Shown in pieces: positions 1 to 64,000 of a stretch of DNA of 64,000 nucleotides. Both the position numbers and the translations under genes were made by a program. The notes beneath the pieces are model-generated. The model saw only the letters and a program-made list of their open reading frames with translations. It was not told the DNA's origin and ran no database searches. Position 1 is the first letter of the stretch; each line of letters opens with the position of its first letter. This DNA comes from Utricularia gibba (taxonomy: Eukaryota; Streptophyta; Magnoliopsida; Lamiales; Lentibulariaceae): NCBI GenBank assembly GCA_002189035.1, contig NEEC01000024.1, positions 434,001 to 498,000 of the forward strand, given 5' to 3'.

Positions 1-823
1 GGAATGCAACCCATCTAAGGAAATTCTGTGTGTAAGCACCTTTGTTATCGACTCCTATTTCGTACTTTATCAATCTTGGTATTTTCTATCTTGAGGCTTT
101 CAAGTAATTCCTCCGTAAAGGGAATGTATAACGCAATAGCAAAGCCCTAGCCAAGTCATGTAAGCCCAAGCAAACCATCTAAGTCTACACCCCCCGATGG
201 GCACAGCAAACCAACTCGGGGCTCACAGTATTTGATCCCCTAAACCCAGGCACCATGGAAAAGGGTAAGCCCTAGCACAATTTGGGCCCCGGTTTCGGTA
301 ACCACACGCGCGGGCCCTGAAAAAGCCCTTAAAGTACGAACTTTACTACCGAATCTCGAGACGGCAAGAGCACCCAAAGCAAATCTGCCCATGTTTTTAA
401 ACCATAGGGTTTCGGCCAGAAGAGGGGCCACTCGGATTGCGGAAGTTGTGCAACCCATGAGGGGTTTCGATCTGCTTCCCTAGCAGCAGTTCGGCTCATG
501 TAAGGAAAGGTTAAGACAAATAAAAGTTGAAAAGCCCAGCCAGACGGTTGGCAAAAAAACACAACTTTCAAATCGGGAAAGTTAATCAAAGTAAATACGA
601 AGGGGGAAAGTGTTCCCAAAACAAATAAAACCAAGTCCCGAAACTAGGGCAAATCCAAACTGTTCGAACCCTAAATCATGGGAAAAAATACTACTTCTAG
701 AAGAAAAAAATCTAAGATAGAGGATCGGTGGAGGGACGACATGTCCCTCTAGCCTTGCTCTCAGCTTGGCCTCATTCTACCACTGGATCCTAACCTGAAT
801 TAGCACTATTAGGCGCTCTCGAT

Positions 824-1900
824 CTACTCCAAACCTGAATTCCGGGGCTTCAAACACATCCAGCATATTCTCACTTCTTTGTCAAGGGGTAGTGATTGAT
901 AGCCAAAATGTCCGGCTAAATTGATGCCTCTACGGTAGAAGAGCAGGCCAATTAGATCCCCCACATAAATGTCAGAGAGCTCGGCAAAGCAAGCCGAGTC
1001 AACAAAGTTGTCGAGGAGCAAAAATGCGATCTTGAGCATGCTTCAACTCCAACTCGGTTTCTTCAAACCTAACTTTAGGAACCGGATCAAAGGGGATGGG
1101 GATTATCGAGTCAGAAGTAAGAGGTGCTGCCGAGTTAGAGGGAATGTTGTGTGGAGATTGCAAGAGATGTTGGTACTCTAACTCAAAACTAGGAGGAATG
1201 ATGAAATCAAGCCACTGTACATCTCGATTGCGACCGAGAATCCCACAGGCCGATAAGGAATCTCGTGAAAGCATCAAGGCCCGAGACTTGAACCTAACAA
1301 AACATTCACCAAGTCTGCGATATACATCCCTACGTGACTCATTCGAGGGATGGAATCGGCCAAATGGTTTAAATTTTAAAGAAGAAGGGGGCTTCACCGG
1401 AAAATTCCATCTGGCACCCAACGAAGGAGCAATCCAAATAAAGGAAGGCCACTAGTCATGGTGGGTATCAGGGGCTTGAGGGCAAAGTCAAGGTGATCTT
1501 CAAATCAGCGGAATTAAAAGTGAGAAAAACCATGCATCGCGCGTTTAGCCTTACGGACCGCAACCTTGAAGAGTTGGAAGGAGTCCACTAGGGTCATACC
1601 CGTGTCCATACCTGCCGAATAAAAAAGGAAGGTAGTGAAGCAGAAAATCGAGTTTGGGGATAGGCAATAAAGTGGAATGGCAAATATGTCCAGAAATTGG
1701 ATGATAAGAGGGTGAAGCGGAAAGCGAAGACCACTTTCCAGATAAGCTATGAGAATTGGGAGACTAAAATGGGGAAGGGGTCGTTCTCCCACACCCCAAG
1801 GTATTTGGCTGTCCTTGGCCTGGCTGACAACATAGTTATCAAGGATCGAGTACTTAGCCCGAATAGCAGGAATGTTCAACTCGCTAGACTTCCTACCCAT
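824..1900 (-). pseudogene. Tat-1 antisense gene (aORF), broken copy
   Basis: Minus-strand reading starts at 1900 with MGRKSSELNIP, shares IPWGVGE with the Tat-2 copy, and continues through LESGLRFPLHPLIIQFLD and FYSAGMDTGMTL to about 1514. A frame change leads into FGRFHPSNESRRDVYRR (about 1421-1300). The middle of the gene, including the basic motif and most of the coiled coil seen in the other copies, is missing: the text jumps from the FIIP region to KVRFEETELELKHAQDRI. The conserved C-terminal block LDNFVDSACFAELSDIYVGD is at about 1010-950. The domain resembles what I recall as the putative gypsy-type transposon family (Pfam Transposase_28), but no search was run. It lies opposite the inferred pol. 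Stops and frameshifts make it non-functional. Confidence 0.6.
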
Positions 1901-1959
1901 CTCGACTGAGGAAATCAGAAAACAGAAGAACTCAAAATAGGAGAAGAAAAACCCTAGGG

Positions 1960-3540
1960 GAAATGGAGGCCCAAAAAAATCATGAAACCCGCTGAAATTG
2001 AACGAAACCTCCTGAAACAGTCAATAGTTATCTCTCAGCAGGACCATGAGTATAGGAACCAGGTGCAAAAAGTAGGCGACACCTATAGATTTTGGTCAAA
2101 TCGGCTCTACCTATAAATATGAAGAAGTTTGAGGAAAAGAGGGTTGGACTCTCAACCTTCTACTTGTAATTCTTTTTTCTCCTCTAGTAAAACACCTTTT
2201 CCGATGTGCTTCCTTACTCCGAAGTTTTCCCGTGATAAGTGATTTTGTGTCGTTCCAAAAATTGTTCTTCCACTACTCTTGAGTGTTGTTTTTCCTTATC
2301 TTAGACTCCACTTTCTCATTATTCTCAATTGATTTTGTATCTTTGACACTACTTTGATCTTTTTGAAGAGAATGTGTATTTTGTGGATTTTTAGGGTACT
2401 TTTGGATCAATTTGAGGAGAAATCAAGACCCACCAAATTATGGACTTGATGGGCCACGAATCTCAGCCCAAGACTCGGTCAAATGATGAAGATTTGGTCC
2501 AAGATTCATGGATAAAATAGAGATATGAAGAAGATTTTCGAAGATTTGGATAAAAGATTTGGATAGAAGATCTTATCCAAGCCCATCGAATAAACTCAAT
2601 ATGAAGACTTGGTCTACTCTCCTATAAATACTCCACCCTCTCAACCATTAGAGACGTCTTTGACCACTTTTCCTTTGTACTTTTCCTATTTTCGTGTCTA
2701 TTTTCATGTTAGAGTCAAGTCTGCGCGTGTAGGCGCTTGCGGCTGAGGATCTGCGGTGAAGCTTTGCTTGCGCAAGTCCTGCGCGTGTGACTGTTTTACT
2801 ATGTTTTTCGACATTTAAATTGAGGTTTGATTCTGTTTTTCGCAACATTTTCTTACCAACGTGATCTTTAGTATCACATAACTCGAAGGGAGTGTGAGAG
2901 AGTCAAAGGTTGGCCTCAAGCACCTAAGGAGAAGGGCTCAATCGGACATCGTTGGTAAGGCACATTCTGTCTAATGCATCTGCGAGGTGTGAGGTGTAGG
3001 GGTCAGATTTGGGTGTGGGGAAAACATGGGCTATCACAAGAGGTGAAATGGCTCTGGTGGCGTGGTTGATTCCATAATCCCACAAAACAAGGGACGGTGC
3101 TATAACGGTCACCGAGTAGCACTACTTTAGAATAACACCCCAGAGTTTGCGCAAGCAGGTCAGACTTCAAGCTTACTTGAAACAAGGACGAGTTTCAAGT
3201 AAGCTGGATCTTAAATCCAATGCCACTTTCCTTATTGTTTTCAAAACTAAATCTTTCTTTTGTTTTGAGTCTTTTTAAGTCTCTATTTTGAAAAGAAAAT
3301 TCCAATAATAATTCCCTGTGGATACGATCTTATTTTATTACTTCGACAGTTTCTGTGCACTTGCAGAATCACCATCATCCCGTCTACCGGTGGTTTTCAC
3401 GTAAAAATCCTTGTCTCATTTTATTTCTGGCATCCGTATAGCAATCCCCAAACCCGCAACACACGAACCGTATCTGAGAAATTCCGTTCCATCACCCAAA
3501 AATCGGCTATCTTCAGTAAAATCGATTTCCAACCAAAACA
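1960..3540 (+). repeat. Tat-1 3' LTR, split by K1
   Basis: A canonical TATAAATA box is at 2112-2119. After K1 (2233-3377) the LTR continues with the U5-like segment GGTGGTTTTCACGTAAAAA (about 3388), which matches the reverse complement of LTR copies at 6.1, 25.3, 32.6 and 57.1 kb. The end is placed near 3540, at a sequence resembling the end of copy A (CGATTTC...CA). The start is uncertain. Confidence 0.55.
2233..3377 (+). mobile_element. K1 solo LTR (family K)
   Basis: Starts TGATAAGTGATTTTGTG and ends GAATCACCATCA. It is flanked by a perfect 5-bp TSD, TCCCG (2228-2232 and 3378-3382). A TATAAATA box (about 2624) gives + orientation. No internal region, PBS or coding sequence is present, so this is a solo LTR. 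Sister copies are at 4202-5385 and 45240-46430, with decayed fragments at 11.8 kb and 20.9 kb. Short ORFs inside it are not genes. The superfamily is not determined; a 5-bp TSD fits Ty1/copia or Ty3/gypsy. Confidence 0.9.
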
Positions 3541-3850
3541 CATTCAATTCTTCTTCTATCTTCTCATGGTGTGGTGAGTGTGGAGTTCCTTGTTATGATT
3601 TCTTTCATTGATAAAGCACAACAGGTGGTTGCTCCTTAAACCAAAGATGTTAACACAACAATTCTTGAGAGGGTATATCTAAGCCAAGAGCAATCAATAA
3701 CTTTTCCACAAAGAATTAGGTAATCTAACTATGATTCAAGTTACAAAATTGTTAAGTATTCAAAATTATGAAGATTGGAAACAAGGAGTTGAAATAGCTT
3801 TGGCTACAAAGAATAAATTTTGTTCCGTTGATATGAGTCAATGGTGTAGC
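3541..3850 (+). pseudogene. Copia relic: gag N-terminal scrap
   Basis: Around 3735-3835 the + frame reads IQVTKLLSIQNYEDWKQGVE followed by IALATKNKFCSVD. This is the start of a plant Ty1/copia gag (pattern: Tyr/Trp, aliphatic 'xIALxxKNKxxxVD'). Other scraps of what looks like the same + strand element follow at 6493-6636, 8107-8370, 8680-8860, 9170-9290 and 11344-11760, separated by solo LTR insertions. It is heavily decayed and no open frame remains. Confidence 0.5.
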
Positions 3851-3970
3851 TAGAAGTGTTCATTTTTTCAAATAAAAAATGCAAATATATACAAGTCATT
3901 AATATTAAAATAAAAGACATAATAATGATTTAGATGCATCCTCGTCTATTTATTTATTAATTTATTAATT

Positions 3971-4098
<128 letters not shown>

Positions 4099-4201
4099 AA
4101 TCATATTATGATATCTTCATTTAAAATAACATCAAATAGATTTTTTTTTTCTAATAAGTATAACTAGACAATCATTTCACTATTCATCCCTTATTCAATT
4201 C

Positions 4202-5385
4202 TGATGATAATTCTGCAAGTGCACAGAAACCGTCGAAGTAATAAAATAAGATCGTATCTACAGGGAATTGTTATTGGAATACTCTTTTCAAACAAATATT
4301 CAAAAAGACCGAAAACAAGAGAAATATTTGGTTTTGAAAAGAATAAGAAAAGTGGCATTGGATCTAAGATCCACCTTACTTGAAACTCGCCCTTGTGTGT
4401 GTGCAAACCTTGAAAGCTGACCTGCTTGCGCAAGCTTTGGGGTTGTTATGCTAAAATAGTTAGTCGGTGACCATTATAGCACCGTCCCTTGTTTTGTGGG
4501 ATAATGGAATTAACCACGCCACCAAAGCCATTTCACCTCTTGTGATAACCCATGTTTTCCCCACACCCGAATCTAACCCCTACACCTCTCACCTCGCAGA
4601 CAAATTAGACAGAATGTGCCTTACCAACGATGTCTGATTGAGTCCTTCTCCTTAGGTGCTTGAGGCCAACCTTTGATTCCCACACTTCCTTAGGGCTATA
4701 TGGTACTAAAGATCACGTTGGTAAAGAAAATGTTGCGAAAAACAGAATCAAACCTCAAATTAAATGCTGAAAAACATGGTAAAACAGTCACACGCGTAGA
4801 ACTTGCGCAAGCAAGGCTGCACAGCAGATCGTCAGCCGCAAGCGCTCACATGCGCATGCTTGACTCTAAACAACAAAAGTTGATGAAAAACGAAGGGAAA
4901 GGAATCCAAAACATGCTAGACTCGACTCTAAACCCTAGATTGACTCTCTGGTCGTCCACCATGTTGATCTCCTCTAGGTTTTCGCGTTTGGATCTTTATA
5001 TAATGGTGGGGATTTGTCGGGCTTTCTTGATGTCACATCAAATCTTCTATTCGAATCTTCTAAGATTTGATACAAATCTTCTAGGATGAGATCCAAGTTT
5101 TCCAAGATAAGATGTGAATCTTATTTTATCCGAGAATCTTTGACCGAGTCTTCATTCGGATAGATCAAATCTTAGCCTCCATCAAAGTAGCTCGAAAATC
5201 TTCCAAATTATTCTAAATTCATCCTGAAAAATCACAAAACACACTTTCCCTCCAAAAAGATCAAAGTGGTATGAAAGATATAAAATTCTTCTAGAAACAT
5301 AAGGAAAGTGAGATCAAAAGAATGCAAAACTCATCTAAGTGAGTCCTAAAAAGTACAAATATAAATGACACAAAATCACTTATCA
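4202..5385 (-). mobile_element. K2 solo LTR (family K, inverted)
   Basis: Reverse-complement copy of K1/K3: the plus strand begins TGATGATAATTCTGC and ends CACTTATCA. The flanks are AATTC (4197-4201) and GATTC (5386-5390), a TSD with one mismatch. There is no internal region. The 129-codon + ORF at 4700-5089 lies wholly inside this LTR and is the antisense of LTR sequence, so it is not a gene. Confidence 0.85.
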
Positions 5386-6017
5386 GATTCCTCAATTGAT
5401 TTTTTGTACATATCGTTGTAGAAAAATGGGTGTTCTACTATTAACCACTACTAAGATCAATGATAACTTGATAACATCCTTTTTGAAGATATTCTCTTTT
5501 TATTTCATCTATTTGATTCACATCATAATCTCATGTACTTCTTCTCAAAAAGATATTTGATCCACTATTATGTCACTATTTGGTAATTATTTATAAAAGA
5601 AAATCAATTTGCAAAATCAACTACATCTTTTTGAGTAGATTTGGAATCTCTGGATTCCTTTGATATTTTATGCAAATGTCTTCTCATTAGAAATTATGTA
5701 TAAATAATTAAGAGTGAAAAATCAATATTATAGGAATACAAATTAACAATGTAATTAAGAAAGAATATAATTAACATATCTTTTCATTTGAATTTCTATA
5801 TCAATTATGTATAAACAATCAACTACTATAATAAATCAATAAAAACAATTCAGTTTTCTAACAACATCTATGCTTACTCACAAAAAACTATTCTAAAGAA
5901 ATTAAGTAAAAAGTATTCAAACTAAATAATAATTTACTAATAATCAACGAATTGACGAATAACAATACAACAAGATATAAACTTTAAAATAGATTTGTTT
6001 CGGCCAAAAATTGGTTC
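5386..6017. other. AT-rich, nothing identified
   Basis: AT-rich DNA between K2 and the Tat-type LTR A. No coding similarity, repeat boundary or RNA gene could be recognised. It is probably part of the decayed copia relic or its flank. Confidence 0.4.
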
Positions 6018-6492
6018 TGTTGGGAGAAATCGATTTTTCGATTGCAGAATGGGTTTGTTAGAATCTGATTCGGACTATACTGGTTTATGTGTTAAGATGA
6101 TGAAAGAAATGAGAAAACACAAGGGTTTTTATGTGAAAACCGCTTGGAGACAGAAAAACCAATGAGTTGTTGGAGTTCACTGGAAAAGTGGGTTTCACTA
6201 ACTGAGAGGAAGTGAAGGATACAAGTGAGAAAGTAGAGAGTTTAACATTTTTTTCTTCAAAATTCCTCATATTTATAGGGAGAGCCGATCCAACCGAATT
6301 CTACAGGTGTCATTTACTTTCTTCACTTGGTAGCCATACACATGGTCTTGTTGATAGATAGCTGCCGACTGTTCTGATATTTCTGTAATTCGACTACTTT
6401 TCAAACTCTATCAAAAAATGACCGCCGTTATCTAGTTCTGACTAAAAAACAAGACAAAATCTAATGAGAGCATTATTCCTTTGAATCCAACA
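6018..6492 (-). repeat. Tat-type LTR copy A
   Basis: Shares with copies B (25.2 kb) and C (57.1 kb) the order, read on +: ...GTGAAAACCGC..., GTTGGAGTTCACTGGAAAA, ATATTTATAG (TATA-like on minus), CCGAATTCTACAG. Proposed ends TGTTGG (6018) and CCAACA (6492) form a 6-bp terminal inverted repeat. The flanks GGTTC and GAATA do not match, so the boundaries are tentative. It sits inside the copia gag relic. Confidence 0.55.
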
Positions 6493-6636
6493 GAATATTC
6501 TTATGGCAAATGGTTAAGAGCTAATTGTCTAGTGAGATCTTGACTTCTGAATTCTATTTCCAAGGACTTGGTAAATGATTTTACGAAAATGCTTAATGTT
6601 ATAACTTATGATCTACAATGCACTATGATTATGATG
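6493..6636 (+). pseudogene. Copia relic: gag middle scrap
   Basis: The + frame reads YSYGKWLRANCLVRS, stop, LLNSISKDLVNDF, matching the region of copia gag where 'W...N.MV.SWILNSIS.EL' normally stands. It is interrupted at 6637 by solo LTR D1 and appears to resume at 8107. Confidence 0.45.
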
Positions 6637-8106
6637 TGATGACACACATTTTCTCTGAATTTTATACAAAATGGTTATGTTTTATTGTGATTAAGGTTAG
6701 GTTTATGTGGTTTTTTATATTTTATGTGTGTTTATGTTAATTTTGTGTGTTTATGTTCAAAAGTGGACTAAATCCTTTGATTTAGTCCATCACCTTTGTT
6801 ACTAATGTTTGACAAAGTTCAGCAGAGAGATTAGCAACAAAAATCAGACTTACAAACGTGTGGAATAAGTAAAAAATGGCACAACATCCAAAGAGATACA
6901 AAGAGCACTATTCTGGAATAAGTAGAAAATGGCACAACATCCAAAGAGAGACAAAGAGCACTATTCTGTAATAAGTAGAAAATGGCACAACGTGTGGACT
7001 ATTGTTCTCGGCCTACAATCTGCAAGTTCAGGGCGAGAATAATGCTGGTGTCAGGAACAGTGCAATGGAGTAAAGGAGGGGAGATATTTTTCGAAAAAGG
7101 GGAGAGCGGGAAGAACACAGGCGAACAAAGAGTGCACACAAGGGGGCTTCCCCTCAGGGGAGAAGGAACACAAAGAACAACAACCAGAGGAGGAGAAGAG
7201 GAGATTCATCCTCAAGAACAGCATCAAAGCCCAGTCCAGCGCTAACGTTCCGGCCTATGAACAGTAGCAGATGGAAACCAGAACTCTTACTACTTTATTT
7301 TCATTTGTTGATGTTTTCAGTTTCTGTAACCAACTCTTTCACGATCTTCTTGGCATTTTCGTTGCTTTATGTTAATGTTACCATGTTTTAACTCCAAAGT
7401 ATGAGTAGCTAGAACCCTAGGGATATCTTAAGGTAAAGCATGGTGGTGTGGATCTAGGATTCTTAATAAAATTCATCATTGTTTCTTAGCTCTTGTTTCT
7501 ATCAATCCATGGGTAGACCTAAGGAGGGGAACAAGTAGCTTCACAACTAAGATGTTTGGTTTAGAGGTATACTAATAAATCAAGACGGGAGAAGTAGGTG
7601 TTAATTCGGGGTAGAACCAGTAGAACCGAGTAGACCTAGTTCTATACACTTTGCATGTGGTTGAACCTAATTGCAATGCTGGTGATGATATTAGGAACTA
7701 GCTTTGCCGAATATATGATGAATGACCTAGGTAGACTTAGGTTATTTGAATTTGTGAGTGTGGAAACATGGTAAATTAAATTAGGCATTTTAACACCATG
7801 CCACCTACAGACCGTTAAGACATCTTAGTAGTACTCTGAGTTAGAACCAGTATTTGTTACCTTTGGCGTTGAGACTTGAACTTGTTCATTGAACTTCCTT
7901 ACTGCTGTTAGTTTGAGCCTAAGAACTACTGCTATTCCGAATTATGCATCTGTTGAAACACTTAACAAGCACAAGCTCCTTGTAATCGACCCCGAAATCC
8001 ACTATGCAAATTTTCTAAATTTGTGTTTTGTGTAGATTAGGGCTTTTAAATTTATTTGATGCAAAATTTTATTTTTTCAACGACATTAGGAAATTTCCGT
8101 TTATCA
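6637..8106 (+). mobile_element. D1 solo LTR (family D, Athila-like)
   Basis: Begins TGATGACACACA and ends CCGTTTATCA. Family D is tied to an Athila-like element because an inverted copy at 40213 is directly followed by a PBS and gag. The flanks TGATG (6632-6636) and TAATG (8107-8111) differ at one base, consistent with an aged TSD. A perfect palindrome (11-bp arms, 4-nt loop) is at 6764-6789, 127 nt from the LTR start. There is no internal region. Confidence 0.8.
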
Positions 8107-8370
8107 TAATGAACCAAGAAAACAAAATGACCACCGAGTGTTATAGACATTTGACTATAGATGCTCTATTGCCATTGTGTTTTTCTTGTGCAAATTGTCC
8201 CACATGTCATGAGTTTGAATTATTCTTGAGACTTGGACAATTTCTTCATGAGCGCAAAAATAATCTTCACTATAAAAAAGTTTATTTGATCATGTTAGAT
8301 CCTCCGTTGACTATGGACAAAACATACTCTATTTGGCAACAAGAGAAGCGTAGATTGTCATAAATGGAGT
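8107..8370 (+). pseudogene. Copia relic: gag C-terminal part
   Basis: An open + frame of 111 codons starts within D1 and runs through ALLPLCFSCANC, ELFLRLGQFLHERKNN, VYLIMLDPPLTMDKTYSIWQ and QEKRR. This follows the plant copia gag (UBN2-like) order: CxxC, 'FLMGLN', 'IL..PLP...VFS...QEE+'. It ends at TAA (8361-8363). The ATG at 8028 lies in the LTR and is fortuitous. It is a relic, not a functional gene. Confidence 0.5.
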
Positions 8371-8679
8371 TTTATATTTCAACTAAATCAACATTACAAG
8401 TGATAGGACAAGCATATATAATTCTTATATGAGAAAAATAAAAACTAAAAGCAAGAGAGGTTTGTAGATTCCTGAACATATGCAATCAGTGTCAATCGTA
8501 GAAGAAAATGTAGTATTTGGCTTTTAGGAATATGAAGCATCCCTCACTCAACTTATGCAATTGGAGAGATTAAAAGGTTTATAAAATTAAACATTGACCC
8601 TACAAAATTAAATCTGATTTATTTTCAAAACTTTGAAGGCACTTACTTTACTTCTAACACTACACTTAAATCTTGGTTC

Positions 8680-8860
8680 AAGCTATATCACACTTATGTT
8701 TTGACAAATCACTCTTTTATGAGTTAAGTACACTTCCTACTATAATTCTGCTTTTTCTTATGAATGACTCAGTACACTGTTTTACCCATCACGGAAGCAC
8801 TTATCTGGATGATTCCCTAAATATTTCTAATATCCTCTTTGTACCAAATTTCAAATAAAA
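8680..8860 (+). pseudogene. Copia relic: protease / spacer scrap
   Basis: The + frame contains VHCFTHHGSTYLDDSLNISN then ILFVPNFK, the plant copia segment after the protease active site ('V.I.H.G.V.LS..L.L.NVLYVPSFK'). The upstream DSG active site is not recognisable. Confidence 0.5.
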
Positions 8861-9169
8861 CGCTTTTTCCAACCTGAAATTTTTAAAGTCTCATCACACC
8901 TAATTTATATTGATTGGTTCTTTGTGTATAATGTAGGATTGACACACTAAAATTCTTAAGTCCATCAGCCGTATGTGAGGATATCTCTATATTTTAGATT
9001 TCTAGTTCTCTACTTTTCATATATTGTTTTTATATAATAATGTTTTTGCAAACATGTTACCACATGAAGTTATCAACTTTTTCTAAAATTTTTTAATACT
9101 TTATTCAATTTCAACCTCAAATTCTACTATATTTTAGTATTATTATATAGATCATATCTCCAATTTTAA

Positions 9170-9290
9170 GGCATCACATATTCCTTTCCCTTGCTCCATT
9201 AGAAATTTTTCTTGTGATGTGTGTGAGTATGTAAAATTTCATAAACTTCATTTTTCTCCTAGTCTTGGAATTACTTCGTTATGATATTTG
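9170..9290 (+). pseudogene. Copia relic: pre-integrase scrap
   Basis: The + frame reads CSIRNFSCDVCEYVKFHKLH then FSPSLG. This is the C-terminal half of the copia pre-integrase zinc region ('CDVCxxAKxxRLPF'). The DNA beyond it to 9558 is decayed, and E1 interrupts it at 9559. Confidence 0.45.
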
Positions 9291-9558
9291 TGCTCCTTAA
9301 CAAACAGATGCTATGTATAGAACTCTTTATCACCATCTTTAATGATTTCTCTTTATGAACTTGTTCATCTTTTGAAAAACAAGAAAAATTTATACTGAAA
9401 ATAACCTACTTTTATATGTACTTCCAATCATCAATTCTTATGATTCATTCTAATAATAAAAATGAATTTTGAAATGACAAGATTAAAGCTCTTTATCATG
9501 AACTTCGCTTTACTTAACATATCTCTTGTCATTGTACACTTGAAAAAAAGACAAGCAT

Positions 9559-11338
9559 TGATAAACGAAAAATTAGTGCAAGTCGTTAAATTGCAATTTT
9601 TCCTATCAAATAAATTTATAACCTAACATACATTCAAGCATAATATAATTATGAGCACAGTGGTAAGGGTCGAACACAAAGAGCAGGCGCTTGTCATGTG
9701 AGAGTTAATGCATGAAATCAGTGTCACGTTGGTAGATTTGGTCTTAACTAGAACTAAGGCAAAACTACGATAGAATGCAGTAAAAAAAAATAGCAAGCTT
9801 GGGACTCGGTGGTTTATAATATGAAATGGGTGATGCCTTGGGATTTCTAGTGGATGTATGCTTATTACTAAACAAACTTACACAAACCATAAATCATACA
9901 AGTAACTCACAAGATCTAGGTCTACCCGTACTCTTCTTTTCCCCCTAATTTTTGGTCTACCTCTAATTAGAATTGTTAAACTGGGTTTCACTATTTCTCC
10001 CTCTTGAATCTATCCTGGTTTGTTAAATAAGTGGCATGACTTATGATTGATTAGGTTTAAAGATTGATTAGCACATCTACCCCCTTTCACCCCAAGACAC
10101 CCCCCTAAGTGCTTAGCCACCCATGCCAAAAGAAAGGAAAACGTTTTCATAGCATATCATAAGCAACATTCTGGCTTCAAAGTTAAACAACAACAAGCAA
10201 TGCATAATAGAAATAGAAAAGATAAATTGTTCACGTAGTAAATCTAAAACTAGTCTTAGCTAGGAATAGTATGCATCAAGAACGAAAGTAAATCTTCGAA
10301 GAGAATTGGTTCTTCAAGGTCGTCGTCCCCTTCCTTCTTCTACCCCGAAAAATTTCCAGAAAACGTGTCTTGAGTCTCCAATGGGGAGATTTGCTCTTTT
10401 TTCTCTGAACGGACCCTCTAATCTATAGAGATTAGCAACCCACGAACAAGAGGTGATTTTGAAGCTTAGAAGGGAACCCACCCAAGTCTACCCTCAAGAG
10501 AATGAATCACTTGCAACCAGACTTCGAAACAAAGAAAATTAGGAGCCACACTTCAGAAAAGAGAGAGGGATTGGAAGTGATAATCCTAGGACGCCACAAG
10601 CTCAAAGCTTGATAAGTTAAGAGTATTCAAGCACTCAAAGAAGAGGATAATCCTCACAACATACATGAAAATGACTAAAGGTCCTGAAAGAGTACAACTC
10701 TAGAGTATTTATACTCTAGGATTGGGCTCTAACATTACTTGGCCCAAACTTAATTAAATAGAAAAGTCTAACAAACCCAATGATCTAAGATAAATCCAAC
10801 TTCAAGTAGTTGAGCTCTTTTGATGGGATGTCTTCAAGCCCATGTTTGATTCCAATAGTATTTAGGAGAGCCTTAAGTGTATCTTCAAGTATCTTGCGCT
10901 TGCTCTTAGTCATTAGTCCTGGTGGAATGATCTTTGTCTCTAATGTGTTCATTTGGACAAACTCCTTATCATTCTTCAAATACACTTCATTATCCTCTTG
11001 GGGCTCATCATTCTCTATCCTCTCCCCTTTTTTTTCCAAAATCTCACTTTTCATCTCCTTGGATTTTGTGTGTACTCCTTTTCAGACTTCTGCCACCTTC
11101 TCTACCACTACAATGTTCATATTCGACTCCTTGGGATTTGTGTTGCGACCTGTGCTGCATTGCTCGAAGGAAACTATTAGAAGGTTGGGACTAAATCTGA
11201 TTTAGTCCCAACTAAGACTAAAATAACACTACTACAACACTATGCGCAAAAATATGGAACTAGGCAATAAAACTTGATTTTCATAGCACAATATGAATCT
11301 TTTCCATTTACTCAATCATTCAGAAATATGTGTCATCA
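9559..11338 (-). mobile_element. E1 solo LTR (family E, inverted)
   Basis: The plus strand begins TGATAAACG and ends TGTGTCATCA. It is flanked by a perfect 5-bp TSD, AGCAT (9554-9558 and 11339-11343). Sisters E2 and E3 are 1168-1169 bp; E1 is 1780 bp because it has about 590 bp of extra sequence between about 10420 and 11010. A palindrome with perfect 13-bp arms is at 11185-11211, 127 nt from the LTR 5' end (11338). Family E is related to family D (same termini, same palindrome position). Confidence 0.9.
10420..11010. repeat. Extra block inside E1
   Basis: This stretch is absent from E2 and E3, whose sequences run directly from the GGGGAGAT/TTCTCTCTC region to GTCCAAAATC. It carries a TATA-like ATTTATACTCTAG (about 10718) and an 89-codon minus ORF (11054-10785: MKSEILEKKGERIENDEPQE... 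with KRKILEDTLKALLNTIGI). I do not recognise the protein. The junctions were not resolved to a TSD. It is probably an unrelated insertion, possibly an LTR fragment. Confidence 0.45.
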
Positions 11339-11343
11339 AGCAT

Positions 11344-11760
11344 TTGCTTGAGATTAACTAGATTTGTAGTTTTAGTTGAACTTATCTTATTGGGGGAAGC
11401 ATTTTAAATTGCCACATACATTATAAATAAACTTCCTTCTAGCATTTTGAAATGAAAATCCCCTATAACTTGCCTTGTACAAACAACTTTCTAAACATTT
11501 TTTTTGTTTTTTGTTGTCTAAGTGTTGCTAAAACTGAGCATATTTTAGAGGATAAACTTAAAAAAATGAGCAATTAAAGCCATGTTTCTTCGTTATCCAA
11601 GTGGTCAAGAGGAATATAAGTTGTTCAACTTGAACTCTAACATAATTTCTCTTTCATCTAGTTTGTTTCAATGAATCATATTTCTCATTTCAGGGTTCAC
11701 AAGACACCATTATTTCTTCCAATCATAGACCGATATTCTTCTCTTCTTCTATTTAATGAT
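11344..11760 (+). pseudogene. Copia relic: integrase C-terminal scrap
   Basis: Around 11575-11650 the + frame reads KAMFLRYPSGQEEYKLFNLN, matching the post-integrase segment of plant copia pol ('RA.FLGYP.GKKGYK.YDL'). This supports one old + strand copia element extending from about 3.5 kb to 11.8 kb before the LTR insertions. Confidence 0.5.
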
Positions 11761-11794
11761 TCCCAAGAAGAGGAAACTATTACTTCGGATGTTG

Positions 11795-11990
11795 ATTCTG
11801 TAAATACACAAAAACCATCAAAATAATAAATTAAAATCGTCTCCATAAGGAATTATTATTAGAATTTTTTTTAAAACAATGACTCAAAAATAAATGAAAA
11901 CAAAGCAAAATATTGGTTTAGAAAATAATATAAAAAGTAGCATTGGATCTACAATCCAACTTGCAAAACTCACTCATTTGTGTTTCTAAT
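11795..11990 (-). repeat. Family K LTR fragment (inverted)
   Basis: Begins TGATTCTGTAAATACACA and contains AATAATAAATTAAAATCGTCT...AGGAATTATTATT, a decayed version of the K2 left end (GTAATAAAATAAGATCGTAT...GGGAATTGTTATTGG). The similarity fades near 11990, so this is a truncated fragment. Confidence 0.5.
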
Positions 11991-13340
11991 TCTTATCAAA
12001 TCCTTACAGCTCACAGGAAACAAAGTTACAATCGCTTCTTTGTTTTGAACAATCTTGCAATCGATTTACTATGGAATCGAAGTGAATCAAATCTGATTTG
12101 AGTTATCGTTCTGTAAGACATTGATCATTCATCTTTATTAAAATTGAGAAAGAATGGTTTCCTTTCATCTATGAATTTTGATTCTCATGCGTCTGACTCT
12201 TGAAATTTATTTTGATGAATTGAAATTCACTTAGAGAATCGTATGAAATGATTTCTAATTAATTTTAAATGGTTTTATTATAAAATTTGAATGAAACTTA
12301 CTTGTGATTAAATGATTCTATATAACTGTTGTAATTACTTGATTTTGACACGGTTATTCACATTTTCATATAATGAATCTAAAACTATGAAATTTTGGTT
12401 TTTTATTCCTTTATGATTTATGTATATTCCAATTTTTTATTCTCTATAAAATGGTTAACAAAATGATATTTTCATTTTACAAGGCAAATGAGATAATGAT
12501 ATCTTGGATTCAACCTGTGAAAATAGAGATTCCAATTCAACATTATTAACTTGTAAAAATATATGTTTAAATTAATTAAGATTATCAAATAATATCATTT
12601 TTAGAACAAATTGAGATGATATTAGAAGAGTTAACTCAATAAAGAAAATCAATTTTTCAATGAGTTGAATTTCTTGAAAGTGATCCTAAATTACATTCTC
12701 AAACTTGTGGATATCCAAAAAATTAAAGAGAAGATTGGGAACTCTTATTTGAGTCTAGGTCCTATGTAACCAATTTCTAAGAATTATAAATCATTTGGTT
12801 CATCTACACATGTCCTCACAACATCCTTGTCTACTAACAAATAAATGAATCAAGATGCTTCATATGACATAAATAAAATAGACTTGTAGTCAAAGTCATG
12901 AAAGTAAAAAGTCTAGCATAAAAATAAAATATTCAAATTTTACACATAAAAGTAAATCAGATTTTACTTCTGCAATACTATGCTTAGCTAGGAATGATAT
13001 CATCCAGGGGTAATTTTCTAGTCCTTTGCATGGGCTGAGTTAGTTTATTCTCATTCTTCTTTTTTGTTCATCTCCTTCATTCATTCTGGTATGTTTTTAT
13101 ATTCTCAATATAATTATTCTTAAAAATGTCTATTTTTAATTTTAAGAATCTTAGAGTGTGCGCAGAAATATCTCAATAATTCAAAAAACTTGCTACTAAC
13201 ATTAGAGAAATCATTATGAAAATGAAAAGTGGACTAAATTTATGATTTAGTTCAATTTTATAGATAAAAATGTAAATCTTATTAAAAGTAACATGAGAAT
13301 GTGTAGAGAAACTATATAAAAATTCATTTTCTCTTATTTT
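11991..13340. other. AT-rich, nothing identified except one palindrome
   Basis: No coding sequence is recognised. At 13230-13254 there is TGGACTAAATTTATGATTTAG..., a degraded copy of the D/E LTR palindrome, so a D/E LTR remnant may be present. Confidence 0.4.
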
Positions 13341-13909
13341 TGGATCTCTAATGTGTGGCCTCTTGCAACACAAACTTGTAAAATTAGGGTAGCAACACTC
13401 TTTGTAAATCAGTGGAAAAACTTTAAGAAATCTTCTACGAATGGGCTTGAGCTTGGGCTTGGACAAGGCAAAGGATCAGACAAGGGCGACTTACGTAAGG
13501 CGCCGGTAGAATTATTCTATGCTTTATCAGAGACTACCCATTCCAGATGGGCTTCACCTTGCCTTGGTCCATTCATCGTGGGGGCCTCTTAGTAAGGCAT
13601 AACCCGCCAACGACCCAAACTCCCCATCGATCAAAATTCACAATTAAAAATGGTCCCAAAATACAAACACATGCATTGACATATACCTCCACTTACAACA
13701 ACGAGAATACAAAAAAAAAAAAAAAAGAAGCTTTAGTTGCTGTATACACATGCACGTGCCGAACCCCCCCACCTCATTATTTTCCTCCCTTCCTATGAAC
13801 AAGCATTTTCCTCTCTCCTTTCCTTTGTTTATGAATTTCCAAAAAAAAAAATTAAAGTCACCTTGGCTCACCTGTCGACCCCAATATACACCTATATCAA
13901 TCCACAATT

Positions 13910-14119
13910 CCTCTCATCTTTAGTTTTTTTTTTTTTTTTTTTTTTTTACTGTGACGTTTCAAATTGTTTTTACCGCGTTGCCTCCCATCCGCGTTGGGTT
14001 GTTGAAGCTAATGAGCCCGTTTTTCTGACAGGCTCTGCAACTCAGCCCCCCCCCCCACCCCCCACCCCTTCCTCAATTTTAGTGTCACCTACCTCTACCA
14101 TTGCTTTCTCTCTCTTCAC
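13910..14119 (-). other. Trihelix 3' UTR / downstream, G-rich in the transcript
   Basis: On + the sequence has C-runs at about 14046-14069 (C11, A, C6, A, C4). The gene is on minus, so the transcript would carry these as G-runs about 50-75 nt after the stop. A 23-nt T run at about 13924-13946 would be A-rich in the transcript. No AATAAA signal was found in this stretch. Confidence 0.5.
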
Positions 14120-15515
14120 TCACTGCGCAGCAGTAGATGTAGTGGCAGTGCTCGGCGGCGGCGGAATCATCTCGAAACCCCACCGTCCTCGTCCTCCATC
14201 ACGTCATCATCTTCCTCCTCCTCATCTTCCTCGTCTGTCTCCTCGTTGGTGTTGGTGTTATTCAATCCCAGATCAACATTGTCCAAGGAATTTTTCTGTT
14301 CCGTCCGAGGCATCAGACTCGGTGCTGTCAAAATAGCATTCAGGCTGCTGGCATTGGGATTGAGAGATGATGTGAGGAGCTCGTTTCTAGCTCTGTCGTT
14401 GTATATAGTTTCTAGCTGGTGGAAGTATGGGCACGTCTTTGAATCTTCCGGCCGTTTCCTGTTACTCTCCTTCACCTTTTTGTAATACTTGTTGATGTTC
14501 TCCCATTTCTCCTTGCACCTTTTCGAGCTTCTGTTATATCCTAGTTTCGCCATCTCTGCAGAAATGTCCTCCCAAAGCGGCCCTTTTGGCCCGCTATCTT
14601 GGTACTTGAGATCCAGATTCGTTCTCAGTTTGATCAGTGCGAGCACTTCTGGTTTAGGCCACCGAGATGATGATGATGAACCACTCCCCGAACCCACATT
14701 TTTCTTCGAATTGCCCTCATCTCTTGCTGTCGGAGTTCGAATCTCGGGTGGTTGCTGCTGCATTGGCAGTGGTTGGTGTGGGGTTGGAACGAGGGTGCTT
14801 GCAGTGCTGGAAGCGGAAGGGGAAAACTTGGTGGTAACTTCAAGATGTTGTGCTGCGCATCAGCGGTTATCTTCTGCAGAAAAGCGACTACAGCAGAACT
14901 TTTAGCAGCGGCCATGGATCTCTCTTGGACCAGTAAATCGTGCTCGCGTTTCTTCCTCGCCATCTCTTGAACTCTCCATGCTTCTTCTCTGGCGATACGA
15001 TCTCTCTCTACTTTCTCGAGTGCTTCCAAAAATCTTCTGTGCATCTCCTCTTGCTTCTGAACCACATCTCTCATCAGCATCTGCAAGTAATCCTTCCACT
15101 TCCTCTTCCTCCCTCGTCTTTGATCCTCGTCGGAGGATGCCGAAGACAATGACTCCATCAGCAGGCTTGTCGAAAACTGGTAAGTGTGTGGTGAGACCGG
15201 AGGAGGCTGTTGGAAGGTAGTGGGATTGGATGAAGGTGGGAGTACATTCAAGGGTGTGGGACTAGTGGGCAAACTAGCCGCCGGCGGGTAGGGAGGTGGA
15301 TTGGAATCGTTTGTCGGCGGAGGCGGGCGAGGATGAAGGGATTTAGAGTATTGGGATTGTGCTCGAGAGCTTCCAATTGATCGAAGAATCTGTAGTTTTT
15401 GCCGTCGGGTTTGGATGCTCGGCCGTCCTTTGTCCTCTTGTGGTACTTGTACACGTTCTCAAACTTCTCTCTGCATTTTTTGGCACTTCGCTGAAACCCA
15501 AGCCCCGCCATTTTC
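14120..15515 (-). CDS. Trihelix gene exon 2 (three one-base deficits inside)
   Basis: Holds the rest of trihelix 1 (KMAGLGFQRSAKKCREKFEN), the basic and coiled-coil core (GRKRKWKDYLQMLMRDVVQK; LEALEKVERDRIAREEAW), trihelix 2 (RWPKPEVLALIKLRTNLDLK; CKEKWENINKYYKKVKESN) and the acidic tail. It is read in three frames before the tail. As written, the last frame stops at 14167. Adding one G at 14178-14181 instead continues as GFEMIPPPPSTATTS to a TGA at 14122-14120, which is more like family C-termini. Confidence 0.85.
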
Positions 15516-15905
15516 CTGCTCCAAAAGGTCCAAATTAATTAGAAAAGAAAAAAGGGGAAGCGAGGAAGTTGATAAAGCGAAAAGGAACACATGAAATAAC
15601 TGCATCTATCCTCGCAGAAGACATAAATGAGTTGGAACCAAAAAGCAGATAAGATTCTCCGAAGAAATCTAAAGGAATTGTGGTTGAAGGAAAGAATTCG
15701 CCACAGACCCAGCAATTGCTGCGCTGTCTTCTTTGCTGCCGAGGAGGAGGGAGGGAAAAGGCTGCCGAATTCTAGGGAAAATGAAGTGAAACTCCTCGGA
15801 GACGAAAACCCTTTTAATCAAAAGGCAGCAATTGATACCCAGGAATGCCTTTTGCAGCAACAGCACTCACAAAGGAGTTGGAAATTTTCTGTTGTGGTTC
15901 TTTAC
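15516..15905 (-). other. Trihelix gene intron 1
   Basis: 390 nt. Donor GTAAAG at 15905 and acceptor GGAGCAG at 15516 (AG at 15517-15516). It splits the Arg codon of EVSRKM, the conserved GT-2 intron position in the N-terminal trihelix. After correction of exon 1 (218 nt) the join is in phase. Confidence 0.85.
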
Positions 15906-16122
15906 CTGGAAACTTCTTCCCAGAGGGGGCTTTGAGTGTGGCGTCTTTGAAAGCGGGATCCATATCGGAGCGTATTTTGAGCAAAGCCAATGTTTGCTGT
16001 CTCGGCCAACGACTGCCTCCTCCGCCGCCTCCGCCTCCGCTTTCCTGTATTGGAATCGAACTGGAGGCGCCAACCTCGCTGCTGCCGCCACTGACTCCGC
16101 CGTTGTCGCCGGGGCTCCCCAT
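15906..16122 (-). CDS. Trihelix gene exon 1 (one-base deficit inside)
   Basis: Encodes MGSPGDNGG..., a run of eight Gly (residues 29-36), then RWPRQQTLALLKIRSDMD. From the C5 run at 15925-15929 the frame changes: frame 1 reads APSGKKFPG, while the frame needed by the family reads PLWEEVS up to the donor. The donor reads CCAG/GTAAAG, with GT at 15905-15904. Confidence 0.85.
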
Positions 16123-16600
16123 CTGGCATATAAAAATAATAATAAAAAAAGGAAACTTATAATGGAGGAGGGAGATGAAGTTTATCAGATGGAAAATCAT
16201 AAAAAAGAAAAAAAAATGCATCAGACAAGATTGGTGGAGTGAGCGTGTTTTTAAGAGAGGAGAGGAAGGGGGGAGGGGGGTTGAATTTAATTATTTAATT
16301 AAATTATGTATTTATTACGTGGGATGGATCTCTAGCCTGCGCTCCATGGTTCCCATCATCACATGAAAGTAGATATTAAATTATTATTTATTATTTTTAT
16401 AAAAAAGCATAAATTGGAGAGGAAAGAATCTACATTATTTTTGTTAGGGTTGCTTTGGGTGGAGCCTACAGCACCAATAATTGAGTGAGTGACCCAGCGA
16501 CACGCCACGCCACGCCACTTACCGCAGTCCTAATGACAAAAACCCAACGGGGTCGGGGAGGGGGTGGGGGTGGGGGTGGGGGGTCTCTAAAAAACACTCC
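16123..16600 (-). promoter_or_regulatory. Trihelix 5' UTR and proximal promoter (inferred)
   Basis: Directly upstream of the ATG the coding strand is T- and pyrimidine-rich (16145-16280, including CCCCCCTCCCCCCTTCCTCT), typical of plant 5' UTR/Y-patch sequence. An AT-rich TAATTTAATTAAATAATT block at 16286-16308 is the best core-promoter candidate. A strong G-run array lies at 16549-16583. The start site cannot be fixed from sequence. Confidence 0.4.
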
Positions 16601-18840
16601 CAAATCGTAATTATCCCCCCCAAACCACCACTGCTTACGTAGTTTTCAAATTTACTCTAGCGACAGGAGCCCCACCACTAGGCACTAGCCTGGCCTTTCG
16701 ACCCAGCAAAAAGAAATATCTTAAAATTATTCAATAATTAGTAGCAGATGTCTGTTTGTGTTGAACTGTGTGGGTGTATGGAAAGGAGTGAAGTCGTTAG
16801 CGGACCACACCCAACACAACCAACCAACCAACCAACCGCTCACTTATTTCCTGCCTGTGCCCTCTTCAAGTTCCACCGAGGAAGCAAGACGTGGGGGCGA
16901 GCACCGGCGCGGTTGCATGTGCTTAGAGCTGAGAATGTCCAGCGAGCATGATCGGGAAGATGTGATGTTGGGAGGGGAAGGGATCAGCCCACGCACCTCA
17001 TTTATGAGAGCAAGTAAAGAGTGCCAAGTTTCTGTTGAGTTGCAACAGGCAACATACCTACCCAGTACCCACCCACTCCTTACCAATAATAATATCACTG
17101 TTAATGTGGCGTGTGCTAGCCCTAATTCTATGCGGTGTGTGCAAGCAATGTGCATTCGGCAGTCTTCTACTCCCTCGCCCTCGCCCGCGTCCCTTGAATT
17201 TATATTTAGTACATCAAACTGATTTCATTCCTCACGGCGCGCGTGCGTCGGAATACAACTTCATTTATAGTGCCCGCCGGTCTCCTTTTTAACACAGGGC
17301 TCCTCTGGTTGTTCCCCTTTTTTTGCATGATTCAATAACATGACCCACATGTCCTCCATCCCAATTCCAGATATGCCTGCCTGCGTGATTCCTACATGTG
17401 ATTTTATATGATCAACCCATTTCCCCATTGATTCTTGACTGTAAAGAGGGGGATACGGCCATGGTTAAAAAAACAAACAAGCAAACCCGCGAAAGAGGCC
17501 AGGAGGACAAGCACAGAATAAGTAGGACACACAACCAAATGGTGGGGTGGCTCCTTACTGCATGGATAAGGATAGCATATTACAAATCCTTTATCTTCAG
17601 CGCCGTGGCCCCCGACCCGACATTTATAAATTTATCACTATTGGGATTTCCTCCATATCATCACACAAATCAAGGAAAGCACGCTAATCAGTAAGCTTTT
17701 TCTCAATATCGTCAGTAATCCATTTCTATTTCAGATTGTGTGAAGAGTTCTGTGTATATAACATTTTATGCACGGTGCATGGTAATGTGTGCAGCGGCAG
17801 GGGCTTACCTTCTGAAGACAACAGTCGTTAGTAGTGTTGTTTACTGCGGGCTGGAGCGCAGCTTTGTTTTGTTTTGTTAACATGCAATTGCTTCGCTGGT
17901 TGTTGGTTGGTTAGTTGCTAAAGATGCTTTCCCTGACCTTCCCCGCCACCCGCGCCTCTTTTTCTTCGTTTTCCACATCACAAAGTCTTACAAGGATCGG
18001 CGTACTGCATGCAATCCTAGTTACTGCACCAAGTAATCACATCATTTGAATTTGTATTTATATTTGTCACTGCATACCAACTGGCGATGCAAGAGAGTGA
18101 ATGCATTAAATGCACTTATGGGTACATGGATATGCAGGATTCCAATCCCAAATTAAGCATGCATACGCAGGAAGCTGTGGACAAATGACAAAGATTTAAG
18201 ATGCACATGGTTGATTTGTGTTCCTTTCGTTCTTTTTCCTCTCATGACCAGACCTTCAGGACTAGAACGGGAGGTGAGGCGTTGCCCTTTTCAAATCAAA
18301 ATTACATGCTACCCAAGTGTAATTGAAGCAGAATCATGTGCTAATAAGTGGAGTGGCTCACGTGGGCGGTTATCCAAGTTTTAAGCCATGGCGGTGGACC
18401 CTGGAGAATATATTTATTTAATGGCAGCACCAGTACTCCCCCCTACTCTACGTAATGGTAAGCGTAGGTCTACGGTGTCTTGTGCGATCCGTTCCATTTC
18501 ACCTTACGTTCAAAGTAACGTTCAGGCGGCCGCGGATGGTAGATATAAAACCACGTGGGCGAATGAATGGCTCCACTCCGCTCTTGTGTTTGCGTTTCAT
18601 TCTCTCACAACGGGCAACGCGGGCTTCTTTCTTTCTTCCCGTTCGGGACCCAGCCCAACACAAGTCGATGATGCAGGCTCCACTCCAGCGGTTCTCTTCC
18701 AAACCGCCAAAACCCAACACAAGTTGCTACGTAATGACGCTACTTAGAGCTGTAAAGAATGAATGCTTTTTGTTGTAAACGCATGAGCGTGGAATGGTCA
18801 AGTGACTTTAACCTCACACACACCCTAATATATCATGATA
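16600..18840. other. Gene-flanking unique DNA, no second gene recognised
   Basis: Noticeably GC-richer and less repetitive than the surrounding DNA. It contains a short (CCAA)n run at about 16820-16838. ORFs at 16758-17222 and 18388-18747 (+) have no recognisable domain and unconvincing composition. It is most likely distal promoter of the trihelix gene. Confidence 0.45.
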
Positions 18841-20860
18841 CCTTAAATACTAAAATTTAGATTTCACATGTACCCAATTCGGCCTATATTAGCAAAAACC
18901 AAAAGTGCCAATTTTTACTTGCAGCATCAGCATTAGCATAAGATCACAAAAAATATAGGTATTTTTGAAAAAGACCATTGAATTCTCCTAAATTTGAACA
19001 CAATTGGATTTTGAAAATTATTTTCAATTGTTAATTAAGAATCAAGTTATTTTATTGATGTTTTTTTTTTGTGAGGATGTGATTAATAGTATAAATGTGT
19101 GACATATTTTTTAATGTGCAACTAGAAAAATCAAAGAAAGTGATGAAACTGTTAGAAGCCACCATTAATTCCTTTATATTTGAGTTGTTATAGTCCAAAA
19201 TACAATTTCTGGTCCAAGCATAATTAAATCAATTAGGTTAATAGTCCCAATCAATGCTTAATGTCGAGCGAAGAGCTTACACTTCATCAGTACCACAAGA
19301 ATTGAGTGAAGAGGCTTCAATTGGTAGATATCAAGTACCAAGCTTGGTCCTTAGTCCATGGGCCGCTTTGCGGGTCACTTGTGGGGTTCTAGAAGCCACA
19401 TTGAACAGTGTGTGAAAACATTTGCCAGGTAATGAGGCATAAACCATTGAGCCCCTAAGCCTTGCTGTCTCTTATGGTGTAGGGTCTTATATCGCATTTT
19501 GATTGGTTCAAGGAAGAAAATATTTTGTAACCCGAGGGGAATCCCTTACTTGTAGAGAAGATAGAACCTAATGGGTAAGATATGAGGGAAGCTTCAGTTG
19601 AGGAATGCCCGAGAGGCCCCTATCTCACTTGATAGAGGTTTATGACAATTCATGAAAGTCTCGATTGGATGCGTGAGGTATCTATAAAGCTCAAAATGAT
19701 AGCATTTCGCCTTGTAGCCTAATCAGTCATGTGTCCTCATACCTCATGAATTTAGTGGTTTGTCTGTGGCAGATTTGTTTTTCAAAATATTTTTACTTTT
19801 TTTTTCTCTTTATTAAAATAACTATGATTTTTTTTATTTTGAAAATAACTGTTATTTTAAAACTATTGTTTTAATACCTATTTTATTTGTGTCTTATTGA
19901 AATGGAACTTCCTTATTTTTGTGTTTTGTTGAAATTATTTTTTTAATACCTGTTTTATTAAATATTTCTTTCACATTTTTAATTAAATAAACCAAACACA
20001 CCTTTAAATGATTGTGTTTATATAATATCATTTCCTTTTTCTAAGTTAACCTACTAGTGAGATTGGAGAAAAAAATAAATCAATCTATGTAATGGAGTCT
20101 AACTCCCCACTATTGTAGAAACTCGATGTAATTTTAGTTTAATTTTTTCTGAATTCATTTATGTAAAATAAAAATCACAATGTTTTTTTCTTTTAAATTC
20201 GTTCAAATTTACTGCATAATTATTTTTCTTTTACTAATATCTAATTATTCAACAATATAAAAATCATAAAATCATTCCTTATGATGTGCAAGTGGATGTA
20301 CAGATTTATGAAATTTAAATATATTCATATTTGAAATAAAAATTTATTTATTGAAAATCATTTATTATAATGATGTATAGTGAAAAAGTCAATCATAATC
20401 AATGGTGATGCAAACAAAAAAATAAAGAACTAAAGATATTTTAATATCAATGGATTTATGTAAAAAAAATTTAAATAAACACGAGTATTGTAACAAGAAT
20501 TTAAGTAAATACAAGTATTTTGATAATAAAAAAAATTAACAGATATTTTGATAAAACTTTTTACTCACAAAACTATTTTGATAAAATAGCCCCTCATACT
20601 TATTGCCTCATCAAGCTTCATTTTTACTCTTATACAGGCAAAAAAAAAAAAAAAAAACAAAACAAAACAGAAAATCATGAATTGTCACTTAAGTTGATAA
20701 ATGTATAAATATATAAAAAAAGAAAAAACAAAGATCACCAGTTTCACAAATGAGAGCACCCAAAAAAGGTGAAGTAACTAATACGTGACTTATATTATTT
20801 ATATTTATGGGTTTTTTTTTATAACTTTTTTTGATTGTTCTACATTTTTTTTATAGAGTT
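18841..20860. other. AT-rich intergenic, nothing identified
   Basis: Low-complexity A/T runs (for example A18 near 20640). The moderately GC segment 19140-19760 looks like a decayed repeat, but I could not match it to another part of the window. No gene is recognised. Confidence 0.4.
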
Positions 20861-21605
20861 TTTCTTATGTTTCTAGATGATTTTAATATCTTTTGTATCA
20901 ATTTGCTTTTTTTGAAAGAAAAGTAAGCTTTGTGATTTTTTAAGATGATTTAAACCTAAATTGGAGAAAAATAGAGATGATTTTTTTAGGGCAAAAATTG
21001 AGTTGTTTGGATGAAGATTTAGCTCAAGAATCTTGGATTATACAAGATTTCAATCATGTTTTTGGATATTTGAATATAATCTTAGAAGATTTGGTATCTT
21101 TTTTGAGGGCAAAAATTGAGTTGTTTCAAGTATTAGAATCGAGCCTAGTATTTTTTTTATTGTGTACTTTTGTTTTTTACTGTTTTCATATGTTAGAGCA
21201 TGTGTGTGTAATTGTTTGCAAATAAGGATCTACTATGAAGGCGTATTTACTTTTGTTTGATTATGCTCTCGACATTTGATATCTTATTTCATTTTATTTC
21301 AATATTTTCTTTTCCAATGTGCTCTTGATCACTATAAAATCCAAAAGAAATGTGGAAAAATTTTAGATTCTCATCATATACTTAAGAAGGTCTCAATTAG
21401 ATATTGTTGACAAGACACATTTGTCTTAATTTACCTGCAAAGGTATTAGCTATATGGGTTAGCTATATGGGTTGGAATAAGATGCGGGGAAAATATGGTT
21501 GTCATGAGACGCAAGATAACTCTGGTAGCATAGTTAATTCTGTAATATTACAAAATGAGCAATGATGGTATAACGGTGAATGTAGTACTACTTTAAAATA
21601 TCATT
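20860..21605 (+). repeat. Decayed family K LTR
   Basis: Follows K1/K3 in order: GTGATTTTTTAAGATGATTT, GGATCTACTATGAAGGC, AAGGTCTCAATTAGATATTG (K1: AAGGGCTCAATCGGACATCG), GATGCGGGGAAAATATGGTT, and ACTACTTTAAAATATCA. It is heavily diverged and lacks clear ends. E2 begins 57 bp further on. Confidence 0.6.
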
Positions 21606-21661
21606 ATCACTGAATTCCCCTTGTCCCACTATTGGCCTATGCCTGAATTTGACTTTGATAT

Positions 21662-22830
21662 TGATAACACATTTTTAAGTGATTGAGTGCATGGAAAAGA
21701 TTCATATTGTACTACAAAAATTTAGTTTTACTACCTAGTTTTATATTTTTGCGCATAAGTACCGCAATTGTGTTATTTTAGTCTTAGTTGGGACTAAATC
21801 TACGATTTAGTCTCAACCTTCTAATAGTTTTACTCGAGCAATGCAGTGCAGGTCGCAACACGAATCCCAAGGAGCCGAATATGCACAGTGTAGTGGCAGA
21901 AGATGAGTCCAAATGTCTGAAAAGTGGTACACACAAAATCTGAGGAGGAAAAAGGGAGATTTTGGACAAAAAGGGAGGAAAGATGAGAGAGAAGGCAAAT
22001 CTCCCCTTGGAGACTCACGAACACATTTTCTGGGGAGAAGGTTTTCTGGGAAGGAAGAAGAAGGAAGACAAATAGGAACGAAGCTAAAGTTCAAGATTAT
22101 TTTCTATCTTCGAAGAATATTACTCCTAGCTAAGACTAGCTAGTGACGTTTTTCAGTTTTTGTTGACACTTCACATTACTTGCTTGTTTGATTTCTGGTA
22201 TTTGACTGTGAAATGAGCACACTGTGGGTGATGTTTTCTTTTCCACTTTCGTTTACCTTAAGCATGAGTGGCTAAGTACTTTGGGGGGTGCCTTGGGGTA
22301 AAAAGAGGAGAAACATGTTAATCAACCTTTAGATCTAAACAGCCATGAGTCACGTCACTTCCTTAACAAATTAGGATAGATCCAGGAGGGGGAAGTAGTG
22401 AAACCCAACTTAACAACCCTAATTAGAGGTAGACCAAAGATTAGGGGGAAAAACAAGAATCCGGGTAGACCTAGATCTTGTGAGTTAGTTGTATGATTTG
22501 TGGTTTGTGTGAGTTTTTTTAGTAATGAGCATACATTCCCTAGGAGTCCCAAGGCATCACCCATTCCATTCCAGAAACAACCGAACTCTAGAACTTATTA
22601 CTTTTCTTTACTGTATTTCGTTTTAGTTCTGCTTTAGTCCTAGCTAAGATCAATTTTACCAACGTGACATTGATTCCTTGCATTGACCTTCACATAGCAA
22701 GCACCTAGCTCCTTGTGTTCGACCCTAGTCCACTATGCTCATAATTGTTTTATGCTTGAATGTGTATTAGGTTATAAATTTATTTGATAGGAAAGTTTAT
22801 ATTTACGACGTGTGAATTTTTCGTTTATCA
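21662..22830 (+). mobile_element. E2 solo LTR (family E)
   Basis: Begins TGATAACACA and ends TCGTTTATCA. Perfect TSD GATAT (21657-21661 and 22831-22835). The palindrome at 21787-21817 has 14-bp arms with one G/T-type mismatch, 125 nt from the LTR start. No internal region. It lies 81 bp from the oppositely oriented E3. Confidence 0.92.
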
Positions 22831-22911
22831 GATATCAAATGCTACAACCCATGCTAACCTTGTATGATAATGTAAGATAAAAGGCCTTATAAAGGTATCC
22901 TCATTGGTTAA

Positions 22912-24079
22912 TGATAAACAAAAAATATTTGCAACATCGTTAAATTACAAATTTCTCTTATCAAATAAATTTATAACCTAATTCATATCAAATCATATGA
23001 AAAATATAAATATAGTGGACTAGGGTGGAACACAAGGAGTTAGGTACTTGCTATGTGAAAATCAATGCATTCAATCAGAATTACACTGATAGATTTGGTC
23101 TTAATTAGGAGTAAGGTAAAACTATGATGGAATATAGTAAAGAAAAATAATAAGTTTTAGAATTCAATTATTTATAAGATGAAATCGGTGATGTGTTGGG
23201 ACTCATAAGAGATGTATGCTTATCACTAAACACACTCACACAAACCATAAATCAAACAATTAACAAACAAAATCTAGGTCTACTCGGACTGTTATTTATC
23301 CCCTAATCTTTGGTCTACCTTTAATTAGGGTTGTTAAGATGAGTTTCACTATTTCCTCCTCCTAGATCTATCCTAGTTTGTTAAGGAAGTGGCGTAACTT
23401 ATGGTTAATAAAATCTAAAGATTGATTAGCATATTTCTCCCCTTTTCACCTCAAGGCACCCCTAAGTACTTAGCCACTCATAACAAGGGAAAGAAAAGCA
23501 TCTTCATAACACATCTTAAGCAACATTCTGTTCTCAAGGTTAAACAACAATATAAAATGCATAACAGAACATAAACAATAAATTGTTCACATAAGGAAAA
23601 CTAAAACTAGTCTCAACTTGGAATATTGCTCATCAAGAATGAAAGAAAATCTTCAAAGGGAAATTTGTTCTTTTGGATCTTCGTTCCCTTCCTTCTTCCC
23701 CCAGAAATCTTCTCCAGAAAGATGCGTTGTTTTTCCCCCATGGGGGAGATCTCTTTTTTCTCTCTCCATCTTGTCTCTTTTTTTGTCCAAAATCCTCCTT
23801 TTTCCCCTCCTTGGATTTGTATTCTTTTTTTTCAGACTTTTGCCTCATCCTCTACCACTATTTTATTCATATTTGGCTCCTTGAGATTTATGTTGCCAAC
23901 ATGTGCTGCATTGCTCAAAGAAAACTATTAGAATTAAGATTGGGACTAAATCAACTAGGAATAAAAAGCACAACTATGATACTATTTGAAAAAACATAGA
24001 AATAGACAATGAAACGTAATTTTTGTAGCACAATATGAGTTATTTCCCTGTACACAATCACTCAAAATATGTGTCATCA
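22912..24079 (-). mobile_element. E3 solo LTR (family E, inverted)
   Basis: The plus strand begins TGATAAACA and ends TGTGTCATCA. Perfect TSD GTTAA (22907-22911 and 24080-24084). One palindrome arm survives (TTGGGACTAAATC near 23939); the other has decayed. With E2 it makes a head-to-head inverted pair of about 1.17-kb arms. Confidence 0.92.
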
Positions 24080-24084
24080 GTTAA

Positions 24085-25070
24085 CGATAGGCAAGGAGAT
24101 GTACTTAAATAGAGAGATGTTCCTAATCTTGTATGTATTTTTCTCAAAAGGGGAGAAAATAAAATCATGACGATTAAGTCGTGAAACGTAGAATATCGTA
24201 CAAGGGAAGCTTGGATCTTGACATTTGGGCTGTTTCAAGGCTCAAATTTATAATTTCATGAACTAAGACCTTGATGTCGTGTTCCAAAAAAGGGACATAG
24301 GCTCTATTATTTTATTAACTCAAATTCATAAGTAAATTAATTACATTTCAGTGAACATTATATTTTCCTTTGTTTTCAAATATCATGAAACATCAAGGAA
24401 TAATATAAAAAAAGTCATTTACATAACTACAACAAAGGATGATGTAGATGTCATATTTAGTTTACACTACTCGCTACATAGCTACAAGATACAACGAACA
24501 CACAAAAAAACCTAGAAATATAGAAACTAGTTTGGAAGCAAGCTCCAATCCTATGTACTAACTTAGAACCACAAATGAGAAGCATCAAAATGGCTTGCTG
24601 TGAGACCTTTTCCCCTATGACCTGAATCACAATACTTTGTCCTTCTTTTCTAGTTTGTTTCTTGGAAAGATTAGTGATCAAGACATTAAATGCTATACTG
24701 AATCAAGGAGAACATGTGAAGCAAGCATGTAAGTGTTTAAAATATAAGCTCATTAGGGGAATGGGAAAATAAACAATGATATTTAACATTTCAAGAGTCT
24801 CTTGTGTAGTATGAGTGTCGAACATAGAGCTATCATGATTTGATAGCTATCATGATTTGAATAAGCATGTAAGTTGTTTTTATTTCCAAAACAAATTCCA
24901 GTGAAATGTGAAGTTACACTGAATACATCTATCATGATTTGAAAATGGGTTTGTAATGTAAAAGGTGTGAGAGACGTAAATGATCAAGCTTGAGTAATGG
25001 GATTGTAAACAAAAAAAAAAGTAAACTTAAGTGATGAATCTTAAATAAAGAGAATGTTCCTAGGATTGTG
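24085..25070. other. AT-rich, nothing identified
   Basis: No coding similarity is recognised. A small tandem duplication of AGCTATCATGATTTGAT occurs at about 24829-24862. The Athila LTR fragment begins near its right end. Confidence 0.4.
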
Positions 25071-25158
25071 TCTCAAGAGGCACCCGACCCACTCTTCTCT
25101 GATCTTCTGGAGTACTCGGTTATAGGAGTAAGGAATTTCCTACTCTCCCTTACACTCT

Positions 25159-25666
25159 TGTTACGGGCGAAAATCGACACTAGATTCAGAACCGATTTTT
25201 GGTTTGTGAAAATGGCAGATGTGTCGGATCCGTGTACGGTTTGAATGCGTTGTTTGATGCAGTTTACCAAAATAAAGAGAGGTAGAGATTTTTTTACGTG
25301 GAAACCGCTGAAAGACGGAAATCACGAAGCTATTGGAGCTCGCCGGAGAAAATCTTCACTAGACGGAGGTGAGGAGAGAAATACAAGTTGGAAAGCTAGG
25401 GCTCGAACCCTTTTTTGTTCAGGATTTCTCTTACTTATAGAAGAGGTCGATCTGACCGAATTCTGACTTCTGTAGTTGTCGGTTGCTTTCTGCGCCTGTA
25501 CTATTATCCTACTTTTCAACAAATTGCCATCTGCTCTACCGTAATTCAGTCGCTTTTCAGACTGTGTCTCTGACACATATTGGTCTGTTGGCCAGCGCTA
25601 TCCCGTCAGAGCACCTTTTGGCAGTTTTTCAGAGACCGATTAACCATATTCGATCGTACCCCATCA
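25159..25666 (-). mobile_element. B: Tat-type solo LTR
   Basis: The plus strand begins TGTTACGGGCG and ends GTACCCCATCA. Perfect TSD ACTCT (25154-25158 and 25667-25671). 508 bp. It shares the ACGTGGAAACCGC segment and the GAAGAGGTCGATCTGACCGA region with copies A, C and the Tat-2 LTR. Orientation follows the TATAAATA-bearing Tat-1 LTR, which is its reverse complement. Confidence 0.85.
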
Positions 25667-25706
25667 ACTCTCTTGCAAGAAGGCATGAGAATAGTTTGAT
25701 GTTGCT

Positions 25707-26913
25707 TGATGAACGATGGAATGGGTTGCTAAATGTCGCGGTTTAGAACATTCAACGCATCAAAAGAAATTTATAAACCGAGCTATTCTACTACACAAAT
25801 CACAAGAATTAATGTAGTGTGGCAAGCAAGGGTCGAATCCACAGGGAATGGTTGCAATTTTCTAAAATTCATCACAATTACTTGAAACAGGGGGGTTTTC
25901 TGGGATTTAAGTCTAATGCGGGTAAGACGTAAAATAACAGTGACTGGAATAAACGAGTTGCAGGGATGAAGAGGGACTGAAATTAACGTGAAGGTGCATA
26001 AAACATAAAATAAAAGTAATTTGGCTGGGTTTTACACCAGGGTCTAACTCTTGTGTCACTCAAGAGAACCCTTAGGCTTAAACCTAGCTTGGAACGCTTG
26101 AAAACAGAGTAATAGTTTGCAAAAACAGAGCATGTTCGCATGAATAGTAAAAGCACGTTAAACTTAAAGGCAAACATGGAAAGCTTAAACAGAAACATGT
26201 TTATAAACTAAGGCAAGGTCTACAACGAGTTTTCAGTTCACAGCAAGGTACCGAAAAGCATCAGAAAGCATAAAAACGACGGCAATAACAGTAGCAAGTT
26301 CACGTAGAAAAGGGAGTGTAGAAATATATAAATAAAAGTTGCAAGATGCTTCTGTGGGCTGGAGATCTGTAGGTAATCGAAGTTCTGGCCAGAATAGTGG
26401 TGTAGACACGCAGATCTGGAGGTCGTCGGAGAAACGCGGCGGAGAAACGGAGTTCCCCTTGCTCCCGCTCGCTCCTGTTCGCTGCCTGTGCACTCTGCGT
26501 GCACAGGGTACTCTCCTTCTTCTCTCCCTTCCTTTTCCCTTTTGCAGCTCAAAAGTAAGGGTAGCTTCGTCTTTTCCTCAGGCTTCTAGAAGGGAGATCT
26601 TTACTCCATATCTTATCTCTTTAGAAGGGCGGCTACTTTTGGTGGAAAGTGGCTTTTGCACAGCTTTTCTGTCCCTTCTGACTTGTCAACGCGGAAAGTG
26701 CGCTGCTACAGTACTAGCTTTTACCCTAATAAGACTTAAAACATAGACTGGACAAAATATTAGAGTTTTCGGCTCAATTGTTGCCAATTGAGCCTGTTTT
26801 CACAATAAACACATTCTAGCAGACTAAATACGCAAAAGAAGATAATTTGGCATACTAAATAAAATTTATCCCTACTAAACATGCTTAAAAACATAATAAA
26901 AATGGTGTTATCA
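25707..26913 (-). mobile_element. H solo LTR
   Basis: The plus strand begins TGATGAACGATGG and ends GGTGTTATCA. Perfect TSD TTGCT (25702-25706 and 26914-26918). 1207 bp. It includes GGGTCGAATCCACAGGG, a phrase common near the end of plant gypsy LTRs, and TGATAACACCATTTTTATTA at its 5' end (minus). The family occurs once here. ORFs inside (for example 26233-26746) are not recognisable genes. Confidence 0.85.
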
Positions 26914-27299
26914 TTGCTCCCCCTTAGATGAATGCAAAGATAAGAGGTCCCACCATCGCACTCTTATGGTCAAATTGCGTGCGTGTGCCCCAGTGTTGTT
27001 AATGACCCATTGAGTTCAGAGATGAGATCACTTTTGTCCATTGATCCTGAAGTATGGTCATAGAAAAAATGTTGTCTCTCTCCAATCAGAAGGGCATGAG
27101 TTGGTGCTTTCCACCTTGCTCCTCTTCAAAATTCGTATGTAGTTACTAACTACAAGGAGATTTCGTGACCCCTTAATCTTATTGTGAATTGAAGTGACTT
27201 ACAAGGAAGCTCCAGCTTTGACACTGGTATGTTAATGATTTTATCTGTTAGAAGCTCTTATGTACTACACTTCAAGACTCATCATTAGGCATCTGCAGT

Positions 27300-29003
27300 T
27301 TTCTGAAAATAAAGAAAATGTCATAAGGATCTATTTTATGACCATGTACTGCTTCTTTTCTTACACTTCTTGTGACGTGTTCACATTTGACAAAACTTAA
27401 ACAAAACTAGACAAAAATATTAATTAAAACACATATATTAAAATATTTACCTCAATATAGATAAAACCTAAAATTTATATTATGGACCCACAAAACGACA
27501 ATTTTGATAACATTTAAACATCTAAAATAACCTACAAGATAATAAGAAAAAGACAATCAACACTCTCTAATAAAAAGAATCACCATCAAGCACCCAATAG
27601 AGAGTTACATAATTTAGAAGTTGTATTTGAAAACCAGCTCTTGGGACTTAGAAGATTTGAGAGGTTCCTAAAAAAAAATTATAACTTCTTGCTCCCAACT
27701 CCAAACCACTTAATTCTTTTTGACACAGAACCAAAAAAGAAGGTGCTAAATCACACTTATCACATTTTGAGAATCACAGCAATCAACATATAAAAATCAT
27801 AAAAGATAGACATTTATGTAAGTACAAATTTGCACGTAAAATACAAAACAGAAAATCTGAACCTATCATCCCACTTACCTTTGTATGAATTGGCTCATTC
27901 CCTAGCCAAAAGTTTTAACTGGGTCTGCTATACACCTGAAAACTTCATGATTTTAATACAGCTCTGCAACTCTCAGGCAATCAAACCCCACGACTATGCA
28001 AATTGTTCCTATAGTTTTACTATCAACAGATTTTCCTTTCTTTGCATCATATTTTCCTCCTTCAGAATGCTTTCTCTTCACATATGTTCTCTTCTTTGTC
28101 TTAATAAAGTTTATCTAGAAGTTCTAGCAATAAAATACATGTCTTCATCTTGTTACAACACATGACATTGTCCAATTGCCTATTTTTGTATTCTTGTTCT
28201 TTCTTTGTTCTATCGTTTCTTCTATTCTTCATTTTGTCTTTTCCTCTTATTTCAATCCTAGTTCTAAAAATGAGGTATGTCACAACCTCAAAGTCACTTG
28301 ATGTTACAACAATCTGTTAAAAGAAACCAAAATACATAAGGCCAATAACATTTGGTGTAATAGGCTGGATGAGGCTAGTCCGCAACTAAGTTCTTTTTGG
28401 TGAGCAAAAATTTGTAAACCCAAGTTTCTATAAGTGTATTATTGATAATGAAAATATTGACCGATCAAGCACAAGTCTCAAGGACACTTGAGCAGGACTC
28501 TTTCCTTCACAAAAGGAAAAGTAATCGAAAAGCATCTGCCACAAGGTTGATTGGAGAGCCATATCCCTATTACTTATGCCATAAGCAAAGGTCATTGCAA
28601 ACAACTGTTCCCCTAAAGCCACAACCACTGTTTTCTTCTTGAAAATGAAGGTTGAATGGAAGCATTCTCGAACCTAATAGAGTAATATCTTGGATTAGAC
28701 ACTACTTTCTTGTGAGGAGCCTAAGCTAGAAAGAAGCCAGAAAAGAAGCTGGCACTCATAAGTCAGGCCTAGATCTTCTAGGAACTCACACTAAGGGAAC
28801 TAGAGGAGAACCAGGATACTTTTTGCTTCTTAGAAGATGATGGCTTATTCCCAAGGGCAAAGAGGTTGTAAATAAATTTCACACGAGGATTTACAAGGAC
28901 GTGAAAGTTGCTGATGCCAAGAGAGCAAGGTGTCTTAGCTAAATTGCACAATTACTCTATCTTAGAATGATGAGAGGGATAGTAGCTGGTAATTGAGCAT
29001 ATA
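27300..29003. other. Unassigned DNA left of Athila-1
   Basis: AT-rich, with short unconvincing ORFs (27830-28165 +, 28442-28642 +). No domain or repeat boundary is recognised. It ends with the TSD ATATA (28999-29003) of Athila-1. Confidence 0.4.
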
Positions 29004-29857
29004 TGTTAAGTGTCATTTTCTAGTTAATTATTAGGTATTATTATGTGTTAATTATGTATGAAGTCGTCCAAATTAAGAGTCTTATTATTAAGTATTTGAT
29101 TTTTATTAGAAAATTCCTATTTTCCCATTTTGTGTATATTTTATGTCTTTTTTCTCACACTTTGACCGAGACATGTCAGGAGACTGTCATAGAGTGATGC
29201 AGAAGTATTGCAGGTGGTCAGACTCTGAGTTTTCGTGCCTTGTACGCGAGTTGGAATGTTTGTGGGCGGAAGACTGACATTGGTCAAGACCCATGACTTA
29301 CGGCATGTCAGAGTCTGCAGCAATGACTGAGCGCAAATTTGCAAGCAAAGAAAGGCTGCTGGCGCACACAGGATAGAAGGAATGATGAGAAGGGAACCCA
29401 AAGAAGTTAATCCATGTGGGAAGTCATATAAAACCCTTTAGTTTTTGGGAAGTAGATGAAGTTTCCTTCCAAGTCCTGAGCAATACACTCGGTTCTTCAT
29501 TGAATTCAATTCAGATTCCGCATACTTCCACGCGTCTTGTTGCAGTCTTTCTGTAACGACTCTTAGTCAAGGTCCATGAGTAGCAGGCCACTTCTCGCGG
29601 ATTTTGGTGAAGATCAAGGTGAAGAGCACCAACTCCCACCCTGCTGGTTCGAGGGAAGTAGCAGATTGTTTGTGGCCTAGGTACCACGACAGTGGACATC
29701 TTAAAAACCCCCTTTTACAAAACCGTGACATTTTGTGAAAGTTTCTTGCAAACACTTTTCACGAAAAACAACTCCCTCAGATCGATACTCGTACTACACT
29801 TTCTAGTGGTTTACGTTTTAAAATATTTAAAATTTGTTGAGGAAATGACACGCAACA
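29004..29857 (+). repeat. Athila-1 5' LTR
   Basis: 854 bp, TGTTAAG...GCAACA. A TATAAAA promoter box is at 29427-29433. Compared with the 3' LTR it lacks about 320 bp: ACAGTGGACATC at 29697 jumps straight to TTAAAAACCCCCTTTTAC, whereas the 3' LTR has 41937-42259 in between. Confidence 0.85.
29427..29433 (+). promoter_or_regulatory. TATA box in Athila-1 5' LTR
   Basis: TATAAAA about 420 bp from the LTR start, followed by CCCTTTA. It is the expected pol II promoter of the element. Confidence 0.5.
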
Positions 29858-29863
29858 AATTTT

Positions 29864-29881
29864 TGGCGCCGTTGTCGGGGA
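29864..29881 (+). other. Athila-1 primer-binding site
   Basis: TGGCGCCGTTGTCGGGGA, 6 nt after the LTR end (29857). It is the typical Athila PBS with one change from TGGCGCCGTTGCCGGGGA. Confidence 0.8.
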
Positions 29882-29982
29882 GTTGTGTATTTTGTGTTTA
29901 GTGTTGTGTATAGTTTTTCTTTTTCTTTCTTATTTCTTGTTTTTCTTTTATTTCCGTTTTGCTGCTGTTTTTCTCTGTTTTT

Positions 29983-30987
29983 ATGCATTCAGCTCCACCA
30001 AAAGGACACCGAAGCTTATGATCATACCAAGACATCTTGTGCCCTTTAGATCCGGACATTGAGCGCACATTTCTGGCGAAAAAGAGGGAATTGACTTCAA
30101 ATCTATGTCCTGACGAAGAAATGGATGCTCAACCACCTACTGGAGTCCCAACAATGCACGGAGAACAGCAGTAACAGCATCCGCAATTTTTTCAAGTTCT
30201 ACCGCTCACTAATCATGGCCCAGCACTAAGGACCATAAAAGAAGAAATCACCGCCAGCCATGCTGACCGACCACTTTGTATCATCTTTGACGCGGAAGAG
30301 GACTTTGAGCTTCGACCAAGGTTCATGACTAAGGTGGACAGATCTGAAGAAAAAGAATTAGAAGTCTTGGATGAAGATGATGACATGGATGAGGAGATTA
30401 TTTTAGAGCACCCTGATGATTCTCCAGTCCAGAACATTGTTGTACCGACGCCACCTGAAGAAGCGAAGGAGAAGGAGACACAAGAGGTTGATCAACCAAA
30501 GTCTTTAGTAATTCCACCTCCTTTTCCTATGAGACTTCACAGGAAACACAAGGACAAACGTGGACTGAAAGCATTCATGGAGGTGATGAAGAAGGTGAAT
30601 GTGAATATTCCCTTGCTGGACATGATAGATCAAGTGCCGAAATATGCAAAAATGTTGAAGGATTTATGTGACCCCAAGAAGAAGGAAAAAGTGGAAGAGG
30701 TAATTTCCTTGACTGAAAATATTTTAACAAATATTCAAAGAAGGCTTCCACGAAAGTGTAAGGATCCAGGTATGTTTTCCATACCTGTTACTATTGGTGA
30801 GACCAAAATTTCAGTTGCCATGTGTGATTTAGGAGCATTGGTTAATGTTATGCCTAGATCTCTTTATCTTTCTCTTGCATCTAAGCTAGGTAAACTTGAG
30901 CCTACTAGTGTTGTTTGTCAATTAGCTGATAGATCACATGTGAAGCGTTATTCATGCCCCATTACTAGAGTTAAAAACATTGCCTAA
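29983..30987 (+). pseudogene. Athila-1 gag start and protease remnant
   Basis: Starts near 29983 with MHSAPPKGHRSL, a stop, then LDPDIERTFLAKKRE (the usual Athila gag N-terminus). The retrotransposon gag domain and zinc knuckle are absent. The text passes into an acidic linker and then into an open frame from 30325. Its C-terminal half carries VNIPLLDMIDQVPKYAKMLK and the aspartic protease region IPVTIGETKISVAMCDLGAL, with DLGA in place of the usual D-T/S-G, as is common in this plant group. The frame stops at 30987, where RT follows in another frame. Confidence 0.75.
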
Positions 30988-32510
30988 ACATTTGAAATAT
31001 TTATTTCTGGGTGAAAATGAGACTTTACCTTTTATTATCTCAAGTACACTAACCTTGGAAAAGGAGGAAAAACTCAGGAGTGTGCTCCAGGAGCACAAAC
31101 AGGCAATTGGGTTGACATTGGCGAATATCAAAGGAATAAGCCCCTCCATATGCACTCATCGCATCTATTTGGAGGAGGGAACAAAGCCAATTTGCCAACC
31201 CCAGAGGAGATTGAATCCACCTATGATTGAAGTGGTCAAGAAGGAGATTCTGAAGTTATTGGCCGCAGGTATAATCTATCCTATTTCTGATTGTGAGTGG
31301 GTTAGCCCTGTGCAGGTTGTCCCGAAGAAAACATGTATCACAGTCATGGCCAATGACCAAGGGTAACTCATGCCTACCAGAGTGCAAAATGGCTGGCAAA
31401 TGTGCGTAGATTACCGAAAATTGAATGCTGCCACCAAGAAAGACCACTACCCACTTCCATTCATTGACCAAATGTTGGAAAGACTTGCTGGAAGGAGTCA
31501 TTATTGCTGCTTGGATGGATACTCCGGTTTCCATCAAATACCCGTGGCTCTTGAAGATCAATCTAAGGTTGTTTTCGTTTGCCCTTTTGAAACTTTTGCT
31601 TACCATAAAATGCCTTTTGGACTTTGCAATGCACCAACAACATTTCAGAGATGCATGGTTAGTATTTTTTCTGAATATGTTGAGAATATTATTGAGGTAT
31701 TTATGGATGACTTTACGGTTTATGGAAATAGCTTTGATGAATGTCTTGCTAATTTATCATTGATTCTGAAACGTTGTGTAGAGACTAACCTTGTTTTGAA
31801 TTATGAGAAATGTCATTTCATGATAGAACAAGGTATCATTTTAGGACATGTGTTCCCAAAAGGGAATTGATGTTGACAAGGCCAAAATTGAGGTAATCCA
31901 AAAATTACCTTATCCTACTTGTGTGAGAGATGTACGTTCTTTCCTTGGACATGCTGGATTTTATCGTAGGTTTATTCAAGATTTTTCGAAAATTGCATCT
32001 CCTCTATGTGCCTTATTGCATAAGGATGTTGAGTTTCATTTTGATAAAAAATGAATGATTGCTTTTGATGTTTTGAAAGAGAAGCTTGTTTCAGCCCCCA
32101 TTATTCTGGCTCCAAATTGGAGTCTACCCTTTGAACTAATGTGTGATACAAGTGATGTAGCTCTAGGTGCGGTTTTGGGACAAAAGGTGGATAAACAATC
32201 CCATGTTATCCACTATGCGTCCAAGTGCCTTGATGATGCCCAAAAGAGCTACACCACTACAGAAAAGGAGCTGCTGAACATTGTATTTGCCTTGGAGAAA
32301 TTTCGATCTTATTTGCTAGGAGCCAAAGTCATAGTCTATTCGGACCATGCCGCCTTGAGATATCTCCTCACCAAGAAGGATTCGAAGCCTAGACTCATTA
32401 GATGGATCTTATTGCTTCAAGAGTTTGATTTGGAGATCAAGGGCAAGAAAGGATGCGAGAATTTAGTTGCAGACCATCTCAGCCGCATCACTTCTAGAGA
32501 AAAATCAAGT
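30986..32510 (+). pseudogene. Athila-1 reverse transcriptase and RNase H
   Basis: Three consecutive + frames: LFLGENETLPFIIS... to 31366 (stop TAA after VMANDQG), 31370-31870 with the RT palm (KMPFGLCNAPTTFQR and active-site box FMDDF), and 31848-32054 plus 32055-32540 with [62 protein letters not shown] and NLVADHLSR. The order matches Ty3/gypsy RT-RNase H. Breaks: stop at 31366, frameshift near 31862, stop at 32054. Tat-2 interrupts it at 32511. Confidence 0.85.
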
Positions 32511-32900
32511 TGTTATGGCACAAATCGGTATCCGGCGTAAGACCGATTTGAGGTGATAAGTGCGGTCGGAATTGCCACACTTAGTCGCATTCTTCACGGT
32601 TGGTTCGATTGAAATAAGAGTGAGCAAGGATTTTTTACGTGGAAACCGCCGGATAATTTCTTGTAAATAAGCGCCCTTCGCGTCAGTTCTTTCCTTTGCC
32701 CTCTCTGTTGCCTTCAAGAGTTTTGTGCCCTCCGTGCTCCATCACACTCGTCCGCCGCTCGATCGTCGCGATATCCATCGGAAATCTCCAATTTTCCAAT
32801 TATCATTCGGTTCTTCGTCTTTTCCGTTCGGTCCTCTGGGATTTTTGAATGGTCCGGTCCCCCTTTGTCATTCTAAGTCCTTCCCCTTCCTGACTCCTGC
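32511..32900 (-). repeat. Tat-2 left LTR (3' LTR)
   Basis: The plus strand begins TGTTATGGCACAAATCGG and includes ATTTTTTACGTGGAAACCGCC (about 32628), matching copies A, B and C and, in reverse complement, Tat-1. The right limit is uncertain; the antisense gene ATG is at 32931. Confidence 0.6.
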
Positions 32901-32930
32901 CTCGTTCTAGGGTTTTGGGCTTCTTTGAAA

Positions 32931-35100
32931 ATGGGTAGGAGATCTAGTAAACTGAACATCCCCTCCCTTTGCATTCAGTACTCGATCCCTGATGAGTACC
33001 AGCTTTCTCATGCTCGGGATACTGAAATCCCTTGGGGGGTAGGTGAGGACCCCTGCCTCCGTTCAGTCTCCCAATTCCACTTGCCTATTTTGAAAGCGGT
33101 TTACGCTTCCCTCTTCACCCTTTAATAGTCCGTTTTCTCTATACCTTTGCAATTCCGATTTACTGTCTCGCCCCGAATTCCATATTCTGCTTTACTACTT
33201 TCCTTTTCTATTCGGCCGGTATGGATCCGGCTATGACTCTTGAAGACTTCTGTCATCTCTTCAAGAAAGCCGTTCGTAAAGCCAAGTCCCCGATGGATGG
33301 CCGATCTCACTTTCAATTCCGTCGATTCGAAGATAACCCCAACTTTGTTGTTAAAGCCCTTGATACCCACCATGATTGGTGGTCTTCTTTCTTTTGGATA
33401 GCTCCCCTTTGGGTTTTCGGTGGAACTTCCCAGTCGATCCCCCAACTCCTTTCAGGATCAAGATCTTGGGTGCGTATCGGTCTTCTTCTGAATCTCGCGA
33501 AGTCCTTTATGAGAGGCTTAGTACAAGCTCAGTTCGGTATGACTCTCGTGCCTTGATGTTCTCGGGTGAGTCGTTGAAAAGATCAGGTATTATCGGTCGT
33601 TCTCGATACCTCCATTGGCGCGATATCATTCCTTTCGACGGCACCGATTTGAGAAGCCTTCCTCTTAGCCCCTCTTCATCCTTCCCTCTTGTTTCGGCTT
33701 CACCTTCGATCCCCCACCTGTTCAAACCGGGGCCCCCAAGAAAAAGAAGAGGGTTAAGGTAGTTGCACACAAAGCCTCAAAGAGGCAAAGAGGTAGTCGG
33801 GTTCAGCTTTCCCGAGTCTCAGAATCGGCACTATGCCTTATTGCTTTTCCTACTTTCGTTTTCAGCTGAAGAGATGCCTCAAAGAAGTTCTCTAGAAGAT
33901 TCGATGATGGCGCGGTTCTCTGCCGAGATGTAGAGGATGTAGGAACCCGAGGAGCCCTCCCCTGCACCAATTTGTCTCCTATTTAACAGTTACTGCGAAT
34001 TCTCGATTATAACCTCTTTTCGGTTTTTCTTTCAGGCTGATACGTTTGGAGCTCAGCTTGACACCGCTAATCCTTCCTCGGGGGAAGATCAAGTAGTAGA
34101 AGTCTCCGAGATCCGGGAGTTGACTCCCCGTCCTTCAGCCGGGAAAGGGAAAGAGAAACTTCCTCCATCACCAGATCTCAGCGATACTCTCATTCCTAAT
34201 GCAAGATTCTTTTCGGCTGGTGCTTCAACATCGGCTCCCCCAATCGGGTTACAGAGGGATTCTGCCCTCGTAGAAGTAAGGGACAACCCGATGCTTCCTC
34301 TATCCTCAATTTCAGCTGAACTAAGGGGAATCCTGGATGGAGCTATGTCTAGTACCTCAGGTGTTCAGCCGGAGACGGTACTTGAAGGGATCTGGCAGGT
34401 ACGTATCCCGTTTCCTCTTCTAAATTCTAAGTAGTCTGTCCTTGACTTGGAATATTCTTTCAGGCTCTCACTCTTGGGTGGGAAACGGTTAGAGAGATTG
34501 GCTCTCAATCGGAGGCAGTTTCTCGTCTTCAAGCCCAAGTTGTGGCTCAGAAAGCCCAGATAAAGTTGTTGGAGGAGGAGGGGAGTTCGCTGAAAACCGT
34601 TTTAGGGAGAACTAAACGCAGCCGCATGGAGGAAGAACTGCGGAATGTGATCGAGGAAATGGGAAAGGCGGTTGACGACGCTAAATCGGAGAGAGAGGGC
34701 TTCAAAGTCCGATTTGAAGAGGCAGAAGCAGAGTTAGAGCATGCCAGGGGCCGCATTTCAGCATTGGAGGCCGAATTACTTGATCGACAAGCATCTCGGC
34801 AAGGTCTTCTGGATGACTTTGTCAACTCGGCCTGTTTTGCCAAACTCTCCGATATCTACGCAGGCGATTTAATCGGCTTACTTCTATACCGTCAGAGACG
34901 ACAGTTCAGCCAGGAATTTGGGCTTTAAATCATGGATCCGCGCTTCGACAGGATAAACCCCTTGACGAAGGATGAGAACATGCTTGATGTTATCGTGGAG
35001 ACTTTCCAGGCCCCGGAGTTCGGGTTTGAAGCTGATCGGGAGCGGCTGATTGCGCTAATCCGGGCGAGGATAGGGCGAGAGAATGACGCCAAGTTAAAGG
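32931..35100 (+). pseudogene. Tat-2 antisense gene (aORF), longest copy
   Basis: Begins MGRRSSKLNIP at 32931, then IPWGVGE and, after frame changes, MDPAMTLEDFCHLFKKAVRK (33221) and FRIKILGAYRSSSESREV (about 33450). PKKKKRVKV (about 33738) is an SV40-like nuclear-localisation motif. Splice signals on + fit introns 33793-33865 and 34399-34463; a third intron probably ends at 34035. Then come a Ser/Pro region (TPRPSAGKGKEKLPPSP), a coiled coil (34480-34790: MEEELRNVIEEMGKAVDDAK) and the conserved block LDDFVNSACFAKLSDIYAGD (about 34808) with LIGLLLYRQ. Premature stops (near 33933 and at 34926) and frameshifts break it. The function is unknown; it resembles gypsy-associated antisense/extra ORFs of Tat-lineage elements. 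It converges with the minus-strand pol. Confidence 0.7.
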
Positions 35101-35575
35101 CCAGGATGGAACGACATACCGGTTCCTCTACTAATCCTCCCATTAACTTGATGTGTTTTCCCCCTGTTGTGGTGCTTCTCGAACATTTTTTATATCCCGA
35201 TTCGGGATTTCCTTCTGATTTGCTCCATTTTTTGCGCATCATCCCTGCCTTTGATGATATCACATTTCGGGGGAAGCCCCGAGTTGGTTTATTATGTCTA
35301 TCACGTGTTTAGGCTTGGAAAGTTCGCCTATGCTTTTGTGATCCGAGGGTGGGTGTCTTTTCGCCAACCCTTTGGTTGGGCTTTTTTGATTTTTGTTTGC
35401 CTTAGTATTTCTTCATGCGTGCTGAACCGCTGCTAAGGAAGTAGGTCGGAAACCCTCATGGGTTGAGCAACTTCCCCAATCCGGAAGGGCCCTCTTCTGG
35501 CCGAACCCCATTGTTTTGAACATGGGTGGATTTGCTTTGGGTGCACTTGTCGTCTCGAGATTTTGACAGTAAAGT
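35101..35575. other. Tat-2 spacer between aORF and pol
   Basis: Contains GCTGAACCGCT, CCTCATGGGTTGAGCAACTT and CTTCTGGCCGAACCCCA, conserved with 51.5-51.66 kb and, inverted, with 240-520. An ORF runs through it to 35312 but has no recognisable domain. Confidence 0.55.
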
Positions 35576-36420
35576 CAATACTTAAGGGTTATAGACATTT
35601 TGTGGTTGAATGCTTCGGAGCACCAAATCTCCCTCAGAGAATTCTCTTGGAGACACCGACTTGTTATATCGCTTCTCCGTTCTTCTTCGATGAGCCCCTA
35701 GTCGGCTATAGACATTTTGTCGTTTTTCTTCCAACAGCTCCAACTCCAACTTTCGCAGGTCGGGATTCTCTTCTTCGTTGTAATGCTCTACTCGATAGCT
35801 TTTCAGGGTTAGTTCGATAGGGCATATGGCTTCCGAACCGTAAACCAATAAGAATGGGGATTCTTCCGTGGTGGTTCGAGGGGTGGTGCGATATGACCAC
35901 AGTACTTCATCCAAGCGATCTGCCCATGATCCTCCAAAATCTTCAAGCTTAGTTTTCATACCCAACCTGAGCGTTCGATTCGTTACCTCTGTGAGACCAT
36001 TGCTCTGTGGGTGATACACCGAGGTGAAGTTGTGCTTGACCGTATATTTATCCAGGAATGCCTCCATTTTTCCTCCAACGAATTGGGTTCCATTATCAGT
36101 CACTAGTTCTTGAGGGATCCCGAATCGGATGAAGATATTTCTCTACAGAAATCGAACAACGGTCTCCTTTGATATTTTTTCCACGGCTTCAGCCTCCACC
36201 CATTTGGAGAAATATTCGACCGCCACGATGACAAATTTCCTTTGGCCTGAGGTTTGGGGGAACGACCCCATAATATCCACTCCCCATCGATCAAATGGGC
36301 ACGAGAATGGAAGAGAAGTCAGGTTATGTATTGGCTTTCTTGGTGTACTGGCATGGTATTGGCATACTTTGCATTTCTTTACCATTTCGGTAATATCCTG
36401 CTCCACAGTTGACCAATAAT
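35576..36420 (-). pseudogene. Tat-2 integrase
   Basis: Reads on minus: zinc-region end KKCKVCQYHA, then WGVDIMGSFP (first catalytic Asp), VAVEYFSKWVEAEAVEKISK, TDNGTQFVGG (second Asp), HPQSNGLTEV (catalytic Glu), SYRTTPRTTTEESPFLLVYG and the C-terminal domain FSEGDLVLRS. It is split into two frames near 36103-36143. The phrases are those of Tat/Ogre-lineage integrases. The Zn-binding His pair and pol upstream of it are incomplete. Confidence 0.8.
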
Positions 36421-36558
36421 ACTAAAGACTGCGCTGATTGCAACGGGCGATATAGACAGATATAATCCTAAAGGCTCTCCTGCTCTCGGAGCCACAAGAA
36501 GCGGGGGTGATGAGATATATTCCTTGAGTTTTTCAAAGGCAAGCCGGCAATCCTCGTT

Positions 36559-36900
36559 CTATTCTAGAGTGTTTCCCTTTCGCAAGACCTTGAAGAAGGA
36601 TTCCGACTTATCGGCTGATCGAGATATGAAACGAATGAGGGCAGCCAATTTACCCGTGAGGCTTTGGTACTCCTTGATTGTCCTTGGGGGTTGCATTTCG
36701 CATATCGCCTTAATCTTCTTGGGGTTAGCCTCAATTCCCGTCTCCGATACGTAATGTCTCAGGAATTTTCTTCTTCGCACCCCGAAGCAACATTTTAGTG
36801 GGTTGAGTTTTAACCCGTATGACCGGCACAGAGAGAAGCAAGAATCCAAATATGCTAAGTGGTCTTCTTCATTCATAGATTTTACGATCATGTCGTCCAC
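36559..36900 (-). pseudogene. Tat-2 reverse transcriptase, C-terminal half
   Basis: Starts at the RT active site (MDDMIVKS) and continues GLKLNPLKCCFGV, GIEANPKKIKAI, EYQSLTGKLAALIRFISR and FFKVLRKG. The RT fingers and palm before the active site are absent because this piece abuts the gag N-terminus. RNase H between it and the integrase is also missing (36420-36558 is a remnant). Confidence 0.8.
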
Positions 36901-36912
36901 ATATACGGCCTT

Positions 36913-37290
36913 TCATCTCGGCCTTCCATCTCTTTTCAGCTCTTCTTCCCTTTCTTCCAAGATTTTTCCAGCCATGTTTTCCCTATCAGTTCCTAGCTCA
37001 TATATGACTTGGTTACGCCTCTTTCTTCGCAGGATCTCCTCCTCGGTTTTGGATTCAGTCTCCGTGTCCGGGGGGTCATCCGGAATAAGAGGTTGTTTCT
37101 CCGTTCGTGGTGCAGTTTCGGGTGTTCCCTCCTGGGCGTTGGAGTTGAGGCCTGAAGGTGCCCAGAGGTCGGCTAGGATTTCCGTTAGCAGGGCTTTCAG
37201 TTGCTCCCTGCTGGTGATCATAAGGCCGAGGTTTCGCGCGTCGGCGCTTCCGTCCTGAGTCGGGTCGGTGGCTGTGCTATTTTCCGCCAT
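36913..37290 (-). pseudogene. Tat-2 gag N-terminus
   Basis: ATG at 37290, MAENSTATDPTQDG, then a charged segment LKALLTEILADLW and a Glu/Arg-rich helix to RDGRPR, where the reading meets the RT fragment. About 126 codons remain and no zinc knuckle is present. The start lies about 55 nt after the PBS. Confidence 0.65.
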
Positions 37291-37346
37291 GACCCGTGAT
37301 TAACGGGTGGTTCTTCTGGGTTTCTCGAGTGGGGCTATGGAACGTA

Positions 37347-37364
37347 GCCCCACGGTGGGTGCCA
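37347..37364 (-). other. Tat-2 primer-binding site
   Basis: On minus TGGCACCCACCGTGGGGC, four nt after the 51-bp LTR terminus. The TGGCxCCCACCGTGGGG form is usual for this lineage. Confidence 0.65.
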
Positions 37365-37368
37365 AAAA

Positions 37369-37419
37369 TGTTATCACCTCAAATCGGTCTTACGCCGGAT
37401 AATGATTTGTCCCATAACA
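37369..37419. repeat. 51-bp LTR terminus, inverted copy of 32511-32560
   Basis: The reverse complement of this piece (TGTTATGGGACAAATC ... GAGGTGATAACA) matches 32511-32560 with few changes. It replaces a normal 5' LTR between the TSD and the PBS. Confidence 0.75.
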
Positions 37420-37485
37420 CAAGTCTTATCGATGACAGCTTCCCGAATGAACACCTATTCATTGATTTGGACCTCCAAATTCCGG

Positions 37486-38370
37486 ATTTCTTGTTGATTT
37501 TCAGCTTGATTCTTAATTGATTGCGCCATGAATGTCTTCAAAATTTCTTCCAACGAATTTCCAGAATTCCCTCTAGCATTTCCTTGATTTGAGGCTTGAA
37601 ATGGCTGCTGGTTCTGTTGATTTTGCCTTCGAAATGGAGGCGCCTGATAAGATCTTTACTCCTGAAAATTTTGCTGCCCCATGGTTGAGCTTTCCCCTTT
37701 GTAAGAATTTTCGTTGTTGCTCCAATAAAAATTTGGATGGTCGCTCCAGCTTTGGTTGTAAGTGTTAGAATAAGGGTCATATTTCTTTCTTTGCTGGGGC
37801 TCCAAGTATCCCATAGCCTTGACATGCTCTTCTTCAAATAAATCAGGACATTTATCCGCGACATGCCCTGTCTTGTGACAGTTTCCGCACAGCATGTTCT
37901 TAGCCTGGAATAAGAACAGCTCCTTCATCATATCTAACATAGCAGCAACATTTTTCGTGAGTTCATTCTCTGAAACCCTGGGCTTGCTCTCCACTTCATA
38001 CACCCTCTTGTTTGAGGTTTGCTTCCTGATAATATGTCTTGAATGCTCAGCCAACTCCTCAAGCAAGGAAAGTGCTTTGGTTGGTGTCTTCCTTAGAAAT
38101 CCTCCCGCCGCCGAATCTACCATTGCTCGGTCAGTGCATAACAATCCATCATAGAAGTTTTTGACCAAGGCATTGGTCTGAAAACCATGATGTGGGCAGG
38201 ATCCCAAAAGAGGGTTGAATCTCTCCCAATATTCGTGCAATGATTCTCCACTCATTTGTTCAACATCACTGATTTCTTTTCTAATTTCTTCAGCCTTAGA
38301 AGCTGGAAAATACTTGCTCAAAAACACTTTCTTCATTCCAGCCCAATCGGTTATGCTTCCAGGCCTTAGT
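37486..38370 (-). pseudogene. Family-D (Athila-like) gag, second piece
   Basis: Reads on minus from 38370: SITDWAGMKKVFLSKYFPAS (gag domain), FLRKTPTKALSLLEELAEHS, the zinc knuckle CGNCHKTGHVADKC (C-X2-C-X4-H-X4-C), then EPQQRKKYDPYSNTYNQSW. It continues the gag that begins at 40163 and repeats about 275 bp of it. Its left edge joins Athila-1 pol text near 37485 and its right edge joins Tat protease/RT near 38372. Confidence 0.75.
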
Positions 38371-38376
38371 GAATCC

Positions 38377-38950
38377 ACTTGGAGTATTGGATCTCGTTCA
38401 CATAACCAGCTTCCAAGAGCTCCCTTGTTTTTTCCTTGATAATTCGGCACTTTTCCTCTGAGAAATGCCGTTGCTTCTGCCGAACCGGTTTTTCTCCTGG
38501 GTAGGTATCAATGTGATGCTCGGCAACAGATCGATCAATGCCTACAAAGTCTACAGCAGTCCAGGCAAAGATATCAGCGTTCCTAATCAAAAGTTCAAGT
38601 AACCTCTTCTCAAATTCCGTGTCCCGATTGGCACCAATGCGGGTGGCTTTCTGCACATCTTCTGGTACTAGTCGTACCGACTTGTGCCCTACTGGTTCCA
38701 TTGCTTGTCTAGGGGGTTCTCGGGGCTCCTTTTCTACCATCATCACTCTCGGTTTTTTCATGCAAGGATCTCGACAGGAAGATAGATAAAAGGACCGGGC
38801 GGTGGTTGGTCGATACCAATCCTTTTCAAATGCACAGTGGAGGGTAACATACCGAATTTGTTGATGCCGGGTCGCCCGAGGATGATGTTGTACGAGACCT
38901 CTGAATCCAGGATTAAGAATTCTAACCTCTCGGTTCGGTTCCGCCCTACC
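38377..38950 (-). pseudogene. Displaced Tat protease and RT N-terminus
   Basis: On minus: EFLILDSEVSYN and ILGRPGINKFGMLPSTVHL (protease C-terminal part), then LLIRNADIFAWTAVDFVGID, HHIDTYPGEKPVRQKQR and GYVNEIQYSKW (RT N-terminus). This is the segment missing from Tat-2 between its gag and RT pieces, now 1.5 kb outside the TSD-flanked insertion. It may come from Tat-2 or from another Tat copy. Confidence 0.7.
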
Positions 38951-38954
38951 AGAA

Positions 38955-39448
38955 GGAGAATTTGATCAATGCAGATTTCCAGCACTACCAGAAGGAGAAA
39001 TTGAGGAGTGACAGCCTGAGCTTCATCTGGGACGATCCCTATCTCTGGAAAATTGGTTCTGACCAGATTATAAGGAGATGCATCCCCCAAGATGAAGTGC
39101 ACTCTATTCTTTCACATTGTCATGAGCTACCTTGCGGTGGACACTTTGGTGCAAAAGTTACTGCAAAGAAAGTCATGGAGGCTGGATTTTATTGGCCTAC
39201 CATATTCAAGGATGCCTACCTTCATTGCAAGGCATGCCCAAATTGTCAAAGAGGAGGAAATTTGGGATAAAAGGATCAAATGCCCCTTCAACCCATTATC
39301 ATGTGTGAGATCTTTGATGCATGGGGCATTGACTTCATGGGACCATTTCCGCCTTCTCAAGGGAAGCTCTACATACTTCTTGCTGTTGATTATGTTTCTA
39401 AATGGGTGTAAGCCATTGCTTGTGAAAAGGATGATCCCAAAACCGTGG
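38955..39448 (+). pseudogene. Athila-1 integrase N-terminal half
   Basis: The + frame from about 38962 reads FIWDDPYLWKIGSDQIIRRC, then the zinc-binding region HCHELPCGGHFG ... CKACPNCQR, a stop at 39268-39270, and in the next stretch [20 protein letters not shown] (first catalytic Asp) and VDYVSKWV, stop, AIACEKDDPKTV. The second Asp and the Glu of the DDE triad are missing because family-D DNA begins at about 39449. Confidence 0.8.
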
Positions 39449-40163
39449 GTAATTTCTTCCTTAGAAATCCTCCCGCCGCCAAATCTACCATTGCTCGGTC
39501 AGTGCATAACAATCCATCATAGAAGTATTTGACCAAGGCATTGGTCTGAAAACCATAGTGTGGGCAAGATCCCAAAAGATGGTTGAATCTCTCCCAAAAT
39601 TCGTGCAATGATTCTCCACTCATTTGTTCAACATCACTGATTTCGTTTCTAATTTCTTTAGCCTTGGAAGCTGGAAAATACTTGCTCAAAAACACTTTCT
39701 TCATTCCAGCCCAATCGGTTATGCTTCCAGACCTTAGTGAGTTGAACCATGTTTTAGCTCCTCCTTCCAAAGTGAACTGGAAGGCTCTCAAACAAATGGA
39801 ATCTTCAGTCATTCCTGCTCCCTTGAATGAAGTGCATACCGCTGTTGCATTGTCTAAATGCTCATGGGGGTTCTCTCCAATTTTTCCATAGAACATTGGC
39901 AAAAAATTTATCATCGCCGGCTTCAGCTCATTTGCTCCATCCTCTGGAAATCTGATGCACAGACCCCTGTAAGTATGATCAGCAGCATCCAATTCGTTCA
40001 AGGTCTTCACAGGTTCAGCCATTCTGAAATTTCTGTTAGTCTCGGGTGAGAGTTGTCTCAATCTACTCGCTTCTCTAACTCTTACCGTGTTCTTGCTGAT
40101 AGCTCTCTCAATTTCTGGAAGGAAAGTGAGATTACCTGCACCAGAAGAACGTAAATGCATCAA
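39449..40163 (-). pseudogene. Family-D (Athila-like) gag, N-terminal piece
   Basis: ATG at 40163 or the next codon (MMHLRSS), then NRNFRMAEPVKTLNELDAAD, FYGKIGENPHEHLDNATAVC, DSICLRAFQFTLEGGAKTWF and SITDWAGMKKVFLSKYFPAS. This is a typical retrotransposon gag domain. At the C-terminal junction (about 39456) it abuts Athila-1 integrase in the opposite orientation. The leader and PBS lie immediately upstream (right), so this is the start of a family-D element (D2). Confidence 0.8.
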
Positions 40164-40191
40164 CTAAAAACACAAAACAATTAAATGCTGC

Positions 40192-40209
40192 TCCCCGGCA
40201 ATGGCGCCA
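40192..40209 (-). other. D2 primer-binding site
   Basis: On minus TGGCGCCATTGCCGGGGA, three nt after the LTR end at 40213. This links the family-D LTR to an Athila-type priming site and to the gag at 40163. Confidence 0.8.
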
Positions 40210-40212
40210 ATT

Positions 40213-41142
40213 TGATAAACGGAAATTCCTAGTGTCGTTGCAAAAATAGAAAATTCGTTATCAAATAAATTTATAATCCCGAATCCTCACAAAATACAAA
40301 TTAAAATGAAAATGCACAGTGGAATTCGGGGTCGATCACAAGGAACTTGTGCTTGTCTTGTATTTCAGCAAATGCAGAATTCAAAGTGACCGTCTTAGTC
40401 CAAGCTCGGAACAACAGTCGTAAACAAGTTTGGTAAACAAGGTCAGTAAATTGTATCAGGTTTTGACGCTACGGTAACAAGTATTGTTTCTAACTCAGAA
40501 TAATACTAACGTGCCTTAAGGATCTACAGGTGGTGTGTCCCAAAATTCCTAATTTAATCTACCATGTTCCTATACTCACAACTTCAAATAACCTAAGTCT
40601 ACCCAGGTCATTCACCATATTTTCGGCTAAGTTAGTCCTCCATATCATCACCAACCTTACAATTAGGTCTACCCGCATGCAAAGCATATAGAACTAGGTC
40701 TACTCGATTCTACTGGTTCTACCCCGGACTAACACCTTCTGCTCCCATCTTGACTTGTTGGTCTACCTCTAAATCAAGCATCTAAACTGTGAAGCTACTT
40801 ATTCCCCTCCTTAGATCTACCCATGGTTTGATAGAAACAAGAGCTAAAAAACTAAGGTTAATTTTACTAAGACTCCTAGACCCACACCACCGTGCTTCAC
40901 CTTAAGGCACTCCTAGGGTTTAGCTACTCATGCTTTGAAGGTAAAATGTAATGTCATTAACATAAAATAACGAAAATGTTGAGAACATTGTGTAGAAGTT
41001 TAGTGCCGAAGCTAAGAACATAAGCAAACGAAAATAAGGCAGTAAAGTTTCTAGATTTCGTCTGCCACTGTTCACAGGCCGGAACAATGGCGCTGAACTG
41101 GGTCTTGATCTTCTTCCTTCAAGCTAGAGGTTCTTCTCCAGA
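40213..41142 (-). repeat. D2 5' LTR (truncated)
   Basis: The plus strand begins TGATAAACGG, the reverse complement of the LTR end. It is homologous to D1, D3 and D4. It stops near 41142, lacking the first several hundred bp of the LTR, including the palindrome. It contains repeated GGTCTACC-type motifs between 40590 and 40820. Confidence 0.75.
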
Positions 41143-41774
41143 AAAATGCCTCATGACTAAGGTAACCTCCGCTGCACTTGATGATGAGGACATCCTCAAA
41201 ATTAAGTGTGGGGGAGGAGTTTACGTTTCTTTTTATTTTCTAGTATTTTCTGGGCATTAGGACTTATGTGTTAAATTGTGTTGAATTTTTTTTTTCTGTT
41301 TTCGTGCTCCATGTTTTGATTTTCTTTTTAGTTTTTGTTTGTGAAAAATCCCCACTATGCTCCTCAAGTACATTTGCTTCCATGAATAAGGCTAGAATTT
41401 TTAAGATTGATCATGCTTATGTTCATAAATTCCTTGCTGCAAGAAAAATACTTTAATTATTTTTCTTTCTAAATATCAAGCTTTGGTTGCATGTTTTAGG
41501 AAAGATTATACCATGGCTATGACTACATTTTCATTACTTGTATATATTATGTTGTGAATAAATTTTTGTTGCTCCTATAGTGACCAGACCGAGACACACA
41601 AAAAAAAAAGAGAAAAAAATAGGGGTGCCAAAGGTAAGGATGTTTGGCTAAACCGTGGTTAACACCACACATGAGGTTTTGTAATCCAAATATTCTTCCC
41701 CAAAGCGGGGACCTCTATCAAAAAAAAAAAGGAGAAAGAAAAAGGTCTTGAGTTACTATAATGTATGTTGCAAT
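41143..41774 (+). other. Athila-1 3' non-coding region
   Basis: Contains ATTAAGTGTGGGGGAGG (41198-41214), GTGACCAGACCGAGACAC, GGGTGCCAAAGGTAAGGATG and CTTCCCCAAAGCGGGGACC. The last three have close counterparts at 48.2-48.37 kb in Athila-3. No coding sequence is recognised. Confidence 0.6.
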
Positions 41775-42415
41775 CTTGTTGCAATCTTTTTGTAAGGACT
41801 CTTAGTCAAGGTCCATGAGTAGCAGGCCACTTCTCGCGGATTTTGGTGAAGATCAAGGTGAAGAGCACCAACTCCAACCCTGATGGTTCGAGGGAAGTAG
41901 CAGATTGTTTGTGGCCTAGGTACCGCGACAGTGGACAGGTTGGGACCTCGGACCTGCCACTAGCCATTGGCAACAGCTGGGCACACGCGCACAATTCGGC
42001 TTTGAAGGCAATCGAAGGCAATCCTCTTGTCTTCCTAATCGTCCAAGGGGGAATCACATGAGGCTATTCCCGTGCCTCCTTTTCAATCAGAGTGTAAGGT
42101 AGAGTAGGCTATTACTTGCTCCTATAACCAGCTATTCGGAAGAAATCAATGAAAACCGAGGCAAGGACGGACAAAGGAAGGAGATGGAGTCTTATTCCCA
42201 GGAACTGCGTCCCGTAGTCAAGGCCCATCACTTAGGTTGCATCTTTTATTTCTACAACTTAAAAACCCCCTTTTACAAAACCGTGACATTTTGTGAAAGT
42301 TTCTTGCAAACACTTTTCACGAAAAACAACTCCCTGAGATCAATACTCGTACTATGCTTTCTAGTGTTTTACGTTTTGAAATATTTAAAATTTGTTGAGG
42401 AAACGACACGCAACA
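41775..42415 (+). repeat. Athila-1 3' LTR (5' half missing)
   Basis: Matches the 5' LTR from GTAA(C/G)GACTCTTAGTCAAGG to the end CGCAACA, but keeps about 320 bp (41937-42259) lost from the 5' LTR. It lacks the first half, including the LTR start and TATA box. Confidence 0.8.
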
Positions 42416-42420
42416 ATATA

Positions 42421-44880
42421 TGTCTATAACTCGTTCTTCTTTTAGGTCATCAATAATGCACAGTAACTCGATGGGCTCCCACCCAACATATAATGGTGAG
42501 GCAAATCCTTCAAGGGGAAGGGACACTCAAGGCTTAGAGGAAAATATCATGCCTGTGGGTCAACATTGGAACCAACCCTAGAATGCACAAATAATGTAAG
42601 TACCATTGCATCAACTAGTATAACTCAAAAATGCATAATCTCTACAATGAATTTAGAAAAACTACTGGAGCGAGGACTCTTGATGATTCGATAGGTTAGA
42701 TGACCATCTCAAGGAGCTTGGGGAAGAAATATGGGATGAAAACCCTCCAAAGGGTTATGTTAGCTAAATATCTGTTTGCAAAAAAGTAATTTGGCAAATA
42801 TTCCTACTTTCATAAAATATTGGATATCTTTAGATGCTAACACTCATTTTTTTAGTATTTTTATGTTAAAATATTACGATATTTAATAGTAAAACTAGTT
42901 ATTTTAATTATAATTTTTTATTTTTTATTAATTTTAGTATTATTTGTATTTTTACCATAATCAACTTAGTCCATATCATTATTTTTAATATTTTTTTTAT
43001 GTGTTAACAATATTATGAAGAATCAAGTTAAGTTAATTTGAGTGCGCAAAGTTGATGGAGCAATACACAAAAAGAGGGGACATGATAAACTGATTTGGCT
43101 GCCCGTAGCTTTTAGGTTCAAGCTAGAAGAAATACGAATATTAAGAACAGAAATGTATTTTGGAAATAGATAAAAGCATAAGCGGGAGGGCGAAAATATT
43201 TTAAAAGTTAGAACGAGATTGGATCGTAGAAGAAGGATGAGGAAGGCAATTGAGGAGGAGATTTCAGCATGTAGCTCTTCCTGCAATGAACTTAGTTCTG
43301 TGCTATTGTTTTGAGCTAGGAACACTAGTTAACGGAGGATTCAAAACTGAATTTTAATTTCTTTATGCATTATGAACATTTTATGTTTATTGTTACTTTA
43401 AAAGTTGTGACTATGAATGTGCATTTAATTTCAATTTATGAAGTCATGATCTTACTTTGTACTATGCATGAGTAAATTTAGGGGATGTCTTAGGGCAAAT
43501 GAAGGTGGTTCGGACCCGAGTTTTAGTTTTGATCCTAATTTTTGCATAGTTTCTATTTGTTTTATCATGGCTCAATAGATCTAGTTCTATTTATTTAATA
43601 AATTGGTAGATTTACGAGTGAAGTGACTGGGAAATTAGAGAGTATTATAGATGAAAATATAGGAAATGACTCCGTAGACTGAAGTTATATCAAGTTGTGT
43701 AAATATAAAACAGTGGATTAAAATTTGGAGTTTGTTCACAACACCACCTGAGTTATCTTAAATCATCAAAACTCAAGTTTGTAGCATTTTCTGTATTTTT
43801 ATGTGATTTAAATTACCAATCTTGTATACTAAAGTTAGTTTAGTTTAGGATTAAGATCGAAAGTATTTTGTTATCCTATAAAAAAAAGTAGATTGAAAGC
43901 ATATGCTTTTTATAATCCACCTCAATTCTGCTATTTATTTTATGTCATGAAATATGTGTATTTGCATTGAAATTAAAATTTTATTTAATATGAAAATTGA
44001 TTTTTCAGAATTATTAAGGAATTATCATTTATAAATATATGTATTTGGGTGTATAAAATTTTGTATTTAATATGTTCACATAAGTTTAGAATAAAGCATT
44101 TTCAAAAATAATAATGATTTTAAAATATACAAAATGGGTCATTACTGTTCAATATTTTAATTTTTTTCTAGAAACTAAATTGTATGGTATCAAACTTATT
44201 TATGGTATTTTGTATTGTGAAACTACGATTTTGATCGATTGATTTAAGTATTTCTAGATGAGTTCCAGCCTATAAATCCATGATTCCGAACCAGTGCAAT
44301 GGACTCGAAATTATAGTTTTTTATTAGAAAAACATTAAAAAAACAAAATCCCAAAGCTTTAGTATGGACATATGTTATATAAAACATGCCTTTACTATGT
44401 GCACGCGCTATATAACCAATCCCTATATTTAGAGAATGGCTAATATAACCACGTCGGCATTCATGGCTAGTTTGCTCAAAGAAGAATGAACAATTAGGAA
44501 AAAAATCATTGATAATGTAAGAACTGTTGTTATAGTAGTATTCAAAAGAACATTTCTTTGGACAAAATTGTACAAAATTATTACTGTGTCACAAATATAT
44601 GTAAAAAAAATTGTACAAAATTGTACAAAATTATACAAAATTAACTTACTATGTAAAAAAAATTGTACAAAATTATTATTTAAAACAAATATATGCATCA
44701 TGTATTTCTCTTATTTTTAATGTGTCACAAATATATGTATTTTTTTTTCTCCCCATATATTTGAAATAGTTATAAAAAAACTATGAGGTTTTTATTGTTG
44801 AAAAATATTACTTAAAAAGATTTTTTTATAGTCGTTATTTTTGTTTAATGTCTACCTCTCAAAGTTCCCCACCACAAATT
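42421..44880. other. AT-rich region, possible diverged D-like LTR
   Basis: No confident gene is seen. 43380-44040 (CTATGCATGAGTAAATTTAG ... GAATTATCATTTATA) loosely follows the order of D1 (ATGAGTAGCTAGAACCC ... CCGTTTATCA) and may be a very old relative. 44570-44670 holds imperfect repeats of TTGTACAAAATTG. Confidence 0.35.
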
Positions 44881-44882
44881 CC

Positions 44883-45239
44883 TCAAGACAGAGTGCTTTG
44901 TAAGAAAGAAATATCATAAAAGCAAAGGTCAATCTTGTGACGTGATAGGGAAGGGGGAAAGCAAAGTTGATTGAAGTACCTTCCAATAACCGTACTGAAA
45001 TCACTTGTGAGCCTCCTCACCACAGATGGATGAATTCTGTAGAGTAGGTTAAAGATGTATGAATGATTCCTTGTCACCTTAGCTAACTTATAATAAACTG
45101 TCATGGGTTTTGTAAGAGAGGTGTAAAGTGCTAAAATAAAAAATAACCATGTGTAATAGACCTTGATTAAGAGAAGGAATATTTGGGAAAAGTATTCATT
45201 TTCTTTTTTGACTGTCATTGCCTCTTCTTTCGCTATTTT
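44883..45239 (-). pseudogene. Unrecognised minus-strand ORF fragment
   Basis: An open frame of about 119 codons outside K3, including YTSLTKPMTVYYKLAKVTRN and IGRYFNQLCFPPSLSRHKID. Composition is more protein-like than neighbouring ORFs, but I recognise no family. Its nominal ATG lies inside solo LTR K3, so any original start was separated by that insertion. It could be chance. Confidence 0.2.
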
Positions 45240-46430
45240 TGATAAGTGATTTTGTAACACTTATATTTGTGCTTTTGAGGGCTCACTTAGATGGGTTTTG
45301 CATTCTTTTTATCCTACTTTCCTTATATTTTTAAAAGAATTTTATATATTTCATACCACTTTGATCTTTTTGGAGGGAAAGTGTGTTTTGTGATTTTTCA
45401 GGAAGAATTTGAAATAATTTGGAGGTATTTCGAGTTGACCTTGATGGAGGTGAAGATTCGGTCTATCCAGACGAAGACTCGATCAAAGATTCTCGGTAAA
45501 GATAAGATTCGCATCTTATATTAGAGAATTTGGATCTTATCCTAGAAGATTTGTATAAAATCTTAAAAGATCCGGATTGAAGATTTGATGTGAGCCCATC
45601 AAGAAAGCCCGACAAGTCCCAACCATTATATAAAGATCCAAACGCGAATATCAAAGGAGTGAGTCATTGTGGACTATTAGAGAGTCAATTTAGGGCTTAC
45701 AGTCGAGTCTAGCATGTTTTGGATGTCTTCCCTGTTGTTTTTCATCAACTTTTGTTGTTTAGAGTCGAGCATGCTTGGTGAGCGCTTGCAGCTGAGGATC
45801 TACTATGAAGCCTTGTTTGCGCAAGTCATGCACACGTGACTGTCTTACTATGTTTTTCAGTATTTAATTTGAGGATTGATTCAGTTTTTCGCAGCGGTTT
45901 CTTTACCAACGTGATCTTTAGTACCGTATAGACCTAAGGGAGTGTGGGAGAATCAAAGCTTGGCCTCAAGCAACTAAGTAGAAGGGCTCAATCGAATATC
46001 GTTCGTAAGACACATTCTATCTAATCTGTCTGCGAGATGTGAGGTATAGAGGTTAGATTTGAGTGTGGGAAAAACATGGGTTATCACAAGAGGTGAAATG
46101 GCTCTGGTGACGTGGTTGATTGCATAATCCCACAAAACAAGGGATGGTGCTATAATGGTCACTGAGTAGCACTATTTTAGAATAACACCTCCAAAGCTTG
46201 CGCAAGCAAGTCAGTCTTCAAGGTTTGCACACACGCAAGGGCGAGTTTCAAGTAATGTGGATCTTAGATCCAAGGTTACTTTTCTTATTGTCTTCAAAAC
46301 TAAATCTTTCTTTTGTTTTCAGTCTTTTTAAGTCTTTGTTTTGAGAAGAAAATTCCAATAACAATTGCCTGTGGATACGATCTTATTTTATTACTTCGAT
46401 GGTTTCTTTGCAATTGCAAAATCACCATCA
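45240..46430 (+). mobile_element. K3 solo LTR (family K)
   Basis: Begins TGATAAGTGATTTTG and ends AAATCACCATCA. Perfect TSD ATTTT (45235-45239 and 46431-46435). TATATAAAG (about 45628) gives + orientation. No internal region. Confidence 0.9.
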
Positions 46431-47033
46431 ATTTTTTTTCCAAATAACACACTATTTACTTATTAACATAGTGTATACACATTTTTGTACTAATAATGTT
46501 GAAAATCTAGATGATACTAATACACCGTTAAATTTTTCATATAATTGCTTGGGTGCTTGTTCTGTTAATCCTATAGGTGCACATCCCTTGGGTTGAACTA
46601 TATAGTTTTATTCTTTTAATTCACCATTTAAAAATGATATATTTATATTGACTTGGTGCTTCCTAAGTTGTTAATAGACGCACTGCTATTAGTGCATGAA
46701 CATAGGAAAATCAAATCACAAGATCAAATATGACATTGAGCTTTTGTTAGAAGCTCTTCACAATCAATTTGGCTTTGCTTACAGTGTAAATGTACTATTT
46801 GGATATAATTTCTTCTTAAATATCTACTTACATCCAATTGATTTTGCTCCTTTTGGTAGAGCTATCATCTCCCATATTTTGATTCTTTTATAAAGAATCA
46901 ATCACAATTTTAATAGCCTCTTTGCACAAATTTGAGTACGGAGAAAAATCACTTCAATAAAGGTTTAAGGTTCTGTATGTACAAGATATACTTTGAAGAT
47001 GTCACAAATGATAGTTTCAATTCTTTGCCTTAA
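46431..47033. other. AT-rich, nothing identified
   Basis: Short ORFs at 46399-46596 and 46696-46893 have no recognisable domain. It may hold decayed retroelement sequence. Confidence 0.35.
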
Positions 47034-47605
47034 ACTTCTTCTCAGGTTTTCACCAGAAGAGTCTTGTAGAGAAGTAAGGTGGAAAGCACCAACTCACACC
47101 CTTTTGATTCAAGGGAGACAATGTTTTCTCTATGGTCATACTTCAGAATCAATAGATAGATAGTGACCTCTTATTTGGATTCATTGAGTCATTGACAACA
47201 CTCGAGCACACGTGCATATTCTCGTGCCTCCTTGCATGAGAGTGTAAGGGAGGGAAGATAATTCCGTACCCCTATAACTGAGTACTCGAGAAGATCAGAG
47301 AAGAGTGGCAACGTGACAAATGTAGCTGGCAAGAATCGAACCCCATGAGTATTCTCTTTATTTAAGGTTCATTGCTTAAGTTCACTTTTGTTGTTTGTTT
47401 ACAATTCCCTTACTCATGTTTCATCATTTATGTAGCTGACACTCTTTACTTTACAAACCCAATAAAAATCGTGACAGTTATATTTGGTGCAACTTCAACT
47501 TTCATTGGAAAAGCAACTCCCTGTATTTGACACCTATACTACGCATTTTTTTGTTTTATGAGTTTTAAAAATCTTTAAAATTTATTATGGAAATGACACA
47601 TATCA
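47034..47605 (+). repeat. Athila-3 first LTR (5' half missing)
   Basis: Contains TAAGGTGGAAAGCACCAACT, GTGTAAGGGAGGGAAGATAA and CCCCTATAACTGAGTACTCG, shared with 49.3-49.65 kb and the fragment at 25.1 kb. It ends ACACATATCA at 47605. Confidence 0.7.
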
Positions 47606-47611
47606 AATTTT

Positions 47612-47629
47612 TGGCACCGTTGCCGGAGA
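47612..47629 (+). other. Athila-3 primer-binding site
   Basis: TGGCACCGTTGCCGGAGA, 6 nt after the LTR end. One or two changes from the Athila-1 site. Confidence 0.75.
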
Positions 47630-47759
47630 GGTAAATTTTTTTCTTGTCTATGTTGGAGTGTGTGAGTTTTGTTTGTCATTTTTTTATTTTTCATTTTTTT
47701 TTCTTTTCTTCCTCTTTTTCTTTCTTTTCCTTGTTTTTTTTTTCTTGTTTCTTTGTCTA

Positions 47760-48018
47760 CTTGGTTTTTCTTTTTATGCAACTAGGTCAAAAGAGGGTTT
47801 GCCCAAGTCTAAGACCTTATCGAGAAGTTCTATATCCTTTAGATGAAGAGATCGAACGAACCTTTCTTTTCAAAGAGAGGGAGTCAAGTTCAACTACTGG
47901 GGATATCATAGGAGCCCATGGACCCATTGAAGTACTAGTAGTGCCTGAGAGTCAGGGAGAGCAGCCTCATGTAAAATTTCTAGTGGTACCTCTTGTTAAT
48001 CGTAGACCACCATTATAA
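47760..48018 (+). pseudogene. Athila-3 gag N-terminus
   Basis: Within the open frame 47644-48018, after a pyrimidine-rich leader, it reads QLGQKRVCPSLRPYREVLYP and LDEEIERTFLFKERE, the same 'LD.EIERTF' start as Athila-1 gag (LDPDIERTF). It stops at 48016-48018. The remaining gag and all of pol are deleted. The hydrophobic N-terminal stretch from 47644 is leader sequence rather than a signal peptide. Confidence 0.6.
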
Positions 48019-48623
48019 ACCATCAAGGAAGATGACATCCATGCTTAGGTATTCCTTACGCCTGATTCATGATTAGGGTGCTTAGACTTATTTTTCTACT
48101 AGGAAACCTTCTAGATTTTTCGTTATTCTTAATATCTTGCTTTTATAACATGCATTAGGGTTGAGACTTGCTTAGGATTGCTCTCACGTTTCTTTTGTAC
48201 ATTCGCAGCTCAGTGACACCTCACATTCAAAAAAAAATAAAGAGAGAGAGAGGATGCCAAAGGTAAGAATTGTCTGGCCAAACTGTGGATGACACGAACT
48301 TTACTTATGAACCACGAATAAGGTTTCGTAATCCAGACAGTTCTTCCCCAAAGTGGGGGTCCTTAGTCAAAAAAAAAAAAAAGAAGGAATAAGTCACGAT
48401 GGCTCAAACTTTCTGTAAATCTGAAAGTGATCCTGAACTGTCTCTTCCCTAATTGTGTTGTTTGAGTAGTATGCTTTAAATTGATTTGAAGAGTTTGGAA
48501 AGAAATAGAAGGTGATACATGCAGTTAGACAAGAGTAGGTTACCTTAGTCATGCATCATGCATTAGGTACTATCAGAGCAATGGGTTGTCTATCTGTTTT
48601 CATACTTGAGGACAAGCATGATT

Positions 48624-48639
48624 TAAGTGTGGGGGAATA
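48624..48639 (+). other. Polypurine tract before Athila-3 second LTR
   Basis: TAAGTGTGGGGGAATA immediately before LTR start TGTTAAGTTTC at 48640. The same AAGTGTGGGGG phrase occurs in Athila-1 at 41202. Confidence 0.7.
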
Positions 48640-49789
48640 TGTTAAGTTTCATTTTCTCAGTATTTCTTAGATTGTTTTTATGTTTAATTGTGATTAGAAA
48701 TGTTTAGTTAAGAGTCTATAATATGAGATTTAGGTTTTTATCTAGTTTAGGGTAATTATCCTAAATCTTGTATTTTATCTAATAATTTTGCTAGTTTTAA
48801 TTGAGTTTTTCTAGAGGCACACACGTGGCAGGAAGTGATAGAAAGAGGGCAGGAGATGGTGACAAAATGGATCTTCCTGAGCTGACACTCCCTTGATTTC
48901 CGGAAGTCTGCAGACGCCCAATCATGAGCCTTGATGTGCGGAACATGGGAGTCTCTGACAGGTGAAATCATTAGTGGACTAGTGTCAGAGTAGAACTTTC
49001 GTGCAAGCCACCCCAATTCACAGCAGAACCAACGGGACACGAAAGCTTAGACTCTTATTGAAGTTCAGTTTTGTTCAGACGTTGGACAAGTAGTAGTTAG
49101 TTTAGTCTAGACTTTTGTTTCTCTCTCTAGAGCCTTGTCTTCGTTTCCTTTTGTTTGTATGGCCGTTCGCGGCTAGAAACTCCCGTTTCTGGTTTGGGAC
49201 ACCCCCAGATCTATGTTTCGTAGCTTATCTTCATCTCTTCTTTGAATCCAAAAGGGTTCTGTATGTCTTCATGCAAGTATGTTACAGTCTTTCTATAATA
49301 GCCCCCTTATTCAAGATTCATGGTTAACTAATCACTACCCGCGAGTTTTGGAGAGGAGCAAGGTGGAGAGCAGCAACTCATGCCCATTTGGTAGGAGGAA
49401 GACAATGTTTTGTCTGTGGCCGTACCTCAGGATCAATGGACAGGTAATGACCTCGTATCTGGACTCATTGGGTCATTGGCAACACTCGGGCACACGCACG
49501 CAATTCGGCCGTGAGGGTACGTTGGCAGGACCTCTTATTCTCATGTTCGTTAAAGGAGGAACAACATCAGGCTATTGCCGTGCCTTCTTGCAAGAGAGTG
49601 TAAGGGAGGGTAGTCAATTCTTTACTCCTATAACCGATTACTCAAGAAGATCAGAGAAGAATGAGGACGCGACGTACATAGCTAGGCAGGATTCCAAACC
49701 CAAGAACATTCACTTTATTTAAGGTTTATCACTTACGTTTATTTCAGTTGTGAGTTCAAAACCCCTCTTATTCCCTTACTCAAGCTTCA
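48640..49789 (+). repeat. Athila-3 second LTR
   Basis: Begins TGTTAAGTTTCATTTTCTCAG, like the Athila-1 LTR (TGTTAAGTGTCATTTTCTAG). It includes GCGAGTTTTGGAGAGGAGCA and TACTCCTATAACCGATTACT. The last part of the LTR and the PBS are missing before the leader at 49790. Confidence 0.7.
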
Positions 49790-49979
49790 TCATTTTCTTT
49801 TCTTTTCTTTGTCTTTTTCTTTTTCTTCCTCTTTTTCTTTCTTTTCCTTGTTGTTTTTGCTTGGTTTTTCTTTTTTTATGCAGCTAGGTCCACCAAGGGT
49901 TCGTCCAAACCTGAGATCTTACCATACCCTTTGCACCAAGAGGTGGAACGAACCTTTCTTTCTAAAAAGACATCTTGTT

Positions 49980-51328
49980 CTATCTCTTATCCAGTCGTCC
50001 CTATTCCCACCGACCCAATATTTGAGCCTTCTTTTGAACCACCGATTCCCAAGAAAAAGAAAAGGGTTAAGGTTTGTGCCCACAAGCCTTCCAAAAAAGA
50101 AAAAGGTATTCGGCTCCTTTTTTCGTCTAGTGGTCATCTTCTTTTATTTTAACTATTTCCTTATTTTGGCTTACAGTCGACAATATGGCAAGAAGAAGCG
50201 GACTGGAGGCATCCATTGCTGCACGTTTTTCTGTAGAGATGCACCGGGTTTAAGGGCCAGCACCGGATACAACCCCTTCTCCATTGGTTAGTTTTTCACT
50301 TGTATTGTTGTTGATTTTCCTATTCTAACCCTTTCCACGAATCCCCCTTTTTTGGGCCAACTCTACGAGGGTTCAATCCAACAATATTAACTATCTCTCG
50401 GAAGGGGATAGGGGGATTCGGATTTTTGATGGTTGGGAGAAGGTTTTGCTTTCATCGGAAATTCTCAAAGGCCCGATTCATGGAGTGCCTTTTACTTCAA
50501 CCACTCCTTCCACATCAAGGCCTTGAATAGGTGCGGTAGAGGGTGCCCCGCACGCGGCCATCCCGATTCCTGAGGAACTAGGTCCGGTCCTTGTCGAGGT
50601 CACCCCAAATTTCTCTAGTGTACCACCAAACAGAGTAGTTAACGGGATTTGGGAGGTATGGTCCCTTTCGTTCTAGTACTGAACATATTTAGTGTCTGAG
50701 CTAGTTTATGTTCAACTTTTAGGGTTTCGTCCTTGGCTGGAGTTTGCTCAAAGAAGTTGGCTCTCTTTCTGAGAGGGTCTCCAAGCTCCAAGCTCTAGTC
50801 GCAGTGCAAGATGCTAAGATCAATCTTATGGTGGATGAGCAACGTTCCCTGAGGGTAACTTTGGGTAGGCGAACTTGGCATGAGGCCGATCTGGAGAAGG
50901 TAGTGGAGGAGATGGGAAAAGCCATCGATGATGCCACTTCTGAGAAGGAGGCCTTTAAGGTCAAATTTTGGGAGGCCAACTCAAAGCTATCGCACGCGAG
51001 GGATTGCATTTCTGCCCTAGAGGCTAAACTGTGTGATTAGGAAGCTTCTCGTCAAAGGATCTTGGATGATTTCATTAGCTCCTCTTGCTTCTCGGAGCTT
51101 TCCGATATTTATGCTGGTGACCTTATCGGCATACTTCTATACCGACAGATGCGTCAGATCTCCCGTGAGTTCGGGCTTTCCATAACAGATCCTTGTTTTG
51201 CCGATATCAACTCCTTGAAGAAGGATGAGAATATGTGGGAGGTCATCTTGGATGTGTTTGACACTCTGAAGTTCGGATTTGGAAGGGACATATTGGTCCC
51301 TCAACCAATCCCCTCCCTTGAACTTTAA
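49980..51328 (+). pseudogene. Tat-3 antisense gene (aORF), N-terminus missing
   Basis: Enters at about 49980 after Athila gag-start text. PKKKKRVKV at 50048-50074 matches the Tat-2 copy. The intron 50106-50176 (G/GTATTC...CTTACAG) joins KKEK-VDNMARRSGLEA, aligning with the spliced Tat-2 copy. The intron 50656-50722 (GAG/GTATGG...TTTTAG) joins NGIWE-GFVLGWSLLKEVGS, parallel to GIWQ-ALTLGWETVREIGS in Tat-2. A coiled coil follows at 50744-51036 (EKVVEEMGKAIDDATSEKEA), then a stop (51038-51040) and the conserved block LDDFISSSCFSELSDIYAGD (about 51061). The frame ends at 51328. Stops at 50250-50252 and 51038-51040 break it. Function unknown. Confidence 0.7.
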
Positions 51329-51977
51329 TTTTCTTCTTCTAGAACTAATGCTTTTATCCCTGGTTTGGGTTTTGTGCACATTTAAGGCCCCGATTTGGGG
51401 TTTGCTTAGTCTAGTATTATCCTGATTTGGGACTTGGTTTTATTTGTTTTGCTACTCCAGTCGTTCAAATGGGCTTTTCGCTATTTGTCTTAGCCTTTTG
51501 TTACGTGAGCTGAACCGCTTCTAGAAAAGTGGATCGGAACCCCTCATGAATCGAACAGCTTCCTCAATCCGAATGCGCCCTCTTGTGGCTGAAGCCCTAT
51601 GTTTTAAAAACATAGCTGGATTTGGCAGTAAAGCCTCTTTGGGTGCTCTTGCCGTCTCAAGATTTGGCAAGAAGATTTATACCTAAGGGCTTTTTCGGGG
51701 CTTATGCGAGCGGTTACAGAAACCGGGGCCCGAATTGTACTAGGGCTTACCCTTATCACTGGTGCCTGGGTTTGGGGGATCAAATACTTCAGGTGAAGCC
51801 CTGGGATGATTTGCTATGCCAATTGGGGGGTATAGACTTAGAAGGTTTGCGAGGGCTTGCATGACTTGGCCAGGGCTTTGCTGCTTTAGTATTCCATCTC
51901 CTTTATGGAGGAATTGCTCGAATGTCTGAAGATAGAAGATACCAAAATTGATAGAGTAAGAATTAGTGACGAAGTAT
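51329..51977. other. Tat-3 spacer between aORF and pol
   Basis: About 650 bp between two convergent reading frames, conserved with 35.4-35.56 kb and inverted at 1-520 (GCTGAACCGCTTCTAGAAAA, CCTCTTGTGGCTGAAGCCC, GGAGGAATTGCTCGAATGTC). Both transcripts would end here or overlap here. Confidence 0.55.
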
Positions 51978-52433
51978 TTATACATAGAATTTCCTCAAAT
52001 GAGTTGCACTCAATGATCTTCGGAATTCTACACCATCTAGTTGTTCCAAATGATAAGCTCCTTTTCCGATCACCCTAGAAATCTAATAAGGGCCTTCCCA
52101 ATAGCGTTCTAGCTTCCTGACATGTCTTTGTGGTTGGACGCTATGGAGCACCAAATCTCCTTTCGAGAACTCCCTTGGGAATACTTCTTTGTTGTAACTT
52201 TTCTCAATTCTTCTTTGGTAAGCCCCTAGTCGGCTACAAATACTTTGTCGTTTTTCCTCCAACCACTCCAACTCCAATTTTCGCAGATTCGCAATTTCCT
52301 CTTCATTGTAGTGTTCCACCCTGTAGCTTTTCAGCGTTAACTCGGTTGGGCATACGGCTTCTGATCCGTAAACCAATAAGAAAGGAGATTCCTCTGTGTA
52401 GTTCGAGGCGTGGTACAGTATGACCATAGCACC
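51978..52433 (-). pseudogene. Tat-3 pol C-terminus (integrase end)
   Basis: Minus frame: ESPFLLVYGSEAVCPTELTL, KSYRVEHYNEEE, FSKGDLVLHSVQ, RKLERYWEGPY, stop (about 52083), ISRVIGKGAYHLEQLDGVEF, SATHLRKFYV, stop at 51978-51980. This is the natural pol C-terminus of the lineage with one internal stop. It is cut on the right by solo LTR D3 at 52434. Confidence 0.8.
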
Positions 52434-52507
52434 TGATAAACGGAAATTTCCTATTATCGTTGCAATAAAAATAGAATTACGTTATAAAATAAATTTGTAA
52501 TCCCTAA

Positions 52508-54449
52508 TGTTGGATTTCTCGTAGACATCGCATGTCAAAAAAGCAGCGAAATTTAAAATTTTTTTTTAGAAACCTCTGACGTAGATCTTGGAATACGGTA
52601 TATATCAGATAAAGGGATGCTGAAAATAACTTTCAGAGGACTATGTTGTTCACCAACCGCCAATAGTAGATGGCCTCTATGATATCCACACATGAAGCAC
52701 TCCATCGATAACCTTCTCAAGGTTGTAGAATATTGGTCGATCTCCTAAGGTGCTAGTAGAGAAAATCGCCCCCTTGCGGATCAATGTCAGAGAGGACGAA
52801 GATGTTATAAGATCTGTAGATCTAAATCTTTTTAATAGATATTTGGTAACATATCAAATGAAATCTTTGTAAAGATCTTATCTTGTGGAGATATGTATAT
52901 GTTCCAAATCTTATCTATATAAGATCTTTTATTTTAAGTTTAATCAATATTACTCTCAAAATAACTCTCTATTTATTTTAACCACTTTACCAATTACATC
53001 TCATGTAACTATGTCATTTTATTTTATATCGATAACTGCCTCCACTATTTTGTGTGACCTTATAGGCTTCTTCAATGAAGGCCTTAATAATGGATTTATT
53101 AATGAACTCTTAATTAATCAAATCCATCATTATCGATCATGAGTGATGTCTAGCAACATATCATGATCCCCAAGATTAAAGAATAATTAGGTGAACTGGT
53201 TAAGCCTTTCCATGACCAGTTACCATGCAATGAACAGCTTTTATCATGCTTATATTACATCTCGAACTTATAATTGCATTCAAGCACTAACACTCAATGA
53301 CCTTGATAAACGGGAATTTTCTAATATCGTTGCAAATAAAAATAGAAAATCCGTATCAAATAAATTTATAATCCCTAATCTACACAAAATACAAATTTTG
53401 AAAACTTGTATAGTGGATATCAGGGTCGATCACGAAGAGCTTGTGCGTGCTAAGTGTTTTAGTACATGCATAATTTCGGATAACAGTAGGTCTTAGTCTA
53501 AGCTCGGACTAACAGTGGTAAACAAGGTAGGTAAGCAATATCAGGTTTCTATGCTAAGGTAACAGGTACTGGTTTTGACTCAGACTAATACGAGGACGCC
53601 TTAAGGATCTGCGGGTGGTGCCATACTAAGGTTCCTAACTTAATTTGCTATCTTCCTACACTCACAACTTCGAATAACCTAGGTCTACCTAGGTCATTCA
53701 TCATATTTTTTGGCTTAAGCTAGTCCCTAATATCATAGCCAACATTGCAATTAGGTCTAACCACATGCAAGGTATATAGAACTAGGTCTACCCGGTTCTA
53801 CTGGTTCTACCCTGGACTAACATTGACTGCTCCTGTCTTGGTTTGTTGGTCTACCTCTAAACCAAGCTTCTAAGTTGTGAAACTACTTGTTTCCCTCCTT
53901 AGGTCTACCCATGGTTTGTTAGAAACAAGAGTTAAGGAATACACATAAATTTCATCATTAAACCTAAGCACACACCACACCCCTTCACCTTAAGGCATCC
54001 CTAAGACTCTAGCCACTCATGCTTTGGAAATAAAACACGATTTCATTCACATAAGCTGGCCAAAATGGCAGAAACATTGTAACAAGTCAAATATAGAAAC
54101 TTGAAATGTTCATAAAAACGGAATGCAAATAGATAATGTTTTTCTGCCCGCTAGTAATCTCATTACATCAATTGTGATAACCATTGCCTAAACATTTTAG
54201 GGAACTCAATGTGTGCCAGCCTATCCATATTTGTGATATCCTCATTTCACAAACACTCTAGTTAGAAAGTTTTTAACTTGAATAAAAATGCTTGAAGAAT
54301 CTCACATTATGATCTCATAATAATTTCTATAGCACATAGATCAAGTAGAGGATTTTATCAATGTTGTAAACTTGATCACAATTCAAAGTGTACATCAAAA
54401 GATAAGATTTGCCAATGAGTTGATTGCCTCTAGAACACATACACCAACA
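52508..54449 (-). mobile_element. F1: copia-type solo LTR (inverted), containing D4
   Basis: Reverse complement of the copia-J LTR. LTR start TGTTGGTGTATGTG (54449 on minus) and LTR end AAATCCAACA (52508), with TGTTGG/CCAACA inverted termini. The flanks CCTAA (52503-52507) and CTTAA (54450-54454) are a TSD with one mismatch. It shows that the full LTR ends about 390 bp beyond the point where the window cuts the copia-J 3' LTR. Confidence 0.85.
53304..54162 (-). mobile_element. D4: truncated family-D LTR inside F1
   Basis: Begins TGATAAACGGGAATTTTC at 53304 and follows D2/D3 (GGTCTACC motifs, CCATGGTTTG) to about 54162, where F1 resumes at TAGTAATCTCATTAC. About 370 bp of F1 and the D 5' part are missing at this junction, so a deletion followed or accompanied the insertion. 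Confidence 0.75.
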
Positions 54450-54947
54450 CTTAATCCTCACAAAATACAAATTAAGCACAAAATGCACATTGAAATTCGG
54501 GGTCGGTCACATGAAGCTTGTGCTTGTTAAGTGTCTCAGTAGATGCAGGATTCGAAATAATAGTAGTTCTTAGTCTAAGCTCAAACTAACAATAATAAGT
54601 AAGTTCAGTAAACAAGATTAAGTCTCAACGCTGAAAGTAACAAATACTGGTTCTAAGATGATGTGGTGCTAAGATGCCTAATTTAATTTACCATGTTTCT
54701 ATACTCAAAACTCTATACAACCTAAGTCTACCCAGGTCATTCATCATATTTTCGACTAAGCTACTCCCTAATATCATTACCAACATTGCAATTAGGTCTC
54801 CTCGCATGCAAAGTGCATAGAACTAGGTCTACTGGGTTCTACTGGTTCTACCCTGGACTAATACCTATTGCTCCCGTCTTGATTTGTTGATCTACCTCTA
54901 AATCAAGCATCTAAGTTGTGAAGCCACTTATTCCCCTCCTTTGGTCT

Positions 54948-56355
54948 TGTCAGGACCCATGCCCAGGGCCCAAGAGGCATGGGGCATGACTGCCAAGTCC
55001 CATCAAACGTTAGGACTCAAGGCGACTTAACCCCTTTGTAACTTAGAGAAATATCGTTAAGATGGCTACATGTATACTAACTCACAACCGTTCAAACAAG
55101 CAAAAGGAACTATGTCCAGCCTACTAAGAATATTCCTCACAACGTAGCTAAGGTTCCAAGAGCTATTCTTCATCTACCACAACTTCTACAGCTAAACTCC
55201 TACTTTGGTTGATCACTAGACCTTTTGCCATTCCCCTCTACACCTGGAACACGTTAAAAGATAGAGTGGTCATGCTACTGAAGTTTGGTAAAAGATAAGC
55301 ATGAATGAAGTGAAGAAAAGGTGTTTGAGCATAAAGACTCAAAGTCAAGCAGATATCCAAGTAGTGAGTTCCATTGTCTATCTTTGCCCAATCCCCTTGA
55401 CCTTTCAGCTTAGGCATCACCTCCAAATCTTAGGAAATGGGTCATGTATTGCCTAAGTCCTTTAGTAGTGTTCAGAAGAGCCACCAACCGAACACCACCT
55501 CTAAACATAGATCATAGCATGCATAAAACATGTTCTCTAGTCTTTGTTGATTGGCTTATCCCATAGGGATGCCTCAGACATGTCTGACATATTTAGCCAT
55601 GAATCCCATGGTTAAAACCATGTTGCTAGGAGTGTGGGTCCACACTCCTCTCCATTTCTTAACATATATTCACATAGCACATAAACAATGAACATTGAGC
55701 ACCTTATACACCTCAAAAGGGAACACTTGTTTGGAAACCAACCAACAAGGCACCTAATCCTTGGAAGAAAACAATTTAGGTTTTCAAAGAAGAATTTTAG
55801 GGACTCTAAATAGAGTTGAGGCACGAAAACCAGAAGGACATGCCCTGCTGGACTTTTCACATATTGAAGAACAAGTAGGAGAAGCAGGTTCATGAAAACA
55901 GGGAAGAAGACTTTCCCAAATAGAACAGTAACACATATGCAATCAACCACATATGTTCCAGAGAAGCATCAAAAGCTTCTAAATAGAACAGTATCACTCA
56001 TCCCACTTACCTTATTCCCTACTGAAGTAATCCCTTCCTACAACCAGAACCAAGAACTTTCCCCCTTCTCACTAGCTGTATTCTCTACCATCCTTCCTCT
56101 TCAACTATGATTCTTCAGCTTTTCCAACGTGACTCTATTCACCTAAACCTAGGAGACATCATGAGTCAGCATCCCCTCTATCTTGAGGTTGCCATGTGGC
56201 CTTTCCTATAGATAGCACCTGCTTCATCTCCATTGGTTAATAAAAACAACCTCCATACAGGTGTGGGTTCCATCCTGTATTGATTTCATACATAACCATG
56301 ATAGTTAGAGAGATATTATGCTAAACTCCAGCAATGGATAACGCATACCATAACA
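54948..56355. mobile_element. I: solo LTR inside D3
   Basis: 1408 bp, begins TGTCAGGACCC and ends CCATAACA. Perfect TSD GGTCT (54943-54947 and 56356-56360). No coding region, PBS or second LTR is seen, so a solo LTR is most likely. The family occurs once in the window and orientation is uncertain. ORFs within it (55238-56110) are not recognised. Confidence 0.85.
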
Positions 56356-56590
56356 GGTCTACTCATGGAATGATAGAAACAAGAACTAAGAAACAAACAT
56401 AAATTATATCATTAATCCTAGACCCACATCACCATACTTCACCTTAAGGTATCCCAAAGGTTCTACCTACTCATACTTGGAAGATAAAACATGATTTCAT
56501 TTAGATAATTCAAAAATAATAGAAATATTGTAATTAAGTCAGATACAAAAACTCAAAACGAAAAGGAAGTAATGATTGTTCTGATGCTCG

Positions 56591-56788
56591 TTGGCTACTG
56601 TTCACGACTCTGGTGCTATTCTTGAGGATCAAGTCCTTCTTCTCCTCTTCTTGTTGGTGTTCTTGTTCGTTCTGGAGGAGAAGCCACCTCGTGTATGTTG
56701 CTATTCCCGGTCTCTCCTTTTCGAAAAAATATCTCCCCTCCTTTACTCCAATGCACTGTTCTTGACACCATCACCGTTCTTAGCCTAA
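56591..56788 (+). other. ORF inside D3 LTR, not a gene
   Basis: MATVHDSGAILEDQ... lies within LTR sequence that is also present inverted at 7080-7240. It is LTR sequence read by chance. Confidence 0.6.
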
Positions 56789-57017
56789 ACTTGTAGACTA
56801 CAGGTGGTAGAATAGTGCTCTTTGTCTCTTTTTGGATGTTGTGCCCCTTTGACTTGATTCACATGTCTTTGGATCTGATTTTGCTGCTAATCTCCCTGCT
56901 GAACTTAATTGAATATTAATAACGAAGTTGGTGGACTAAATCAAAGGATTTAGTCCACTTTTAAACATAAACACACAAAATTAACATACAATTAACAGAA
57001 ATAAAGAAATCTTCTAG

Positions 57018-57464
57018 TGTTCTATGTGGTGTGATGCAATTAATAGATATAAAGAAAGACATGATTTATAACGTGGAAACTATCGGGGAACGGAGAAACC
57101 ACAGAGCTGTTGAAGCTCCATGGAAAATGACTTCACTAGATGGGAGTGGGGAAATATACAAGTTAGAGGGCTTGGACTCCAAACCGTTCTTCTTTAGGGT
57201 TTTTTATATTTATAGAAGAGGTTGGTCTTACCGAATTCTGAAATCTGTAGATATCGGCCACTTTCTACACCTACTACTCGGACTGTGGTCCTGCCTTTGG
57301 ATGACCACCGACTGCTCTGTCATTGCCATTATTCAGCTGCTTTTCAAACTATTTAAAACGGCAGCTGCTGACACTTATCAGTCTATCAGCCTCGCTAGTC
57401 CGTCAGGACACTTTTTGATTACTTTCTAGTGGCCAATTACCTCACTCTGATTTAGACCCCATCA
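57018..57464 (-). repeat. Tat-type LTR copy C
   Basis: Contains TATAACGTGGAAACTATCGG, TATATTTATAGAAGAGG (TATAAATATA on minus) and ends GACCCCATCA, matching copy B (GTACCCCATCA). The 5'-most bases on + do not match B and no TSD was found, so the left limit is tentative. Confidence 0.6.
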
Positions 57465-58570
57465 ATTTTGAATTTTGATCAAATTTATATCACTGATAAA
57501 ATCTTCTACTTGATCTATATGATGTAGGAATTATGATGAGATCATAATGTGAGATTTTTCAAGCATTTATGTTCAAGTTAAAAATTCCATGGATGAAGTA
57601 TTTGTGAAATCAGGGAGGATATCACAAATGCGGATAAACTAGCACATATTGAGTTCCATAAATTGTTTAGACAATGGTTATCACAATTGATGTAATAAGA
57701 TTACTAGAACCAATATCTGAGTGTCGGTTAGAGAATTGATTTTCTAGATGACTTGTCTTCAAGATGCTACTATGGGAAGTTAACCAAGAGTCAGTAGCAA
57801 CAAATGAAATATGACAGCCATGCAAATAAGCTTAGACATTAAATCGGCAAAGTTATCTTGATCTTATCTCAAGTAATTGTTTCAAAGGCTAACAGAAAGT
57901 CTATGGCCCTAGGTAATGACACTCGAAGAGTTTGAGTTGATCATTTTATGTTAGTGATTAAATGTAATTATAAGTTCGATACATCAAGAGACACATATCT
58001 AGGTTCTAGTATCGAATGAGATATAAGTATAATGAAAGTTGTTCATTGCATGGTGTCTGGTTATAGAAATATTCAATTAGTTCACCTGATTATTCTTATA
58101 TATTGGGGATCATGATAGGTTGCTAGACATCACTTATGAACGATAATAAAGATTTAATTAATTAATTGAAGAAGCATATAGGGTTACTCACAATAGTGAA
58201 CTCATTTCTTGATATAAAATAGAATGACACAATTACGTGAGATTTAATTGGTAAATTGGATAAATTAAATAGAGAGTATTTTGAGATTAATATTGATTAA
58301 ACTCAAAATAAAAGATCTGATATAGATAAGATTTTGGAACATATATATCTCTACGAGATAAGATCTTTATGGATTTTTCATTAGATATGTTACCAAATAT
58401 TTATATAAGATAATCAAAAAATTCTATCCATAGAGATTTTCATATCTTCATTCTCTCTGAGATCTATCTGCAACTGGTGACTTTCTCTAGAAGCATCTAA
58501 GGGATCAACCATCATTATTTGGCCTTGATAAGGTTATTGATGTAGGGCTTCACATATGCATACTATAGAG
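57465..58570 (+). repeat. F2: older copia LTR hosting copia-J
   Basis: Homologous to the copia-J LTR from about position 65 (TTTTGATCAAATTTATATCA) to ATACTATAGAG at 58570, where it is cut by the start of copia-J. The first about 64 bp are missing next to copy C. The rest of F2 would lie beyond the window. Confidence 0.75.
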
Positions 58571-59214
58571 TGTTAGTGTATGTGTTCTAGAGACAATCAA
58601 CTCATTGGCAAATCTTATCTTATGATATTTACTTTGAATTGTGATCAAATTTATATCATTGATAAAATCCTCTACTTGATCTATGTGCTATAGAAATTAT
58701 GATGAGATCATAATGTGAGATTCTTCAAGCACTCATGATCAAGTTAAAAATGTGAGAGTCATTTTTAGTGCATATAGTTGTTGGCTACCATCAAGCTCTC
58801 CACTACACATGACATGTTCGAATTATGGAATTAGATTCATGGTGGGTTGGCTTAACTGATTTTATCAACTTGTTGATTAAAGCCAAGGTTGGTAAAATTG
58901 GAGGAAAGGTTGAGGTAAATGGTTTTAACATCAAGAGTTGATGACTCAATGATGCAGTGGTTGTATGATAGATACAATTAGCATGAGATGACTACCTGTT
59001 TCATTCATTAAAACTTGTTGGCTACAGTCAAGGTGGAGATGAATGAAATGGGACACTATCCCACTAAGAAAAATCTGATTTTCTCGTTTTGTCAGTAAGG
59101 GGCTGCCATCTCGAAAAACATAGTGGGAGTATATCACATCTAATAAAGACCAGTTAGATGTGATTTAAGGAACACTACATGATGTGTTTGCTTTCTCTTC
59201 TTCAGGTTGAAGAT

Positions 59215-60363
59215 ATGTCTTCCACCGTGAATTTGAGATCCATTCTAGAGTCCAACAAGTTGGTTGGCTCGAATTTTACTGATTGGCACCGCAATTTGAG
59301 AATTGTTCTCAAGGCGGAGAAGATTGCTTACATCCTTGAGCAAGATGTTCCTGCACAACCCAGGGCTAATGCAGCTGAAGATGTTTGGCGTGCATGTCAG
59401 AAGTATCTAGATGATGCTGAGCTTGTCTCCTGTATCATGCCTTCTTCGATGGCCCCTGATCTCCAAAAACAGCATGAGGCGATGACTTGCCAACAGATGA
59501 TAACACACCTCAAGGATCTATTTGGTGAGCACTCATGACTTGAAAGGTTCAAGACATCAAAGATGTTCAATTGTCGTTTGGCAGAAGGAAGTTCTGCTGC
59601 TGATCATGCGACATTGATGTTGAGTTACATTGAGAAGTTGTCCACTCTTGTTTTTGTGTTGGATAAGGACTTGAGTATTGACTTAATCCTTACCTCACTA
59701 CCTGATAGCTACTCACAATTTGTGATGAACTATCAGATGAACAAGATGGATCAAACTGTTCTTGAATTGATTCAGTTACTCAAGTCTGTTGAGACAACTA
59801 TCATAAAGGAACAAAAGAATGTCATGCTTGTCTCTTCAAGGAAAAAGGTTTCCAAGAAGAAGAGTCAAGACAAGAAACTCAAAGCTAAAAGTGAGATCAA
59901 GAAGAAGAAGCCTGTTGAAAAACCGGCTAAGGGTGAATGCTTTCATTGTGGGAAATCTGGTCATTGGAAGAGAAACTGCAAAGCCTATCTAGAGTCAATC
60001 AAGGGCAAGAAGCAGAATGAGAATTCAGCTTCAGGTATACACATGATTGAGATTAATACTACTATCAAGAATGGTTCTTGGGTGTTAGATTCTGGTTGTG
60101 GTGCTCACATTTGCACTAACATGCAGGACCTAATGAGTAGTAGAATCTTGAAGAAAGGCGATGTTGACCTACGAGTTGGGAATGGTGCACGAGTTGCTGC
60201 CATGGCAGTTGGGACTTGCCACATCGCCCTACCTTCTGGATTATCTCTTGAATTAGATTCTGTTTATTGTGTTCCCTCATTGTCTAAGAACATCGTCTCT
60301 ATTTCTTGTTTGGACAAGATTGCTTTTGAGTTTTATATAAAGAACAATTGTTGTTCCATATGA
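59215..60363 (+). pseudogene. Copia-J gag and protease
   Basis: ATG at 59215 (MSSTVNLRSILESNKLVG), chosen because gag homology starts here; the frame opens at 59179. A stop at 59536-59538 interrupts gag after LKDLFGEHS, and text continues in frame as LERFKTSKMFNCRLAEG. There is a Lys-rich segment (about 59840-59930), the zinc knuckle CFHCGKSGHWKRNC (C-X2-C-X4-H-X4-C), then the protease with active site LDSGCGAHIC (DSG). Another stop is at 60361-60363. Confidence 0.85.
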
Positions 60364-60499
60364 AGAGGGAGTGTGCATTATGGTACTGCTACAATAGTAA
60401 ACGGAATATATGTTTTGGATCAGCATGATTCAGAACAAATTAACATGTGCATAAAAAGGACAAGGATTGACAACATCTTGAATTCTTACCTCTAACATT

Positions 60500-61377
60500 T
60501 TCGTTTAGGCCATATAAACAAGAAGCGTGTTGAGTACTTATATCGATTGGGATATTTGGACTCAGAAGATTTTGAATCTTATGAAACATGCGAATCTTGT
60601 TTATTGGGAAAAATGACAAAGCAACCTTTTCTAGGAAAAGGAGCAAGAGCTGAAAACTTATTGGATTTAATACATTCTGATGTATGCGGTCCAATGAGCA
60701 TCACTACTAGAGGGGGTTTCTCGTATTTCATCACTTTTACAGATGACCATTCAAGATATGGACGCATCTACTTGATGAAACGAAAATCTGAAGCCTTTGA
60801 AAAGTTCAAAGAGTTTCGGATGGAGGTCGAGAACCAGCTTGAGTGTTCCATCAAGAAACTTCGATCAGATCGTGGTGGCGAATACTTGAGTAATGAATTC
60901 AAGAATCATCTGAAGGACAATGGTATTGTCTCAGAAAGAACTCCTCCTGATACACTTGAGCACAATGGTGTTTCTGAGAGGAGAAATCGAACTTTGCTTG
61001 ACATGGTTCGATCCATGATGAGTTTTTCGGAACTACCAAAGTCCATGTGGGGATATGCTTTAGAGGCAGTGGCTCATGTTTTGAACAAAGCCCCATCGAA
61101 ATCGATTGAAACCACTCCTTATGAGATTTGGACTGGTAGAAAACCGAGTTTCTCCTACCTCAAAGCTTGGGAATGCCCTGCTTATGTAAGAAGGTTGAAG
61201 TCAGATAAGTTGGAGAACAAATCTGACAAGTGTCTCTTTCTGGGATATCCACAAGAAACCATGGGATACTACTTCTATAATCCTCAAGAGGGAAAGGTTT
61301 TCATCTCGAGGAATGCTGTCTTTTTGGAGAAAGAGTTTCTCCTCAAAGAAGCAAGTGGGAGTCGTTTTGAACTTTAG
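60500..61377 (+). pseudogene. Copia-J integrase
   Basis: HFRLGHINKKRVEYL and CESCLLGKMTKQPF form the HHCC zinc-binding region. The catalytic triad is readable: HSDVCGPM (Asp), RSDRGGEYLS (Asp) and HNGVSERRNR (Glu). It continues MWGYALEAVAHVLNKAPSKS and CLFLGYP. It stops at 61375-61377 (TAG), and RT text follows in the same frame. Confidence 0.85.
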
Positions 61378-62716
61378 GAGATGTTTGAGAACGAGCCAGT
61401 GACACCTATAGAGACGCCAGTGGGTGACTCAAAAGGTAATCTAGGCTCACCATCTCGAAATTGTGTCCCAGAAGCTTGTAATGTACCAGTGAGCAATCAA
61501 CCTGAGCAATCTGACTTGCCAAATGTACCAAGCACGTTTTCTGCCAGAAGATCAGTCCGAAAACGTAACCCTATTGTGAGATATGGTTTCATTGTTGATG
61601 CCGAAGGCATAGGAGACCTCATATTAGATGAGGAACCTCGGACTTATGACGAAGCAATCAATAGTGCTGAGTCAAGTAAATGGCTTGTTGCCATGAGGGC
61701 AGAAATGGATTCCATGTATGAGAATAATGTTTGGACATTGGTCAATGCTCCAGAGGGAGTAAATCCTATTGGATGCAAATGGGTATTCAAAAGGAAAACT
61801 GACATGGATGAAAATACATCTACCAGTAAGGCACAACTTGTGGCAAAAGGATATCGTCAGAAACAAGGTGTTGATTCTGATGTAACCTTGTTGCCTATGG
61901 CTATGCTGAAGTCCATTCGATTTTTGCTTGCCATTGCTGCTCATTTTGATTATGAGATGTGGCAGATGGATATGAGAGGAAGTGTGCATGACACAACCTG
62001 AAGGTTTTACACAAGATCGTAGTAAAGTGTGTAAACTGAACAAATCCATCTATGGGCTAAAGCAAGCTTCAAGAAGTTGGAACATCAAATTTGATGAGAC
62101 AATCAAAGAGTTTGGTTTCTCTCAAAAGGAAGATGAACCTTGTGTATACAAGAAGGTAGATGGCTTGGCAATCGTATTTCTCATACTATATGTGGATGAC
62201 ATATTAGTAATGGGAAATGATGTTGCAACAATGCAATCGGTAAAAATCTGGTTATCCAAGAGCTTTTCAATGAAAGATCTTGGAGATGCGGCTTATATAT
62301 TGGGCATAAAGATCTATAGAGATAGATCAAGGAGATCGATTGGATTATCACAATCAACCTACATCGATAAAGTGTTAAAGAGGTTTAACATGGTTGATTC
62401 CAAAAGAGGTTTATTGGCCATGACACACAAGGCACTTTCAAAAGTGATGTGCCCCAAAATAGAAGAAGATAGGGATTATATGGCTCGAATTCCACATGCT
62501 TCTCCTATTAGGTCAACAATGTATACCACGCTGTGTACTAGACCAGATGTGTCATATGCTTTAAGTGTTGCAAGCAGATATCAGTTGAACTCTAGAATGG
62601 ATCATTGGACTGCACTCAAGAGCATTCTTAAGTACTTAAGAAGGACTAAAGACATGTTCCTTATTTATGGTGGTCAAGATCTCGAAATGGGAGAATATGT
62701 TTCCAATCTCATTTGA
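61378..62716 (+). pseudogene. Copia-J reverse transcriptase, RNase H truncated
   Basis: A linker (61381-61620) then WLVAMRAEMDSMYENNVWTL, GCKWVFKRKTD, QLVAKGYRQKQGVD, and MDM where the conserved 'KTAFLNGxL' block should follow. About ten codons are missing there and the frame shifts to VCMTQPEGF (61980). Then come KSIYGLKQASRSWN, the active site YVDDILVMGND, FSMKDLGDAAYILGIKI and YLRRTKDMFLIYGG. It stops at 62714-62716 in early RNase H; only a scrap (FTLNGGAV) remains downstream. Confidence 0.85.
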
Positions 62717-62872
62717 CTTGACGTCTCAATCAATATACATATTCACCCTAAATGGAGGTGCAGTCACTTAGAAAAGTTCTAAGCAAGACTGCTCATTCAC
62801 AATGGAACTAGGACGTCCATGGAGTACATAGAGTCCATTGGTATAAGATACATGTTTGATTGGCTCTAGTAC

Positions 62873-62883
62873 AAGTGGGAGAT
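62873..62883 (+). other. Copia-J polypurine tract
   Basis: AAGTGGGAGAT directly before the 3' LTR start at 62884, the usual plant copia arrangement. Confidence 0.75.
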
Positions 62884-64000
62884 TGTTAGTATATGTGTTC
62901 TAGAGACAATAAACTCATTGGCAAATCTTATCTTTTGATATTTACTTTGAATTGTGATCAAATTTATATCATTGATAAAATCCTCTACTTGATCTATGTG
63001 CAATACAAAATATGATGAGATCATAATGTGAGATTCTTCAAGCACTCATGATCAAGTTAAAAAACTCCCTAGCTAGACTATTTGTGAAATGAGGATATCA
63101 CAAATACGGATAAGCTGGCACATATTGAGTTCCCTAAATTGTTTAGCCAATGGTTCTCACAATTGATGTAATGAGATTACTAGAACCTATGTGTGGGTGT
63201 CGATTAGAGAATCAATTCACCGGATGACTCATCTTCGAGATGCTACTATGGGAAGCTAACCAAGTGTCAGTAGCAAGATCTCGAATATGACAGCCGTGCA
63301 ATTAAGCTTAGACTTGAGGTCAACAAAGTTATCTTAATCTTAAGCTCACATTTTCGCTCATTACTAATGGGAGCCTAACCATGGCTTGCCTAGTATGGAT
63401 GAGTAGGGATGTGACTTCCTAAGGTTGGAGATAGTTGATTGATCAATAAAGGATTCATCACTCATGTTAGCAATGAGATCATATCTCAAGTAATTTCATC
63501 AAAGCCTAACAGTAAGTCCTGGGCCCAGGGTAATGACACTCGAATTGTTTGTGTAGGTCATTGAGTGTTAGTGCTTGAATGCAATTATAATTTCGATAAA
63601 TCAGAAAGACACACACCCATGTTCTGGTACCGAATGAGATATAAGTATGATGAAAGGTGTTCATTGCATGATGGCTGGTCATGGAAAGGCTCAATCAGTT
63701 CACCTGATTGTTCTTACATCTTGGGGATCATGATATGTTGCTAGACATCACTTTTGATCGATAATGATGGATTTTATTAATTAAGAGTTAATTAATAAAT
63801 CCATTATTACGGCCTTGATTGAAGAAGCCTATAGGGTCACACACAATAGTGGAGTCACTCAACGATATAAAATAGAATGACACAATTACATGAGATGTAA
63901 TTGGTAAAGTGCATAAATTAAATTGAGAGTTATTTTGAGATTAATATTGATTAAACTCAAAATAAAAGATCATATATAGATAAGATTTGGAACATATACA
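62884..64000 (+). repeat. Copia-J 3' LTR, cut by window end
   Basis: TGTTAGTATATGTG... to the end of the window (1117 bp seen). Comparison with F1 suggests about 390 bp more, for an LTR of roughly 1.5 kb. Its TSD, expected to be TAGAG if copia-J inserted at 58570, is not visible. The minus ORF at 63506-63694 is LTR sequence. Confidence 0.85.

Follow-up and report, generated by a model that had tools for sequence, protein, structure and literature searches.

The antisense gene at positions 32931-35148 on the plus strand of the window (the whole stretch of 64,000 nucleotides of Utricularia gibba DNA that was analysed) is probably the TRP28 aORF, an antisense accessory gene, of a Retand-type Ty3/gypsy retrotransposon. 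We take it to be a genuine protein-coding gene whose transcript is most likely spliced. We consider it probable that the gene works as follows. Transcription would start from a TATA-type promoter that, as its conservation indicates, lies between the 3′ LTR and the ATG, and would run towards pol. The pre-mRNA would lose three short coding introns and probably one 5′-UTR intron. The product would carry TRP28 at its N-terminus, then a basic NLS-like stretch, a linker, and a coiled coil, and towards its C-terminus a conserved block. It would most likely be nuclear, dimerise, and act on the element's own DNA or transcription. The full-length genomic RNA would hold the introns in reverse orientation and could not splice them, so that the gene would be copied together with its introns in each retrotransposition.

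Three copies of the gene, here called A, B, and C, are present in the window. Copy B is the gene at 32931-35148, and the integrase and gag of the same element lie on the minus strand:

820 to 1900, minus strand: copy A, comprising exon 1 with TRP28 and the C-terminal block, the middle being deleted (alignment, Pfam match).
35585 to 36139, minus strand: integrase part of the element's pol (rve, E = 1.9e-6, under the Pfam cut-off with 28.5 of 32.6 bits; in-frame selection was seen).
37659 to 40160, minus strand: gag region of copy B's element, with two gag-domain stretches (Retrotrans_gag, E = 7.1e-17 and 2.5e-21).
49980 to 51328, plus strand: copy C, from the end of exon 1 with the NLS-like motif through exon 4 (alignment).

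The first-pass annotation had placed the gene opposite pol and next to the 3′ LTR in all three copies. An integrase on the opposite strand was indeed found beside copy B, and among the 43 copies examined it was on the strand opposite to the antisense gene in all 36 with an integrase found downstream; an LTR next to the gene was demonstrated for copy B only. None of the three window copies is intact. Copy A is missing the middle of the gene, including the NLS-like motif, the introns, and the first part of exon 4, and is therefore uninformative on introns. Copy C is without most of exon 1, and in its intron 2 the donor GT is kept and the aligned acceptor is GG. In copy B, exon 1 is frameshifted, stops occur in the reading frame within exon 2 and beyond exon 4, the intron-2 donor is lost, and the LTR/promoter region has a deletion.

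Several other features of the window were recorded. In the gag region of the element, a 295-bp stretch is doubled (38078-38372 and 39446-39740, 95% identical). An ORF with a Myb/SANT-like DNA-binding domain (14170-14856, minus strand, E = 5.6e-27) is possibly a host or DNA-transposon gene. A long inverted repeat at 22285-23462, fold-back or MITE-like, has 348-bp arms that are 78% complementary and 163 nt apart, and a related arm is present elsewhere in the window. At 59542-62716 (plus strand), the start of a Copia-type gag/pol (Retrotran_gag_2, Pol_BBD) is followed by more long ORFs.

With exon 4 of copy B as the query, 149 matches were obtained in the 100-Mb assembly of the window, where a single copy can yield several matches. 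The alignment of 43 copies was composed of A, B, and C and 40 fetched copies from the best-scoring, nearly full-length of the 149 matches, distant and short copies being under-represented. Nine clusters were defined by exon-4 identity among 41 of the 43 copies (without A and L038). Two copies, L014 and L018, showed 99.5% identity over 4.6 kb and are located on contigs C451 and C41. They are probably one insertion on duplicate contigs, and the 43 copies may therefore represent 42 independent ones and the six LTR pairs described below five.

The alignment gave the following structure for the gene, with coordinates of copy B:

32931 to 33792, plus strand: exon 1, from the start codon to intron 1, frameshifted in copy B; ATG in 35 of 43 copies, in-frame selection.
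33793 to 33865, plus strand: intron 1, phase 1; GT in 39 and AG in 38 of 43 copies.
33866 to 33969, plus strand: exon 2; in-frame dN/dS 0.16 in deep pairs.
33970 to 34035, plus strand: intron 2, phase 0, donor AT in copy B; GT in 34 and AG in 30 of 43 copies.
34036 to 34398, plus strand: exon 3; in-frame dN/dS 0.28 in deep pairs.
34399 to 34463, plus strand: intron 3, phase 0; GT in 41 and AG in 37 of 43 copies.
34464 to 34925, plus strand: exon 4, with the coiled coil and the conserved C-terminal block; in-frame dN/dS 0.09 in deep pairs, 149 genomic matches.
34929 to 35148, plus strand: remainder of exon 4 beyond the in-frame TAA of copy B; the first stop follows 82 codons on in 15 of 43 copies.

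Two introns had been named in the first-pass annotation, 33793-33865 with 50106-50176 as its counterpart in copy C and 34399-34463 with 50656-50722. Sequence and alignment agreed that these start with GT, end with AG, and join parallel frames. A third coding intron at 33970-34035 had been overlooked, making three and not two. Splice sites were conserved across the 43-copy alignment. The donor GT was found in at least one copy of each cluster for all three introns, and the acceptor AG in nine clusters for intron 1, in seven for intron 2 (not in those of L031/L040 and copy C), and in eight for intron 3 (not in that of L042). All six coding splice sites were intact together in 21 of the 43 copies. 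Sites that were not GT or AG corresponded to gaps (three donors and three acceptors in intron 1, four and four in intron 2, one and one in intron 3) or to changed bases; that the intron-2 acceptor is AG in just 30 copies is a point against the model. Between clusters, the intron bodies shared 50-58% identity compared to 60-71% for the exons, and the T content was 42-45% in the introns versus 23-24% in exons 3 and 4. The intron length was not a multiple of three in 33 of 37, 20 of 27, and 30 of 36 copies with GT..AG for introns 1, 2, and 3, respectively. Based on the conservation of the splice sites, the frames, and selection, we infer that three short T-rich coding introns are removed from the pre-mRNA.

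The apparent introns might instead be non-coding spacers between separate antisense ORFs with their own starts, and the survey in PMC11963269 counts 104 separate antisense ORFs with a length of 600 bp or more. Near the start of exon 2, an in-frame ATG was present in 39 of 43 copies, and translation could begin internally there. However, an in-frame ATG within the first five codons was found in just 3 of 43 copies for exon 3 and in 1 of 43 for exon 4, and the GT and AG were kept while the intron bodies diverged, with matching phases. We consider separate ORFs very improbable, if slightly less so in view of the exon-2 ATG.

Selection on the predicted coding sequence was determined by Nei-Gojobori pair counts, in which codons with gaps or stops, segments of less than 25 codons, and saturated pairs were skipped, and the pairwise values are not independent of one another. 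The first-pass annotation had proposed dN/dS along the aORF as a check, and the values in the genomic copies were far below 1. Of the refuting conditions named there, neither a dN/dS near 1 nor a lack of conserved splice sites in other copies was seen. In deep pairs (dS >0.6), in-frame dN/dS was 0.18, 0.24, and 0.31 for three parts of exon 1 and 0.19 for the exon-4 extension. Over all seven exon segments it was 0.09-0.31, compared to 0.44-0.96 in the two alternative forward frames, as far as these could be measured. Young pairs (dS <0.25) showed higher values of 0.30-0.61, as expected because copies decay after insertion. The third codon position was the most variable one in each exon segment, and the introns were without codon-position periodicity. 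Reverse frames were rich in stops, with 238 stops in 6256 codons of exon 4 for the reverse frame with coinciding third positions; dN/dS was also low in that frame, as expected because its third positions coincide. A chance ORF was ruled out by the frame-specific selection, the reverse-frame controls, and the 43-copy alignment.

Of 51 indels relative to copy B in exon 4, 43 had a length that was a multiple of three, as had 42 of 85 in exon 3. The corresponding numbers were 16 of 92 and 24 of 102 for two parts of exon 1, 2 of 11 for exon 2, and 14 of 75 for the exon-4 extension, and 0 of 10, 4 of 67, and 8 of 61 for introns 1, 2, and 3. Decay is thus apparent in exon 1, exon 2, and the exon-4 extension, and that the indels of exon 1 are mostly not multiples of three indicates that many copies have decayed. 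For a comparison with integrase, the 22 of 36 copies with at least 120 aligned residues of integrase were used; in these same copies, dN/dS was 0.10 for exon 4 and 0.09 for integrase. The similar strength of selection argues that the protein is needed for the spread of the elements.

The same data bear on the possibility that the antisense RNA itself is the regulator, as a source of dsRNA or siRNA, and the protein is incidental. This reading was raised in PMC7264820 for a similar gene, as antisense transcripts can pair with genomic RNA as dsRNA. Against it, all exons are under strong purifying selection that is specific to the reading frame, in exon 4 matching that on integrase, and the introns are positioned such that the frame continues. 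An RNA regulator is therefore very improbable.

The region upstream of the ATG was compared in 30 of the 43 copies, after A, B, C, and ten loci with a rearranged, missing, or badly aligned upstream region had been removed by eye. In copy B it contains the following features:

32511 to 32653, no strand assigned: remnant of the element's 3′ LTR, beginning with TG and much deleted in copy B; homology to the upstream regions of other copies starts at 32510/32511.
32662 to 32669, plus strand: degenerate TATA-type box of the antisense gene, TGTAAATA in copy B, where it was placed by reading; present in 29 of 30 other copies.
32800 to 32910, plus strand: likely 5′-UTR intron with TT at the donor position in copy B; donor GT in 29 of 30 others, acceptor placement uncertain, position in copy B assigned by reading.

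The sequence between the inner LTR end and the ATG contained TATAAA in 23, TATTAA in 4, TATAAG in 2, and TAAAAA in one of the 30 copies. The antisense gene thus likely has a TATA-type promoter outside the LTR, between the 3′ LTR and the ATG, and starts within the LTR may occur as well. A donor-like GT site was found 104-150 nt beyond the TATA-type box in 29 of 30 copies, and because of this conserved site a 5′-UTR intron is likely; its acceptor had no unique position across families. The conserved promoter-like block upstream of the ATG (32662-32930) also includes, besides the TATA-like box, an E2F-like motif, TTTCCCGC, in 16 of 30 copies and ACGTCA in 14 of 30, compared to a shuffled expectation per copy of 0.09 and 0.19, respectively. 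These two motifs are just a lead, since the copies are related. At 31370-32537 (plus strand), the reverse transcriptase and RNase H of another element abut the LTR remnant at 32510, a junction produced by an insertion or a deletion.

The predicted product has about 680 residues, as estimated from the exon sums, and the following parts were recognised in it:

33083 to 33265, plus strand: Transposase_28 (TRP28, PF04195) domain; hmmscan E = 1.8e-6, 28.5 bits with a cut-off of 26.2.
33735 to 33792, plus strand: basic NLS-like stretch PKKKKRVKV...KASKRQR; core [KR][KR][KR]V in 35 of 40 scorable copies.
34632 to 34757, plus strand: coiled coil, best heptad window, 92% hydrophobic at a/d positions; none of 300 shuffles was equal.
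34806 to 34892, plus strand: C-terminal block LLDDFVNSACFAKLSDIYAGDLIGLLLYR, common to copies A, B, and C.

A search with the Transposase_28 model, suggested in the first-pass annotation, detected the domain slightly above the Pfam cut-off in copy B and in copy A (26.5 bits with a cut-off of 26.2). The PKKKKRVKV motif reported for two copies was located at 33735-33761 in B and near 50048 in C, and the block LDDF..S.CF..LSDIY.GDLIG.L.YR was common to all three copies, with LDNF as the variant in copy A. The basic stretch at the end of exon 1 resembles a classical nuclear localisation signal; a looser K[KR]x[KR] anywhere within it occurred in 39 of 40 scorable copies, some of them frame-shifted. 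The heptad pattern of exon 4 was strong in B and in C (0 of 300 shuffles equally good). A fold model of TRP28 for two window sequences was mostly helical and, with a mean pLDDT of 43.7 and a pTM of 0.30, too poor for a fold search. Sequence searches against solved structures yielded no usable match for TRP28 (best E 0.6) or for exon 4. A search of viral_contigs and genome_contigs with a single-protein query, which reaches close relatives only, confirmed no exon-4 relatives, and a Pfam scan of eight exon pieces returned no bZIP family match.

The conserved NLS-like motif and the coiled-coil pattern would also suit a cofactor of nuclear import or integration, acting with the pre-integration complex and not as a regulator of transcription, and import of this complex is among the options discussed in PMC7264820. 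An antisense gene with a promoter of its own would suit a regulator no less well, and we regard such a cofactor as rather unlikely and favour a nuclear protein acting on the DNA or transcription of the element.

Both LTRs were compared in six copies and showed JC distances of 0.043-0.103, and matching 5-bp flanks were readable in four of these LTR pairs (L016, L010, L046, and L013). All six coding splice sites are intact in L016, L010, and L046; in L013, the introns are present and the intron-2 donor is changed. As these intron-bearing copies have LTR pairs and target duplications, their introns passed unspliced through the RNA intermediate. Plausibly, genomic RNA carries the antisense introns reversed, which makes them unspliceable, and they are hence retained. 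The reporter assays described in PMC12786077 use the opposite layout, with an intron placed for splicing from the element's RNA. Exon-exon patterns for junctions 3 and 1 revealed no intron-less spliced retrocopy, which would have been proof of splicing, in the assembly; when applied to the joined exon ends of the copies themselves, these patterns detect 38 of 41 and 33 of 39, respectively, and losses in diverged copies could escape them. The junction 3 pattern had four hits, all of which were rejected, two still reading the unspliced donor and two being without a recognisable aORF, and the junction 1 pattern had none.

Some copies are mosaics. Compared to copy B, L034, L044, and L046 showed 86-89% identity in exons 1-2 and 90-93% in intron 1, the first part of exon 1 of L044 being disrupted (61%). 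From intron 2 to exon 4 these three copies are nearer to L045/L047, with 75-88% identity in exon 3 compared to 53-56% to copy B, and past exon 4 they revert to copy B (84-89%). L043 switches sooner, before or within exon 2. In L034, L043, L044, and L046, the coiled-coil half (exons 3-4) thus resembles a different family; one switch lies at or near intron 2, or earlier in the case of L043, and the other follows exon 4. This pattern suggests template switching between families inside the antisense gene.

The conserved intron places and the likely own promoter resemble a host gene, and the gene could be a captured passenger whose introns stem from its host. It was found in nine diverged clusters under long-term selection; furthermore, PMC11963269 reports that 97% of Retand clusters have antisense ORFs with TRP28, and similar gene sequences outside elements are lacking according to the available part of PMC7264820. 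We consider such a capture improbable, an ancient one at the origin of the lineage being the form in which it could still hold.

Extending the reading of a single spliced gene beyond this genome, the separate Retand antisense ORFs of flowering plants could be exons of one ancient, spliced, and separately promoted gene, with an orientation that shields its introns from splicing of the genomic RNA and with a coiled-coil half that families exchange through recombination at introns or close to them. We judge this wider proposal to be evenly balanced between true and false. If the splicing is real, ORF-based annotation of abundant plant elements took exons for separate ORFs and concealed the full protein, and the gene is a natural example of a retroelement keeping introns in an antisense gene. 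With the junctions defined exactly, plant RNA data that already exist allow a direct test of antisense splicing.

Known systems resemble the gene to different degrees. HBZ of HTLV-1 (PMC3185765) is an analogy, being antisense, near the 3′ LTR, spliced, and nuclear, with a leucine zipper (coiled coil); HBZ starts in the 3′ LTR and is a bZIP protein, whereas here the TATA-like box is outside the LTR, no bZIP was found, and no homology is claimed. The Ogre intron (PMC6317226) is on the sense strand and is a different case. ORF2 of PvRetro13 of common bean (cited in PMC7264820), compared by description only, is likewise an antisense aORF and has SMC similarity. Gene23 of maize Grande (Gomez-Orte et al. 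2013, cited in PMC7264820 and PMC11963269) is also antisense and between pol and the 3′ LTR. GENE23 is reported in PMC7264820 to be nuclear and to have its own promoter, upstream of the gene; here there are a conserved TATA-like box and an NLS-like core only, and the two are likened by description and not by sequence.

The closest match is the TRP28 aORF of Retand elements. According to PMC11963269 (Vicient 2025), antisense TRP28 ORFs located between pol and the 3′ LTR are a hallmark of Retand elements, and the gene shares their position, orientation, and domain. The LTR of about 528 bp in other copies and the length of about 10.0 kb from LTR to LTR in L016 are within the Retand range given there (LTR 315-1,194 bp, internal region 7.4-12.9 kb). 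Some published antisense ORFs score as Smc-like, as a coiled coil might. The TRP28 ORFs are predicted in PMC11963269 to bind DNA, with a suggested regulatory role. A regulator acting in the nucleus had thus been proposed before, there and in PMC7264820, which also called for a look at antisense and spliced transcripts. The difference is that PMC11963269 describes ORFs and not exons, the word "intron" being absent from its available text, whereas we find apparently one spliced gene with three coding introns. Introns in Retand antisense genes are not described in the available parts of these two papers nor among the literature matches listed. Compared to what is available of both, the exon-intron structure and the union of the TRP28 and coiled-coil parts in one gene seem to be new. 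The gene family is known and its intron-split structure looks under-described; what the window contributes is an apparent organisation in several exons, conservation of the promoter block, and gene parts exchanged among families.
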